Shown here: in pieces, positions 1 to 52,814 of the stretch | Numbering within the stretch: position 1 is the stretch's first letter | How the letters are laid out: each line of letters opens with the position of its first letter | Source of the DNA: an uncultured Oscillibacter sp. | GTDB taxonomy: Bacteria > Bacillota > Clostridia > Oscillospirales > Oscillospiraceae | Assembly (NCBI GenBank): GCA_947577075.1 | Contig: CANPTW010000017.1 | Coordinates: 1 to 52,814 of the forward strand | Direction of reading: 5' to 3' | Length of the DNA: 52,814 nt | Position numbers and translations under genes: made by a program | Notes under the pieces: model-generated | Told to the model about the DNA's origin: nothing | What the model saw: the letters and a program-made list of their open reading frames with translations, nothing else | Databases searched by the model: none

Positions 1-1310
1 ATGCGGTGGGCGCACCAGCCGGGCATCCGGGCGCTGGCGAAGATGGCGGTGTACAGGTCCGCGGGAATGCCCAGCAGCTGATAGACAAAGCCGGAATACA
101 GGTCCACGTTGGCGCAGATGGGCTTGTCGGAGCCCCGGACCTCCTGAAACACCTGGGGGGCCAGCCGCTCCACGGACTCCAGGAGGTCCAGCTCCGCCAC
201 CATGCCCTTCTTCTCCGCCAGGCCGCGGGAAAAGTGCTTGAGGATCTCCGCCCGGGGGTCGGACAGGGTATAGACCGCGTGGCCCATGCCGTAAATCAAT
301 CCGGTGCCGTCCCCCAGCTGGCGGCGGAGGACGCGGACCAGCTGGTCCCGGACCTGGCCGTCGTCCTTCCAGTCCCGGACGGCCCGCTTCAGGTACTTCA
401 TCATCTCCACCACCTTCCTGTTCGCTCCGCCGTGGCGGAAGCCCTTCAGCGCACCCACGGCGGCGGCGATGGAGGAATAGAAATCCGTCCCGGAGGAGGT
501 CAGCACCCGGCAGGCGAAGGTGGAGTTGTTGCCGCCGCCGTGCTCCGCGTGGAGGATCATGCAAAGGTCCAAAAGCTTTGCCTCGTCGTCTTCAAACTGG
601 GTGTCCTTCCGCAGGGAGTACAGGAAGTTCTGGGCCACGCTCATGTCCGTCCGGGGCCGGTGGAGATAGAGGCTGTCCTTATCGAAGTAATGGCGCTTGG
701 CGGCGTAGGAGTGGGCCACGATGGTGGGCGTCCGGGCCACCATGCGGAAGGACTTGAAGAGCTCGTTCTCCAGCGTCATGTTCTCCGCCTCCCCGTCGTG
801 GGAGTGGAGGGCCAGGATGCAGCTGGCCAGCTTGTTCATGATGTTCTTGTTGGGGGAGCGAAGGATCATGTCCTCGGTGAAATACCCCGGGAGCTGGCTC
901 CAACGGGCCATCAGGTACTGAAAATCCTTCAGCTGGGAGGCCGTGGGCAGCTGGCCGAAGAGGAGGAGGTACACCGTCTCCTCAAACCCGAAGCGGTCCT
1001 CCCGGATGCACTGCTGGATGATCTCCTCCACGCTGATGCCCCGGTAGAAGAGCTGGCCCTTCCGGGGGATCTTCTCCCCGTCCACCAGGTCGTAGCCGTC
1101 CACGTCTCCGATGCTGGTGACGCCGGCAATCACGCCGGTTCCGTTGGGGTAGCGCAGGCCCCGCATGACGTCGCCGTCGGCCCGTCCGGAGGGGAAGATG
1201 TCGTTTTCCATGATGAAATCCTCGGACCCGCTGACAAAGGACAGGGAGGATTCAATCAGTTCCTGATGCCGGAGCATCTGGTGCAGATCACGTTCGGTTT
1301 TGTAAGACAT
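1..1310 (-). CDS. gltA: citrate synthase (3' end cut by window edge)
   Basis: Condenses oxaloacetate with acetyl-CoA to citrate in the cytosol. The frame opens at an ATG (MSYKTERDL) and leaves the left edge after 436 codons, so only the last residues of a roughly 440-460 aa family member are missing. The three catalytic residues known for the family are visible: His257 in HAEHGGGNN, His344 in GMGHAVY and Asp403 in NVDLYSG, and the sequence stops inside the conserved GWCAHR segment. A sigma-A-like promoter lies 64 bases upstream. The gene is transcribed in the same direction as the histidine kinase behind it but is separated from it by a terminator. Identification is firm; the symbol (gltA or citZ) is a convention. 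Confidence 0.96.
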   Translation of the reverse strand, partial: MSYKTERDLHQMLRHQELIESSLSFVSGSEDFIMENDIFPSGRADGDVMRGLRYPNGTGVIAGVTSIGDVDGYDLVDGEKIPRKGQLFYRGISVEEIIQQCIREDRFGFEETVYLLLFGQLPTASQLKDFQYLMARWSQLPGYFTEDMILRSPNKNIMNKLASCILALHSHDGEAENMTLENELFKSFRMVARTPTIVAHSYAAKRHYFDKDSLYLHRPRTDMSVAQNFLYSLRKDTQFEDDEAKLLDLCMILHAEHGGGNNSTFACRVLTSSGTDFYSSIAAAVGALKGFRHGGANRKVVEMMKYLKRAVRDWKDDGQVRDQLVRVLRRQLGDGTGLIYGMGHAVYTLSDPRAEILKHFSRGLAEKKGMVAELDLLESVERLAPQVFQEVRGSDKPICANVDLYSGFVYQLLGIPADLYTAIFASARMPGWCAHR

Positions 1311-1373
1311 AATTGGATAACCGCCTTCAAAAAAATCGATGGCCGGAGCCGCCCCGGCAGAATGACGCTCTTT

Positions 1374-1402
1374 ATTATAATGGATCTCAGGGCATTTTTC
1401 AA
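1374..1402 (-). promoter_or_regulatory. sigma-A promoter of citrate synthase
   Basis: Read on the minus strand: TTGAAA, 17-base spacer, TATAAT. It sits 64 bases before the citrate synthase ATG. Confidence 0.75.
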
Positions 1403-1507
1403 TGGCAGAATTTACGATCCTGCGCCTCTTTCAGAGGGAAAAACTGACTTTTCGCGCGGCTGTCTCCCCCCTGCCCGGCCCCCGGCGCCGCCTGGGCGGG
1501 AGGGCGG

Positions 1508-1546
1508 AAAAACGCCGCCGGCCGGGGAATCTCCCCAGCCGGCGGC
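1508..1546 (-). terminator. rho-independent terminator behind the histidine kinase
   Basis: Perfect 9-bp outer stem (GCCGCCGGC at 1514-1522 with GCCGGCGGC at 1538-1546), extended by inner GGGG/CCCC pairing, and followed on the minus strand by a run of five T. It separates the kinase from the citrate synthase promoter. Confidence 0.8.
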
Positions 1547-1572
1547 AGGTGGTTTTCATGGCCGCGGCGATA

Positions 1573-3300
1573 TCATGAAATGGGCTTCTTCGTAATCTTC
1601 TCGATGGTTTCCAAAAGGACGTTCAGATCCATGGGCTTGGGGAGGTGAACGTCGATGCCGCTCTCCAGGGAGCGGCGGCGGTCGCGAATCCCCACGTTGG
1701 CGGACAGGGCGATAATGGGAATCCGCGCCAGCACCGGGTCCGGGAGCTTCCGGATGGCGGAAGCCACCTGCCAGCCGTCCAGCACCGGCATCTGAAGGTC
1801 CATAATCACCAGGTCGTAATCCCCCGGGGAGGCCCGTTCCACCCGTTCCAGCGCCTCCTTCCCGTTGGCCGTCGGGTCCACGACAAAGCCCATCCGCTCC
1901 AGAAGCTCCGTCTCAATCTCACGGTTGATCTCGTTGTCCTCCGCCAGAAGGATGCGCAGGCTGGAATTCAGCCCCGCCCCCGGGTTCCCGGAGACGTCCG
2001 GCAGAGGCTGGACCCGGAAGGGCAGGGTGACGGTGAAGGTGCTGCCCTCGTTCACCGCGGTTTTCACCGTGATGCTGCCCTCCAGCAGGTCCACAATGCT
2101 CTTGGCAATGGTCAGGCCCAGGCCGATGCCCCGGACGCCGCTGAGGGTGGAGTTCTTCTCCCGGCTGAAGGGGTCGAAGACGCTGTCCAAAAACTCCTCG
2201 CCGATGCCGATGCCGTTGTCCCGCACCTCCAGCTGGTAGACCGCGTGGCTGTCCGGCAGGGCCTTTTCCTCGCTGAGGACCACCTCCACCCTGCCGCCCT
2301 GGTTTGTGTAGGTGACGGCGTTGTTGGCCAGGTTCAAAACCAGCTGCTTCAGCCGCTTCTTGTTGGTGTAGGCGATCCGGTGGGAAATCCGCCCGCAGTC
2401 CAGGGAAAAGGCGATGTTCTTCTCCTTCGCCTGGGGGAGCAGGAAGTCATAGGCCTCCTGCAGCGTCTCCCGGAGGTCGCACTCCTCCTGGTCGGAGCCC
2501 GCGGCGTTGGAGAGGGCGGAGACGTCCAGGGCCTGGGTAATCATGTCCAGCAGCTGATGGCTGGCGGCCTCCACCTGGTCCAGGTACTCCGCGGCCGCGT
2601 CCACGTCCTCCCGCAGGCTGGCCTTCGCCAGGGTGGTGAAGCCGAACACGGCGTTCAGCGGCGTGCGCATCTCGTGGGAGATGTGGGAGAGGAAGGCGTT
2701 TTTGGCCTTGACGGCCAGATCCGCCTTTTCCAGCGCCTCGGTCAGCACCCGCTTTTGCTGCATCTGCTGCTGGCTCCGCTCGTCCGTGGGGTCCCCCACG
2801 AACACATAAAAAATGTTCCCCACAGGCTCCCTGTGCACAAAGTGTCCGTAGTCCTCCACCCAGCGGACGGAGCCGTCCTTCCGGCGGATGCGGTATTCCA
2901 CGTAATCCAAATCATATTGGTTGGCGGCGATCTGCTTGCGGATGGAGCACTCCACCGCCTCCAGGTCGTCCGGGTGGACGACGCCCTTGAAGGAATTGCC
3001 GGTGAGCTCCCGGAACTCCCGCAGGCTGCCGCACTGAAAGATGCGGAGCATCCCCTGGTTGGCGTAAATGATGCGCTCGTCCCCGTCGGCGTAATAGATG
3101 AAGAAGCCGCCGGGAATCTCGTCCATAAACCGGATGCTCTCCAGGGCGGTCTGCACGCCCTGCCGCTCCTCCGGGGACAGCTGCCGCAGAAACGGGCCGT
3201 CCTCCGAAATCTGGTCCGCCTCAATGCCGCGTTCCTCCAGCAGGTGCAGCAGATGCATAATGCGCTCAATAAACTGGTACTTATGGTCCTGTCCCGCCAT
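1573..3300 (-). CDS. hybrid sensor histidine kinase with PAS and receiver domains
   Basis: A 575-aa sensory kinase that should autophosphorylate and pass phosphate to its own receiver. Order of domains: N-terminal helical stretch (1-60); PAS fold (about 62-175, with the DGSVRWVEDYG stretch typical of PAS_3); HisKA with phospho-acceptor His209 in HISHEMRTPLNAV; HATPase with N box NLANNAVTY (322-331), G1 DNGIGIG (361-367) and G2 GIGLGLTIA (391-399); receiver from about 447 with acidic pair E454/D455, phospho-acceptor Asp501 in MDLQMP and Lys555. No transmembrane segment or signal peptide is seen, so it is probably cytosolic and senses a soluble cue or redox state through PAS. No separate response regulator is adjacent; the output partner is unknown. 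Confidence 0.93.
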   Translation of the reverse strand: MAGQDHKYQFIERIMHLLHLLEERGIEADQISEDGPFLRQLSPEERQGVQTALESIRFMDEIPGGFFIYYADGDERIIYANQGMLRIFQCGSLREFRELTGNSFKGVVHPDDLEAVECSIRKQIAANQYDLDYVEYRIRRKDGSVRWVEDYGHFVHREPVGNIFYVFVGDPTDERSQQQMQQKRVLTEALEKADLAVKAKNAFLSHISHEMRTPLNAVFGFTTLAKASLREDVDAAAEYLDQVEAASHQLLDMITQALDVSALSNAAGSDQEECDLRETLQEAYDFLLPQAKEKNIAFSLDCGRISHRIAYTNKKRLKQLVLNLANNAVTYTNQGGRVEVVLSEEKALPDSHAVYQLEVRDNGIGIGEEFLDSVFDPFSREKNSTLSGVRGIGLGLTIAKSIVDLLEGSITVKTAVNEGSTFTVTLPFRVQPLPDVSGNPGAGLNSSLRILLAEDNEINREIETELLERMGFVVDPTANGKEALERVERASPGDYDLVIMDLQMPVLDGWQVASAIRKLPDPVLARIPIIALSANVGIRDRRRSLESGIDVHLPKPMDLNVLLETIEKITKKPIS

Positions 3301-3488
3301 AAAGGGTCCCCTCTCTCCGCCGCCGTGAATTTGCCGCAGGCGAATTGCCCCGTTGGGGCCTCCCTGTTCCGGGGCCCCGCCCCTCTTTCCGCCCGGCAGC
3401 CGGCAGGGCGGAGGCGCGCGGCGCCCGTTGGACCCCCTCTGAACGCTTCCCCGAAAGGAGCCGTTCCCCCTGCGTTTGTCTTTGCCCC

Positions 3489-3517
3489 ATTTTATCCCAC
3501 AGAGGCGGAGATGTCAA
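3489..3517 (-). promoter_or_regulatory. sigma-A promoter of the hybrid histidine kinase
   Basis: Minus strand: consensus TTGACA, 17-base spacer, TAAAAT. It leaves an untranslated leader of about 180 bases before the kinase ATG at 3300. I see no other gene in 3301-3582. Confidence 0.65.
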
Positions 3518-3582
3518 CTTGAATCTCCGCCGGGGCGGGGCCCGGCCCGCCCGCCGTTTTTTCAAAAAACGCCCTCCCGCAA

Positions 3583-3611
3583 TTGCCTTTTGCGGCCCCG
3601 GCATTTATAAT
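3583..3611 (+). promoter_or_regulatory. sigma-A promoter of the EEP-family gene
   Basis: TTGCCT, 17-base spacer, perfect TATAAT; the next gene starts 143 bases downstream. Confidence 0.7.
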
Positions 3612-3625
3612 GGGGGAAACGGGTT

Positions 3626-3666
3626 CCCCGGCGGACCCGCGCCCCGGCGGACCCGCGCCCCGGCGG
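3626..3666. repeat. 16-bp GC-rich tandem repeat, 2.5 copies
   Basis: The unit CCCCGGCGGACCCGCG occurs at 3626-3641 and 3642-3657 without change and begins a third time at 3658. It lies in the leader just downstream of the TATAAT at 3606 and could form alternative hairpins or vary in copy number. Confidence 0.7.
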
Positions 3667-3754
3667 GGCGCGGGGCGCCTGTGCGTTTTCCGTGAAGCCA
3701 TGCGCGGGGGCCGCCGGCCCGCCGCCGCGGCGATAAAAAAGGAGGTGTGTCACA

Positions 3755-4795
3755 ATGAACGGACTGCCCAACGAGGAGCGGCAGCGCCTGGGGGCGCTGC
3801 TGGACAAGACTTCCCAGGAGGAGGTCATGGCGCGGATTCCCCAGTTTGCCCGGGCGGAGGCGCACAATCCGGTCCCCGCCCCGGCGGGGGTCCCGGAGGC
3901 TCTGGGGGTTTTGGTGTTCAACATGGAGCGGGGCGTATGCCTGGAGGAGCTGGGGGACTTTCTGGAAAGCTGCCCGGCGGTCCGGCCCTTTGACGTAATC
4001 CTCGCCAACGAGCTGGACGACGGCTGCGTCCGCTCCGGCGGGAGGGACACCACCCTGGAGCTGGCGGAGCGGCTGGGGATGAACGCGGCCTTCGGCCTGG
4101 AGTTCATCGAGCTGGTGAACGGGGAGGACCCCAAGGGCTTCCACGGCAACGCCATTTTCTCCCGCTGGCCCATCCGGCAAACCCGGGTGGTCCGCCTGCC
4201 GGAGCAGTACAACTGGTACTTCGACCGCCAGCGGCGCATCGGGGGGCGGCTGGCGGTTCTGGCGGAGCTGGACGTGGCGGGAACGCCGGTGGGCGTCGGG
4301 ACCATCCATCTGGAAAACCGGACCCACGGCCCGGGCCGCCGGGCCCAGCTGGACGCCGTGCTGGCGGAGGCGGAGCGGATGTTCCCCGGAATGCCCGTAA
4401 TCCTGGGCGGGGACCTGAACACCAATACCTTCGACGGCCGGGACAAGGACGCCATCCGGGCCGTGGCGGGCAGTCCCGCCCTCCAGCGCCGCTGCCTGGA
4501 GGACGTGGCCGCCTGGGAGGAATGCCTTCCCGCGGCGGAGCGGGCGGGCTACCGCCTTCTGCCGGACAAGGCCCTTCCCACCCGGCGCAAGCCCCTTCCC
4601 GGGGGCGACCACCTCGACCTGCGGCTGGACTGGCTGCTGGTCCGGGGCCTGGAGGCGGGGGAGAGCCGCACCGTCTCCACCCGGAGGGCAGACTGCGGCT
4701 TCGCCCCGCCGGGCAGCGCCCTGGCGGCCTTCACAGGAGAGGAGCTGTCCGACCACAACGCGGTCTGGGCCTCCTGCGCCCTGCCCCGGGGATAA
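3755..4795 (+). CDS. endonuclease/exonuclease/phosphatase-family protein
   Basis: A 346-aa protein of the metal-dependent EEP (DNase I-like) fold, which cleaves phosphodiester or phosphate ester bonds in nucleic acids, lipids or small molecules; the substrate cannot be read from sequence. Family motifs appear in order: FNMERG (metal-binding Asn region), ANELDD (metal-binding Glu), HGNAIFSR, HLENRT (active-site His), GGDLNTNT (Asp/Asn pair) and the C-terminal SDHNAVWA. No signal peptide or membrane segment, so cytosolic. The ATG is preceded by the strong site AGGAGGTG. It has its own promoter and stands alone before the purA leader. Confidence 0.85.
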   Translation: MNGLPNEERQRLGALLDKTSQEEVMARIPQFARAEAHNPVPAPAGVPEALGVLVFNMERGVCLEELGDFLESCPAVRPFDVILANELDDGCVRSGGRDTTLELAERLGMNAAFGLEFIELVNGEDPKGFHGNAIFSRWPIRQTRVVRLPEQYNWYFDRQRRIGGRLAVLAELDVAGTPVGVGTIHLENRTHGPGRRAQLDAVLAEAERMFPGMPVILGGDLNTNTFDGRDKDAIRAVAGSPALQRRCLEDVAAWEECLPAAERAGYRLLPDKALPTRRKPLPGGDHLDLRLDWLLVRGLEAGESRTVSTRRADCGFAPPGSALAAFTGEELSDHNAVWASCALPRG

Positions 4796-4914
4796 GCGGG
4801 GCCCCCGGAGGCGCCGGGGCCACGGAAATCCCCCCCTCCCCGTCCCGCGGCAGGCAGGCGGGGCCCCGCAGCCGGGGCAAAGGGGAAAAATCCCGCGGAA
4901 TTTCCGCTTTTCCC

Positions 4915-4943
4915 TTTACTTATGGCAAAACTGCCGCTATAAT
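4915..4943 (+). promoter_or_regulatory. promoter of the purA leader
   Basis: TTTACT, 17-base spacer, perfect TATAAT. Transcription from here would give a leader of about 170 bases before the purA ATG. Confidence 0.65.
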
Positions 4944-5117
4944 AGGGAAGGGAAACTTTGGGCCCCGCGGTTCGCGGAGCCCTTCTTTTCGCCGGGGCGC
5001 GGAGCCGCCGCCGGCGGACCCCCGGGGCCGGACAGGCCCTTATCACCGGCTGGCCGCTGGCCGTGAGCAAGCGGAACGCCTCCCGTTTTCCGGGGGGCGG
5101 CGCGGGGAGGTTTCATT
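4944..5117 (+). other. long GC-rich 5' leader of purA
   Basis: About 170 untranslated bases between the promoter and purA, rich in G/C runs able to form hairpins, ending in the ribosome site GGGGAGG. I do not recognise a purine, PRPP or ppGpp riboswitch core, nor a clear terminator hairpin with T run. The remaining gap (4796-4914) also holds no gene. Confidence 0.4.
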
Positions 5118-6392
5118 ATGTCAAATTGCGCCATTGTGGGCATCAACTGGGGCGACGAGGGCAAGGGCCGTATGGTGGACCTGATCACCCAGGATTACGA
5201 CGTGGTGGTCCGCTATCAGGGCGGGGGCAACGCCGGGCACACCGTCGTCAACGAAAAGGGGAAGTTCGCCCTGCACCTGCTGCCCTCCGGCATCTTCCGG
5301 GACGGCGTGGTCAACATCCTGGGCAACGGGGTGGCCCTGGACTGCGAGAGCCTGTGGAAGGAAATCCAGGACGTCGCCGCCCAGGGCGTGGCCGTCACGC
5401 CGGACAACCTGATGGTCAGCGACCGGGCCTCCCTGCTGCTGCCCTGGCACCGGGATCTGGACGGCCTGGAGGAGGCCCGCCTGAAGGACAAGAAATACGG
5501 CTCCACCAAGCAGGGCATCGCCCCCTTCTACTCCGACAAGTTCCAGAAGAAGACCGTCATGGCCGGGGAGCTCCTCTACCCGCAGCATCTCCGCTCCCAC
5601 CTGGAGGATCTGCTGGAGTGGAAGAACCTGACCCTCACGAAGGTGTACAACGCCAAGCCCTATACCATCGAGGAACTGATGGCCTGGGTGGCGGACTACG
5701 GCGAGAAGATTCGCCCCTTCATCCGGGACACCGGCGCCTTCCTCCGCCAGGCCCAGACGGAAAACAAGCGCGTCCTGTTCGAGGCCCAGCTGGGGGCCCT
5801 GCGGGACCTGGACTACGGCATCTATCCCTACACCACCTCCTCCAACGCCGTGGCGGCCTATGCCCCCGTGGGCTCCGGCCTGCCCTCCGCCCGGATTGAC
5901 GAGGTCATCGGCGTGGTGAAGGCCTACTCCTCCTGCGTGGGGGAGGGTCCCTTCACCTGCGAGTGGTTCGGCGAGGAGGCGGAGAAGCTCCGCCAGGCCG
6001 GGAACGAGTACGGCGCCAAGACGGGCCGCCCCCGCCGGGTGGGCCCCATCGACATCGTGGCCACCCGGTACGGCGTGCAGTGCCAGGCGGCGACGAACAT
6101 CGCCCTGACCAAGCTGGACGTGCTGAGCTATATGGACAAGATCCCCGTCTGCGTCCGCTACGAGCTGGGAAGCCAGCAGACGGACCGCTTCCCCTTCCCC
6201 GCTTTGCTTCCCGAGGCCAAGCCGGTGGTGGAGTATATGGACGGCTGGAAGTGCGACATCTCCGGCGTCCGGACCTGGGAGGACCTGCCCGAGGCCGCCC
6301 GGAAGTACGTGGAGTATATCGAGCGGGAGATCGGCTGCCGCATCGGCTACGTCTCCGTGGGGCCGGAGCGGGAGGCCATCATCCTGCGCTGA
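5118..6392 (+). CDS. purA: adenylosuccinate synthetase
   Basis: Joins IMP and aspartate using GTP to make adenylosuccinate, the first committed step of AMP synthesis, in the cytosol. The 424-aa length is standard. The GTP loop WGDEGKG places Asp13 and Lys16, and GGGNAGHTV places His41; Asp13 and His41 are the catalytic pair known in Escherichia coli PurA and fall on identical numbers here. GRPRRVGPIDIVATRYG matches the conserved substrate-binding loop. One small deviation is Arg18 where many homologues have Lys. It heads a cluster with a small unknown gene and purB, so both steps from IMP to AMP are encoded together. Confidence 0.98.
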   Translation: MSNCAIVGINWGDEGKGRMVDLITQDYDVVVRYQGGGNAGHTVVNEKGKFALHLLPSGIFRDGVVNILGNGVALDCESLWKEIQDVAAQGVAVTPDNLMVSDRASLLLPWHRDLDGLEEARLKDKKYGSTKQGIAPFYSDKFQKKTVMAGELLYPQHLRSHLEDLLEWKNLTLTKVYNAKPYTIEELMAWVADYGEKIRPFIRDTGAFLRQAQTENKRVLFEAQLGALRDLDYGIYPYTTSSNAVAAYAPVGSGLPSARIDEVIGVVKAYSSCVGEGPFTCEWFGEEAEKLRQAGNEYGAKTGRPRRVGPIDIVATRYGVQCQAATNIALTKLDVLSYMDKIPVCVRYELGSQQTDRFPFPALLPEAKPVVEYMDGWKCDISGVRTWEDLPEAARKYVEYIEREIGCRIGYVSVGPEREAIILR

Positions 6393-6407
6393 CCTGGGAG
6401 GAGCACT

Positions 6408-6809
6408 ATGGCACTGTTTGGTTTTGGAAAAAAGAAGCCTGAAGCGCAAGCCCAGCGCCAGGAGGAAACCGCTCGGCGCCTGCAGGACGCCTACCGGGCA
6501 AACCCCCAGGTCTATCAAAAGGAAGGGGCGCTTATGGGCAGCTGCACGCTGACGGAAAGCGTGGACACCCTGCTCCCGCTCCACCCCGAAGCCCAGTGGG
6601 CGGTGGACGGCCGGCCGATTGAGGACTGGATTCTCAGCCTGGTCAGCGTGACGGAGAAACGCGTCCTGGGGCACCTTGCCTACCAGGCGGCCATGGAGCG
6701 CCTGGCGCCCTTCTCCCTGGCCGCGTCGGAGGGCTGGGTCCTGATCCGCGCCATGACGCATGCCGAGCTGGAAAGGCTTGCCGCGGACCTTCCCCAGCAT
6801 CCGATTTGA
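6408..6809 (+). CDS. small uncharacterised protein between purA and purB
   Basis: 133 aa, no family recognised. It begins MALFGFGKKKPEAQ, a short hydrophobic start followed by a basic, then charged, helical stretch with Gln/Glu/Arg (about 8-35), then a compact mixed domain. No signal peptide or clear membrane span. The ribosome site GGGAGGAG lies five bases before the ATG, 16 bases after the purA stop; its own stop lies 21 bases before the purB start, so it is very likely co-transcribed with both. Codon use matches its neighbours, arguing for a resident gene rather than a recent insert. Confidence 0.8.
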   Translation: MALFGFGKKKPEAQAQRQEETARRLQDAYRANPQVYQKEGALMGSCTLTESVDTLLPLHPEAQWAVDGRPIEDWILSLVSVTEKRVLGHLAYQAAMERLAPFSLAASEGWVLIRAMTHAELERLAADLPQHPI

Positions 6810-6829
6810 AAGGAAACGGAGATATGCCT

Positions 6830-8248
6830 ATGAAAGACCGCTACGAATCCCCCCTCTCCTCCCGGTACGCCTCGGAGTTCATGCTGACCCTCTTCTCCGC
6901 CGAAACCCGCATCCGGACCTGGCGGCGGCTGTGGGTGGCCCTGGCCCGGGCGGAGCACGAGCTGGGCCTCCCCGTGACGGCGGAGCAGGTGGCCGAGCTG
7001 GAGGCCCACCTCGACGACATTGACTTCGACCTGGCGGCAAAGCGGGAAAAGGAAGTCCGCCACGACGTCATGGCCCACGTCTACGCCTACGGCGCGGCGG
7101 CCCCCTCGGCGGCGGGCATCATCCACCTGGGGGCCACCAGCTGCTATGTCACCGACAACGCGGACCTCATCCTCTACCGGGAGGGGCTGCGGTATCTCCG
7201 GAAAGGGCTCCTGGCCCTGCTGGGGAACCTGGCCGGGTTCGCCCGGCAGTACGCGGACACCCCCACCCTGGGCTACACCCACTATCAGCCCGCCCAGCTG
7301 GTCACCGTGGGCAAGCGGGCCACCCTCTGGATGCAGGATTTTCTCGCCGACCTGGAGGAGCTGGACTTCGTGCTGGAAAACTTCAGGTTCCTGGGCTGCC
7401 GGGGCACCACCGGCACCGAGGCCAGCTTCCTGGACCTCTTCGAGGGGGACGGGGCCAGGATCGACGAGATGAACCGGCGGATCGCCGGGGAGTTCGGCTT
7501 TGAGAGGACCTTCCCCGTCTGCGGCCAGACCTATCCCCGGAAGGTGGACAGCCGGATTTTGAACTGCCTCAGCTCCATCGCCCAGAGCGCCTACCGGATG
7601 GCGAACGACATCCGCCTCCTCCAGCACGACCGGCAGGTGGAGGAACCCTTCGAGAAGAACCAGATCGGCTCCTCCGCCATGGCCTACAAGCGCAATCCCA
7701 TGCGCTGCGAGCGGATCTGCTCTCTCTCCCGCTACCTGATGGCGGACGCCCTGAACGCCCCCATGACGGCCTCCGTCCAGTGGCTGGAGCGGACCCTGGA
7801 CGACTCCGCCAACCGGCGGATCTCCATGCCGGAGGGCTTCCTCTGCGCCGACGCAATCCTGCGCCTGGCCCAGAACGTCACCGACGGCCTCCACGTCAAC
7901 TTGAAAATCGTGGACCGGACCGTCCGGGAATACCTGCCCTTCATCGCCACGGAAAACCTGATGATGGAGGGGGTCAAGCGGGGCGGCAACCGGCAGGAGC
8001 TCCACGAGATTATCCGCACCTGCTCCATGGCGGCCACGGCCCGGATGAAGGAGGGGGAGCCCTGCGACCTCCTGGCCCGCCTGGCGGCGGAGCCCGCCTT
8101 CGCCATGACGGAGGCGGAGATGGAATCCGTGCTGGACCCGAAGCTGTACACCGGCCGCTGCGCCGCTCAGGTGAAGACCTTTCTGGAGGGGATCGCCCCC
8201 CTGCTGGCCCAGGCCGAGGGCGGCGAAACGCCGGAAATCCGCGTCTGA
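6830..8248 (+). CDS. purB: adenylosuccinate lyase
   Basis: Removes fumarate from adenylosuccinate and from SAICAR, acting twice in purine synthesis. 472 aa from the chosen ATG (MKDRYESPLSSRYAS, the usual family N-terminus); GGAG lies 8 bases ahead. An ATG two codons earlier (6824) is also possible; the in-frame TTG at 6806 is not, as it lacks a site. Fumarase/aspartase superfamily signs: TSCYVTDNAD, the THYQPAQLVT loop with its catalytic His, GTTGTEASF, and the signature IGSSAMAYKRNPMRCE with the catalytic Ser loop. Last gene of the purA cluster, closed by a strong terminator. Confidence 0.98.
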   Translation: MKDRYESPLSSRYASEFMLTLFSAETRIRTWRRLWVALARAEHELGLPVTAEQVAELEAHLDDIDFDLAAKREKEVRHDVMAHVYAYGAAAPSAAGIIHLGATSCYVTDNADLILYREGLRYLRKGLLALLGNLAGFARQYADTPTLGYTHYQPAQLVTVGKRATLWMQDFLADLEELDFVLENFRFLGCRGTTGTEASFLDLFEGDGARIDEMNRRIAGEFGFERTFPVCGQTYPRKVDSRILNCLSSIAQSAYRMANDIRLLQHDRQVEEPFEKNQIGSSAMAYKRNPMRCERICSLSRYLMADALNAPMTASVQWLERTLDDSANRRISMPEGFLCADAILRLAQNVTDGLHVNLKIVDRTVREYLPFIATENLMMEGVKRGGNRQELHEIIRTCSMAATARMKEGEPCDLLARLAAEPAFAMTEAEMESVLDPKLYTGRCAAQVKTFLEGIAPLLAQAEGGETPEIRV

Positions 8249-8360
8249 TCCATTTCCGCCGAAGGGAGAAGGAGCCTTTTGCGCCGCTCCGGCGGCTTGG
8301 ACCGTGCGCCGGGGCGGGAGTCCCCCCGCCCGCGGCGGTATCGCTTCGGCCCGTCGAAGA

Positions 8361-8400
8361 AAAAGCGGAGTCCCTTTAAAAAGGGGCTCCGCTTTCTTTT
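8361..8400 (+). terminator. terminator behind purB
   Basis: Hairpin of AAAGCGGAG and CTCCGCTTT arms with inner CCC/GGG pairs, then CTTTT. It is near symmetric and could also stop minus-strand transcripts. Confidence 0.88.
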
Positions 8401-8444
8401 AAGAAAGCTGTTCCGGCCGCTAAGACGCCGTCCCCGGGGACCTT

Positions 8445-9722
8445 TTACGGTTCGATATCATACAGGGAGTCCAGCACCAGCCAAACCTGGGAGAAGGGCC
8501 GCATCAGGTTCCAGAACCCCGCTCCCCGAAAGCCGTATTCCGCAATGAGGCGGAGCTTGGCGTCCATGCTCCGGGCGTCCTCAAACCAGACCTCATGCCC
8601 GGCGCCCCCGGCGTCGGTATAGTGGAAGAAGGGAGACTGGGCCGTTTCGTCGTACTGGATGGCCACGCCGTACTGAACGGCCAGTTCTATGGCCCGCTGA
8701 TTGGAAATGGACTGGGCCCTGGTCTCCCCCTGGACAAACGGCAGCGTCCAGTCGTAGCCGTAATTGGGCACCCCCAGGAAAATTTTCTCCGGCGGCATCT
8801 CCGTAACGGCGTAGTCCAGGACGGCCCGGACGTTGGGAATGGGCGCCACCGCCATGGGCGGGCCGTAGGTGTAGCCCCACTCATAGGTCATCAGCAGCAC
8901 TCCATCCACCGCCGCCGCGACGGCGGCGTAGTCGTGCCCCTCATACAAAAGGCCCCTCTGGCGGGTGTTCGTCTTCGGCGCAAGGGCCGCCCAGAGGAAC
9001 CGCCCCTGGACCGCCAGCAGCCGGCGCAGCCGCCCCAGAAACGCCGCGTAGGCCTCCGCCAGCTGCCCCGGCAGATACTCGAAATCCACATCCAGCCCCG
9101 CGAAGCCCTTCCGCAGCACGGTTTGCAGCACCTCCGCCGCCAGGCGGCCCTGGGCCTCGTAATCCGTCAGAATAAACGCCGCCCGGCCGGTGTCGAACTG
9201 CCCCGCCTCCGTCAGGGTGGACAGGTGCATCACCGACCTGGTCCCCCGGGCCCCGGCGGCCTCCAGCATGGCCTCGTCATCCAGCGGAAGCAGGCCGCCC
9301 TCCGCCGTGATGCCGTACGTAAAGGGGGCCATGGCGGAGAGATAGGGCAGCTGCTCCGCCAGCAGCCCCGGCTCGATGAAGGGGTAGGCGTAGCCGTTGA
9401 ACACCCCCTCCCCTAGCTTCTCTCCAAAATAGGAGGTCACCAGCAGCTGCCCCACCGCCAGCGTCTCTCCGCCGCCCAGCTCCCAGTTGTTCCGCCACAG
9501 CTGCCGGACCGTGGTTCCGTATTGTTCCGCAATGGAGGTCAGCGTCTCCCCCTCCGCCACGGCGTGGATCTGCCGGGGGAAGCGCACCACCAGCGTCTGC
9601 CCAACCGCCAGGGCCAGGTCCGGCGGAAGGGCGTTGTCCGCCGCCAGCCGCCGGGGGTCCACTCCGTATCCGGCGGCAATGGAGTCCACCGTCTCTCCCG
9701 GGCTCACCACATGGATCGTCAT
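8445..9722 (-). CDS. LysM-repeat glycoside hydrolase family 18 protein (spore cortex-lytic SleL/YaaH type)
   Basis: Predicted N-acetylglucosaminidase acting on peptidoglycan; the architecture of two N-terminal LysM modules (about 1-47 and 50-97) plus a GH18 barrel is that of spore-coat SleL/YaaH proteins, which break down cortex fragments at germination. The GH18 acid motif is intact as GLDVDFEYL, with Asp211, Asp213 and catalytic Glu215; MTYEWGYTYGPPMAVAP and the late GAGFWNLMRP match barrel strands. No classical signal peptide, as in SleL. Start chosen at the third of three in-frame candidates (GTG 9731, ATG 9728, ATG 9722) because AGAGG then lies 8 bases ahead and LysM begins at once. The spore role is inferred from architecture. 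Confidence 0.9.
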   Translation of the reverse strand: MTIHVVSPGETVDSIAAGYGVDPRRLAADNALPPDLALAVGQTLVVRFPRQIHAVAEGETLTSIAEQYGTTVRQLWRNNWELGGGETLAVGQLLVTSYFGEKLGEGVFNGYAYPFIEPGLLAEQLPYLSAMAPFTYGITAEGGLLPLDDEAMLEAAGARGTRSVMHLSTLTEAGQFDTGRAAFILTDYEAQGRLAAEVLQTVLRKGFAGLDVDFEYLPGQLAEAYAAFLGRLRRLLAVQGRFLWAALAPKTNTRQRGLLYEGHDYAAVAAAVDGVLLMTYEWGYTYGPPMAVAPIPNVRAVLDYAVTEMPPEKIFLGVPNYGYDWTLPFVQGETRAQSISNQRAIELAVQYGVAIQYDETAQSPFFHYTDAGGAGHEVWFEDARSMDAKLRLIAEYGFRGAGFWNLMRPFSQVWLVLDSLYDIEP

Positions 9723-9916
9723 TGACATCACCTCTTTCGGGAAACCCTATGTCCCCTCCGTTGTCCCCTATGCGGACTTTTTCGCATATCCGGCTCCGCT
9801 CCGCCATATGTATAGGCAGCGTACCCGAAGGGCGGCGGCCCCGCCGCCCTTCCCCATCTCCTCTTGGGCGGCCCGGCGCGGCGGCCCGCGGGACAAACGG
9901 ACAGGAGGCTTTGCCC

Positions 9917-11092
9917 ATGCGCAGACAGCGGACATGGACCCGATACCTGACCCCCGGCCTGGTTCTCCAGTCCGTGCTGATTGGCGGCGGCTACGGCACC
10001 GGCGCGGAAATCGCCCGGTATTTCGGGCGTTACGGCCTGCTGGGGGGGCTGCTGGCCCTGGGGGCGGCGGCGGCGGCCTGGGCGCTGCTCTGCGCCGTGA
10101 CCTTCGAATTTGCCCGGACCTTCCGGACTTATGATTACGGTTCCATGATGAAGCGGCTCCTGGGTCCGGCGGGGAGGCTGTACGACCTCTGCTTCTGCGC
10201 CATGCTTCTCCTGGTTCTGGGGGTGGTGAACGCCACCGCCGGGGCCATGGCTTCCGCCCTGACGGGGCTGCCCTCCTGGACGGGGGCCGCCCTGCTCTCC
10301 GGCGGCGTGGTCCTTCTGGTCCTCCGGGGCACGGAGGCCATGGAACGGGCCCTGTCCCTCTGGGCCTATGCGCTCTATGCGGTGTACCTCCTCTTCCTGG
10401 CCGCCGTCTTCCTCCGCTTCGGGGACGCCGTCGCCGCCGAGCTCCGGCGGGCCGAGGCCGCCCCCGGCTGGCTCTTCAGCGGGCTGAAGTACGCCTCCTA
10501 TAATCTCCTCTGCGTATCCATGGTCCTCTACACCCTCCGGGACCTCAAAACCCGGCGGGAGGCCGTCACCTGCGGCGTCCTGGCCGGCATCCTGGGCATG
10601 GCCCCCGGGGCGCTGCTGCTGCTGGCCATGGGCTCCGGGCTCCCGGCGGCGCTGGCCTCCGAAACGCCGGTGACCGCCATCTTTCAGCGGCTGGAGCAGC
10701 CGTGGCTGTACGTCCTTTTTGAAATCGTCCTCTTCGGCACGCTGGTGGAAACCGCCGCGGGCTTCATCAAGGCCCTGGAGGACCGGCTGGAGCGGGCCTT
10801 TTTTCGGGGGCGGGCGGAGGCCTTCCGCCTGGCCCGGCCCCTGATCACCGGGGCGGCCGCCGCCCTGGGCGTCTGCGTCTCCACCTTCGGCCTGACGGAG
10901 CTGATCGACAAGGGCTACGGCGCCATCTGCTACGGCGCGCTGGCCCTCTTCGCCCTGCCCATGCTGACGGTGGGCGTCCGCATGATCCGCAGGGCGGGGA
11001 ACGGGCGGGCCCCCGCCCGGAAACGGCTCCCCCGGCGGAAGCCCGCCGTCCTCCTCCTCCGGAGGCGCCGGGCTCTCCAGCGCCTGTTTTAA
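9917..11092 (+). CDS. YkvI-like multi-pass membrane protein
   Basis: 391-aa integral membrane protein with about ten hydrophobic spans. The start RYLTPGLVLQSVLIGGGYGT with the IGGGYGTGAEI glycine-rich first helix resembles the YkvI group of LeuT-fold (APC-like) putative transporters; the substrate is unknown. The ATG follows AGGAGG by about 8 bases; an upstream in-frame extension to 9722 overlaps the divergent LysM gene and has no site. The C-terminus ends in a strikingly basic cytoplasmic tail (RKRLPRRKPAVLLLRRRR). It is divergent from the GH18 gene and followed by a mobile-element-bearing gap. Confidence 0.75.
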   Translation: MRRQRTWTRYLTPGLVLQSVLIGGGYGTGAEIARYFGRYGLLGGLLALGAAAAAWALLCAVTFEFARTFRTYDYGSMMKRLLGPAGRLYDLCFCAMLLLVLGVVNATAGAMASALTGLPSWTGAALLSGGVVLLVLRGTEAMERALSLWAYALYAVYLLFLAAVFLRFGDAVAAELRRAEAAPGWLFSGLKYASYNLLCVSMVLYTLRDLKTRREAVTCGVLAGILGMAPGALLLLAMGSGLPAALASETPVTAIFQRLEQPWLYVLFEIVLFGTLVETAAGFIKALEDRLERAFFRGRAEAFRLARPLITGAAAALGVCVSTFGLTELIDKGYGAICYGALALFALPMLTVGVRMIRRAGNGRAPARKRLPRRKPAVLLLRRRRALQRLF

Positions 11093-11225
11093 ACCGGCGG
11101 AATGCCGGATTGGGGCGGATTTTTTTGCCGGGCAAGGCAATTTGACGCAGGAATCCTGCCGGATTTCAAGTGAACTCAACGCAGTCCCGGCGGAAAAAGG
11201 CCCCCCAAGGCGGCGTTTTGACGGT

Positions 11226-11421
11226 TTTATAGTCAGCACAGTTGAAAAGAGTCCAAAGGATTCTTTTCCATACGGCGCTGTTTTACAGCGCCGTAAGCCG
11301 CGTGAGCGGCTCACGGTGCTTGCCTTCATAGGAAACGCACAGGCGCTTTGCGCCCCGGCGGGCCATAGGCCCGCCGGTTGAAAAGAAGGGTATGCTTCTT
11401 TTCAACTGCGTTGACTATAAA
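11226..11421. mobile_element. 196-bp MITE-like element with 25-bp terminal inverted repeats
   Basis: The ends at 11226-11250 and 11397-11421 are inverted copies of each other, matching at 23 of 25 positions; both begin TTTATAGTCA and end AGTTGAAAAGA on reading inward. The interior encodes nothing and is packed with perfect hairpins: ACGGCGCTG/CAGCGCCGT, CCGGCGGGCC/GGCCCGCCGG and GTTGAAAAGAAG/CTTCTTTTCAAC. TA dinucleotides at both outer edges fit a TA target as used by Tc1/mariner-type transposases. It sits in the gap upstream of the bactofilin promoter. The rest of 11093-11522 holds no gene. Confidence 0.72.
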
Positions 11422-11522
11422 GGCCGCGCCGCCGCCTGTTTCCGCCCTTTTTTTCTCCCGTCCCTCCAAAATCCCTCTCCGTTTTTTGGCGGCCCTTCAA
11501 GGGATTTGTCCCCTCCCCAGGC

Positions 11523-11551
11523 TTGTAATTCTGGTTCGGCTGTGGTATACT
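11523..11551 (+). promoter_or_regulatory. sigma-A promoter of bactofilin
   Basis: TTGTAA, 17-base spacer, TATACT, ending 30 bases before the bactofilin ATG. Confidence 0.7.
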
Positions 11552-11581
11552 GTCCTCAATTCCGCAAACGAGGTGAATGAA

Positions 11582-12073
11582 ATGGCTTTTTTTGGAGGGC
11601 AGCCCAAGACCGCTCCCGTGATGGAGTCCCAGAGCGACAATGACCGCCGGGAGAGCGCCGACATCCCCGAGCTCCCCGAGCCCCGGAGCAACACCGTCAT
11701 AGCCAAGGACCTTATCGTCACCGGCAAGCTCAGCGGCGAGGGCGTGGTCCAGATCGAAGGCACCGTGGAAGGTGAAATCAACCTGAAGGGCTATGTCATT
11801 GTGACGGCCACCGGAACGGTGAAGGGCCCTGTGGAGGCCGACGTAATCCGCATCGCCGGCCAGGTAGAGGGCAACCTGATCTCCCATGACCACGTCCAGC
11901 TGGAGCGCACGGGCACCATCAACGGCGACGTGACCACGGTTTCCTTTGTCATCGAAAACGGCGGCCGCCTGAACGGCCGGACCACCATGGTCCCGGAGCA
12001 GGCCTCCAAGCCCCATGTGGAGGGTCTGGAGCCCTCCAAGCCCCCCAAGGGGGACGAGGAGGAGGACAACTGA
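11582..12073 (+). CDS. bactofilin (polymer-forming cytoskeletal protein)
   Basis: 163-aa protein with the bactofilin core, a right-handed beta helix that polymerises without nucleotide. Repeating short strands with Gly/Val/Ile turns run from about residue 40 to 140 (for example VIAKDLIVTGKLSGEGVVQI, then VEGEINLKG, VIVTATGTVKG, VEADVIRIAGQVEGNLI). N- and C-terminal tails are polar and disordered-looking (Pro/Glu-rich), as usual. In Firmicutes these proteins affect cell shape, envelope or motility; the local partner is not evident because neighbours are unrelated. ATG chosen over a longer frame beginning at 11378, which runs through the MITE; GAGGTG precedes it. Confidence 0.9.
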   Translation: MAFFGGQPKTAPVMESQSDNDRRESADIPELPEPRSNTVIAKDLIVTGKLSGEGVVQIEGTVEGEINLKGYVIVTATGTVKGPVEADVIRIAGQVEGNLISHDHVQLERTGTINGDVTTVSFVIENGGRLNGRTTMVPEQASKPHVEGLEPSKPPKGDEEEDN

Positions 12074-12200
12074 CCTCCCGGCGGCGCTTTGTACATCGGC
12101 CCCGGAGCACCCGGCGGACAAGCCGGCCCGCCCGCCCGGCGGAGCGGGGAATCCCTGCGCGCCGGAAGCACAGCGGGCTCAAATCGGAAACAGACTGTAA

Positions 12201-12231
12201 GAGAGCGGACGCCTGGCCGGCGTCCGCTCTC
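12201..12231. terminator. hairpin between convergent bactofilin and queH genes
   Basis: Perfect 12-bp stem GAGAGCGGACGC / GCGTCCGCTCTC with a 7-base loop. T runs are weak on both sides, so termination efficiency is uncertain, but the convergent position fits a shared terminator. Confidence 0.65.
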
Positions 12232-12289
12232 TTGCTGTGAAAAACCCTTCGGCCAGGCGGCTTCTCGGGAAGCCCCGGCGGTTCCCGCC

Positions 12290-12856
12290 TTATTCCTCCG
12301 CAAACCTCACCCGGTCCCGGTCGATCTGCTTCTGGTAGCGGTCCTGCTCCGAAAACACGCAGCCGCAGTATTTCTGCATATAGAAGCCCAACTCCCGGGC
12401 CCGACGATTCCCCTCCCGGAAGCCCAGCCGGAAATCCCGGTACAGGAACTCCACGCCGTACTCCGCCGCATACCGCTCCGCCGCCCGGACAATGCCCGCG
12501 TGGTCCTGGTAGAGGCTGGCGAGCAATGTGGTGGTGAAGGCGGCAAAGCCGTGCTCCGCGGCGTACCGCGCCGTCTCCCCGATCCGGTGCTCATAGCAGT
12601 AGGCGCAGCGGCGGTCAACGTCCCCCGCCACCCGGCGGCAGAACTCCTTGAGGCCATAGTCCTCCCGCACCCGCACCTCCATGCCGATGGCGGGGGCGTA
12701 CTCCAAAAGGCAGTCCCGCCGGGCCTGGTACTCCTTCCAGGGGTGGATGTTGGGGTTGTACCAGAAGGCCACGGGCTCGATGCCCTCGGAGCGGAGGGGA
12801 TCGATGCAGCTTAAGGAGCAGGGGGCGCAGCAGCAGTGAAGGAGAACGGTATCCAT
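12290..12856 (-). CDS. queH: epoxyqueuosine reductase QueH
   Basis: Reduces epoxyqueuosine to queuosine in tRNA, the last step of Q modification, as the oxygen-insensitive, cobalamin-free alternative to QueG. 188 aa, typical length. Metal/cluster ligands are visible: the N-terminal HCCCAPC (residues 7-13), the CAYCYEHR motif, and the C-terminal YCGCVFSEQDRY. The ATG at 12856 is preferred to 12862 because GAGG is then about 7 bases away. It stands alone with its own promoter; no other queuosine genes are in the window. Confidence 0.95.
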   Translation of the reverse strand: MDTVLLHCCCAPCSLSCIDPLRSEGIEPVAFWYNPNIHPWKEYQARRDCLLEYAPAIGMEVRVREDYGLKEFCRRVAGDVDRRCAYCYEHRIGETARYAAEHGFAAFTTTLLASLYQDHAGIVRAAERYAAEYGVEFLYRDFRLGFREGNRRARELGFYMQKYCGCVFSEQDRYQKQIDRDRVRFAEE

Positions 12857-12888
12857 GGTCATGCCTCGCTTCCGTGTTGAATAGGATC

Positions 12889-12917
12889 AGTATAGCACGT
12901 CCCACCCGGTTCGGCAA
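12889..12917 (-). promoter_or_regulatory. sigma-A promoter of queH
   Basis: Minus strand: TTGCCG, 17-base spacer, TATACT; 33 bases before the queH start. Confidence 0.65.
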
Positions 12918-12984
12918 GCCCCATGGCGGAAGGGCGCCGGCCCATTTTTAACAGGTTCTTTACAGTTTTTGAAGGGATTGCCGA

Positions 12985-13013
12985 TTGAAAATCCCGTCGA
13001 AAGCGTGTATGAT
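12985..13013 (+). promoter_or_regulatory. sigma-A promoter of the activase operon
   Basis: TTGAAA, 17-base spacer, TATGAT, 76 bases before the TTG start of the activase gene. A palindromic operator lies between it and the ribosome site. Confidence 0.7.
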
Positions 13014-13056
13014 ATCCAGCGAAATAGTATCCTGCGATTCCTGCCGGAATGGCGGC

Positions 13057-13072
13057 GGGCAATCGTTTGCCC
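13057..13072. promoter_or_regulatory. LacI-type palindromic operator in the activase leader
   Basis: GGGCAATCGTTTGCCC, symmetric at 14 of 16 positions, ending directly at the ribosome site AAAGGAGG (13073-13080). Its half sites match the perfect palindrome in the ppdK leader (21581-21594). A central CG flanked by CAA/TTG is typical of LacI/PurR/CcpA-family operators; the regulator itself is not in the window. Confidence 0.55.
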
Positions 13073-13088
13073 AAAGGAGGTTCACGCC

Positions 13089-16016
13089 TTGAAAATCGGT
13101 CTTGACGTGGGGTCCACCACCATCAAATGCGTGGTGCTGGACGGCGCGGACAACCTTGTATACAGCACCTATGAGCGGCACTTCAGCCACATTTTGGAGA
13201 AGTCGGAGGAGCTGCTCCGCCGGATGGCGGAGCGGTACGTTCCCAGCGGGCGGGCGGAGCTGGCCATTTCCGGTTCCGCCGGGATGGGCATGGCGGAGAG
13301 CGTGGGCGTCCCCTTTGTGCAGGAGGTCTTCGCCACCCGGGTGGCCGCGGGCAGGCTGGCCCCCGGCACCGACGTGGTGATTGAGCTGGGGGGCGAGGAC
13401 GCCAAGATCCTCTTCCTCACCGGCGGCATGGAGGTCCGGATGAACGGCTCCTGCGCCGGGGGCACCGGGGCCTTCATCGACCAGATGGCAACCCTGCTGA
13501 AAATGACCGCCGACGAGATGGACACCGCCGCATTGGAGGCGGAAAAAACCTACACCATCGCCTCCCGCTGCGGCGTCTTCGCCAAGAGCGACGTCCAGCC
13601 CCTCATCAACCAGGGGGCGAAGGCCACGGACATCGCCGCCAGCATCTATCAGGCGGTGGTGAACCAGACCATCGCGGGCCTGGCCCAGGGGCGGCCCATC
13701 AAGGGGAACGTCCTCTATCTGGGCGGGCCGCTGACCTTCTCCCGGTGCCTCCGGGAGAGCTTCGACAAGACCCTGGGGGTCGCCGGGACCTGCCCGGAGA
13801 ACAGCTTGCTGTTCGTGGCCCTGGGGGCGGCGTTTTACGCCGACCAGAGCTTTGATTTGCGGGACATGGCGGACCGCCTCCGGGAGCGGGGGGCCTCCGA
13901 GACTTACCGGAGCCAGCCGCCGCTGTTCGAAAACCGGGAGGAGTACGAGTCCTTCCGGGCCCGCCACGACAGGGCCAGGGTGGCCCGGGCCCCCTTCGGC
14001 CCGGACTACGCCGCCCCGGTCCACATCGGCGTCGACTCCGGGTCCACCACCGTGAAGGTGGCGGTCATCGACCAGGAGGCCCGGCTGCTCTTCACGGACT
14101 ACCGGCCCAACCTGGGCAACCCGGTGCCCCTGATCCGGGGCGTTTTGCAGCAGCTCTACGACGAGCACCCGGCCCTTCACGTGGCCTCCGTCACCACCAC
14201 CGGCTATGGCGAGGACCTGGCGAAAAACGCCTTCCACGCGGATTACGGCGTGGTGGAGACTGTGGCCCACTTCACCGCCGCCCGGCACTTCCTGCCCAAT
14301 GTGGACTTTATCATCGACATCGGCGGGCAGGACATGAAATGCTTCAAAATCGAGGACGGGGCCATCAGCAACATCTTTTTGAACGAGGCCTGCTCCTCCG
14401 GCTGCGGCAGCTTTCTCCAGACCTTCGCCCAGGCCCTGGGGCATGACGTGCGGGAGTTCGCCCAGCTGGGCCTCTTCGCGGACCGGCCCGTGGACCTGGG
14501 GAGCCGCTGCACCGTCTTCATGAACTCCAGCGTGAAGCAGGCCCAGAAGGACGGGGCCAGCGTGGAGAACATCTCGGCGGGCCTGTCCATCAGCGTAGTG
14601 AAAAACGCCATCTACAAGGTCATCCGGGCCGCCAGCCCCGAGGAGCTGGGGCGGAACGTGGTGGTTCAGGGGGGCACCTTTTATAATGAGGCGGTCCTCC
14701 GGGCCTTTGAAAAAGAGATGGGGGTGGAGGTCATCCGCCCGGACATCGCGGGGCTCATGGGGGCCTTCGGCGCGGCCCTCTTCGGGCGGAGCAAGGCCGC
14801 CCCCGGCCAGGCCAGCGCCCTTTTAAGCCGGGAGGCCCTGGCGGGCTTCTCCCAGGAGACGGAGAGCCGGCTCTGCGGCCTGTGCGGCAACAACTGCCAG
14901 CTGACCGTGAACACCTTTGCGGGGGGCGAGACTTTCATCAGCGGCAACCGCTGCGACCGCCCCGTCACCGGAAAGGCCGACAGCGGAGAGCGGAACCTTT
15001 ACGCCTACAAGCGGAAGCTGATTTTGGCCTACAAGCCCGTTCCCGGGAAGCGGGGGAAGATCGGGCTTCCCCTATGCCTGAACCTGTGGGAGCTGCTGCC
15101 CTTCTGGCACACCTTCTTTACGAAGCTGGGCTTCGCCGTGTACCACAGCCCCCTCTCCAGCCGGGACCTCTACTTGAAGGGCCAGGCCACCATTCCCAGC
15201 GACACCGCCTGTTTCCCGGCCAAGCTGGCCCACGGGCACATCCAGTTCCTCTCCGGGCTGGGCCTGGACGCCATTTTCTACCCCTGCATGACCTACAACC
15301 TGGATGAGGGCCTGGGGGATAACCATTACAACTGCCCCGTGGTGGCCTACTACCCGGAGGTCATCGCCGGGAACTGTCCCGAGATCAAGCGCGCCAAATT
15401 CATTTACGACTACGTGGGCCTCCACCGGCCCAAGGACTTCACCAGGAAGATCTATGATATTCTCCGGCGGCACTTCCCGGATATCTCCAAGTCCGAGATC
15501 CGGGAGGCCGGGGACGCGGCCTATGCCGAGTACGCCCACCACATGGCCCAGGTCCGAAAGGAGGGGGCCCGCATCATGGACCAGGCCCGGGCGGAGGGGC
15601 GGCGGATCGTCGTCCTGGCGGGGCGGCCCTACCATGTGGACCCGGAGGTCAACCACGGCGTCGACACCCTGATCACCCGCTTCGGCGCGGCGGTGGTGAC
15701 GGAGGACGCCGTCTCCGGCCTGGTGGACAAATTCCCCACCACCGTGCTGAACCAGTGGACCTACCACTCCCGGCTCTACGCCGCCGCCCGGTACTGCGTG
15801 GAGCACCGGGACTGCGACCTGGTGCAGCTGGTGAGCTTTGGCTGCGGCGTGGACGCCATCACCACCGACGAGACCCAGGCCATCCTGCAGGCCGGGGGCA
15901 AGCTCTACACGGAGCTGAAAATCGACGAGATCACCAACCTGGGCGCGGTGCGCATCCGCCTGCGGAGCCTCTTCGCCGCTTTGGATGAACAGAACGAACC
16001 CAAAAAGGAGGCGTGA
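13089..16016 (+). CDS. tandem 2-hydroxyacyl-CoA dehydratase activase-type ATPase (BadF/BcrA/HgdC family, duplicated, plus DUF2229)
   Basis: 975-aa protein. Two ASKHA-fold activase domains in tandem: the first starts KIGLDVGSTTIK, the second VHIGVDSGSTTVK near residue 313. Each carries both cysteines that hold the [4Fe-4S] cluster in HgdC homodimers: Cys122 (SCAGGTG) and Cys161 (SRCGVF), and Cys435 (ACSSGCG) and Cys474 (SRCTVF); the 39-residue spacing equals Cys127/Cys166 of Acidaminococcus HgdC, so one chain may hold the whole cluster. The C-terminal third (DUF2229 type) has a CGLCGNNCQ cluster. TTG start after AAAGGAGG. Family role: ATP-driven low-potential electron injection; the acceptor is unknown, perhaps the next gene product. 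Confidence 0.9.
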   Translation: MKIGLDVGSTTIKCVVLDGADNLVYSTYERHFSHILEKSEELLRRMAERYVPSGRAELAISGSAGMGMAESVGVPFVQEVFATRVAAGRLAPGTDVVIELGGEDAKILFLTGGMEVRMNGSCAGGTGAFIDQMATLLKMTADEMDTAALEAEKTYTIASRCGVFAKSDVQPLINQGAKATDIAASIYQAVVNQTIAGLAQGRPIKGNVLYLGGPLTFSRCLRESFDKTLGVAGTCPENSLLFVALGAAFYADQSFDLRDMADRLRERGASETYRSQPPLFENREEYESFRARHDRARVARAPFGPDYAAPVHIGVDSGSTTVKVAVIDQEARLLFTDYRPNLGNPVPLIRGVLQQLYDEHPALHVASVTTTGYGEDLAKNAFHADYGVVETVAHFTAARHFLPNVDFIIDIGGQDMKCFKIEDGAISNIFLNEACSSGCGSFLQTFAQALGHDVREFAQLGLFADRPVDLGSRCTVFMNSSVKQAQKDGASVENISAGLSISVVKNAIYKVIRAASPEELGRNVVVQGGTFYNEAVLRAFEKEMGVEVIRPDIAGLMGAFGAALFGRSKAAPGQASALLSREALAGFSQETESRLCGLCGNNCQLTVNTFAGGETFISGNRCDRPVTGKADSGERNLYAYKRKLILAYKPVPGKRGKIGLPLCLNLWELLPFWHTFFTKLGFAVYHSPLSSRDLYLKGQATIPSDTACFPAKLAHGHIQFLSGLGLDAIFYPCMTYNLDEGLGDNHYNCPVVAYYPEVIAGNCPEIKRAKFIYDYVGLHRPKDFTRKIYDILRRHFPDISKSEIREAGDAAYAEYAHHMAQVRKEGARIMDQARAEGRRIVVLAGRPYHVDPEVNHGVDTLITRFGAAVVTEDAVSGLVDKFPTTVLNQWTYHSRLYAAARYCVEHRDCDLVQLVSFGCGVDAITTDETQAILQAGGKLYTELKIDEITNLGAVRIRLRSLFAALDEQNEPKKEA

Positions 16017-16018
16017 AC

Positions 16019-17365
16019 ATGGAATTGGACACCCTGAACTATCCGAAATTTACGCCGGAGATGAAGAAGACCCACAAGATCCTCATCCCCAACATGGCCC
16101 CGGTGCAGTTCCGCATCCTGGCGGCGGTCATGGAGCAGGCGGGCTACACCTGCGAGCTGCTGGAGAACTGCGGCAGCGGAGTCTGCGAGCTGGGCCTCAA
16201 GTACGTACATAACGACACCTGCTACCCCGCCCTGCTGGTCATCGGCCAGTTCCTGGACGCTCTGGCCTCCGGGAAGTACGACCTGGACCACACCGCCCTC
16301 ATCATCACCCAGACCGGCGGCGGCTGCCGGGCCTCCAACTACATCCACCTGCTGCGCAAGGCCCTGGTGAAGGCGGGCTATCCCCAGGTGCCGGTGGTGA
16401 GCCTGAACTTCTCGGGCCTGGAGAAGGACTCCGGCTTCCCCATGACCCTGGACCTGCTGCGCAAGCTGCTGGCGGTCATCTACTACGGCGACCTGCTGGC
16501 GGCCCTCCGGGCCCAGACGGAGCCCTACGAGGTCCGGAAGGGGGACGCGGAGCGCCTCCAGGAGAAGTGGCTGGATACCATCTGCGGCTGGATCCATGAG
16601 AACAAGGGCTGGACCAACCGGGAGATGAAGGCCGCCATGCCCCGGATCGCCCGGGAATTCGCCGCCATCCCCGTCCGCCGGGTCCCCAAGGTGAAGGTGG
16701 GCGTGGTCGGCGAGATCTACGTGAAGTACTCCCCCCTGGGGAACAACGATTTGGAGAACTTCCTCCGGTCCCAGGACTGCGAGGTGAACCTGCCGGGGCT
16801 GATGGGCTTCGTGCAGTACTGCGCCTACAACCCCTCGGAGACCGCCCGGCTCTACGGCGGGACCTTCCTGGAAAAGCACATGTCCGATCTGGTCCTCAAG
16901 TACATTGAGGGCATGGAGCGCGTGGTCATCCAGGTCCTGAAGGACAACGGCTTCCACGCACCCCTGCCCTTCCGGGAGCTCATCAAGCTCACCGACGGGG
17001 TCATCGGCACCGGGGACAAGATGGGGGAGGGCTGGCTCCTCACCGCCGAGATGCTGGAGCTGGTCCGGGCGGGGTACGAGAACATCGTCTGCGCCCAGCC
17101 CTTCGGCTGCCTGCCCAACCACATCTGCGGCAAGGGCATGATCAACAAAATCCGGGAGCTGTACCCCCAGGCCAACATCACCCCCATTGACTACGACCCC
17201 AGCGCCACCCGGGTGAACCAGGAAAACCGCATCAAGCTGATGCTGGCCGTGGCCCGGGAGCGCCTGGCGGAGCGGGTCCCGGAGGCGGCGGAGGCGCCCC
17301 GCCGGACCGCCGCGGAGCGTCCCGTCCCGGAGCGTCTGGGACGGAGGGCCAAGGCTGTGGTGTGA
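16019..17365 (+). CDS. 2-hydroxyacyl-CoA dehydratase-related protein (activase partner)
   Basis: 448 aa, HgdB-like, of the group usually fused to or next to tandem activases. Conserved Cys motifs suited to an iron-sulfur site: GSGVCELGLKYVHNDTCYP, TGGGCRASNY and CAQPFGCLPNHICGKG. It starts three bases after the activase stop with AGGAGG 7 bases ahead (an in-frame GTG at 16013 overlaps the stop and is less likely). In many Clostridia both halves form one polypeptide of about 1400 aa; here they are separate. The last 40 residues are Arg/Ala/Glu-rich and probably disordered. The enzymatic reaction has not been established for this family. Confidence 0.85.
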   Translation: MELDTLNYPKFTPEMKKTHKILIPNMAPVQFRILAAVMEQAGYTCELLENCGSGVCELGLKYVHNDTCYPALLVIGQFLDALASGKYDLDHTALIITQTGGGCRASNYIHLLRKALVKAGYPQVPVVSLNFSGLEKDSGFPMTLDLLRKLLAVIYYGDLLAALRAQTEPYEVRKGDAERLQEKWLDTICGWIHENKGWTNREMKAAMPRIAREFAAIPVRRVPKVKVGVVGEIYVKYSPLGNNDLENFLRSQDCEVNLPGLMGFVQYCAYNPSETARLYGGTFLEKHMSDLVLKYIEGMERVVIQVLKDNGFHAPLPFRELIKLTDGVIGTGDKMGEGWLLTAEMLELVRAGYENIVCAQPFGCLPNHICGKGMINKIRELYPQANITPIDYDPSATRVNQENRIKLMLAVARERLAERVPEAAEAPRRTAAERPVPERLGRRAKAVV

Positions 17366-17946
17366 TGAGGGCCCTGATTCTCATGGGCAGTCCCCGGAGG
17401 AACGGGAACACCGCCGCCCTGCTGGCCCCGTTCTGCGGAGAGCTGGCGGCGGCGGGCCTGGAGACGGAGACGGTCTGGCTCTACGACCGGGATATCCGCC
17501 CCTGCACGGCGTGCCGCCGGTGTCAGGAGGATTGGACCGTGTTCGGCTGCCCCCAGGCGGATGATGTCCCGGATCTGTTTGACAGGGTTCTGGGCAGCGG
17601 CCTGCTGGTGCTGGCCACGCCCATTTACTCCTGGTACTGCACGCCGCCCATGAAAGCCCTGCTGGACCGGCTGGTCTACGGCATGAACAAGTTCTACGGC
17701 GGGGAGAGGGGCCCCTCCCTCTGGGCGGGGAAGTCCCTGGCCCTGCTGATGACCTGCGGTTACCGCCCGGAGAGAGGGACGGACCTTTTTGAAGAGGGCA
17801 TGCGGCGCTACTGCAAGCACTCCGGCCTCCGGTATTTGGGGGGCCGCGCAGAGCGGCACCTGGGCTATGATACCGTCTTCATGGACGGGGAGAAGGAAAC
17901 CCGGGCCCGGGCCTTTGCCCGGGAGCTGGCGGCGGCGGTAACATGA
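17365..17946 (+). CDS. NADPH-dependent FMN reductase / flavodoxin-fold protein
   Basis: 193-aa flavodoxin-like protein that likely binds FMN and moves electrons from NAD(P)H or an iron-sulfur donor. The phosphate-binding loop is MGSPRRNGNTAAL (residues 8-20), TPIYSWYCTPPMKALLDR is the second FMN loop, and PCTACRRCQED carries cysteines seen in iron-sulfur flavoproteins (CxxCxxC). The ATG overlaps the previous stop by one base (TGATG), so translation is coupled to the activase pair; a supporting redox role in that operon is a reasonable inference. A bidirectional terminator follows. Confidence 0.88.
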   Translation: MRALILMGSPRRNGNTAALLAPFCGELAAAGLETETVWLYDRDIRPCTACRRCQEDWTVFGCPQADDVPDLFDRVLGSGLLVLATPIYSWYCTPPMKALLDRLVYGMNKFYGGERGPSLWAGKSLALLMTCGYRPERGTDLFEEGMRRYCKHSGLRYLGGRAERHLGYDTVFMDGEKETRARAFARELAAAVT

Positions 17947-17950
17947 GACG

Positions 17951-17983
17951 AAAAAAGCGGAGACGAACCGTCTCCGCTTTTTT
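17951..17983. terminator. bidirectional terminator between convergent genes
   Basis: AAAAAAGCGGAGACG, three-base loop, CGTCTCCGCTTTTTT: perfect stem with T runs on both strands, serving the activase operon and the SGNH hydrolase gene. Confidence 0.95.
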
Positions 17984-17999
17984 ATCGTTGCCCAAATGC

Positions 18000-18881
18000 T
18001 CAGTTCTTCTCCACAGCGGCGGCGATGGCCTCGTCCTCCAGGCTGTGGGTCCGCAGGCAGTTCAGCCAGATCCGGCACCCGGCGGGGTTCAGGTGGATTC
18101 CGTCAAAGTTCAGGTCCTTGGGAAGCAGCCCGTCCTCTCCGGTGAGGCAGGCCGCCACATCCAGAAAATAGCACGCCTTCTCCTCCGCCAGAGTCCGGAT
18201 GACCTCGTTATAGGCCGCGATGCGCCCGTTGTTGACATAGGTCTTTTTTGCCTCCTGCTTGGCGCTGACCGGGGGGAGGGACTGGAGGACCAGCTTGGCC
18301 TCGGGGTGATCCTCCCGAAGGCGGTCGATGAGCTTGGCGTACTGGTCGTGAAAGGTCTTGGTCTTGGTCCAGCCCAACTCGTTGATGCCCAGCATGACGT
18401 AGATCTTGTCGCACTCCTGCGCCGCCACCGCGTCCAGCAGGGGAATCTTCTCCCCGCTCTCCGTCTCCCAGGCGTTCTTGGAGAACACGGACTCCACCGT
18501 GGCCCCCACGGCGGTGTAAAAATGCCCCGTCTTCAGGCCGCTGTAGAGGGAGAGCCCCTCCGTCCGGGAGTCCCCCAGAAAGACCGCGCCGTCAAAATAT
18601 GTATCCTCCACCGCCGCCGTCTCCGGCAGGGGGGAGGGCGGCTCCTCCTCCGGCGGCTCTTCCTCCTCCGGCAGGGCCTTGCTCCGGAGCTCCGCGGCCT
18701 TCGAAGCCTCCCGGCTCTTGAAAGACGCCTTGCAAAGCACGGGCTCCGCCGCCTCCGCCAGCGGAGAGGTCACCGCCGCCCCGCTGGACGCGCCGGTGGT
18801 CAGCAGCAGCACTGCCGCCGCCAGAGCGGCCAGCGCATGGGTCCGCCGACGTGTCCGGCGGCTCTCCCGTTTCCCTTCCAT
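18000..18881 (-). CDS. secreted or membrane-anchored SGNH/GDSL hydrolase
   Basis: 293 aa. A basic N-terminus (KRESRRTRRRTHA) precedes one hydrophobic segment (about 15-33), suggesting a signal or anchor and action outside the membrane. An acidic Pro/Glu linker (about 72-88) leads to the SGNH domain: FLGDSRTEGL with nucleophile Ser, the GAT glycine block, LGINELG with the Asn, and NFDGIHLNPAG with the Asp/His pair. Such proteins are O-acyl esterases or related carbohydrate/cell-wall hydrolases; the substrate is not predictable. Own promoter upstream. Confidence 0.88.
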   Translation of the reverse strand: MEGKRESRRTRRRTHALAALAAAVLLLTTGASSGAAVTSPLAEAAEPVLCKASFKSREASKAAELRSKALPEEEEPPEEEPPSPLPETAAVEDTYFDGAVFLGDSRTEGLSLYSGLKTGHFYTAVGATVESVFSKNAWETESGEKIPLLDAVAAQECDKIYVMLGINELGWTKTKTFHDQYAKLIDRLREDHPEAKLVLQSLPPVSAKQEAKKTYVNNGRIAAYNEVIRTLAEEKACYFLDVAACLTGEDGLLPKDLNFDGIHLNPAGCRIWLNCLRTHSLEDEAIAAAVEKN

Positions 18882-18938
18882 AGACCGATCCCTTCCTCAT
18901 CTATCCCATCCCGGCAGGCCGGGAAATACTCTCTTTTT

Positions 18939-18967
18939 ATTATACGCGAAAACCCTCGAAAAAAGTC
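18939..18967 (-). promoter_or_regulatory. probable promoter of the SGNH hydrolase
   Basis: Minus strand: perfect TATAAT at 18939-18944 with a weak -35 (GACTTT) 17 bases ahead, in an AT-rich stretch. Confidence 0.45.
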
Positions 18968-19055
18968 GAAACAATTTGTTAAATATTTGCCGGCAAATGT
19001 TCCCCGGCCTTCCGGCTCCATCCAGTCTATGCCCGCCGGACTCCCGCTATGCCCC

Positions 19056-19970
19056 TCAGCCCCGCAGGCTGGCCGGATACTCGCCGCTCTCGTGGAGGCG
19101 CCGGAGATCCTGGGCCACGGTCTCCCGGTCCTGGTGATAGGTCATGCCGAACCACTGCCCGGCGGAGGAGAGGACGGAAACCCGCAGCGCCCCCGACCGG
19201 AGCAGCCGGTCCACCGCGTCGGGAAGAAGGCACTCCGCCCTGGGATCGTCCCCGGCCCGGCGGAGGAAGTCCTCAAAATCCCGCCGCAGAACGGGGAACG
19301 CCGAGGGCATGAAGCCCCAGAAATTCATGGAAACCACCGCGTTGGGGTCCAGAGGGCGGTCCGTCTCCAGATCCCGGAGGGTGCCGTCCGGGTAGAGCTG
19401 AATCTTCGCCGTCTCCTGGACCCGCTCCAGAAAGCCGTTCCGCTGGACGCAGATGCCCCGGGCCACGGTTCCGTGGAGGCTGGCGGTGTTTTTCAGAAGA
19501 TAGCCCACCATCGTGGCCTGCCCCGCCTCGGGGAGGCGGCGGAGCTCCCGCGCCATGGCCCGGTAGGCGTCGAAGCCGTAAAAATCGTCGGCATTGATGA
19601 CGCAGCAGGGCTCCCGCACCGCGCTCTCGGCGCAGAGGAAGGCGTGGACGGTGCCGAAGGGCTTCGTCCGCCCCTCCGGCACGGAATAGAACGAGGGGAT
19701 GGAGGAGAAGTCCTGATAGACATAGTCCACCTCCACCGGGCTTCCGTCCAGGGCGCTCCTCCCGGAGAGATAGCGGCCGCAGATGCCCTCCATCATCTCC
19801 CGCATGCCGGGCTTGATGACCAGGACCACCTTGCCGAAACCCGCCCGGAGGGCGTCATAGATGGAATATTCCATCAGGATCTCATGGTGGGGCCCGATGC
19901 CGTCCACCTGCTTGCTTCCGCCGTAGCGGGAGCCCAGCCCCGCCGCCATGACGACCAGAGTAATTTTCAT
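19056..19970 (-). CDS. NTP-transferase family nucleotidyltransferase
   Basis: 304-aa GT-A-like nucleotidyltransferase that would join a nucleoside monophosphate to a phosphorylated sugar or alcohol. N-terminal signature MAAGLGSRYGGSKQVDGIGP, substrate-strand HEILMEYSIYDA, and metal-binding NADDFYG. It resembles stand-alone sugar-1-phosphate or phosphocholine cytidylyltransferase-like proteins of Clostridia; the exact substrate is not determinable and no partner kinase is adjacent. Ribosome site is weak (AGGCGGG). It lies about 100 bases after the DUF5655-like gene and may share its transcript. Confidence 0.85.
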   Translation of the reverse strand: MKITLVVMAAGLGSRYGGSKQVDGIGPHHEILMEYSIYDALRAGFGKVVLVIKPGMREMMEGICGRYLSGRSALDGSPVEVDYVYQDFSSIPSFYSVPEGRTKPFGTVHAFLCAESAVREPCCVINADDFYGFDAYRAMARELRRLPEAGQATMVGYLLKNTASLHGTVARGICVQRNGFLERVQETAKIQLYPDGTLRDLETDRPLDPNAVVSMNFWGFMPSAFPVLRRDFEDFLRRAGDDPRAECLLPDAVDRLLRSGALRVSVLSSAGQWFGMTYHQDRETVAQDLRRLHESGEYPASLRG

Positions 19971-20072
19971 GCCTGCGCCCGCCTCTCTCTGTCTCCGGGC
20001 CTCTCCGCCCGGAATTGTTCTCCGCTTAGGATGCCCCGTTTCCCCGGCTTCCCGGGGGCGGCGCCGCCCTCT

Positions 20073-20465
20073 TCAGTCCTTTCCGCACCGGAACCGGCGG
20101 GCCTCGGCGGTCCAGGCCCAGAGGTCCCCGCCCAATTCCCCCGGGTCCGCCGGAAGGACCAGGTGGTTGGTAAACCGCCCCGGGTACGCCTCCACCGCCA
20201 GGATCAGCCAATCCGACTCCAGGGGCCGGGGCAGAAACAGCGACAGCACCGCCCCGGGGACGGCCCGGCCCCTGACGCGCTTCCCCGGCGCCGTCAGCGC
20301 GCAGAAGGGCCGGGGGTCCCGAAGCCCCACCTGGGACTTCTGGACGGCGATTTCCGCCCCGGGCCAGCGCTCCAGCGCCCCCAGGAGGAAGGCCCGGACC
20401 GACGGAAGGGCCTCCGGCTTCTCGGCGAAGAACGCCTCCGCCAGGCGCAGGGCTTCCAGGTCCAT
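20073..20465 (-). CDS. DUF5655-like small protein
   Basis: 130 aa of unknown function. The stretch VQKSQVGLRDPRPFCAL followed by FLPRPLES and a YPGRFTNH segment resembles the DUF5655 group. No catalytic motif recognised, no membrane segment. The chosen ATG overlaps the coaW stop by one base (TGATGG), showing translational coupling to pantothenate kinase; an upstream extension inside coaW is not needed. Confidence 0.75.
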   Translation of the reverse strand: MDLEALRLAEAFFAEKPEALPSVRAFLLGALERWPGAEIAVQKSQVGLRDPRPFCALTAPGKRVRGRAVPGAVLSLFLPRPLESDWLILAVEAYPGRFTNHLVLPADPGELGGDLWAWTAEARRFRCGKD

Positions 20466-21304
20466 CACTCCACCGCCCTGCGTTCCAGGCTGCACAGCCC
20501 CGCACCGATAGCCGTTGCAAAGGTGGCCCGCTCCGGTATGAGGTAGCGGATGCCGTAGAGCCGCTGAAAGTTCTCAAAATTGGGCTTCACCTGGGACAGC
20601 GTCGTCACGGAGCCGGTGAGGACCACCGTGTCGCAGCTGCAGCACCGGCAGGCCAGCACCGTCATGGTGCCGATGGCCTGAAGCACCAGGTTCACCGCCC
20701 CGGCGGCCAGGTCCGCGGGGGCCGCGTCCTCCGCCAGGTTGCCGAAGTTGGCGGCGGTAAGGGTGGGATCCAGCGTGGCGGCGGCGTCCCGGGCGATGTC
20801 CTGAATGGTGAGGTCCACCTTCCCCAGGTCCCCCTGCTCCGCCAGCTTTTTGATCTGGCCGAAGCGCTCCATATCCACCAGCTTCCGGCACAGGCCCCCC
20901 AGGGTTCCCCCGCCGATGCCGCTGCCGCAGAGGTGGCGGACGCCCTTCCCCCGCTCCGCCCAGAGAAAGGCGGTGCCGGTGCCCATGGTGGCCACCACGG
21001 CCCTCTGCTGCCCGGACATGGCCAGGGCTCCCGTGCCGCTGGCGGAAAACTCGTCCACCTTGCAGGTGGGCAGGCCGTAGATATCCCCCTCTACATGGGA
21101 CGCCCCCACCCCGGTGAGAACCACCCGGCCCACGTCCGCCAGGGACAGCCCGCTGCCGGAGAGATAGCTTCCAAACGCGCCGTAAAGGCTGGTCAGGGGA
21201 TCCTCCGCCTGAACGCGGAGGGTGGAGAGGAGGCCGCCCTCCTGGTCAAGGCCCACGATCTTCGTGGTGGTGCCGCCGATGTCGATGCCGAGGATGATGT
21301 TCAT
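20465..21304 (-). CDS. coaW: type II pantothenate kinase
   Basis: Phosphorylates pantothenate, the first step of coenzyme A synthesis, in the cytosol. 279 aa of the ASKHA fold: phosphate 1 loop GIDIGGTTTK (residues 6-15), TGVGASHV, DEFSASGTGAL, adenosine-side ATMGTGTAFL and GSGIGGGTLGGLC, and a C-terminal TGSVTTLSQ. This fits the CoaW type common in Clostridia and staphylococci, which is usually not feedback-inhibited by CoA. First gene of a short operon with the DUF5655-like gene; consensus promoter upstream. Confidence 0.92.
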   Translation of the reverse strand: MNIILGIDIGGTTTKIVGLDQEGGLLSTLRVQAEDPLTSLYGAFGSYLSGSGLSLADVGRVVLTGVGASHVEGDIYGLPTCKVDEFSASGTGALAMSGQQRAVVATMGTGTAFLWAERGKGVRHLCGSGIGGGTLGGLCRKLVDMERFGQIKKLAEQGDLGKVDLTIQDIARDAAATLDPTLTAANFGNLAEDAAPADLAAGAVNLVLQAIGTMTVLACRCCSCDTVVLTGSVTTLSQVKPNFENFQRLYGIRYLIPERATFATAIGAGLCSLERRAVE

Positions 21305-21357
21305 AGCCCGTCCTCCTGTGGGGCCCGTCCCAATACGGCGGGCCCGATCTCCCTGCC

Positions 21358-21386
21358 ATTATGAAGCATGAAAGCGGAAATGTCAA
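21358..21386 (-). promoter_or_regulatory. sigma-A promoter of coaW
   Basis: Minus strand: TTGACA, 17-base spacer, CATAAT; 54 bases before coaW. Confidence 0.75.
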
Positions 21387-21538
21387 CAGGGCCGGGGCGC
21401 CCTCGGAGGCGGTCCCGGCGGTGAACCGGGCCCGCGGAGGGACGGGGAACGCGCCCCTCCCCCCTTGGTGCTTCCCCATTTTATCGCTTTTGGGCAGATT
21501 GTTTTAAATGACCGGCGATTTCTTATGCTATTTATGTA

Positions 21539-21567
21539 TTGCTTTCCAGAAAATGAACGATTATAAT
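21539..21567 (+). promoter_or_regulatory. sigma-A promoter of ppdK
   Basis: TTGCTT, 17-base spacer, perfect TATAAT. Start of transcription should fall just before the palindrome at 21581. The gap 21305-21650 holds only the two divergent promoters and this operator. Confidence 0.75.
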
Positions 21568-21580
21568 GGTAAGGCATTTG

Positions 21581-21594
21581 GGCAAACGTTTGCC
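21581..21594. promoter_or_regulatory. LacI-family operator in the ppdK leader
   Basis: GGCAAACGTTTGCC is a perfect 14-bp palindrome beginning about 13 bases after the -10 box, where a bound repressor would block RNA polymerase. The core GCAAACGTTTGC is of LacI/PurR/CcpA type. A near-identical site precedes the activase operon (13057-13072). Confidence 0.65.
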
Positions 21595-21650
21595 AAGCGG
21601 ACGGCGGGAACCGCCGCCCGGCGGACGCAAAGAAAAACGGAGGAATGAAA

Positions 21651-24278
21651 ATGAGCAAAAAGTACTGCTACCTGTTCACCGAAGGCAACGCAAACATGCG
21701 GGAGCTGCTGGGCGGCAAGGGCGCGAACCTGGCCGAGATGACCAACATCGGCCTGCCCGTTCCCCAGGGCTTCACCATCACCACCGAGGCCTGCACCCAG
21801 TATTATGAGGACGGCCAGAAAATCAACGACGAAATCTTTGCCGAGATCATGGAGTATATCGCCAAAATGGAGTCCATCACCAGCAAGAAGTTCGGCGACC
21901 TGGAAAATCCCCTGCTGGTCTCCGTCCGCTCCGGCGCCCGGGCCTCCATGCCCGGCATGATGGACACCATCCTGAACTTAGGCCTCAACGAGGACGTGGT
22001 CCAGGTGCTGATCCGCAAATCCGGCAACCCCCGCTGGGCCTGGGACTGCTACCGCCGCTTCATCCAGATGTATTCCGACGTCGTCATGGAGGTGGGCAAG
22101 AAGTACTTCGAGCAGCTCATTGACCAGATGAAGGAGAAAAAGGGCGTCACCCAGGACGTGGAGCTCACCGCCGAGGACCTTCAGGAGCTGGCGGGCCAGT
22201 TCAAGGCCGAGTACAAGAGCAAGCTGGGCGTGGACTTCCCCTCCGATCCCAAGGAGCAGCTGATGGGCGCCGTCAAGGCCGTCTTCCGCTCCTGGGACAA
22301 CCCCCGCGCAAACGTTTACCGCCGGGACAACGACATCCCCTATTCCTGGGGCACCGCCGTCAACGTCCAGTCCATGGCCTTCGGCAACATGGGAGACGAC
22401 TGCGGCACGGGCGTGGCCTTCACCCGGAACCCCGCCACCGGCGAGAAGAAGCTCTTCGGCGAGTTCCTGACCAACGCCCAGGGCGAGGACGTGGTGGCCG
22501 GCGTCCGGACCCCCATGCCCATCAGCGAGATGGCCGACAAGTTCCCCGAGGCCTTCGCCCAGTTTGAGAACGTCTGCAAGATCCTGGAGGACCACTACCG
22601 GGACATGCAGGACATGGAATTCACCGTGGAGGCCGGGAAGCTGTACATGCTCCAGACCCGCAACGGCAAGCGCACCCCCGCCGCCGCCCTGAAGATCGCC
22701 TGCGACCTGGTGGACGAGGGCATGATCGACGAGAAGAAGGCCGTGGCCATGATCGAGCCCCGGTCCCTGGACACCCTGCTCCATCCCCAGTTTGACGCCG
22801 TGGCCCTGAAGAAGACCGCGGTCATCGGCAAGGCCCTGGGCGCCTCTCCGGGCGCCGCCAGCGGCAAGATCGTCTTCTCCGCCGAAGAGGCCAAGGAGTG
22901 GGCCGCCCGGGGCGAGAAGGTGGTTCTGGTCCGGCTGGAGACCTCTCCCGAGGACATCGAGGGCATGAAGGCCGCCCAGGGCATCCTGACCGTCCGGGGC
23001 GGCATGACCTCCCACGCCGCCGTGGTGGCCCGGGGCATGGGCAAGTGCTGCGTCTCCGGCTGCGGCGAGATCAAGATGGACGAGGAGAACAAAAAGTTCG
23101 ACCTGGCCGGCAAGACCTTCCACGAGGGCGACTGGCTGAGCCTGGACGGCTCCACCGGCAGCATCTATGACGGCGCCGTGCCCACGGTGGACGCCACCAT
23201 CGGCGGCGAGTTCGGCCGGGTCATGGGCTGGGCGGACAAGTACCGCCGCCTCCAGGTCCGCACCAACGCCGACACCCCCCACGACGCCGCCCAGGCCCGG
23301 AAGTTCGGCGCCCAGGGCATCGGCCTGTGCCGCACGGAGCACATGTTCTTCAACGAGGACCGCATCCCCGCCATCCGGGAGATGATCTGCTCCGACACCG
23401 TGGAGCAGCGGGAGAAGGCCCTGGCCCGCCTGGAGCCCATGCAGCAGAGCGACTTCGAGGGCATCTATGAGGCCATGGAGGGCTGCCCCGTGACCATCCG
23501 CTTCCTGGACCCCCCCCTGCACGAGTTCGTCCCCACCGAGGAGGCCGACATTGCCAAGCTGGCCGCCGACATGGGCAAAACCGTGGAGGACATCAAGGCC
23601 ATCATCGCCGGGCTCCATGAGTTCAACCCCATGATGGGCCACCGCGGCTGCCGCCTGGCCGTCACCTATCCCGAGATTGCCGCCATGCAGACCCGGGCCG
23701 TCATCAAGGCCGCGCTGAACGTCCAGGCCCGGCACCCCGAGTGGACCATGGTTCCCGAGATCATGATTCCCCTGGTGGGCGAGGTCAAGGAGCTGAAGTA
23801 CGTCAAGGGCGTCGTGGTGGAAACCGCCGACAAGCTCATTAAAGAGGCGGGCTCCGGCATGAAGTACCTGGTGGGCACCATGATCGAAATCCCCCGGGCC
23901 GCCATCACGGCCGACGAGATTGCCAAGGAGGCGGACTTCTTCTCCTTCGGCACCAACGACCTGACCCAGATGACCTTCGGCTTCTCCCGGGACGACGCCG
24001 GGAAGTTCCTGGACGCCTACTACGACCGGAAGATCTACGAGAACGATCCCTTTGCCAAGCTGGACCAGAACGGCGTGGGCCGCCTGGTGGAAATGGCCGC
24101 GAAGCTGGGCCGGGGCGCCAACTCCGCCCTGCACCTGGGCATCTGCGGTGAGCACGGCGGCGACCCCTCCAGCGTGGAGTTCTGCCACCGCACCGGCCTG
24201 GACTACGTGTCCTGCTCTCCCTTCCGCGTGCCCATCGCCCGTCTGGCGGCGGCGCAGGCGGCCATCAAGGAGGGCTGA
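21651..24278 (+). CDS. ppdK: pyruvate, phosphate dikinase
   Basis: Reversibly makes phosphoenolpyruvate, AMP and pyrophosphate from pyruvate, ATP and phosphate; in anaerobic Clostridia it serves glycolysis or gluconeogenesis. 875 aa, the usual length. N-terminal ATP-grasp domain (GGKGANLAEM, SVRSGARASMPGMMDTILNL), the phosphohistidine domain with His455 in GGMTSHAAVVARG (same number as in Clostridium symbiosum PPDK), and the C-terminal TIM barrel with SFGTNDLTQMTFGFSRDD and Cys832 in GICGEHGGDP. Start at the second ATG, 7 bases after GGAGG. Controlled by its own promoter and a LacI-type palindrome. Confidence 0.98.
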   Translation: MSKKYCYLFTEGNANMRELLGGKGANLAEMTNIGLPVPQGFTITTEACTQYYEDGQKINDEIFAEIMEYIAKMESITSKKFGDLENPLLVSVRSGARASMPGMMDTILNLGLNEDVVQVLIRKSGNPRWAWDCYRRFIQMYSDVVMEVGKKYFEQLIDQMKEKKGVTQDVELTAEDLQELAGQFKAEYKSKLGVDFPSDPKEQLMGAVKAVFRSWDNPRANVYRRDNDIPYSWGTAVNVQSMAFGNMGDDCGTGVAFTRNPATGEKKLFGEFLTNAQGEDVVAGVRTPMPISEMADKFPEAFAQFENVCKILEDHYRDMQDMEFTVEAGKLYMLQTRNGKRTPAAALKIACDLVDEGMIDEKKAVAMIEPRSLDTLLHPQFDAVALKKTAVIGKALGASPGAASGKIVFSAEEAKEWAARGEKVVLVRLETSPEDIEGMKAAQGILTVRGGMTSHAAVVARGMGKCCVSGCGEIKMDEENKKFDLAGKTFHEGDWLSLDGSTGSIYDGAVPTVDATIGGEFGRVMGWADKYRRLQVRTNADTPHDAAQARKFGAQGIGLCRTEHMFFNEDRIPAIREMICSDTVEQREKALARLEPMQQSDFEGIYEAMEGCPVTIRFLDPPLHEFVPTEEADIAKLAADMGKTVEDIKAIIAGLHEFNPMMGHRGCRLAVTYPEIAAMQTRAVIKAALNVQARHPEWTMVPEIMIPLVGEVKELKYVKGVVVETADKLIKEAGSGMKYLVGTMIEIPRAAITADEIAKEADFFSFGTNDLTQMTFGFSRDDAGKFLDAYYDRKIYENDPFAKLDQNGVGRLVEMAAKLGRGANSALHLGICGEHGGDPSSVEFCHRTGLDYVSCSPFRVPIARLAAAQAAIKEG

Positions 24279-24343
24279 TTCCCTCCCCTCTGCGGGGAAG
24301 CTCCCCCGGGTCCCCCCGGGCTGCGGGTTGATTCACCCGTTTC

Positions 24344-24382
24344 AAAATAGAGTGTGCCGCCCGGCGGCACACTCTATTTTTT
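24344..24382 (+). terminator. terminator behind ppdK
   Basis: Stem TAGAGTGTGCCGC / GCGGCACACTCTA with a tight loop followed by TTTTTT. The adjoining 24279-24454 carries nothing else. Confidence 0.92.
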
Positions 24383-24454
24383 CCTCCCCGCCCCGGTCCG
24401 CCCGGCGCGGGAGGCCCCCAGCCTCTCAGGGTGAAAAATTCCCCCATTTTCCTC

Positions 24455-24483
24455 TTGACATTTGCCGGAATTTCCTGTAAACT
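24455..24483 (+). promoter_or_regulatory. sigma-A promoter of ylxM-ffh
   Basis: Consensus TTGACA, 17-base spacer, TAAACT; 52 bases before the ylxM start. Confidence 0.8.
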
Positions 24484-24535
24484 AATCTCCGTTGTAAAGC
24501 GCCGGAGCTTTACAGATTAGGAGGGAGCCCTTCTT

Positions 24536-24901
24536 GTGAAGAATCAGACCTATCGCATGACCATGCTCTTCGATTTTTACGGAGAGCTCCTGACCGAGCG
24601 GCAGAAGGAATTCTTCGACCTCTATTACAACGAGGACCTCTCTCTGGCCGAGATCGCCGAAAACGCGGGCATCTCCCGCCAGGGCGTCCGGGACGTCATC
24701 GTCCGGGCCGAGGCCGCCATGCAGGAGGTGGAGGACAAGACCGGCATCATCAAGCGCTTCCTCTCCCGAAGCGCCCATATCGACGCCATCTCCAAAGCCG
24801 CTGAGGAGATCTCCACCCTCAACTACCGCTATTATGAGGACCGGCGCCTGACAGAGCTGGCGGACGTCATCCGCCGGGAAGCCGCCGCGCTGAAGGAATG
24901 A
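24536..24901 (+). CDS. ylxM: YlxM family helix-turn-helix SRP-associated protein
   Basis: 121 aa. A sigma-70 region 4-like helix-turn-helix (LSLAEIAENAGISRQGVRD, about 36-54) is preceded by the LLTERQKEFFDLYYNEDLS stretch characteristic of YlxM/p13. In Firmicutes it is encoded with ffh and modulates the signal recognition particle GTPase. GTG start with AGGAGGG about 10 bases ahead. Ends 4 bases before ffh, so one transcript. Confidence 0.93.
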   Translation: MKNQTYRMTMLFDFYGELLTERQKEFFDLYYNEDLSLAEIAENAGISRQGVRDVIVRAEAAMQEVEDKTGIIKRFLSRSAHIDAISKAAEEISTLNYRYYEDRRLTELADVIRREAAALKE

Positions 24902-24905
24902 GCTT

Positions 24906-26273
24906 ATGGCATTTGAAGGATTAACCGAAAAACTGAACGCCGCCTTTAAGCGCCTCCGGGGCAAGGGCCGCCTGACGGAAAATGACGTCCGGGAAGCCAT
25001 GCGGGAGGTTCGCCTCGCCCTCCTCGAAGCCGACGTGAGCTATAAGGTGGTCAAGGAATTCGTGGCCTCCGTCACGGAGCGGGCCGTGGGCAGCGACGTG
25101 CTGGACAGCCTCACCCCCGCCCAGCAGGTGGTGAAAATCGTCAACGAGGAGCTGACGAACCTTATGGGCGGGACCGGCGCCCGGATCACAATGGCGAACT
25201 CCGGTCCCACCGTGGTGATGATGGTGGGCCTTCAGGGCGCGGGCAAAACCACCACCACCGCCAAGCTGGGCGGCCTGATGCGCCGGCAGTACCAGAAGCG
25301 GCCGCTGCTTGCCGCCTGCGACGTGTACCGCCCCGCCGCCATCGAGCAGTTGAAGGTCGTGGGCGGGCAGATGGACCTCCCCGTCTTCGAGGAGGGCCGG
25401 GGCGACCCGGTGAAGATCGCCGAAAACGCCATCCGCCACGCCCGGGACCACGGCAGCGACATGGTCTTCCTGGACACCGCCGGCCGGCTCCACGTGGACG
25501 AGAACTTGATGGACGAGCTCAAGCGGATGAAAGCCGCCGTCCATCCCAACGAGATCCTGCTGGTGGTGGACGCCATGACCGGCCAGGACGCGGTGAACGC
25601 CGCCTCCGCCTTTGACGAGGCCCTGGGCATCGACGGCGTCATCCTCACCAAGCTGGACGGCGACGCCCGGGGCGGCGCGGCCCTCTCCATCCGGGCGGCC
25701 ACGGGAAAGCCCATCAAGTTCGCCGGCACCGGGGAGAAGCTGGACATGATCGAGCCCTTCCACCCGGACCGCATGGCCTCCCGCATCCTGGGCATGGGCG
25801 ACATGCTCTCCTTCATCGAGAAGGCGGAAGCCGCCTACGACGAGAAGCAGGCCGCCAAGCTGGAGGAAAAGCTCCGGAAAAACCGCTTCACTCTTCAGGA
25901 CTATTACGACCAGCTCCAGCAGCTCAAGAACATGGGCGACCTGAGCCAGCTCCTGGGCATGATGCCCGGCGGCCTGGGTAAGCAGCTCCAGGGGGCCTCC
26001 ATTGACGAGAAGGCCATGGCCCGCACCGAGGCCATCATTCTTTCCATGACGCCCCTGGAACGGGAAAATCCCCAGATTCTGAACGCCAGCCGGAAAAAGC
26101 GCATTGCCGCCGGCTGCGGGCTGGAGGTGGTGGACGTCAACCGCCTCTTGAAGCAGTTCGACATGATGCAGCAGCTCACCAAGCAGATGAGCAAGGGCCG
26201 GATGCCCCAGCTGGGCGGCGGCGGACGGGGCGGGCGGCTCCACGGCTTCGGCCGGAAGAAGCGCTTCAAATAA
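24906..26273 (+). CDS. ffh: signal recognition particle protein Ffh
   Basis: GTPase subunit of the signal recognition particle; binds signal sequences and 4.5S/6S RNA and docks nascent chains to FtsY at the membrane. 455 aa with N domain (1-95), G domain with P loop GLQGAGKTTT from residue 108, DTAGRL (G3), TKLDGDARGG (G4 region), and Met-rich M domain from about 330 (LGMMPGG, MMQQLTKQM). Ends in Gly/Arg-rich and basic residues, common in Ffh. Directly behind ylxM, ahead of rpsP. Confidence 0.98.
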   Translation: MAFEGLTEKLNAAFKRLRGKGRLTENDVREAMREVRLALLEADVSYKVVKEFVASVTERAVGSDVLDSLTPAQQVVKIVNEELTNLMGGTGARITMANSGPTVVMMVGLQGAGKTTTTAKLGGLMRRQYQKRPLLAACDVYRPAAIEQLKVVGGQMDLPVFEEGRGDPVKIAENAIRHARDHGSDMVFLDTAGRLHVDENLMDELKRMKAAVHPNEILLVVDAMTGQDAVNAASAFDEALGIDGVILTKLDGDARGGAALSIRAATGKPIKFAGTGEKLDMIEPFHPDRMASRILGMGDMLSFIEKAEAAYDEKQAAKLEEKLRKNRFTLQDYYDQLQQLKNMGDLSQLLGMMPGGLGKQLQGASIDEKAMARTEAIILSMTPLERENPQILNASRKKRIAAGCGLEVVDVNRLLKQFDMMQQLTKQMSKGRMPQLGGGGRGGRLHGFGRKKRFK

Positions 26274-26291
26274 TCTATAAGTGCGGAGCAT

Positions 26292-26320
26292 TTGCGAATT
26301 CAAAATGCGGCATTTATAAT
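26292..26320 (+). promoter_or_regulatory. sigma-A promoter of rpsP-khpA
   Basis: TTGCGA, 17-base spacer, perfect TATAAT in the 85-base gap behind ffh, so rpsP can be expressed independently of ffh. Confidence 0.7.
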
Positions 26321-26358
26321 AAATTGATTCCTATAAAATTTTTTGGAGGTACAACAAC

Positions 26359-26598
26359 ATGGTTAAGATCAGACTGCGCCGCATGGGCGCCAAGAAGGCC
26401 CCCTTCTACCGCGTCGTGGTGGCGGACTCCCGCTTCCCCCGTGACGGCCGCTTCATCGAGGAGATCGGTACGTACAATCCCTGCGTCTCCCCCGCCGCCA
26501 TCAAGATCGACGCGGAGCGGGCCCAGGCCTGGATCAAGTCCGGCGCCCAGCCCACCGACACCGTCCGGGCTCTGCTGAAAAAAGTGGACGTCCTCTGA
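26359..26598 (+). CDS. rpsP: 30S ribosomal protein bS16
   Basis: 79-aa small-subunit protein needed for 30S assembly. N-terminus [20 protein letters not shown] and [11 protein letters not shown] are diagnostic. Strong site GGAGG ahead of the ATG. Followed after 15 bases by khpA, as in most Firmicutes. Confidence 0.99.
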
Positions 26599-26613
26599 TC
26601 CGGAGGGCGGCGC

Positions 26614-26847
26614 ATGAAGGACTTGCTGCTCTATATCGCCCGGAACCTGGTGGACAATCCGGAGGCGGTCACCGTCACGGAAACCGCCGGCGGCAATCAG
26701 GAGCTGACTCTGGAGCTGCGCGTCGCCCCCGACGACATGGGGAAAGTCATCGGGCGGCAGGGCCGCATCGCCAAGGAGATCCGCACCGTGGTCCGCTCCC
26801 GCGCCCAGCGGGAGGGGCTTAAGGTCACCGTCGATATTATGGACTGA
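26614..26847 (+). CDS. khpA: KH-domain RNA-binding protein KhpA
   Basis: 77-aa single KH domain with the RNA-binding GxxG loop in GKVIGRQGRIAKEIR. KhpA partners with KhpB/Jag in other Firmicutes and influences cell division and small RNA function. Co-transcribed with rpsP and closed by a GC-rich hairpin. The rimM-trmD-rplS genes that often follow are absent here. Confidence 0.96.
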   Translation: MKDLLLYIARNLVDNPEAVTVTETAGGNQELTLELRVAPDDMGKVIGRQGRIAKEIRTVVRSRAQREGLKVTVDIMD

Positions 26848-26856
26848 GCGAAAACA

Positions 26857-26886
26857 GCGGCGCGCGGAGACTTCTCCGCGCGCCGC
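26857..26886 (+). terminator. GC-rich hairpin behind khpA
   Basis: Stem GCGGCGCGCGGAG / CTCCGCGCGCCGC with ACTT loop. No T tract follows, so it is a weak or factor-assisted terminator. Confidence 0.6.
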
Positions 26887-26915
26887 TTGCGGTTCCCACG
26901 GCCGGGTGCTATACT
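26887..26915 (+). promoter_or_regulatory. sigma-A promoter of the lipoprotein gene
   Basis: TTGCGG, 17-base spacer, TATACT; 33 bases before the lipoprotein ATG. Confidence 0.6.
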
Positions 26916-26948
26916 GGTTTGGAAAGAACTGCCGAAGGGGGGGCCTCA

Positions 26949-27869
26949 ATGGGAAAGCGAATCCTCTGTCTGGTCCTGGCGCTGCTGTTGGCATTGGGGC
27001 TGACGGGCTGTTCCCGCAACGAGGTGGCGGCGCGGACGCCGGACGTTGATTTTTACATCCAGTACGCCTCGGAAAAGTTCGGGGTTCCCGCGGAGGAGAT
27101 TTCCGTGGTCGAATTTGAACCAGGTACTTCTGGCCGGAGATCCACGACTATTTGGCCAATTCCGACGGAGAAGTACACCATCCCCCCTCTCGTTCGCCTG
27201 GAATGGGGCGGCAAGGTTGTCTCCTTTGCCTACTCGTATTTTGGGGACTTTTATGACACCTCCTGCCTGTACGACGATTATTATTTCGATGAGCTTTATG
27301 AGGGCTTGCGGGAATACTATCTGGACAGGCTCCATGTAAAGGATGTCATTCCAATGTGTGAAACTTACTTCGCCGAAGAGAGTGGTGCGATGTACGCCGA
27401 TGGAATCCGGTACTATCTCATAAGACATAAACTGACTGGAGTTGATACTTCTGTCATAGAGGATTTTATCCATTCTAAAGATTATCGTCGAACCGAGGAT
27501 AAGATGTGGCTCATTGTGGCATTGGAGGGAACCGATCCGGAGGCAGAAATCCAGCAGCTGATTGACGACATGATGCAGTTGGATCATAAAATACTCAACA
27601 CACAGGTTTGGAGTAGTTTAGATGGTATTTCTGTATCTCGGGTGCCGGAGGAGGATCGCAGAAACCTGCTTCCAATTGATCACCAGCTCATAAGCGGCAT
27701 GGATTTTTCTACACGGTGGACCGTAATCTACCCCATCAAAAAGGAAGGCGACACTTATTCAGCGCCGAACAAAGCATATCGAGATTATTACTACGAAACT
27801 ACAAACCTGCCGGAACCGAATAAACAGGAAGCAGACGCCTCCATGGATGAAGCAGGTAACATGGATTGA
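26949..27869 (+). CDS. uncharacterised lipoprotein
   Basis: 306-aa exported lipoprotein: KR, hydrophobic core, then lipobox LTGC at about residues 18-21, so the mature protein starts at that Cys outside the membrane. Rich in Tyr, Asp and Glu with no recognised domain. The first 55 codons are GC-rich like the flanks; from about 27120 on, codon use becomes clearly more AT-rich, suggesting that the body was acquired or recombined onto a resident signal sequence. The ATG at 26949 is taken because AAGGGGGG precedes it and the signal peptide begins there. Confidence 0.75.
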   Translation: MGKRILCLVLALLLALGLTGCSRNEVAARTPDVDFYIQYASEKFGVPAEEISVVEFEPGTSGRRSTTIWPIPTEKYTIPPLVRLEWGGKVVSFAYSYFGDFYDTSCLYDDYYFDELYEGLREYYLDRLHVKDVIPMCETYFAEESGAMYADGIRYYLIRHKLTGVDTSVIEDFIHSKDYRRTEDKMWLIVALEGTDPEAEIQQLIDDMMQLDHKILNTQVWSSLDGISVSRVPEEDRRNLLPIDHQLISGMDFSTRWTVIYPIKKEGDTYSAPNKAYRDYYYETTNLPEPNKQEADASMDEAGNMD

Positions 27870-27879
27870 AATACGCAAA

Positions 27880-27905
27880 GGGGACCTGTCTTTCGACAGG
27901 CCCCC
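27880..27905. terminator. hairpin between lipoprotein and fprA (convergent)
   Basis: GGGG-A-CCTGTC, TTTC loop, GACAGG-C-CCCC. Short T content on both sides; likely shared. Confidence 0.7.
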
Positions 27906-27918
27906 TCTATTCATGCGT

Positions 27919-29124
27919 TCATCCCAGGATATCCGCCGCCAGAGCGTCCGCCAGGGCCTCCAGCCCTTCCCGCTGGGCCTCCTTCACGGAGGACTTCAGG
28001 CTGACGGTCCCCTCCAGGACGGTCATGTCCTTCATGGCCCCCAGCAGCTCCGCCATCTGCTTGCCGGACGCCGGGGCCCAGGTGCCGTTTTCAATCAGGC
28101 CCACCGTCCGGCTGCGCAGTCCGTGGGACTTCAGGTCCCGGAGGAAGTTCTCCATGGGGGTGTAAATCTCGGCGTTGTAGGTGGCGGCGGCAAACACCAG
28201 GTGGCTGCACCGGAAGGCCTCCGCCACCAGCTCGGAGACATGGGTGTGGGACACGTCGTAGAGCCGCACGTCCCGCACGCCCTTGTCCGCCAGCCGGGCG
28301 GCCAGGATCTCGGCGGCGTTCTCCGTGTTCCCGTAGATGGAGCCGCAGAAGACGGCGGCGGTCCGGTCCTCCGGCGTGTAGCTGCTCCAGCGCTGGTACT
28401 TCTCCACGAACCACGCGATATCTTCCCGCCAGATGGGGCCGTGAAGGGGGCAGAGATACCGGATGTCCAGCCCCGCCGCCTTTTTCAGCAGGGTCTGCAC
28501 CTGGGCGCCGTACTTGCCCACAATGTTGGTGTAGTACCGCCGGGCGTCGGGAAGCCACTCGGTCTTGAAATTCACCTCGTCGGCAAAGAGGTTCCCGTTC
28601 AGCGCGCCGAAGGTGCCGAAGGCGTCGGCGGAGAAGAGGATCTTGTCCGCGGCGTCATAGGTAACCATGACCTCCGGCCAGTGGACCATGGGGGCCATGA
28701 CGAAGGTGAGGGTGTGCCGCCCGGTGGAGAGGGTGTCCCCCTCCTTCACCGTCCTGCAGCGCCCGGTGACGTCGGCGTCGAAGAACTGGCCGATCATGGA
28801 GACGGCCTTGGCGCTGGCCACCACCTGGGCCTCCGGGTGGGTGCGGAGCACCGCCCCCAGGGTGGAGCAGTGGTCCGGCTCCATATGGTTGATGACCACA
28901 TAGTCCAGGGGCCGGCCCTGGAGGGCGTGGTCCAGGTTTTCATAGAAATGGGCGCCCACGGCGCTGTCCGCCGTGTCCAGAAGGACGGTCTTCTCGTCCA
29001 GCACTAAGTAGGCGTTATAGCTGACGCCCCGGGGAACCGGGTATACGTTCTCAAACAGGCTGAGCCGCCGGTCGGACCCGCCGATCATGAGCACGTCCGG
29101 CGTGATATTCCGTACACAATACAT
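27919..29124 (-). CDS. fprA: FprA-family flavodiiron protein (A-type flavoprotein)
   Basis: Reduces O2 to water or NO to N2O with electrons from rubredoxin or NADH donors, protecting anaerobes; cytosolic. 401 aa: N-terminal metallo-beta-lactamase-like diiron domain (1-250) with ligands His80, Glu82, Asp84 and His85 in HMEPDHC plus later MVHWPEVM and CPLHGP; C-terminal flavodoxin domain (255-401) with FMN loop GSIYGNTENAAE and AAATYNAEIY. ATG at 29124 is preferred over TTG 29133 because AAGGAG is then 10 bases upstream. No rubredoxin domain is fused and none is adjacent. Confidence 0.96.
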   Translation of the reverse strand: MYCVRNITPDVLMIGGSDRRLSLFENVYPVPRGVSYNAYLVLDEKTVLLDTADSAVGAHFYENLDHALQGRPLDYVVINHMEPDHCSTLGAVLRTHPEAQVVASAKAVSMIGQFFDADVTGRCRTVKEGDTLSTGRHTLTFVMAPMVHWPEVMVTYDAADKILFSADAFGTFGALNGNLFADEVNFKTEWLPDARRYYTNIVGKYGAQVQTLLKKAAGLDIRYLCPLHGPIWREDIAWFVEKYQRWSSYTPEDRTAAVFCGSIYGNTENAAEILAARLADKGVRDVRLYDVSHTHVSELVAEAFRCSHLVFAAATYNAEIYTPMENFLRDLKSHGLRSRTVGLIENGTWAPASGKQMAELLGAMKDMTVLEGTVSLKSSVKEAQREGLEALADALAADILG

Positions 29125-29165
29125 CGCGTTCAATCTCCTTTATATGTGATGGTTTTCGCAAGGTT

Positions 29166-29194
29166 AATCTACCCCAATTTCCCCGGTTTGTCAA
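29166..29194 (-). promoter_or_regulatory. sigma-A promoter of fprA
   Basis: Minus strand: TTGACA, 17-base spacer, TAGATT; 42 bases before the fprA start. Confidence 0.7.
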
Positions 29195-29212
29195 GGGTTT
29201 GACAGGGATAAG

Positions 29213-29238
29213 AAAGACGCGCCGCCCGGCGCGTCTTT
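29213..29238 (-). terminator. terminator closing the GntR-ABC-export-lipoprotein operon
   Basis: AAAGACGCGCC, 4-base loop, GGCGCGTCTTT, T-rich on the minus-strand exit (TTTCTT). Confidence 0.88.
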
Positions 29239-29243
29239 GTGCG

Positions 29244-29849
29244 TTATTCCAAAAACTGTCCCGGGTCCCGCAGGGCCTCCGCCGTCTCCGCCGGAACGGT
29301 GATGGTGAAGGTCAGCAGGTCCCCCAAATCCACGTTCAGCACGGAGGGCAGGTTCTCCAGAATCACCATAGTGACTGCGTCCTTCCCGGCGGAGACGGTA
29401 AAGCGGACCAGCTCCTCATACGCCCGGTCCCCGGGGTCCTGCCCCGCCTTCAGAGTCTCCTGCTGGCAGTAGACGTAGCTGTAGGCACCGTCGCCGGGGT
29501 CCAGCCGGTCCTCCTGATGGCCGTCGTCGCTGAGGAGGCCGTCTATGGCCTTGACCTGTTCCGGGTCCGTGACGGTCCCGATCTCCGTGGGGGCTCCCGC
29601 GTCCTTATCCGTCAGGTCCAGGATTTTCCAATAGTGGTCTTTTTCCACGCCGTCCTCGTCCCGGCTGTCCCAGGCGGCCCAGGCTTTATTCCAGGTATCC
29701 TCAAAGTCCTCGGCGACCTCGTCTATGGAATCCTCCAAGTCCTTCTGGAACTCCTCGTCCCTGGGGGAGGTAATCGCAATGGCGGGCATACAGCCGGACA
29801 GCAGCGCCACCGACAGGACCAGGGCGCACAGTATCGCAAATCGTTTCAT
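29244..29849 (-). CDS. small acidic lipoprotein
   Basis: 201-aa lipoprotein (from MKRFAILCALV) with lipobox LLSGC; the mature part is strongly acidic at its start (DEEFQKDLEDSIDEVAEDFE, helical) and ends with a beta-rich region. No family recognised. Of the possible starts (TTG 29864, ATG 29852, ATG 29849) the last gives the best spacing (6 bases) to AAGGAG. It directly follows the small-export-protein gene (stop about 16 bases upstream), so probably the last gene of that operon. Confidence 0.78.
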   Translation of the reverse strand: MKRFAILCALVLSVALLSGCMPAIAITSPRDEEFQKDLEDSIDEVAEDFEDTWNKAWAAWDSRDEDGVEKDHYWKILDLTDKDAGAPTEIGTVTDPEQVKAIDGLLSDDGHQEDRLDPGDGAYSYVYCQQETLKAGQDPGDRAYEELVRFTVSAGKDAVTMVILENLPSVLNVDLGDLLTFTITVPAETAEALRDPGQFLE

Positions 29850-29864
29850 CATGTACTCCTTCAA

Positions 29865-30350
29865 TCAAATCAGCAGGTTAAATAAGCCCAAGGTAATGAC
29901 GGTAGTAATGGCCGCCGCGATGACCAGCCCCAGGAAGATGGCCGGCAGGGCGTGGCGCATCCGAATGTCCAGCACCGAGGCCACCAACGCCCCGGTCCAG
30001 GCCCCGGTCCCCGGCAGGGGGATGCCCACTAAAATCACCAGCCCCGCCAGCCGGTACTTCCGCACCAGCCGCCCCTTGAGGTGGGCCCGGCGCTCCAGCC
30101 AGGCGATCTTGGGGCCAAAGAACCGGGTACCCCGGAGCCAGTTCGCCACCCGCCGCCCCAGCACGATGATGAAGGGCGCGGGCACCAGATTCCCGGCGAC
30201 GGCGGCGGCGCAGGCCAGGGCCGGGGGCAGCCCCGCGGCGACGCCCGCCGGGATGGCCCCCCGGAGCTCGATGACCGGGGCCATGGCCACCAGGAAGGTC
30301 ATCAGCAGCTCGCCGGATACGGTTTCTAAAAAGCTCTCTGAGAACAGCAT
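29865..30350 (-). CDS. small multidrug export-type membrane protein (COG2426)
   Basis: 161 aa with about four membrane spans. Family marks PVIELRGAIPAG near the N-terminus and VGIPLPGTGAWTGALVA near the middle identify the Sm_multidrug_ex/COG2426 group, whose Pro-rich re-entrant loops resemble DedA-type proteins. Despite the family name, substrate and mechanism are unknown. GGAGGAA ribosome site. Positioned behind an ABC exporter, with a palindrome in between. Confidence 0.88.
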   Translation of the reverse strand: MLFSESFLETVSGELLMTFLVAMAPVIELRGAIPAGVAAGLPPALACAAAVAGNLVPAPFIIVLGRRVANWLRGTRFFGPKIAWLERRAHLKGRLVRKYRLAGLVILVGIPLPGTGAWTGALVASVLDIRMRHALPAIFLGLVIAAAITTVITLGLFNLLI

Positions 30351-30359
30351 AGGGTTCCT

Positions 30360-30380
30360 CCATAATGAGTTGCATTATGG
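30360..30380. promoter_or_regulatory. palindrome ahead of the small export gene
   Basis: CCATAATG, 5 bases, CATTATGG: perfect 8-bp arms, abutting the ribosome site of the export gene. A possible TTGAAA / 18 bases / TAAACT promoter overlaps it on the minus strand. Likely operator or mRNA hairpin. Confidence 0.45.
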
Positions 30381-30388
30381 AATCTAGT

Positions 30389-31204
30389 TTACTCCAGGTT
30401 CAGGTGCTTTTTCAAGAAGAATGTGGTGACGGCATAAAAAATCGCGCCATAGAGAATGACCGCCCCGATGGCCAGCAGCAGGCCCACGTGGATCGCCACG
30501 GCGACGGACTGGATCTCCAAATGGAAGGGGAAGGGAATGTGCAGCCGGTCCAGGGTGATGAACAGCAGGGAGCCCAGGAATTGCAGGGCGAACTGGATGC
30601 CGAAGAACCAGACCACGGACCAGACCATCTTGTGATTGGCCCGGCTGTGCCCCGCCGCCAGGGCGGCGTAGAACTGGAGGGAGAACACCGCCATGGCCAG
30701 GAACGCCAGAACGGCGAACTCCACGAGATACACGCTGCCGTTGAGCGCCTCGCTGATTTCCAGCTTTTGGAGGCCCTCGAAGAACCAGCGCAGGATGTCG
30801 AAGAACTCCCGCAGAAAGCCCCCCTGATAGGCCACAATCAGGCTCGCCGCGATGATGGCCAGAATCGTGGCGGCAAACCAGACCACGGAAACGATGAGCT
30901 TGGACCAGATGTGCTGGTGGACGGACACGGGCAGGGTGAACATCAGATAGCCCTCGTCCTGCAGGAGGTTCTTGTAGAACCGCTGGATCATCAGCACAAA
31001 GGACAGCAGGAGGACCCCGAAAATGGTGAGGCCGAAAGCCGTGACAATCAAAACGCCCAGGATTCTCAAAACGTCGGACCGCCCGTCCAGCATCCCCCGG
31101 CCCGCCAGGTTGGAGCCCAGGGCGGTGACCAGCAGGATGAGATACATGGGCAGCATGACCCGCCCCGTGGCCCGGAACTCGTGCTTCAATAATTTCCTCA
31201 GCAT
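30389..31204 (-). CDS. ABC-2 type transporter permease
   Basis: 271-aa membrane subunit with six predicted spans and an N-terminal LLKHEFRATGRVMLPMYLIL start typical of YtrC/ABC-2 permeases of Clostridia. It would pair with the ATPase encoded just upstream; its start overlaps the ATPase stop by 7 bases, indicating translational coupling. Substrate unknown; GntR/YtrA-linked systems respond to cell-wall stress in Bacillus. Confidence 0.87.
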   Translation of the reverse strand: MLRKLLKHEFRATGRVMLPMYLILLVTALGSNLAGRGMLDGRSDVLRILGVLIVTAFGLTIFGVLLLSFVLMIQRFYKNLLQDEGYLMFTLPVSVHQHIWSKLIVSVVWFAATILAIIAASLIVAYQGGFLREFFDILRWFFEGLQKLEISEALNGSVYLVEFAVLAFLAMAVFSLQFYAALAAGHSRANHKMVWSVVWFFGIQFALQFLGSLLFITLDRLHIPFPFHLEIQSVAVAIHVGLLLAIGAVILYGAIFYAVTTFFLKKHLNLE

Positions 31205-31893
31205 CTGAACACCTCCCGAAACAGCGCGTCCACGCTCATGCCCTTCTCCTCCCGGATGTCGTCCACGGTGGACTGGAGGATGATCTGGCCCTGGTTGATG
31301 AAAATGACCTCGTCCAGCACCTTCTCCACGTCGGAGATCAGGTGGGTGGAGATCACCACCGCCGCCTCGGGGTTGTAGTTTCCGATGATGGTGGAGAGGA
31401 TGTAGTCCCGGGTGGCCGGGTCCACGCCGCCGATGGGCTCATCCAGCAAGTACAGCTTCGCCGCCCGGCTCATGACCATGATGAGCTGGACCTTCTCCCG
31501 GGTGCCCTTGGACATCTGCTTCACGGCCTGCCGGGGCTGGATGCCCAGGTGGTCCAGCATCTCCTCCGCCGCCTCCCGGCGGAAGTCCTGGTAGAAGTCC
31601 CCGTAAAAGTCCAGCAGCTGCCGGGCGGTCATCCAGGTGGGAATGGCCGTCCGCTCCGGGAGGTAGCTCACCAGGCTGTGGCTCTCCCGCCCCGGCGCGC
31701 TGCCGCACACGGCGATATAGCCCCCGTCCGGGGTCAGCAGGCCGTTGGCCAGCTTAATCAGGGTGGTCTTGCCGCTTCCGTTGGGGCCCAGCAGTCCCAC
31801 GATGCGGCCCGGCTCAATGGTGAGGCTCACCTCATCCAGAGCCGTGGTCCCGCCGAACCGCTTGGTCAGTCCCTTGCACTCAAGCACCGGCAT
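31198..31893 (-). CDS. ABC transporter ATP-binding protein
   Basis: 231 aa. Walker A GPNGSGKTT, Q loop followed by YLPERTAIP, a divergent signature MSKGTREKVQL (in place of LSGGQ), Walker B LYLLDEP with GGVDPATR D loop and STHL switch His. This divergent signature is usual for YtrB-like ATPases. ATG at 31893 preceded by GAGGAGGGA; it overlaps the end of the GntR gene by 14 bases. Confidence 0.93.
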   Translation of the reverse strand: MPVLECKGLTKRFGGTTALDEVSLTIEPGRIVGLLGPNGSGKTTLIKLANGLLTPDGGYIAVCGSAPGRESHSLVSYLPERTAIPTWMTARQLLDFYGDFYQDFRREAAEEMLDHLGIQPRQAVKQMSKGTREKVQLIMVMSRAAKLYLLDEPIGGVDPATRDYILSTIIGNYNPEAAVVISTHLISDVEKVLDEVIFINQGQIILQSTVDDIREEKGMSVDALFREVFRC

Positions 31894-32266
31894 GGTCCGT
31901 TCCCTCCTCTCCCAGCTCCTGTTCAATCAGAGCGATGATCTCCTCTTTCCGGAAGCCCAGCCGGAGCATGGCCTCCAAAAACGTCTTCACGTGCCGCTCG
32001 GCAAGGCTCCGCTTCGCCGCGTTGATCATGGTATTGTCCTCCGTCACAAATCTTCCCGCGGTCCGCTGGCTGTACACCAGCCCGTCCCGCTCCAGCTCCG
32101 CCAGGGCCCTCTGCATGGTGTTGGGATTGACCCCGGCCTCCGTGGCCAGGTCCCGCACCGAAGGCAATCGCTCCCCAGGGGGAAACGCGCCGGTAACGAT
32201 GCCCACCTTCACCTGCTGAATCAGCTGGGTATAGATCGGGGCGTCGTTGGAAAACTGCCATTGCAT
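31880..32266 (-). CDS. GntR-family (YtrA subfamily) transcriptional regulator
   Basis: 128 aa. Winged helix with YTQLIQQVKVGIVTGAFPPG and LPSVRDLATEAGVNPNTMQR recognition helix; the short C-terminal dimerisation tail (about 50 aa) without a ligand-binding FadR/HutC domain defines the YtrA subfamily, which usually represses its own ABC transporter operon. Start at MQWQFSND after AGGAGGTG; an upstream extension in frame is ignored. First gene of a five-gene operon. Confidence 0.92.
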   Translation of the reverse strand: MQWQFSNDAPIYTQLIQQVKVGIVTGAFPPGERLPSVRDLATEAGVNPNTMQRALAELERDGLVYSQRTAGRFVTEDNTMINAAKRSLAERHVKTFLEAMLRLGFRKEEIIALIEQELGEEGTDHAGA

Positions 32267-32310
32267 TGTGCACACCTCCTGCTCTTGTTCTGTTGTCTTA
32301 TGCAATTAAT

Positions 32311-32338
32311 ACAATAGCACATTTTGAGAAAAAGTCAA
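32311..32338 (-). promoter_or_regulatory. promoter and likely autoregulatory site of the gntR-ABC operon
   Basis: Minus strand: TTGACT, 16-base spacer, TATTGT. The AT-rich imperfect palindrome TTGTATTAATTGCATAA (32299-32315) overlaps the -10, a plausible GntR operator. Confidence 0.6.
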
Positions 32339-32413
32339 GGGGGTCCGCCAAAAATTTTTTTCTTGCCGGAGGGGCGTTCCTCCCCCCTTGCAGGCGGGCC
32401 CCGGCAGGGAACC

Positions 32414-32442
32414 TTGCACTTTTCTTCCAGCCGTGCTATAAT
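32414..32442 (+). promoter_or_regulatory. sigma-A promoter of the DUF2238-like gene
   Basis: TTGCAC, 17-base spacer, perfect TATAAT; a leader of about 90 bases follows. Confidence 0.72.
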
Positions 32443-32536
32443 TGCAATTTATAATGGGTGGTTATAAGCCAAAATGCCAACAGCCCGGCGTCTGTTTTAA
32501 AGCAGGCTCCGGCGGGCTGAAAAAAAGGAGGTCCCC

Positions 32537-33424
32537 ATGTCCAAGCTCAACAAGCAAGCACAAAAGCGCGCCAAACAGCGGGAGAAAAAAAGCTTCCGCC
32601 AAGCCATGGAAAAAGAGCTGCGGGAGCACAAAAGCTCCTTTATTGTCTTTTACACCCTGCGGCTGCTGGTGATCCTCATCTTCGTCCGCCAAATCATGAA
32701 CGGCAGCTATGAAAGCGCGTTCTACTGCGCCCTGGCTTATCTGCTGCTCTATGTGCCCAGCTGGATTCAGGTGAAGTTTCATATCGAGCTGCCCCCCGCC
32801 CTGGAGATTACCGTTCTCTGCTTCATCTACGCGGCGGAGGTCCTGGGGGAGGTCAACGCCTTTTACGTGGTGGTCCCCCACTGGGACACCATGCTCCACA
32901 CCCTCAACGGCTTCCTGGCCGCCGCCGTGGGGTTCGCCATGGTGGTCCTCCTCAACGACGACGAGCGCCTCACCTTCGACCTCTCCCCCGTCTTCCTGGC
33001 CCTGGTTGCCTTCTGCTTCTCCATGACCATCGGCGTCCTCTGGGAGTTCTTCGAGTTCGGCATGGACTGGTTCTTCCACACGGACATGCAGCGGGACACC
33101 GTCGTCAACGCCATTTATTCCGCCAGCCTGGACGCGACCCGGTCCAACAAGGTAGTGGCCGTGCCCGGCATCCAGGAGGTCCTCATCAACGGCCGGGACC
33201 TGGGGCTGGGGGGGTATCTGGACATCGGCCTCATCGACACCATGAAGGACCTGTTCGTCAACTTCATCGGCGCGGTGGTCTTCTCCGTCACGGGCTTCTT
33301 CTACGCCAAGAGCAAGGGCGAAAAGAAGACGGCGGCCCAGGGCTTCGTCCCCAGCAGGAAGACGGCGGACCGGGACTACCTGAACCAGGCCCGGGAGGAA
33401 AACGGGGACAAGCCGGAGTCCTGA
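32537..33424 (+). CDS. DUF2238-like (YjdF type) membrane protein
   Basis: 295 aa with a basic N-terminus (KLNKQAQKRAKQREKK) and about six membrane spans. HWDTMLHTLNGFLAA, GVLWEFFEFGMDW and the later DTMKDLFVNFIGA contain the paired Asp/His/Glu residues inside helices that mark the DUF2238/YjdF group, function unknown. The basic, charged tail is cytoplasmic. Ribosome site AAAAAAGGAGG. Divergent from the GntR operon with a 270-base shared gap. Confidence 0.8.
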   Translation: MSKLNKQAQKRAKQREKKSFRQAMEKELREHKSSFIVFYTLRLLVILIFVRQIMNGSYESAFYCALAYLLLYVPSWIQVKFHIELPPALEITVLCFIYAAEVLGEVNAFYVVVPHWDTMLHTLNGFLAAAVGFAMVVLLNDDERLTFDLSPVFLALVAFCFSMTIGVLWEFFEFGMDWFFHTDMQRDTVVNAIYSASLDATRSNKVVAVPGIQEVLINGRDLGLGGYLDIGLIDTMKDLFVNFIGAVVFSVTGFFYAKSKGEKKTAAQGFVPSRKTADRDYLNQAREENGDKPES

Positions 33425-33452
33425 CTTTTTCTGTAAAATTTTTGTGATTCGG

Positions 33453-33480
33453 TTGCATTTTGGAAATTCAGTGATATGAT
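33453..33480 (+). promoter_or_regulatory. promoter of the CobW gene pair
   Basis: TTGCAT, 16-base spacer, TATGAT, in an AT-rich 92-base gap. The -10 region TGATATGATTACC has partial Fur/Zur-like symmetry, which would suit a metal gene, but I cannot establish a box. Confidence 0.55.
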
Positions 33481-33516
33481 TACCTTGAATAAATTGAAAG
33501 CAAAGGACTTGATACC

Positions 33517-34665
33517 ATGACAAAGATCGACATTATCTCCGGCTTCCTGGGGGCGGGCAAGACCACCCTGATCAAGAAGCTGCTGGCCGAAGCCTACCGG
33601 GGGGAGAAGCTGGTCCTCATCGAAAATGAGTTCGGCGAGATCAGCATCGACGGCGGATTTTTGAAGGAGTCCGGCGTCCAGATCTCCGAGATGTCCTCCG
33701 GCTGCATCTGCTGCTCCCTGGTGGGGGACTTCAACCAGGCGCTGAAGGACGTGGCGGCCCAGTTCCACCCGGACCGCATCCTCATCGAGCCCTCCGGCGT
33801 GGGCAAGCTCTCCGACGTCATCGTGGCCGTGGAGAACACCGCCGCCGAGGCCCCGGACCTGAAGCTCAACAGCTTCGTCACCGTGGCGGACGCCTCCAAG
33901 GTGAAGGTCTACATGAAGAACTTCGGGGAGTTCTACAACAACCAGATCGAGTCCGCCGGGACCATTGTCCTCTCCCGGACCCAGAAGCTGAGCCAGGAGA
34001 AGCTGGAGGCAGCGGTCGGCCTGCTCCGGGAGAAGAATCCGGAGGCCGCCATCCTCACCACCCCCTGGGACGACCTGGACGGCAAAACCATCCTCTCCGC
34101 CATTGAGAAGGTCTCCCTGGCGGAGGAGCTGCTGGCAAAGATGCGGGCGGAGCACGAGGCCGAGGAGGCGGAGCACGCCCACCACCACCATGACCACGAG
34201 GAGGAACACGGGGAGCACGAGCACCACCATGAGGACTCCGAGGCCCATGAGCACCACCATGAGGAGCACGGGGATCACGGACACCACCACCACGACCACG
34301 AAACCCACGAGCACCACCACGACCACGGGGAGCACGGGGACCACGAGTGCGACGATCCGAACTGCTCCTGCCACCACCATCACCACCACGCCGACGAGGT
34401 CTTCACCTCCTGGGGCAAGGAAACCCCCAAGGCCTTCACAAGGGCGGGCGTCGAGAAGATTCTCGCCGCCCTGGACTCCGGGGAATACGGCAATATCCTC
34501 CGGGCCAAGGGCATCGTCAACGGAGAGGACGGGACCTGGATCGAGTTCGATTACGTCCCCGAGGAGCATGAGGTCCGGACGGGGCACCCCGACTATACCG
34601 GCCGCCTCTGCGTCATCGGTGCGGAATTGAAGGAGGACAAGCTCTCGGGGCTCTTCGGCCTCTGA
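33517..34665 (+). CDS. CobW/COG0523 GTPase with long His-rich metal-binding tract
   Basis: 382-aa G3E-family GTPase, a class of metallochaperones for Zn, Co or Ni. P loop GFLGAGKTT (residues 9-17), metal-binding SGCICC with Cys63, Cys65 and Cys66, and a C-terminal CobW_C domain. Between them (about 212-292) lies an extreme His/Glu/Asp tract with dozens of His and a CDDPNCSC knot, likely a metal store or sensor loop. The tract is far longer than usual. The gene is paired with a second CobW-like gene 20 bases downstream, suggesting a joint metal-transfer role. Confidence 0.92.
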   Translation: MTKIDIISGFLGAGKTTLIKKLLAEAYRGEKLVLIENEFGEISIDGGFLKESGVQISEMSSGCICCSLVGDFNQALKDVAAQFHPDRILIEPSGVGKLSDVIVAVENTAAEAPDLKLNSFVTVADASKVKVYMKNFGEFYNNQIESAGTIVLSRTQKLSQEKLEAAVGLLREKNPEAAILTTPWDDLDGKTILSAIEKVSLAEELLAKMRAEHEAEEAEHAHHHHDHEEEHGEHEHHHEDSEAHEHHHEEHGDHGHHHHDHETHEHHHDHGEHGDHECDDPNCSCHHHHHHADEVFTSWGKETPKAFTRAGVEKILAALDSGEYGNILRAKGIVNGEDGTWIEFDYVPEEHEVRTGHPDYTGRLCVIGAELKEDKLSGLFGL

Positions 34666-34685
34666 GCCGGAAAAGGAAGTAGACC

Positions 34686-35615
34686 ATGGATATTCCCGTT
34701 TATCTGGTAGCCGGATTCCTGGACTCCGGCAAGACCAATTTCATCAACGGCGTTCTGGAGGACGGCTTCGCCCGCCAGGACAGGACCCTTCTCCTCCGCT
34801 GTGAGGAGGGCGAGGAGGAGTATAATTCCCGCGCCCTGGCCAACGTCACCGTCGTGGACGTGGAGGACGAGGCGGAGCTGACCTGCTCCCGGATGAAGGA
34901 GCTGGAGAAACAGTACCGGCCCAAGCAGGTCCTCATCGAGTACAACGGTATGTGGCAGATGGAGCGCTTATACCGGGAGGTTCTTCCCGCCAACTGGGTG
35001 CTCTATCAGATCATGACCTTCGTGGAAGCCTCCACCTTCGAGCTGTACGTGAAGAACATGGGCCAGCTGATGATGGAGAAAATCACCAACGCGGACCTGC
35101 TGGTCTTCAACCGGGCCACGCCGGAGCTGCGGGAGTCCCTGCGGAAGCGGAATCTCCGGATGGTGAACCGCCGGGCGGACATCTATTTCGAAAACGTGGA
35201 CGGCACCAGCGAGGACTACCTCACCGGGGACGAGAGCCCCTTTGATCTCAGCCAGCGCGTCATTGATATTCCGGGCGACGACTTCGGCGTCTGGTACGTG
35301 GACGTGATGGACCACCCGGACCGCTACGCCGGGAAAGAGGTCCACATGAAGCTCATCATGTGCCATTCCAGGAAATACCCCGGCGTCCACTGCCCCGGCC
35401 GCTTCGCCATGGTCTGCTGTGAGAACGACATCCAGTTCCTGGGACTGGTGGCCAAGGGCGTGGGGCTGAAGGACTTCAAAAACCGGGACTGGGTGGAGGT
35501 CACCGCCCGGATGGCCGTGGAGACACACGACGCATACAAGGGCAAGGGCCCGGTGATGCACGTGCTGTCCATCGCCCCCTGCCAAAAGCCCGCCCAGGAC
35601 GTGGTGACCTTCTGA
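34686..35615 (+). CDS. CobW-like GTP-binding protein lacking the CxCC motif, with C-terminal TIGR03943-like domain
   Basis: 309 aa. P loop GFLDSGKTNF at residues 10-19, but no GCxCC metal motif where it is expected, so it differs from true CobW metallochaperones. The C-terminal third (MCHSRKYPGVHCPGRFAMVC followed by CENDIQFLGL) resembles the TIGR03943/YcgQ soluble domain, known companions of CobW-type proteins. Thus it looks like a fusion of a degenerate GTPase and its partner domain. Co-transcribed with the His-rich CobW gene; a strong terminator follows. Confidence 0.82.
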   Translation: MDIPVYLVAGFLDSGKTNFINGVLEDGFARQDRTLLLRCEEGEEEYNSRALANVTVVDVEDEAELTCSRMKELEKQYRPKQVLIEYNGMWQMERLYREVLPANWVLYQIMTFVEASTFELYVKNMGQLMMEKITNADLLVFNRATPELRESLRKRNLRMVNRRADIYFENVDGTSEDYLTGDESPFDLSQRVIDIPGDDFGVWYVDVMDHPDRYAGKEVHMKLIMCHSRKYPGVHCPGRFAMVCCENDIQFLGLVAKGVGLKDFKNRDWVEVTARMAVETHDAYKGKGPVMHVLSIAPCQKPAQDVVTF

Positions 35616-35635
35616 CACGCTTTGCGATACGCCGC

Positions 35636-35672
35636 GCCCCCCTCCGTTATAAAACGAAGGGGGGCTTTCTTC
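35636..35672 (+). terminator. terminator behind the CobW pair
   Basis: CCCCCCTCCGTT, short AT loop, AACGAAGGGGGG, then CTTTCTT. Confidence 0.88.
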
Positions 35673-35765
35673 GCCCGCCCAAACACCGGGGCGGAATCGG
35701 AGGCGGGAATTTCAGAGCCGTCCGTAAAGGCGCCGTGGGCAGGCACCCCTTATGCGGCCCTTTCC

Positions 35766-37433
35766 TTACTTCAGGCGGAACGCCGCTACCAGGCTCTTGA
35801 GGAGGCTGGCCTGGGAGGAGAGCTCCTGGCTGGCGGCGGCGCTTTCCTCACTGGTGGCGGAGTTGGTCTGCACCACGCTGGAAATCTGGTCGATCCCCTC
35901 GGTGACCTGGCTGATCGCCGCGGTCTGCCGTTCCACCGCCTCCACCACAATGGACATCTGCGACGTCACGCCGCCGGCGCTGACGCTGGTGCGGTCCAGG
36001 GCCTGGGTCACCTCGTTCACCACACGGCTCCCCTCGGACACGGCGGCAATGGAGCTTTCAATCAGGTCCTTGGTGGCCTTGGCGGCTTCGTCGGACTTGT
36101 TGGCCAGGCTGCGGACCTCGTCGGCGACCACGGCAAAGCCCTTTCCGGCCGCTCCGGCCCGGGCCGCCTCCACCGCGGCGTTCAGGGCCAGGATGTTCGT
36201 CTGGAAGGCGATGTTTTCGATGGCGGCAATGATCTTGCCGATTTCCTCGGAGGAGCTGGAGATCTTGCCCATCGCCACATTGAGCTGCTTGACGTATTCC
36301 ATGCTGACGCCCAGCTGGCCCCCCGCCTGCTCCACAAACTGTCCGGCCTCTCCCGTGGCCTGGGCGGTCCGCCGGGCGTTCCCGGAGATGTCGCTGATGG
36401 TGGCGGAGAGCTCCTCCACGGAACTGGCCTGCTCCGTGGCGCCCTGGGCCAGGGCCTGGGCGGTGTTGGACACCTGCTCAGCGCCGGCGGACACCTGTTC
36501 GGCGCTCTCCCGGATCTGGCTCATGGTTTCGTTCAGCTTGGACTGAATGCTGTCCAGGGAGTCCTTGATGGACATAAAGTCTCCCACGTATTCCTGCCTG
36601 GCGGAGGCGGTCAGATCTCCGGAGGCAATGGCGTCCAATATGGACGCAATCTCGCCGATGTAGGAGCGGAGGCGTTGAATCGTCCTCTCAAAAATAAGGG
36701 CCAGCCGGCCCACCTCATCGTTAGAACGGACGGTGATGCCGCTCTCTTCGCCGCCGGCCAGGCCCAGGCTGCCCTGTTCCAGGAGGCCGGCCACCCGGGT
36801 AATCTCCGCCAGGGGCGCGGAAACGGTCTTTTTCAGGTACGCCGTGAGGAAAAAGATGCACCCAACGATGATGGCAAGGCTCAGCAGCAAGGCAAAGATT
36901 ACCGTCATAAAAATCTGGCGGTCGGCCTCCGCGGACGAAATGCCGGCAAAAATGAGGCCGTTGACCGCTCCGGCGGCGTCCCGGGTGGGAACATAGGAGC
37001 AGAGATATTCCTTGTCCAGGATGGTGGCCCTGCCCACATAGCTCTGTCCCTTCTGCAGCACGATTTCGGACAGATCGGAGGACAGCGTGGTGCCTACAAC
37101 CCGCTGCCCGTTCTGGACCACGGTGGTGTAGGCCCGGGTATTTCCTTCAAAGATGGTAAACTCGCAGCCCATGCGGCTTTTCAGCTCATCCAGCATCTGG
37201 TTGGCGTCCTCTGTGCCGTCGGACCGGCTCAGGAGGTAATCCAGCATATTGGTGCCGTTGGTACAGCGCTGCTCCAGCATCCCGGTTGCCAAAGAGCGGA
37301 ACATCATCACACACATGCCCACGGCGAAGACAACGGATATCATCTGCATGATGACGACCACATTGCCCACCTTCTTGCCGATGCGGGTCTGCTTTCCTTC
37401 TGCGCTCTTCTGTGAAAACTCGATTTTTTTCAT
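35766..37433 (-). CDS. methyl-accepting chemotaxis protein with periplasmic-type Cache domain
   Basis: 555-aa chemoreceptor. First membrane span about 24-46, extracellular Cache-type sensor (about 50-165, with [20 protein letters not shown] and [21 protein letters not shown]), second span about 175-200, HAMP, then a long coiled signalling domain with the invariant tip [20 protein letters not shown] (hairpin contacting CheA/CheW) and [10 protein letters not shown]. The ligand is unknown. No chemotaxis genes are nearby, so it is an orphan receptor. Confidence 0.95.
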
Positions 37434-37488
37434 AGTTGCTTACTCCGTCTGTCTGTCAGAATTAAAAATTGGCACACAGCCATCTGCC

Positions 37489-37517
37489 ATTATACTGAGA
37501 AGCCACTATTTTGGCAA
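37489..37517 (-). promoter_or_regulatory. promoter of the chemoreceptor gene
   Basis: Minus strand: TTGCCA, 17-base spacer, TATAAT; sigma-A like rather than the sigma-D type common for chemotaxis genes. Confidence 0.7.
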
Positions 37518-37582
37518 GCCCTTTTTCCATCCGGGGGCGTCCGGGACCTCCGGGGCGCGTCCCTCTGCGCATTTTATTAACC

Positions 37583-37658
37583 GGGACAGGCGGCGCAGAG
37601 GCCGCCCGCTTCCCCAGGCAGGGAGCGCCAAAAAGGAGAGACCGGCGCCGCCTGTCCC
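37583..37658. repeat. long-range inverted repeat with T tract
   Basis: GGGACAGGCGGCGC (37583-37596) and its perfect inverse (37645-37658) enclose 48 bases and are followed by CTCCTTTTTTAC. It could be a plus-strand terminator or an element end. No gene lies in 37518-38109. Confidence 0.6.
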
Positions 37659-37766
37659 TCCTTTTTTACAATAAGTGGATAAAGGCGATTGTTCAAAAAA
37701 GCCCTCCGCATTTCCCTCCCCCCTCCGCCCCGGGTCCAGCGAAGCGGGTCGGGGCGGAAAGCGAAG

Positions 37767-37942
37767 CCCCCGCAAGGGGGATGCCGTATCCGTAAGGCGG
37801 CATAGCCGCCAAGGGCTGCGCAAAAATTCCCATCAGAGCGCAGTTTCCGGCGGAGCCGGAAACGGAGCGGTGATGGGAATTTCTGGGCCGTCTTGTGTTG
37901 ACACAAAAGATGCAGGCCCGCAACCGTTGCGGTGCAACGGTT
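37767..37942. repeat. run of five or more adjacent hairpins, no coding sense
   Basis: In order: CCCCC-gcaa-GGGGG; ATGCCG...CGGCAT (37781/37798); a nested pair with outer arms AAATTCCCATCA (37824-37835) and TGATGGGAATTT (37871-37882) around GTTTCCGGC/GCCGGAAAC; and AACCGTTGC-ggt-GCAACGGTT (37922-37942). This is the GC-rich left border of the accessory island; sequence turns AT-rich right after it. Confidence 0.6.
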
Positions 37943-38109
37943 TACAACGCCCAGGCTATTCCTTCTTTGCTTTCTTTGCTTTTTCTGCTGCCTGCATCAA
38001 GCGGAAGACAAGCATTTGTCACACCTTGTTATTCTCTTGCAATTGAACATTTTAATGCGTTTCCATGTTCTTTATTCTCCAATTGTTCCAGTTAGAACTC
38101 CGTATGAAA

Positions 38110-38531
38110 CTATCGCTCCACAATGGTATCATCAAATACTGGCGGCAAGAGCTTATACATAGCATCATAAAGCGGAATACGAATCTCTCTCACTTGGGGA
38201 TGAGCCCGTTTCGACGTTCTTAGTCTGAAAAGGTGGCGCCATTCTCTTAGATTCATTGTCATTATTATCTCAGGTTTTAAGCTATTGGACAGGAGCTGCG
38301 GGCTTGTTCAGGGGATGCTCCTGAAGTTATAAGTGATAAATATGCATCTCCAACAGCTTGCATTTGTTGCTTCCATATAACATATTGACTAGAATTCTCC
38401 TACCAAAAACGAGGTCGAATAAATGGCAATTCATTTTCAAACTTGCTTCTAGAATAGTTACAGTATCTGGTACTCTCTTGACTATAACTAGCAATTCGGC
38501 GCCTTACAATTTCATGAGTAACGCCTCAATA
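38110..38531 (-). pseudogene. thyX: flavin-dependent thymidylate synthase ThyX, decayed remnant
   Basis: Minus-strand translation gives the ThyX order GVTHEIVRRRIASYSQEST, then FENELPFIRPRFW, WKQQMQAVGDAYLSLI, TSGASPEQARS, and after a frame change NSLKPEIIMTMNLREWRHLF and HPQVREIRIPLYDAMYKLLP, ending IVER and a stop. Lesions: TGA at 38526-38528 just before GVTHE, TAG at 38400-38402 after RFW, and a small deletion near 38294. The signature RHRxxS reads RRRIAS, a lost His. The first roughly 60-80 residues are missing. ThyX methylates dUMP using FAD and methylene-tetrahydrofolate; this copy cannot be functional. Confidence 0.85.
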
Positions 38532-38598
38532 TAATGCTGAAAAGCAGATGTCAAGAGTTTTTTTCTCACCCGCCGCCACGGGGACGAGAGAATAAGGA

Positions 38599-38617
38599 GC
38601 CCCGGCCATGCCGGGGC
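38599..38617. repeat. perfect GC hairpin
   Basis: GCCCCGGC, three-base loop, GCCGGGGC, immediately left of the large nested palindrome. Confidence 0.6.
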
Positions 38618-38621
38618 GGTG

Positions 38622-38737
38622 GCACAATAACAGTTGGCTGTCAAGGGCCGCAAAAAAGTTTTCCAGGTTCCGAAGAGCCTGGAAAATTTTTTTGCTTTCC
38701 GCTTCGCTCCACCCTTGACAGCCAACAGTAATTGTGC
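38622..38737. repeat. 116-base nested palindrome
   Basis: Outer arms of 26 bases (38622-38647 and 38712-38737) differ at only two positions; they contain GTTGGCTGTCAAGGG and its inverse. Inside, 21-base arms (38650-38670 and 38675-38695) containing TTTTCCAGG / CCTGGAAAA surround a CGAA tetraloop. It lies upstream of a run of tiny plus-strand genes, where it could be a transfer/replication origin, a leader-RNA structure or an element end. 38532-38831 has no credible gene. Confidence 0.7.
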
Positions 38738-38831
38738 GCACGGTGGGCAACCGAAATCGCCGCAGCCGATTTCGGCAGGCCGACACGTTTTTATTTTGGG
38801 GCCGGGTGCGTCCCGGAGGAAGGAGCAGGAC

Positions 38832-39065
38832 ATGGTACAGAAATTTACTCCCCAAGCAGGGCAGATCTACCAAAACATCAACGGGAATTTCTACCTTTGC
38901 TTGGACGCTGGCAATTACAGCCCACACAGGGCGCTCATGCAGAGCCCCGGAAGCCTTTGGACGTTTACCGCCGTCGACTGCCGCCTTTATGAGGACGGAA
39001 AGATAGACTGGGCTTACTCAACAGGCGGGTTCTTTGCGAAGGAGGCGGGAACATGGTCAAGGTGA
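38832..39065 (+). CDS. small accessory-element protein, 77 aa
   Basis: No family recognised. MVQKFTPQAGQIYQNINGN then a Tyr/Ala-rich beta-like body; ends CTCGG-free in KEAGTWSR. GGAGGAAGGAGCAGG provides the ribosome site. Its last 13 bases overlap the next gene, showing tight packing typical of conjugative elements or phages. First of a row of four plus-strand small genes behind the nested palindrome. Confidence 0.65.
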   Translation: MVQKFTPQAGQIYQNINGNFYLCLDAGNYSPHRALMQSPGSLWTFTAVDCRLYEDGKIDWAYSTGGFFAKEAGTWSR

Positions 39066-39235
39066 CATTCCGGAACCAAGACGGGGTTTACTGGGCGGTA
39101 TGCCAGAGCGTGAGCCGGGTGGCGGAGGGCGGATTTCTGCTGGACAGCATGCAGGAGGACAGTTCCGGCAGGGGGCCGCACGCCTGGGCGAAGGTGCCGG
39201 AGGATTGGAAGATCGTGCTTGTGGAGGAGGCGTGA
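39053..39235 (+). CDS. small accessory-element protein, 60 aa
   Basis: No family recognised. MVKVTFRNQDGVYWAVCQSV followed by a short helical/beta body. The start overlaps the preceding gene and follows GGAGGCGGG. It belongs to the same cassette as its neighbours; high spacing regularity supports real genes. Confidence 0.65.
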   Translation: MVKVTFRNQDGVYWAVCQSVSRVAEGGFLLDSMQEDSSGRGPHAWAKVPEDWKIVLVEEA

Positions 39236-39238
39236 AGC

Positions 39239-39490
39239 ATGGAGCATATGAAATACCTGGTCATCACCAGAAAAACGGGCGCTGATATTTTTGAGAGCAT
39301 TTCTGTGCTTAGGTGCAGCGCCTATATGCGGAAGAAAATCAAAAGGGGAATGTTGCCCGGTTCCCTTGCCATCGTGTGGGACTGGCCAAGGGAAAAGCGG
39401 TGTCCTACATGTGCGAAGGGGCCGAACTGCCCAGCCTTTAATACGGGCGTTATCCGGCCTTGCCCGTACTATCATCAAAAGGAGGCGTGA
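39239..39490 (+). CDS. small Cys-containing accessory protein, 83 aa
   Basis: No family recognised. Basic centre (MRKKIKRGML) and a C-terminal cysteine group CPTCAKGPNCPAF ... CPYYH that could bind zinc. GAGGAGGCG site 3 bases behind the previous stop region. Part of the small-gene cassette. Confidence 0.62.
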   Translation: MEHMKYLVITRKTGADIFESISVLRCSAYMRKKIKRGMLPGSLAIVWDWPREKRCPTCAKGPNCPAFNTGVIRPCPYYHQKEA

Positions 39491-39493
39491 AGC

Positions 39494-39688
39494 ATGGCAA
39501 GTAAACCGAACATTCGTAGTATCCGCTTTTCGGACGAGCTGGCGGAGCTCATTGACCGGCAGGCGAGGAATACCTTCACGGAGAAGTTTGCAAATCGACA
39601 GAAGAAAAAAGGCCTTTGCCCATTAAGGGCGCATATCAAAGAAATTGGCTGTTTTCCTACAACGAAAAAGACGCATACCAAAAGTTAA
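39494..39688 (+). pseudogene. truncated ribbon-helix-helix protein, 5' part only
   Basis: Begins SNIRFSDELAELID-like: MASKPNIRSIRFSDELAELI, the pattern of a ribbon-helix-helix DNA-binding N-terminus found on mobile elements. Sense is lost after about residue 35 (EKFANRQ), where the sequence passes into another gene's fragment in a different frame; the remaining residues to the stop are junction-derived. AAAGGAGG precedes the ATG. Confidence 0.6.
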
Positions 39689-39999
39689 AACCCATTGCGG
39701 AAGAACTAGGCTATACTGTTTTTGCAAAGGTTCGATTGCTGGACCTTGTAACTCCCGTAAAAGGAAATCCGAAGTACAAAACATATTTCTATAAAGTTCA
39801 AGCGAAACATGTTGACTTTGTACTTTGCGACGAAAAGCTGGTTGCCCGTTGTGTGATCGAATTGGATGATAAGAGCCACGACACAGAAGAGAGACAAAAA
39901 AGAGATAGCTTTGTCGATGAAGTTCTAAAAAGCGTGGGCTATAAAATCATCCATACCCGTGCTATCACCGATGATTTAAAAAAGCAGATTAATGAATAA
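39601..39999 (+). pseudogene. DUF2726 domain protein, 5'-truncated
   Basis: In a second frame the sequence reads YQRNWLFSYNEKDAYQKLKP, then AKVRLLDLV, KHVDFVLCDEKL, CVIELDDKSHD and FVDEVLKSVGYKIIHTR, the full DUF2726 core (a restriction-endonuclease-like fold in related proteins, with ELDD-SH). The usual N-terminal membrane segment and start codon are missing; only a weak in-frame TTG (39616) exists. Low GC compared with the flanks. Ends at a hairpin terminator. Confidence 0.7.
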
Positions 40000-40010
40000 T
40001 CAAAACGAGA

Positions 40011-40040
40011 GGGGCCGCTATTAGCGGTCCTTCTTCTTTT
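40011..40040 (+). terminator. terminator behind the DUF2726 fragment
   Basis: GGGGCCGCTA, short loop, GCGGTCC with T-rich TTCTTCTTTT following on the plus strand. It overlaps the end of the convergent minus-strand small gene. Confidence 0.7.
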
Positions 40041-40158
40041 GGCAGAGCCGGAGCCAGAGAGCGGGGGCCAGACGGGCCAGGGTGCGGCCCAGGCAGTAGG
40101 AGCCGTAGGCGATGCCATAGAGGGTGAAGGGCAGGGCGAAGACGAAAAGGGCGGTCAT
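40021..40158 (-). CDS. 45-aa hydrophobic protein with basic tail
   Basis: MTALFVFALPFTLYGIAYGS followed by YCLGRTLARL and a KKKDR tail: one likely membrane span. Starts inside the stop of the 67-aa gene (AAATGA overlap) with AGGAGG ahead, so it is the last gene of the minus-strand block. Size and layout suit a minor coat or accessory membrane protein of a filamentous phage; this is inferred from position only. Confidence 0.6.
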   Translation of the reverse strand: MTALFVFALPFTLYGIAYGSYCLGRTLARLAPALWLRLCQKKKDR

Positions 40159-40358
40159 TTCTTATCCTCCTCTTCTTTCGCTTTCATCGCTTCTATCATC
40201 CTCTCCGGGTCCGGGCCGATGAAGAGCCGGGGACAGCCTTTCACGGTGGTGGGCTCCGGCGTTCCCGATATCACGAGGTTCAAAGCCTCACGGGCCATAA
40301 GCCAGCTGCCGCTTTCAAAGCGGAGTTCTCCGCTGGCATCGTAAACGAGATAGTACAT
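40155..40358 (-). CDS. 67-aa small protein of the phage-like block
   Basis: MYYLVYDASGELRFESGSWL, then a mixed domain, ending in a charged tail (AMKAKEEEDKK). No family recognised; no membrane span. AAGGAGG ribosome site; sits 9 bases after the previous 54-aa gene and overlaps the next. Confidence 0.65.
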   Translation of the reverse strand: MYYLVYDASGELRFESGSWLMAREALNLVISGTPEPTTVKGCPRLFIGPDPERMIEAMKAKEEEDKK

Positions 40359-40367
40359 AGTGCCTCC

Positions 40368-40532
40368 TTATCTGTGCCGCTCTTGTTCGCTGGCGGCGTC
40401 TTTCAGCATTAGGAACAGACCCAGGGCGGCAAATGTCAGCATCCCCGTTAGGAAGAAGGAAAAGAGGGGAATGGACAGCATTGCACGGATGGTATCGTCG
40501 AAGAGGACCAAAACGGCATATATGAAAGACAT
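40368..40532 (-). CDS. 54-aa single- or double-span membrane protein
   Basis: MSFIYAVLVLFDDTIRAMLS then SIPLFSFFLTGMLTFAALGL and a KDAASEQERHR tail: hydrophobic throughout with a polar C-terminus. AAGGAG lies 9 bases ahead of the ATG. Position directly behind the coat-like gene suggests a minor structural protein of a filamentous phage remnant; function not established. Confidence 0.65.
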   Translation of the reverse strand: MSFIYAVLVLFDDTIRAMLSIPLFSFFLTGMLTFAALGLFLMLKDAASEQERHR

Positions 40533-40595
40533 GATATCGTCTCCTTATTGTTTGAGTTGGGGACACGGGCAGACCTGTGCCCCCAGGTCTTGTCG

Positions 40596-40785
40596 TCAGC
40601 GGGAAGCACGTTTGAGCCTACGAAACACCGTGATACCCACGACAAGCAGACCAGCGGCGGCATACACGCACAGAAACGGGTTAGACGTAATCATCTGGAA
40701 CACGTCCCCCACGATGGTCGTCAGCGTACTGACGCCGCTGGTAATGGCGCTCAGGCCGCCAGTTACAGTCTCAGTCTGCGGTCAC
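40596..40785 (-). pseudogene. filamentous-phage major-coat-like protein, frameshifted near the start
   Basis: A GTG behind AAAGGAGG reads V-T-A-D and meets TGA after four codons; skipping one base at 40773 opens ETVTGGLSAITSGVS, TLTTIVGDVFQMITSNP, one 15-20 residue span (VYAAAGLLVVGITVF) and a basic tail FRRLKRASR before the stop. About 60 aa with an amphipathic N-half, one span and a basic C-terminus is the plan of pVIII-like inovirus coat proteins, where the basic tail faces DNA. The alternative frame has no ATG, GTG or TTG before the span. Either a disabling insertion or a recoding site. Confidence 0.55.
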
Positions 40786-40805
40786 TCCTCCTTTCCTAAA
40801 AATCA

Positions 40806-40879
40806 TGGTGGCGGGCCCTGGAATCGAACCAGGCGTTCCAGGTGCGGACCCTGGCGTGCTGCCTATGCACTAGCCCGCA
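40806..40879 (-). tRNA. tRNA-Arg (anticodon CCG), encoded CCA
   Basis: Folds on the minus strand: acceptor with G2-C7 pairing, U8 and A9; D stem GUGC/GCAC with GG in the loop; anticodon stem CCAGG/CCUGG around GUCCGCA, giving CCG at 34-36; 4-base variable loop; T stem CCUGG/CCAGG with UUCGAUU; discriminator A and genomic CCA. Oddities: U1 opposite C72, G32, and a pyrimidine (C37) 3' of the anticodon. It lies between the Rep remnant and the coat-like gene, so it appears element-borne. Confidence 0.82.
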
Positions 40880-40940
40880 ATGTTTTGAAACTGTAACACA
40901 AATCGCCTCCAGGAATGAGCTGCCAGGATGTCAGATTGTG

Positions 40941-41947
40941 TTACAATGCCGCTACCTGGACACTGGGCCGCAAGCTGCCGCACAGGGAATTGTAATCTGT
41001 TAACAGGAACTCTTGCTTGTCCGTCAGACGTTTCAGGGAGTCTATGGCAATCTCCACGATGTGCCGGGGCCCCATGGTCTGAACGAGGATAGCCAGGGAG
41101 GGGCCCACCTGGGCCTCCACCCAATTGCTGATCCGCTCTACGCTGTGCTGAACGACGCAGCGGGCCACCAGGTGGACCTCCTCGATCTCGTCAACGAAGG
41201 TTTGCCACCAGCCGCAGACCGTACAGCGGGTGATGTTGCTGTCGTCCCGCTCTATGAAGCTGAATTTGTCGTTCATCACCTGGGCCGCCAGCTTCCCCAC
41301 ATTCTCTGAATGGGCCATTTCCTCGACGAAGGCGTTGGCGTTCTCCTTCCGCATAACAAGCTCTACCCGTATCCAATGGCCGTCTGCGCCCTGCTCCAGA
41401 GCCTTGTCGTAAATGCGGACACGGAAGTCGGAGGAGGGAGCGCCTATGTAAACCGTAGACCCGGCTTTTGTTTCGCCGTTGATGGATTCATGGATGTCTT
41501 TCCATCTCAAACGGCTGTTGATTTCACGGGCACGGGTTTTCCTTATAATCTGTTCCATGTCCAGATAGCCCTCCCGGTCGTCGCAAGCGATGTCCAGGCG
41601 GGAGATGTTAGCGGACTCGTCCGTCGTGAGGAGCTGGAAGAGGGCCGGGAAAGCGACGCTTTCCCCTCCACGCTTGTCCTTTCCCAGCTTGGACATGGTT
41701 TCAAAGGCTCGGCAGCCGTTGCCGGACATGCTGACACATACGCCCATGTTCTTGAAAAAGTCGTTCTGCCGGGGGCATAGCACACGCAGATGTCCGAAAA
41801 GCGGAGGACCTTGTTATAGCCCAGGAGGCTGTAGCCTGTATCCCGAAAAAGAACAGGATCTAAACCCAGGTATTCCTTGATAACCTCGCCGGGGTCTTCC
41901 TTCTTCACCGAGAACGTCAGCCAGTCGACAGATACTTGGCACCTCAT
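40941..41947 (-). pseudogene. Rep_trans-family rolling-circle replication initiator, frameshifted
   Basis: Starts MRCQVSVDWLTFSVKKEDPG, continues KVLRFSDICVCYAP, then loses frame near 41780 within a run of five C; adding one C restores RQNDFFKNMGVCVSMSGNGC and the rest to the stop (about 335 aa total). Family marks in the second part: SRLDIACDD, STVYIGAPSSDFRVRIYDKA with the candidate nicking Tyr, WIRVELVMR. Such proteins nick a double-strand origin and start rolling-circle replication of plasmids and filamentous phages. The break could be decay, slippage in the C run, or a sequence error. Confidence 0.8.
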
Positions 41948-41992
41948 TGGTAGTCCACCCTTCTATTTGTCATGAGTACCCCCGTGATTACT

Positions 41993-42027
41993 TCCGGGGG
42001 TCCGGGCGGCCCTGCAGGCCCCCCGGA
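41993..42027. repeat. inverted repeat upstream of Rep (candidate origin)
   Basis: TCCGGGGG and CCCCCGGA enclose a further GC-rich core with GGCC-ctgca-GGCC type pairing. Located 46 bases before the Rep start, where a rolling-circle double-strand origin hairpin could lie; the initiator's nick site is not identifiable. Confidence 0.5.
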
Positions 42028-42102
42028 TTCCCTTTGGTCTTTTCAGTTCACGGCAATATGGCATATCGTCACGACATTCCAGGGATTACCAGATAGGTCG
42101 CC

Positions 42103-42189
42103 TTACTTGCCCGCTTCGATATAGTGCGGACAATCATCACATGTAAGCTCTAAGTTGTCCGCATAGGGACAATAGCCCAACTCACACAT
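42103..42189 (-). CDS. 28-aa Cys-rich peptide
   Basis: MCELGYCPYADNLELTCDDC then PHYIEAGK: four Cys (CxxxxC ... CxxC) suited to one zinc or cluster site. GAGGTGG precedes the ATG by 6 bases; lies between the putative ssDNA-binding gene and Rep. No homologue recalled with function. Confidence 0.55.
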   Translation of the reverse strand: MCELGYCPYADNLELTCDDCPHYIEAGK

Positions 42190-42198
42190 GAGGCCACC

Positions 42199-42510
42199 TC
42201 ACCCGTCCAGGGCGGATTCAATTACCCGGCCCTTATCATCGAAGAACAGGCGGACCTTGTCGCCGAGCTCCAGGCCCTCCCAGACGTTGGGGCTGACGCA
42301 CTTCTTTTTCTCCGCCTTGAAGCCGCTGGCCTTGTAGTCTTCGGATTCAAAGGTACTGACCGGGGAGAAAACGAACATATTGTGATAGGGAAGCCGCCAT
42401 CCGTTGTTCGCCTCAAACATGCCGGAGGCCCAGCCGAGGAACACGTAGCCCTGGTATTCCAGGTCAATTTTCATTTCCTTCTTCGCTTCGGTCTTCACTT
42501 CGTTGCTCAT
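42199..42510 (-). CDS. 103-aa protein in the position of a phage ssDNA-binding protein
   Basis: A charged N-terminus (MSNEVKTEAKKEMKID) precedes a beta-rich body and an end KVRLFFDDKGRVIESALDG. It is the first gene of the minus-strand block, just ahead of Rep, where filamentous phages and rolling-circle elements often carry a small ssDNA-binding protein. The OB-like pattern is suggestive only; no motif proves it. AAGGAAGG site before ATG. Confidence 0.6.
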   Translation of the reverse strand: MSNEVKTEAKKEMKIDLEYQGYVFLGWASGMFEANNGWRLPYHNMFVFSPVSTFESEDYKASGFKAEKKKCVSPNVWEGLELGDKVRLFFDDKGRVIESALDG

Positions 42511-42550
42511 ATAGAGCCTTCCTTTCCGGGGTCCTGCCCCTGCCTTTTAT

Positions 42551-42585
42551 AAAAAATCAGCCGGACAGTGGGTACTGTCCGACTG
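42551..42585 (-). terminator. terminator immediately upstream of the phage-like block
   Basis: CAGTCGGACAGT, ACCC loop, ACTGTCCGGCTG on the minus strand, then ATTTTTTA. It stops minus-strand transcripts coming from the right. In a circular element this would be the natural end-of-genome terminator before the first gene. Confidence 0.75.
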
Positions 42586-42601
42586 TTACTTAACATTATA
42601 G

Positions 42602-43312
42602 AATCCAGCCTGGACCCATTACCGCTCTTTGATGAGGGTAACGGACGAAAAGGCACGGACCTTCTACCTGGAGGAGTGCGCAAAGTCCGGCTGGAGCTCC
42701 CGCCAGCTGGAGCGGCAGATCAACACCATGTTCTACCAGCGGCTTCTTGCCAGCCGGGACAAGGAGAGCGTGGCGGCGGAGATCCAGACCACAGAGCCCA
42801 AGCCGGAGTATGAGCAGATCATCAAGGACCCCTATGTACTGGAGTTTCTGGACCTACCGGCCAACGAGCATTTCTACGAGTCCAACTTGGAACAGGCCCT
42901 GATCGACCATTTGCAGAAATTTCTCCTGGAGTTGGGCCGCGGGTTCTCCTTTGTGGCACGGCAGAAGCATTTCAATGTGGACGGGCAGCATTTTTACATT
43001 GATCTGGTGTTCTACAACTACATTCTGAAATGCTTTGTGCTGATTGACCTGAAAACAGGAATCCTCACTCACCAGGACATCGGGCAGATGCAAATGTATG
43101 CGAACTACTACACCCGTTATCAGATGAACGAGGGGGACAACCCGCCGGTGGGCCTGCTGCTGTGCGCACAGAAGAGCGATACCCTGGTCCAGCTGACCCT
43201 GCCGGAGGACAACCGGCAAATCTACGCCGCGAAGTATATGCCCTACCTGCCCACGGAGGAGGAGCTGAAACGGGAGTTGAATCTGGCAGAGTTCGAGAAA
43301 CTGGAGGATTGA
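42602..43312 (+). pseudogene. YhcG/DUF1016-type PDDEXK nuclease, N-terminally truncated
   Basis: Sense begins abruptly after a stop at 42599 with WTHYRSLMRVTDEKARTFYL, which in full YhcG proteins lies after an N-terminal DUF1016_N domain of about 100-130 aa that is absent. The rest is complete: SSRQLERQINTMFYQRL, the nuclease core FYIDLVFYNYILKCFVLIDLK (Asp, then D-x-K), and PVGLLLCA. A start at ATG 42629 or 42632 could still express the nuclease half. YhcG proteins occur beside restriction systems; this fragment is likely cut by the neighbouring element. Confidence 0.8.
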
Positions 43313-43329
43313 CGGGAAGGAGATATTTT

Positions 43330-43494
43330 ATGGAACCCGTATTTTACACCGTCCAAAATATCAACGGAGACTACGCCTACATGGTCAGCGACACCGGGGT
43401 GGACAACCAGGTGGCCATGTTCCTGCTGCCGGAGGGCACCGATGTGGGCAGCCGACTGAAGTGGGAGAATTTTGAGTGGGAGCTGTTGGGGTAA
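43330..43494 (+). CDS. 54-aa accessory protein, intact copy
   Basis: MEPVFYTVQNINGDYAYMVS, then TGVDNQVAMFLLPEGTDVGS and a Trp/Glu-rich end RLKWENFEWELLG. Small beta-type protein with no known family. AAGGAG ribosome site 8 bases ahead. A second, decayed copy sits at 46210-46373 on the far side of the UvrA2 gene. Ends at a hairpin shared with that gene. Confidence 0.7.
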   Translation: MEPVFYTVQNINGDYAYMVSDTGVDNQVAMFLLPEGTDVGSRLKWENFEWELLG

Positions 43495-43502
43495 ATCGTA
43501 CA

Positions 43503-43528
43503 GAAGGGACGGCATCCACCGTCCCTTC
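43503..43528. terminator. hairpin between the 54-aa gene and uvrA2 (convergent)
   Basis: GAAGGGACGG, six-base loop, CCGTCCCTTC; moderate T content both ways. Confidence 0.75.
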
Positions 43529-43535
43529 GTCCTTG

Positions 43536-45998
43536 TCATCTCAAAAACCGCCCCGTAACACTGTCCGGATTCTCCGCGATCTCCTCCGGCGTCCCCGCCG
43601 CCACGATCCGGCCCCCGGCCTCGCCGCCGGGGCCCATGTCGATGATATAGTCCGCGTTCCGAATCACATCCAGGTCGTGCTCAATGACCACTACCGTGGC
43701 CCCGTGCTCGATCAAGGTCTGGAATACCCCCAGCAACGTCCGCACATCCAGGGGATGAAGCCCTATGGTAGGCTCGTCGAAGGCGAAAACGGAATCGCCC
43801 TGGGTCCGCCCCATCTCGCTGGCCAGCTTCAGCCGCTGGGCCTCGCCGCCGGACAGGCTGGGGGTCTCCTCCCCTAACGTCAGATAGCCCAGGCCCAGGT
43901 CCTGCAAGACCTGGAGCCGCTGGCGGACTAGCTTCATATCCCCGCAGACCTCCAGCGCCGTGTTCACATCCATGGCCATCAGCTCCGGCAGGGTGTGCGC
44001 CTCGTGGCGCACCCGGCCCGCGTCCTTCCCGTACCGGCTCCCCCGGCACTCCGGGCAGGGAATCGTCACGTCGGGCAGGAACTGCACATCCAGGTCAATC
44101 ACTCCTGTCCCGTCGCAAACCGGACAGCGGAGCTTCCCGGTGTTGTAGGAGAAATCCCCTGCCTTGAAGCCCAGCTGTTTCGCGTCCGGGGTCCGGGCAA
44201 AAATCTTCCGCAGCTCGTCGTGGACATTGGCGTAGGTCGCCACCGTAGACCGGACGTTGACGCCGATGGGCGTCGCGTCGATCAGCTTCACCTGCCGGAT
44301 GCCCTCCGCCTCCAGGTTGCGGACATGCTCCGGCAGCTTTGTTTTGCCGACGGCCGCCGTCAGGCCGGGAATCAGGCTCTCCAGAATCAGGGTGGTCTTG
44401 CCGGAGCCGGACACGCCGGTGACCGCCGCCAGCCGCCCCTTGGGGATGTCCGCTTCCAGGGGCTTCACCGTGTGGATGGCCCCGGTGGAGAGGTGGACGG
44501 TTCCCAGTTCAAACAATTTGCCGGATTCCACCCGCTCCCGGACGCGGAGGTCCGCCGTCCCGGCCAGGAAGGGGCCAATTTGGGAATCCGGATTCCCGGC
44601 GATTTCAGGAATGGTCCCCTGGGCCACCACCTGTCCGCCCTTCGCTCCGGCCTCGGGGCCCATCTCAATGAGCCAGTCCGCCTGGGAGAGAATCTGCGTG
44701 TCGTGGTCCACCAGAATGACGGAGTTGCCGTCCGCCGCCAGGTCCCGCATCACCCCGGTGAGGCCCACGATGTTGGCCGGGTGCAGGCCGATAGAGGGCT
44801 CGTCCAGCACGTAGAGGACCCCGGTGGTGCGGTTGCGGACGGCACGGGCCAGCTGCATCCGCTGACGTTCTCCGGTGGAGAGGGTGGACGATGCCCGGTC
44901 CAGGGACAGATACCCAAGGCCCAGGTCCAAAAGCCGCTTTGCCACTGCCTGAAAGGACTCGCAGATGCTCTCCGCCATGGGCCGCATCTCCTCCGGCAGG
45001 GAACCGGGCACACCGGACACCCACTCTACCAGCGTAGACAGGGGCATTTCACAGGCTCGGTCCAGAGAAATGCCCCGGAGCTTCGGCGCTCTGGCCGCCG
45101 CAGACAGGCGGGTGCCGCCGCAGTCTGGGCACACATCCTGTTTCAGGAATTTCTCCACCCGTTTCATGCCCTTCTCGTCCTTTACTTTGGAGAGGGCGTT
45201 TTCCACGGTGTGGGTGGCGTTGAAGTAGGTAAAATCCATGTCCCCCGCCGCGCCGCTGGTTTTGTTCTGGTAGATGATGTTCTTTTTCACGGCGGGACCG
45301 TGGAACACAATGTCCCGCTCCTCCGCCGTCAGCTCCCGGAAGGGCACGTCCGTCCGCACCCCCATCTCCCGGGCGATGTCCTTCATCAGAGACCACATCA
45401 ATGTCTGCCACGGGGCCACCGCACCTTCGTCGATGGACAGGGATTCGTCCGGTACCAGGGTGGACTCGTCCACGGTCCGCACGATGCCGGTGCCGCCGCA
45501 GGTGGGACAGGCTCCCTGGCTGTTGAAGGCCAGCTCCTCCGCCGATGGGGCCCGGACCTCGGCACCGCACTCTGGGCAGAAAATGGGCTGCTCCGCCGCC
45601 ACAGCCAGAGTTGGAGGTACATAGTGTCCATTTGGGCAACGGTGGCTGGCCAGGCGGGAGTACATGAGCCGCAGGCTGTTCAGGAGCTCCGTCCCGGTGC
45701 CGAAGGTGGAGCGGATGCCCGGCACCCCGGGCCGCTGGTGGAGGGCCAGGGCGGCGGGGACGTAGAGCACTTCGTCCACCGGGGCCTTGGCGGCCTGGGT
45801 CATGCGGCGGCGGGTGTAGGTGGAGAGGGCCTCCAGGTAGCGCCGGGAGCCCTCGGCGTAGAGGACCCCCAGGGCCAGGGAGGATTTCCCGGAGCCAGAG
45901 ACTCCGGCGATGGCGACGATCTGATTCAGGGGCACGTCCACGTCGATGTTTTTCAGGTTATGGACCCGGGCCCCGCGGATTTTGATGGATTCGGGCAT
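43536..45998 (-). CDS. UvrA2-like ABC ATPase (excinuclease subunit A paralogue)
   Basis: 820 aa, about 120 shorter than canonical UvrA because the UvrB-binding insertion after the first Walker A is missing; this defines the UvrA2/DrrC class, linked to tolerance of DNA-damaging drugs rather than standard repair. Two ABC modules: Walker A GVSGSGKSS and GVSGSGKTT; signatures STLSTGERQRMQLA and PSLSGGEAQRLKLA; Walker B VLYVLDEPSIGLHP and FAFDEPTIGLHP. Zinc-type Cys pairs: CPECGAEV ... CPTCGG and CPVCDGTG ... CPECRGSR. High GC unlike nearby AT-rich remnants. Own promoter; start MPESIKIRG after GGGAGGA. Confidence 0.93.
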   Translation of the reverse strand: MPESIKIRGARVHNLKNIDVDVPLNQIVAIAGVSGSGKSSLALGVLYAEGSRRYLEALSTYTRRRMTQAAKAPVDEVLYVPAALALHQRPGVPGIRSTFGTGTELLNSLRLMYSRLASHRCPNGHYVPPTLAVAAEQPIFCPECGAEVRAPSAEELAFNSQGACPTCGGTGIVRTVDESTLVPDESLSIDEGAVAPWQTLMWSLMKDIAREMGVRTDVPFRELTAEERDIVFHGPAVKKNIIYQNKTSGAAGDMDFTYFNATHTVENALSKVKDEKGMKRVEKFLKQDVCPDCGGTRLSAAARAPKLRGISLDRACEMPLSTLVEWVSGVPGSLPEEMRPMAESICESFQAVAKRLLDLGLGYLSLDRASSTLSTGERQRMQLARAVRNRTTGVLYVLDEPSIGLHPANIVGLTGVMRDLAADGNSVILVDHDTQILSQADWLIEMGPEAGAKGGQVVAQGTIPEIAGNPDSQIGPFLAGTADLRVRERVESGKLFELGTVHLSTGAIHTVKPLEADIPKGRLAAVTGVSGSGKTTLILESLIPGLTAAVGKTKLPEHVRNLEAEGIRQVKLIDATPIGVNVRSTVATYANVHDELRKIFARTPDAKQLGFKAGDFSYNTGKLRCPVCDGTGVIDLDVQFLPDVTIPCPECRGSRYGKDAGRVRHEAHTLPELMAMDVNTALEVCGDMKLVRQRLQVLQDLGLGYLTLGEETPSLSGGEAQRLKLASEMGRTQGDSVFAFDEPTIGLHPLDVRTLLGVFQTLIEHGATVVVIEHDLDVIRNADYIIDMGPGGEAGGRIVAAGTPEEIAENPDSVTGRFLR

Positions 45999-46031
45999 GG
46001 TGAAAGTCCTCCCGGAATGGGTGTCAGGCTT

Positions 46032-46060
46032 ATTTTACGACGGACAGGGAGAAAATGCAA
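46032..46060 (-). promoter_or_regulatory. sigma-A promoter of uvrA2
   Basis: Minus strand: TTGCAT, 17-base spacer, TAAAAT; 34 bases before the start. Confidence 0.68.
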
Positions 46061-46138
46061 GGAAGCGGAATTTAAGTTGTATGTTTACCGAGTTCACAAT
46101 TTTCTTGAAAATCACAGCTTCCCGCAGGAATCCCCCGC

Positions 46139-46167
46139 TTGCCATATTTCGGTGCCGGCGATATAAT
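46139..46167 (+). promoter_or_regulatory. promoter ahead of the decayed 54-aa gene copy and SWIM gene
   Basis: TTGCCA, 17-base spacer, perfect TATAAT. The first reading frame behind it is the pseudogene at 46210, then the SWIM protein. Confidence 0.65.
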
Positions 46168-46209
46168 GAGACCATATCGAAAAAGCGCGATTAGGCAGGA
46201 GAATATTGT

Positions 46210-46373
46210 ATAGAACCCATATTTTACACCGTCCAAAACATCAACGGCGACTACGCCTACATGGTCAGCGACACCGGCGCGGACAATCAGACGGCCATGT
46301 TTTGCTGCCGGAGGGCATGGACGTGGGGAGCCGATTGAAGTGGGAGAACTTTGAGTGGGAGCTGCTGGGATGA
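46210..46373 (+). pseudogene. decayed second copy of the 54-aa accessory gene
   Basis: The DNA closely follows 43330-43494: ATAGAACCC replaces the ATGGAACCC start, then NINGDYAYMVSDTG is unchanged, and a net one-base deletion at AMF/LPEG breaks the frame before DVGSRLKWENFEWELLG and a stop. Lost start plus frameshift make it nonfunctional. The leader (AGGAGATATTTT versus AGGAGAATATTG) is also shared. Confidence 0.88.
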
Positions 46374-46492
46374 CGGAGGAACCATTTGCCAAAGTTGTTT
46401 ATTAAGCGGCAAAGACAATCATGAAGGCGAAATCGGCAGCGGCAACACAACTGCGAGCAGGAACCGGAAAGACATATCAATAAGGAGATCTT

Positions 46493-46957
46493 ATGGGATT
46501 GTTGAATCTTGCCAGCGGCGCTTCTCTGTGGCGCGGATATGGGTATTACCAAGAGAAGAGGGTGATTTCCCTCCAAAAGAACAGTGACACGGAGATCGAA
46601 GGAATGGTTTCCGGAAGCGGCGGAGCCCGATATGAGGTTTTCCTCAACCTTGAACATCCAAGGAAGTCTCACTGCAACTGTCCGCACGCCAACGGCAGAC
46701 GGATCATCTGCAAGCATATGGTGGCGCTTTATTTTTCGGTCTTTCCCAAGGAGGCGGAAGCGTATTATCAGGACATTCTGGACTACGAAAAAGAGATGGA
46801 GCAGCAGCAGGAGGAATGGGAACAGGCTGTGATTTCCCGAATCTCTCATATGCGGAAAGAGGAGCTGAAAGAAGCGCTGCTGGATGTTCTCTTCAATGGT
46901 CCGGAATGGCAGTATGATCGGTTTATCAGGGACTATGTAGATACATACGATGATTGA
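46493..46957 (+). CDS. SWIM zinc-finger protein
   Basis: 154 aa. SWIM motif CNCPHANGRRIICKH (CxC...CxH), which binds zinc and contacts DNA or protein, centred near residue 62-76, followed by a Glu/Gln-rich coiled-coil stretch (YEKEMEQQQEEWEQAV) and an acidic end. AAGGAG lies 5 bases ahead. SWIM proteins often accompany SWI/SNF helicases; none with that fold is adjacent, though a DEAD-type helicase remnant lies 1.1 kb on. The following 46958-47097 holds no recognisable gene. Confidence 0.82.
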   Translation: MGLLNLASGASLWRGYGYYQEKRVISLQKNSDTEIEGMVSGSGGARYEVFLNLEHPRKSHCNCPHANGRRIICKHMVALYFSVFPKEAEAYYQDILDYEKEMEQQQEEWEQAVISRISHMRKEELKEALLDVLFNGPEWQYDRFIRDYVDTYDD

Positions 46958-47097
46958 TTGAATGCGCGAAGATATACCTGGACAAGCCGACCAACGGGAT
47001 CAACCCCGGACGTCCTTCGGCAGGTGATCGAAACGGCGCAGTGAGGACCAGACTAAAGGAGCTGGGTCCTATAGAGAAATAAGAGGAGAGCACCGCC

Positions 47098-47997
47098 ATG
47101 GAAAAAATCGTCTACAGCAAGCTGGTCCGCGACCGGATCCCCTCCATCATCGAAGCCGACGGCAAGACCTGCGTCACGGAGGCCCTGTCCGACGCACGAT
47201 ACCTGGAAATGCTGGACGCCAAGCTGAACGAGGAGCTGGCCGAGTACCAGGAGAGCCACTCCCTGGAGGAGCTGGCCGACCTCCTGGAGGTTCTCCGCGC
47301 CGTCGTCCTGGCCAGGGGCTGGACCTGGGAGCAACTGGAGGAAGTGCGTCAGAAAAAGGCTGCCAAGCGAGGCGGATTTGAGAAGAAGTTGTTGTTAAAG
47401 AAAGTAATTGATTCCACAGAACCAAAGTGGCTTGTTGCTACTGTTTGTCAAAATCGGGCGTCTATTTTTGCGAAGATTGATCCCAAAATGCTGTCAACGT
47501 ACTGCTGGTTGATGGATAATCTTCATATCCGAAATGTTTTCACAGATCAGGAATATCGCAAAAGATTTGCCGGATATTATCGAATGCGGTTTGTTTCCCA
47601 GCCCTATCGTGATGCGTTTTTTGCCTTGTTCGAGCAAATGAAAGCTCACCCCTCAGTACCTTTTGAAGAAGTATCCGCACAGCTTTACCAGATAGATCAC
47701 AAACACGAGTTTTCTTTTATCACAAAAATGCTCCATACTATTGACCCAACCCGGCCGATTTACGACAGCCAAGTGGATACAGCCTTGCAAATTCACCGTA
47801 TGTATCAGGCGAATTTCAGCAAACGGTTGGAACAAGACGCTAAAATTCTAAATAAAATTTCTGCGTATTATCAGGATTTGAAATCAGCACCGCAAATGAA
47901 GGATGTACTTACTACATTCGACCATATTGCTCCAATGTGCAAAATTTCAACAGAAAAGAAATTGGACTTTATTTTGAGGGCATTAGGGGCCTGTTGA
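47098..47997 (+). CDS. MazG-type nucleotide pyrophosphohydrolase domain fused to an unknown AT-rich domain
   Basis: 299 aa. Residues 1-97 are a complete phosphoribosyl-ATP-pyrophosphohydrolase-like (all-alpha NTP-PPase) domain: KLVRDRIPSIIEADGK, KLNEELAEYQESHSLEELAD with the ExxE/ExxD metal residues, and the normal family ending AAKRGGFEKKLLL. Where homologues stop, the frame runs on for about 200 residues of a helical, Tyr/Phe/Lys-rich domain (for example QNRASIFAKIDP, DPTRPIYDSQVDTALQIHR) whose codons are distinctly AT-rich. So it is a fusion across a GC boundary. The NTPase part may cleanse NTPs; the second part is unrecognised. Confidence 0.78.
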   Translation: MEKIVYSKLVRDRIPSIIEADGKTCVTEALSDARYLEMLDAKLNEELAEYQESHSLEELADLLEVLRAVVLARGWTWEQLEEVRQKKAAKRGGFEKKLLLKKVIDSTEPKWLVATVCQNRASIFAKIDPKMLSTYCWLMDNLHIRNVFTDQEYRKRFAGYYRMRFVSQPYRDAFFALFEQMKAHPSVPFEEVSAQLYQIDHKHEFSFITKMLHTIDPTRPIYDSQVDTALQIHRMYQANFSKRLEQDAKILNKISAYYQDLKSAPQMKDVLTTFDHIAPMCKISTEKKLDFILRALGAC

Positions 47998-48037
47998 ATA
48001 CAGCAGAAAAGTGGAAATTGAGGTGACCAGGATGTAA

Positions 48038-49810
48038 TCGTATCATTCCGCCTCCGGCAGCAGGGCCGAGGACCTGTTCATCGAGCTGTTCAGCGAGGCC
48101 TTCGGTGCCGAGAAGGCCGGATACCTCTATTCCCAATATCACTTTTACGACATCTATCAGAACAGCCGCTATGCCGACTTCGTTCTGGAAAGCAACGGGC
48201 GGCGGATCGCCATTGAAATCGACGACGAGGGCTCCCACCACAAGAGCTTGGTGGCCTCCGGCAAATTCTACGACGATCTTCTCAAGCAAAACAGCATGAT
48301 TTACATGGGCTGGGACGTATACCGCTGGGCAGTGCGGCAGATGCAGCTCCAGCCGGAGTTGGTGAAGGACGAGCTCCGGTTGTTCCTGGGCAGCCGTCCC
48401 CGGCTGCGGGAGATTGAGGACTACCTCCCTACCCAGCGAGGCCGGGCGCTGGACGGCGCAAACCTGGAACTAAAGGAGCACCAGCGGGAGGCGCTGGACG
48501 CTCTGGAGGCCATGCGGAGCCGCAGGGAGACCATCGCCCTGCTCTGCCACGCCACAGGGACCGGCAAGACAGTGACGGCGGTGCTGGACGCCAGGTGCCT
48601 GGGCGGCAGGACGCTGTTCCTGGCCCACACCCAGGAGCTGGTAGAACAGGCGGTGGAGACGTTTCAAGCGCTATGGCCCGAGGCAACGGTAGGCCGCTAC
48701 CTGGAGGCCGTCAAGGAGCCGGAGGCTCACGTGGTCTGCGGCAGCGTGCAGAGCGTGGCCCTGCATCTGGACCGCTTCAAGGACGACGAATTTGACTATC
48801 TCATCATCGACGAGGCCCACCACGCGGCGGCGGATACCTACCAGAAGGTGCTGGCGTTCTTCAAACCCGCCTTTACTTTGGGCCTGACGGCCACGCCGGA
48901 GCGGAACGACGACAGGAGCATCCTGGATATTTTCAAAAATACCGCCCATCGCCTGGATATCCAGGCCGCCGTGGAGCTGGGAGAGCTGGTCCCCGTGCGG
49001 TGCATCCGCATCCACACCAACATCGACCTGACCAAGGTCCGGTTCAACAGCGTCCGCTACAACATCCGGGACCTGGAAACGAAAATCTATGTGCCGGAGC
49101 GCAACCGCCTGATTGTGGACACCTGGCTCCAATACGCCCAGGGGCGGCGGACGGTGGTGTTCTGCGCCTCCGTCTGGCACGCGGAGGAAATCGCCAAGCT
49201 CTTTCAAGAGGCTGGAGTCCCTGCCACCGCCGTGTCCGGCGGCATGAAGCGTTCGGAACGGGAGGAGTTTCAGGACAAATTCGTCCGCCGGGACATTCTG
49301 GTGCTCTGCGCCTGCGACCTCCTCAACGAGGGCTGGGACTGCCCGGAAATCGAGGTGCTGTTTATGGCCCGGCCCACCATGTCCCGAGTGCTGTACACCC
49401 AGCAGCTGGGCCGGGGAATGCGTCTGTACGAGGGTAAGGAGAGCCTGATGGTCTTCGACTTCGTGGACAACGCCAGCCAGTACAACACGCCTATGTCCCT
49501 TCACCGTCTCTTCAAGCTGCGGAAGTACCGGGCGGGAGAGCTGGTCCTGTCACCCTGGGACAAGCGGGCGGCAGAGAACGCCCTCTATGACCGCCGGGAA
49601 AAGCCCGCCGCCCTGCTGGACTGGCCCATCGACGCCACAGACTATGAGCTGGTGGACGTGTTCAACTGGCAGGAGGAAGCGGAGGGCATGATTTCCCAGA
49701 TGGAGTTTGTCCGCTTGACACACGAAAGGAAATGGCCCTGGCCGTCGGAATTGGGGAACAGACCATGGGCCGGATCGCGTGGCTGTCGGAGGACGCCCCT
49801 CAGGCACTAA
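48038..49810 (+). pseudogene. PDDEXK nuclease-DEAD/DEAH helicase, both ends damaged
   Basis: The open frame of 591 codons starts right after ATG-TAA (48032-48037) with YHSASGSRAEDLFIELF, a nuclease-like domain reading RYADFVLESNGRRIAIEID (D, then E-x-D) and KFYDDLLKQNSMIY, then a superfamily 2 helicase: GTGKT motif I, DEAH motif II, TATPERND motif III, and QLGRGMR motif VI. No ATG exists before 48296; a TTG at 48248 would drop most of the nuclease. The C-terminus leaves family sense after EFVRL near 49720 and ends in junction residues. Resembles defence-type nuclease-helicases. Confidence 0.75.
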
Positions 49811-49854
49811 AGGACGCTTTAGAATGGAAGGAAGTGTCTGTCAATCGACCTTGA
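49732..49854 (+). pseudogene. 40-aa fragment resembling a ParB-like helix-turn-helix region
   Basis: In another frame: MALAVGIGEQTMGRIAWLSE followed by DAPQALKDALEWKEVSVNRP and a stop, a pattern seen after the ParB nuclease-like domain of phage and plasmid proteins. It overlaps the broken helicase end, so a second gene was joined there. Too short for certainty. Confidence 0.4.
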
Positions 49855-50342
49855 TGCTGGACAGCACCACAATCAAGGACCACCAGCATGGGGGCGGGAC
49901 CAAAAAGGGGATGAAGAAACTCTCGAACGCAGCCGGGAAGGATTGACTGTGAAGGTCCATATAGTTGTGGATGGATTGGGAAAGCCCATTGCGGCTTATA
50001 CTCCCACCAGGAAATTGCAATGATATTTGTTACGCGCGGAAACTGTTGGAGCCCTATGATTTACAGGGCAGATATGTCATAGCGGATAAAGGCTATGATT
50101 CCGACAGCTTCATAAAGCGGCTGACAGAGAGGGAAACGATGGTTGTGATTGCAAGTTGCAGGACCGCAAAGCATCCCAGAAGCATTGACCGGTATATTTA
50201 TATGAAACGTTATCTGGCGGAGAATTTGTTCCTGAAACTCAAGGTTCATTGCCGTTTATCTGCCAGATTTGAAAAGAGAGCTGCTTCCCTTGCTGCCGTC
50301 CCCCGTCTCGCTGCTATCCTTATTTGGATTGCTGGAGTTTGA
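49851..50342 (+). mobile_element. IS5-family transposase remnant
   Basis: Catalytic-domain pieces in shifting frames: MLDSTTIKDHQHGG (first Asp), VKVHIVVDGLGKPI, then after an indel DLQGRYVIADKGYDSDSFIK (second Asp) and YLAENLFLKLK (Glu), ending LAAILIWIAG. The N-terminal half, inverted repeats and intact frame are missing. Inactive. Confidence 0.82.
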
Positions 50343-50390
50343 AGACACCCCCGTGCAGCATTTAAAGTAAACAAGGAGAATTTTGGTAGC

Positions 50391-50419
50391 TTGCGGAGGG
50401 CACGAAAATTTGGTATAAT
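50391..50419 (+). promoter_or_regulatory. sigma-A promoter of the sigma-54 activator
   Basis: TTGCGG, 17-base spacer, perfect TATAAT; 28 bases before the start. Confidence 0.75.
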
Positions 50420-50446
50420 AAAAAAAACTTTCATAGGTGGACTTTG

Positions 50447-52507
50447 ATGACAAAAAAGATTATTTTAGTAACTCAGGCGACCTCTACCGGACCTACATAC
50501 GTAGAGTGGCTGACTTATTTTTTCGGCGCGAGCATAGATTTAAAACAATTCAGCGTGGAACAGCGTGATTTTGAAGAGATTCCACAGGATGCGGATTTGT
50601 ATATCGTTGCGGCAACATCCAGCGATGCGTTCAGTCAAGTTGTTTCGTTGATCCCTCCGGGCTGCAAATTGATTTCTCCCTCTGTTACTTTCTTTAAAAA
50701 AGAGATCGAGACTCTGCGGCAATTGCCTCGGGGGACTCGCGCAATACTGGTGAACCTCAGTGTTCAGATGGCGATTGAGAGTATAGCGGAGTTGAATCGG
50801 TTGGGCATTACGCATATCGAGCTTACGCCGGTGTATCCCGGTTCCGGCTGTCCGACGGATGTGGATCTTGCCATTACCCCGGGCGAGCGGCAGCACGTTC
50901 CCCCCGATATATCCCATGTGCTGGACCTTGGACCTCGCGTTTTTACCGCAGATACACTACTGGAAATCGCCTTGGCGCTTGGATTTACATGGTTCCCTAA
51001 AAGCCAGAAATTTCATGCTTATTCTGAATCCCTGGCCGACCATGGAAAGAGTCTGGCTGCGCTATGGAGCGCTAATTTAAAAACAGAGACATATTTGGAT
51101 ATCCTGATGGGAGCATTGGAAACGGGAATTTTGGGTATTGATGTGGAAAACCGCATTTTTGCGTTGAACTCTATGGCGGAGTCCATGCTGGAGCTTCGGC
51201 GGGATACAGCGCTGGGGCAGCCTCTCTCGCAGGTTTGCTGCGAATTAGCCCAGCAGCTGACAGAGGAAGACTGTCGTTTACGCTCCTCTCGCTTGATTCA
51301 GCTTTCAAACGTTTATATCAGCCTCTCTTCTGTGCCCGTAGATTGGCAGGGGGAGCTGATCGGATGTTTTCTCCTGCTCCAGAGATTCACTGAGGAGGAG
51401 GAGCGCCAACACCAGTTCCGGCGGCAGCTTTACCACAGAGGCTATCGGTCAAAGTATGTATTTGATGACATTATTACACAAAGCGAGCCTATGCTGCGCG
51501 CAAAGCAAATCGCCGCAAAAATGGCGCGCACAAACTCCGCGATCCTTTTGACTGGAGAGAGCGGCACGGGCAAAGAGCTGTTTGCCCACTCCATTCATTA
51601 CGCATCCTCTAGACGTGACAACCCGTTTGTTGCCATCAACTGCGCTGCACTGTCTGATTCGCTTTTGGAGAGCGAATTGTTTGGCTATGATGAAGGAGCG
51701 TTTACCGGCGCTAAAAAGGGTGGAAAGATGGGGCTGTTTGAATATGCCCATCGGGGTACGCTCTTCATGGACGAGATTGAAGGAATGAGTCCGCCAATGC
51801 AAGCCAAGCTGTTGCGGGTCCTACAGGAAAAAGAGTTCATGCGTGTTGGGGGGAACAGTATCATCCCCATTGATGTCCGTATCATTGCCGCTTCCAACGA
51901 AAACCTTTTGGAACGTGTGCGGCAGGGAAGGTTCCGCAGGGACTTGTATTATCGGCTGAACACACTCCCCATCGAGATACCGCCTTTGCGGGAGCGGGGC
52001 GATGATGTGTTCCTGATTGCGCGGCATTTGATGCTTCGAACGCATACAAGGTATACCTTTTCTCCGGAGGCCCATGAAATTCTCCAAAAGTATACATGGG
52101 AAGGAAATGTCCGGGAATTGGCGAATTTGGTAGAATACCTTGCTATGCTGGATAAGAAAGAGATTGACGCGGAGGATCTGCCGCCCTATTTGCGGACAGT
52201 GGGGGATTCAGCGCATTCGGATAGAGACGGCTTGCGCGACCGGTTTCGAGAGGCCACCTATGGAAGGGAAGAGGCATTTTCTTTTGTTCTTTCTGCTCTG
52301 AGCCAAGCCGGGCGTGGAGTCGGCAGAGGGACCTTGATGCAAGAGGCCAGGGCTCGAGGCATTCCGTTGACTGAGCAGGAAATCCGGGATATACTGCAAA
52401 CACTCCATTCTCTTGGACTTGTCTCCGTTTCCAAAGGGAGGGGTGGCAGCAAACTCACACAGGTGGCATGGATGCTTCTCTCTACGCTAAAATTTGAGGA
52501 TACGTAA
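50447..52507 (+). CDS. sigma-54-dependent transcriptional activator with PAS domain
   Basis: 686 aa. N-terminal region (1-200) resembles the PrpR-type sensory domain; PAS domain about 220-320; AAA+ domain with Walker A GESGTGKE from residue 370, the sigma-54 contact loop GAFTGA at 417-422, Walker [11 protein letters not shown] and arginine-finger segment [12 protein letters not shown]. The C-terminus (from about 600) looks like a winged helix ([20 protein letters not shown]) rather than the usual Fis-type helix-turn-helix. It should open a -24/-12 promoter; one lies 153 bases past its stop. ATG at 50447 preferred over TTG 50444. Moderate GC compared with the core genes. Confidence 0.95.
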
Positions 52508-52553
52508 ATGCAATAGGGTGAAGTTTTTGCAAAAGCTTCACCCTATTGCATTT
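52506..52553. terminator. bidirectional terminator behind the activator
   Basis: Perfect 18-bp arms AAATGCAATAGGGTGAAG / CTTCACCCTATTGCATTT around TTTTTGCAAAAG; it begins inside the stop codon. Confidence 0.92.
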
Positions 52554-52659
52554 GTTCCATTTTAGATAATATCGTGAGGACCAGCAGAAATTTGTGCGTA
52601 TTGACGATTCTTCATTGTATAATCAAACACATATGCCAAAATTTGAAGGAAACAAAATA

Positions 52660-52675
52660 TGGCATGCTTTTTGCT
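52660..52675 (+). promoter_or_regulatory. sigma-54 (-24/-12) promoter
   Basis: TGGCATG-N4-TTGCT, matching the consensus TGGCAYR-N4-TTGCW at every defined base, with GG and GC exactly 12 bases apart. It points right, out of the window, and is presumably served by the activator just upstream. The rest of 52554-52726 carries no gene. Confidence 0.85.
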
Positions 52676-52726
52676 CAAATAATTTGAACACAGATGTTGC
52701 CGGAATATTTTGAGAGGAGAGATATT

Positions 52727-52783
52727 TTGACTTCCTATTTTGATGAAATTGTGGACAGGTGTAAAGAGACACGCAAAACGTAA
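52727..52783 (+). CDS. possible 18-aa leader or broken first gene of the sigma-54 operon
   Basis: TTG start behind GAGGAGAG: reads TSYFDEIVDRCKETRKT and stops at 52781. Spacing from the -12 element (about 50 bases) fits a first gene. It may be a leader peptide, a decayed gene, or chance; the window ends 31 bases later. Confidence 0.3.
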   Translation: MTSYFDEIVDRCKETRKT

Positions 52784-52814
52784 TTGAAGAACGTTGATAA
52801 AGGTTGAAATATCC

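Follow-up and report, generated by a model that had tools for sequence, protein, structure and literature searches.

A decayed inovirus in an Oscillibacter contig and candidate non-methionine initiator tRNAs placed before inovirus coat genes

In the textbook account, bacterial translation begins with formyl-Met, brought by a single kind of initiator tRNA to AUG, GUG or UUG. In eukaryotes, the CrPV IRES and Leu-tRNA at CUG start proteins without Met-tRNA, but neither is known to combine a dedicated tRNA gene with a matching private codon. The lack of a 1:72 base pair is a named determinant of bacterial initiator tRNA (PMC8576571), and engineered E. coli initiator tRNAs that keep the initiator body and carry another anticodon start translation with Gln or Val at the cognate codon, UAG or GUC (PMC2268962, PMC8576571). 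These are laboratory constructs, whereas the phage tRNAs considered here are natural and covary with the start codon. Other tRNA genes lie within phage genomes as well; the available text of PMC10264068 treats the tRNAs of larger phages as elongators, in contrast to the single initiator-like tRNA found here in genomes of 5 to 6 kb, associated with one start codon. The closest viruses are the bajarodino viruses, Inoviridae with Zot, which have a small coat protein, Zot and a rolling-circle type Rep; a tRNA is present in six of the seven bajarodino genomes examined.

The window analyzed in this study, a stretch of 52,814 nucleotides from an uncultured Oscillibacter sp. (contig CANPTW010000017.1), contains a block at 40021-42585 that, judged from its gene content, is a decayed inovirus, a remnant on the minus strand. 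Every feature that an earlier note had listed for this block was found, and the features are as follows.

39494-39688, plus strand (opposite to the element): truncated accessory gene, 71% identity over 34 aa to locus L017
39616-39999, plus strand: DUF2726 gene whose N-terminus overlaps the truncated gene; relatives occur also in inovirus-type contigs
40021-40158, minus strand: 45-aa membrane-type protein, 91% identity to the own-genome relative L004
40155-40358, minus strand: 67-aa protein, 53% identity over 47 aa to L004
40368-40532, minus strand: 54-aa membrane-type protein, 56% identity over 32 aa to L023
40596-40778, minus strand: coat gene with CAG as its first codon, 60 codons and a stop, from frame and homology
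40787-40796, minus strand: Shine-Dalgarno (SD) sequence GGAAAGGAGG of the coat gene
40806-40879, minus strand: tRNA gene (ARAGORN), anticodon CCG, CCA encoded, U.C at 1:72
40892-40945, no strand: inverted repeat TGTAACACA ... TGTGTTACA in the interval between Rep and tRNA
40941-41783, minus strand: C-terminal piece of Rep (Rep_trans, PF02486, E 6.3e-42)
41543-41947, minus strand: ORF with the N-terminal piece of Rep in a different frame (PF18106, E 4.1e-6)
42103-42189, minus strand: ORF for a 28-aa Cys peptide
42199-42510, minus strand: ORF for a 103-aa protein in the ssDNA-binding position
42562-42581, no strand: hairpin GGACAGT-GGGT-ACTGTCC preceding the block

Two of the features that characterize Inoviridae and Tubulavirales are present in the window element, namely a rolling-circle Rep, as a broken gene, and a small single-span coat protein, which is homologous to the coats of inovirus-type loci. 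The Zot/pI morphogenesis ATPase is absent; the block contains neither a Zot-type ORF nor adsorption genes, in which it differs from the bajarodino viruses. The Rep initiator proposed in the earlier note has a certain Rep_trans domain but is not intact: the gene is broken, since its N-terminal domain and Rep_trans occupy different frames. Rep is 69% identical to that of L017 over 266 aa, and its relatives include records typed Inoviridae; they are not confined to plasmids, occurring in 224 plasmid records but also in 17 phage records. The proposed coat likewise has homologues, with a more-than-chance likeness to its relatives (E 4e-14 to 5e-6), and the coat of L148, in a related position, matches the virion structural protein phrog_2186 (5.1e-6). 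Homologous modules adjoin a Zot-type gene elsewhere in the same genome, at L004. This fuller relative has the tRNA in the same position as the window, the 45-aa gene and, downstream of it, a gene for a Zot-type ATPase (26% identity to the Zot of L011, E 5e-9), which is the Zot-linked locus that the note had suggested looking for. Between its two proposals, a truncated element or a satellite relying on a helper, the satellite is disfavored, in view of the split Rep and the missing gene blocks. The remnant probably extends to 39494, as the plus-strand ORF at 39494-39688 resembles the end of L017. The 103-aa protein shares 48% identity over 85 aa with an ORF located close to a Rep relative of genome G013 and gave no Pfam or PHROG match; it is a putative ssDNA-binding protein by position alone. 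No homologue of the 28-aa peptide was found in the comparison with relatives. A hairpin similar to that preceding the block also precedes L004, and the inverted repeat between Rep and tRNA recurs in L163, L017 and L302; in L004 it stands after Zot.

The window tRNA is called tRNA-Arg(ccg) by ARAGORN and lies 27 nt upstream of the first coat codon. It is absent from the Rfam RF00005 matches at the gathering score, and lax limits give only a weak tRNA-Sec match (21.6 bits against a cutoff of 47); the tRNA is therefore atypical or decayed. The coat frame extends beyond the 38-aa ORF that starts at GTG. Following the TGA at 40782-40784 it is open, and from the CAG at 40776-40778, 8 nt past GGAAAGGAGG, it runs for 60 codons, to give a protein with, by eye, one hydrophobic span and a basic tail. 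A coat frame broken at its start was considered and rejected, as the frame is open from CAG. The tRNA was also rejected as an attachment site, since both in the window and in L004 it is internal to the element, flanked by Rep and coat. The anticodon CCG and the codon CAG are mismatched at the middle base, which is in keeping with decay of the element. This mismatch and the poor tRNA score would also suit a host-derived tRNA left by integration and unconnected with coat translation. Such an origin is highly improbable for the window, however, as 13 other elements, among them circular genomes and the own-genome relative, carry their tRNA at this position, and all of these tRNAs likewise lack the 1:72 pair.

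With the window included, a tRNA directly precedes the coat gene in 14 inovirus-type elements belonging to two Zot lineages that are approximately 25% identical. The earlier note called a tRNA in such an element unusual, which is true of most other inovirus loci examined, where ARAGORN found none, but not of these 14, in which the arrangement recurs. The distance from the tRNA gene to the first coat codon is 26 to 54 nt. In 12 of the 14, the coat frame opens, 7 to 9 nt past a strong SD, at a non-AUG codon (ACA, ACT, ACG, CAG, CAA, GAG or GAA) to which the anticodon is an exact match; the anticodons of the set are CCG, TTC, CTC, TGT, AGT, CTG, CGT and TTG. Besides the window, the only nonmatching element is L201, with anticodon CGU against GCG at SD+7. 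Shuffling gave a mean of 1.93 matches and reached 12 in none of 500,000 shuffles, a test that overstates independence because L011/L202, L148/L150 and L147/L149 are close relatives. If the longest frame is used in place of the coat frame, 10/14 matches remain, with frames that are wrong for L004 and L163. The L147 and L149 elements are 99% identical in Zot and 100% identical in the coat, yet pair AGU with ACU and UGU with ACA, respectively. No in-frame ATG, GTG or TTG lies between the SD and the cognate-codon position in 11/14; an in-frame ATG is located 2 nt past the SD in L011 and L202 and immediately past it in L149. A stop stands two codons ahead of the coat-opening codon in five elements. 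Scanning for an SD plus a cognate codon finds the coat start in all seven complete phages, with one extra site, in L151. In L148, L149 and L151, no feature is annotated where the coat match lies; if the coat gene does open at its cognate codon, gene finders would overlook it because of the nonstandard start.

The set leaves out L345 (same contig as L201), L018, L255, L289, L204 and L301. L255 has a tRNA-Leu(cag), with A.A at 1:72, ahead of a gene with an ATG start on a contig not established as inovirus, L289 has a tRNA-Arg call on the opposite strand, distant from Zot, and L204 and L301 have degenerate tRNA-like sequences ahead of ATG-started coats. The L018 contig begins just ahead of an SD and an in-frame GAA, with the tRNA region outside the contig.

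A Watson-Crick pair at 1:72 is present in none of the 14 phage tRNAs, a feature shared with bacterial tRNA-fMet (e.g., the host L270), while their other pairs covary (score of 0.626 versus at most 0.111 when slid). In the host genome, the pair is formed in 22 of 24 tRNAs, all except tRNA-fMet and the phage tRNA of L004, and in 618 of 650 background tRNAs, among which it is unpaired in 13 other than tRNA-Met. The L004 and L200 tRNAs also share C1.A72 and A11:U24 with bacterial initiator tRNA, and those with Gln, Glu or Arg anticodons share G2:C71, C3:G70, G4:C69 and A73 with host tRNA-fMet. Unlike tRNA-fMet, the 14 have no CAU anticodon for methionine, carry the three G:C pairs 29-31:39-41 in only three cases (L011, L146 and L202), and are phage encoded, before one gene. 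CCA is encoded in all 14, the elbow bases are canonical, and C2:G71, the bacterial Thr identity pair (PMC9976931), is kept in five of the six tRNAs with Thr anticodons.

On these sequence features, the phage tRNAs are very probably dedicated non-methionine initiators, providing a private start codon for the major coat protein. An ordinary elongator, serving codon supply or substituting for host tRNAs cut by a defense nuclease, is the usual reading of phage tRNAs (PMC10264068), but it is very unlikely here, as it leaves the match to the first coat codon, the missing starts and the 1:72 mismatch unexplained. An AGU anticodon is, to our knowledge, also not expected in a bacterial elongator tRNA. 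A purely structural role within the leader or genome, in RNA processing, mRNA protection or as an origin or packaging signal, would account for the fixed site before the coat gene and for the upstream flanks, 9 of 13 of which terminate in ATAT, with a hairpin (identified by eye) preceding it in several; having no need for an anticodon complementary to the first codon of the next gene, it merits hardly any credence. A tRNA-mimicking IRES sets the reading frame, and the phage tRNA might similarly act in cis, remaining in the coat mRNA leader with its anticodon paired to the first codon, so as to set the frame or to control translation in the manner of the tRNA-like thrS operator, with translation starting from the next codon. 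The proximity on one transcript (26 to 54 nt) and the exact pairing agree with such a role, and tRNA-like structures that bind synthetases are known in mRNA leaders (PMC9976931). We nevertheless regard it as unlikely: the encoded CCA, the Thr identity pairs and the canonical elbow fit a charged, freed tRNA, and a mimic needs none of them.

Most relatives scored as lacking the tRNA have a conventional coat start at their disposal: an SD with ATG, GTG or TTG was scored in 52 of 56. As the script accepts a lax SD and picks the start farthest upstream, a positive score means that a normal start exists and not that it is the one used. Two of the 52 are weak (L018, with a TTG far upstream, and L022, whose contig begins within the coat). 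The four without a scored start are L168, cut by the contig end, L223, and L211 and L213, in which an in-frame ATG exists but lies outside the SD window of the script. Zot-type matches were obtained in 5/86, 3/300, 32/391 (many weak) and 13/365 genomes; larger stretches were examined for a tRNA at three of the five matches in the first search, at both non-own matches in the second and at seven places in the last two. A strict tRNA/SD pattern, blind to any other SD or T loop, found the own-genome copy only (1/394 genomes). Among the matches listed for a general tRNA plus SD pattern, none matched the Zot queries, and these served as background. Permissive ARAGORN was too noisy for use, and ARAGORN scans of IMG/VR, whose prophages are cut, added no tRNA-bearing inovirus. 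In titles and abstract openings among the matches listed from the nonsubscription literature, neither an initiator tRNA in an inovirus nor a natural non-Met phage initiator tRNA was described.

For the dedicated initiators proposed here, host synthetases would charge the phage tRNA with Thr, Gln or Glu, and the unpaired 1:72 end would permit formylation and disfavor use in elongation. IF2 would then place the charged tRNA into the P site at the cognate codon. In E. coli, according to the available text of PMC2268962, IF2 binds the fGln initiator with the lowest affinity, which counts against this reading. The coat would begin with (formyl-)Thr, Gln or Glu, with no Met and no signal peptide, and its N-terminus would resemble that of the relatives' coats after processing. 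Through the private start codon, coat synthesis would be coupled to the tRNA that the phage itself encodes. It is probable that inoviruses of gut Clostridia possess a natural, co-evolving orthogonal initiation system, in which a Thr, Gln or Glu initiator tRNA serves one private codon and one gene, that of the major coat, and the coat chains of the virion never carry methionine.

If this is true, phage tRNAs that start proteins at ACN, CAR or GAR break the rule of formyl-Met initiation and constitute a new natural way to start a protein. They would offer ready parts for orthogonal initiation and account for a coat gene missed by gene finders. The proposal further offers a testable reason for the presence of exactly one tRNA in some tiny phages.

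A single tRNA gene, detected with ARAGORN, lies directly 5' of the coat gene in 14 elements, among which L011/L202, L148/L150, and L147/L149 are close pairs.

Elements with a tRNA directly 5' of the coat gene, and its anticodon
Window element: CCG
L004, relative on contig 6 of the same genome: TTC
L011 (HG796283), circular 5.6-kb record filed as plasmid pRGI00226, encoding Zot: CTC
Six bajarodino virus genomes: L146, TGT; L147, AGT; L148, CTG; L149, TGT; L150, CTG; L151, CGT
L163, genome of the host's genus: TTG
Four MAG loci (record titles: Oscillospiraceae for two, uncultured bacterium, Clostridiales): L199, TGT; L200, TTG; L201, CGT; L202, CTC

The Reps of four tRNA-bearing elements were scanned and fall into three families (Rep_trans in the window, REP_ORF2-G2P in L004 and L147, and Rep_OBD in L148), and the tRNA-bearing elements contain two Zot lineages that are about 25% identical to each other. 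The Zot of L011 matches PF05707 (1.5e-5); with its Zot, coat, and tRNA genes, HG796283 is probably an inovirus genome despite its filing as a plasmid.

The coat frame was set by downstream motifs, the Shine-Dalgarno (SD) sequence was located by pattern, and the in-frame codon 7-9 nt past the SD was scored. The anticodon is exactly complementary to this codon in 12 of the 14 elements (codon/anticodon: GAA/TTC; GAG/CTC, two; ACA/TGT, three; ACT/AGT; ACG/CGT; CAG/CTG, two; and CAA/TTG, two). When the anticodons were shuffled among the 14, with kin pairs counted separately, the mean was 1.93 matches, and 12 matches were reached in 0 of 500,000 shuffles. The sharpest contrast is that of L147 and L149 (99%, 92%, and 100% identical in Zot, tRNA, and coat, respectively), which have the anticodon/codon combinations AGU/ACU and UGU/ACA despite their near-identical Zot and coat. 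The two mismatches are the window (anticodon CCG, in-frame codon CAG) and L201 (anticodon CGU, GCG at +7); the GCG of L201 could be read through a first-position G.U, by analogy with GUG and CAU.

Judged from the reading frames, no other start serves in most of the tRNA-bearing elements. In 11 of the 14, the stretch from the SD to the scored codon has no in-frame ATG, GTG, or TTG; L146 and L201 have such codons in frame only further upstream, and a stop stands two codons ahead of the scored codon in L151, L163, L199, L200, and the window. The exceptions have an in-frame ATG 2 nt past the SD (L011 and L202) or immediately past it (L149). A scan of seven complete phage records (L011 and L146-L151) for an SD, the cognate codon, and an ORF of at least 40 codons recovered the coat start in all seven, with one additional site in L151. 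The deposited "hypothetical protein" at 4882-5193 of L146 begins within the tRNA gene, which is likely an annotation error caused by a coat gene that lacks ATG. A counter-case to the codon match is L255 (47-121), a viral tRNA-Leu(cag) with A.A at positions 1:72 of the acceptor end, followed by an SD and an ATG gene, on a contig not shown to be inovirus.

An SD with an ATG, GTG, or TTG start is present in 52 of 56 coat-homologue loci scored as tRNA-less (2 of the 52, L018 and L022, are weak) and in 3 of 13 fetched tRNA-bearing loci; the scoring script used a lax SD and the most upstream start, and these counts show that a start is available, not that it is used. Several tRNA-less coats open with ATG-Glu or ATG-Gly, and others have a signal peptide with a likely mature end of Glu, Asp, Thr, or Ala (cleavage by eye). 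Degenerate tRNA-like sequences occupy the tRNA position ahead of the ATG-started coats of L204 (1431-1517) and L301 (about 4588-4668) and may be tRNAs that were lost after a return to ATG.

The 14 tRNAs look chargeable and initiator-like. The cloverleaf covaries in their alignment (score 0.626; at most 0.111 if slid by 1-3 columns), and 1:72 is paired in none of them; base 72 is A in 13 and C in the window tRNA, which has U.C there. The host genome is incomplete, and RF00005 finds 24 tRNAs there, with the window tRNA outside those 24; 1:72 is paired in 22, and the remaining two, each with C.A, are tRNA-fMet and the phage tRNA of L004. A background of 650 further distinct tRNAs, chiefly from viral contigs, contains 32 with an unpaired 1:72, and 19 of these are tRNA-Met(cat). 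An unpaired 1:72 is described in PMC8576571 as one of the two main initiator determinants of E. coli and as critical for formylation. C2:G71 is present in five of the six Thr-anticodon tRNAs; according to PMC9976931, this pair belongs, with G4-C69 and G5-C68, to bacterial Thr identity, base 73 being of little weight, and G1-C72 is the sole element of the set given there that is missing in these five.

The window element is best read as a decayed inovirus, because its Rep gene is broken, the adsorption and Zot genes are absent, and an accessory gene is truncated. This copy is a poor representative, and the finding rests on the relatives.

Features of the window element
Within 40021-42585, minus strand: broken Rep_trans gene in two frames (Pfam/ORF scan)
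Within 40021-42585, minus strand: 103-aa ORF and 28-aa ORF (ORF scan)
Within 40021-42585, minus strand: tRNA (ARAGORN) and coat gene
Within 40021-42585, minus strand: 54-, 67-, and 45-aa ORFs (ORF scan)

On its left, the element adjoins this truncated gene as well as a DUF2726 gene (39616-39999). The DUF2726 gene may be an inovirus accessory gene, since relatives are located in other inovirus-type contigs (L177, 48%; L186, 35%). Beside the element, a DUF1016/YhcG nuclease gene (42629-43312) lacks its first ~100 residues and was perhaps truncated by the insertion. The nearest Rep relative found, at 69%, is that of the IMG/VR contig L017, whose ATPase is 77% identical to that of L004.

L004, which was matched on contig 6 by searching the genome with the window block, is a fuller relative with a Rep of a different type (REP_ORF2-G2P), tRNA-Glu(ttc), a coat gene, relatives of the window 67-aa (53% over 47 aa) and 45-aa (91%) genes, and a 608-aa protein assigned to adsorption by position and size alone. 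Its Zot-type ATPase has no Pfam Zot match; it matches phrog_20922 (morphogenesis, 1.7e-5) and is 26% identical to the Zot of L011 (E 5e-9). At about 14000-15001, after the phage end, a gene resembles by eye an IS30-type transposase, possibly used for integration; the end of L018 is similar.

An inverted repeat, TGTAACAC ... GTGTTACA, with its two arms some 35-40 nt apart, is kept at differing places in several inovirus-type elements (window 40892-40945; L004 13873-13925; before the coat or tRNA in L163, L017, and L302) and is perhaps an origin or integration site. In L017, a similar repeat precedes an ATG-started coat gene without a tRNA. Upstream of the tRNA in L147-L151, L199, and L200, a hairpin, judged by eye, is followed by TATAT ending exactly at the tRNA 5' end, and ATAT closes 9 of the 13 printed upstream flanks.

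Among the matches listed from the non-subscription literature, none describes a naturally occurring phage initiator tRNA for an amino acid other than Met. Most likely, the transcript frees the phage tRNA, which the host charges and which, once formylated, IF2 uses to start the coat protein on a private codon; we infer the charging, formylation, and start-site use from sequence. In E. coli, initiator tRNAs engineered to carry Gln or Val function in this manner (PMC2268962). The phage coat would thereby acquire an N-terminus like the processed one of its relatives with a signal peptide, with neither Met nor signal peptidase involved.
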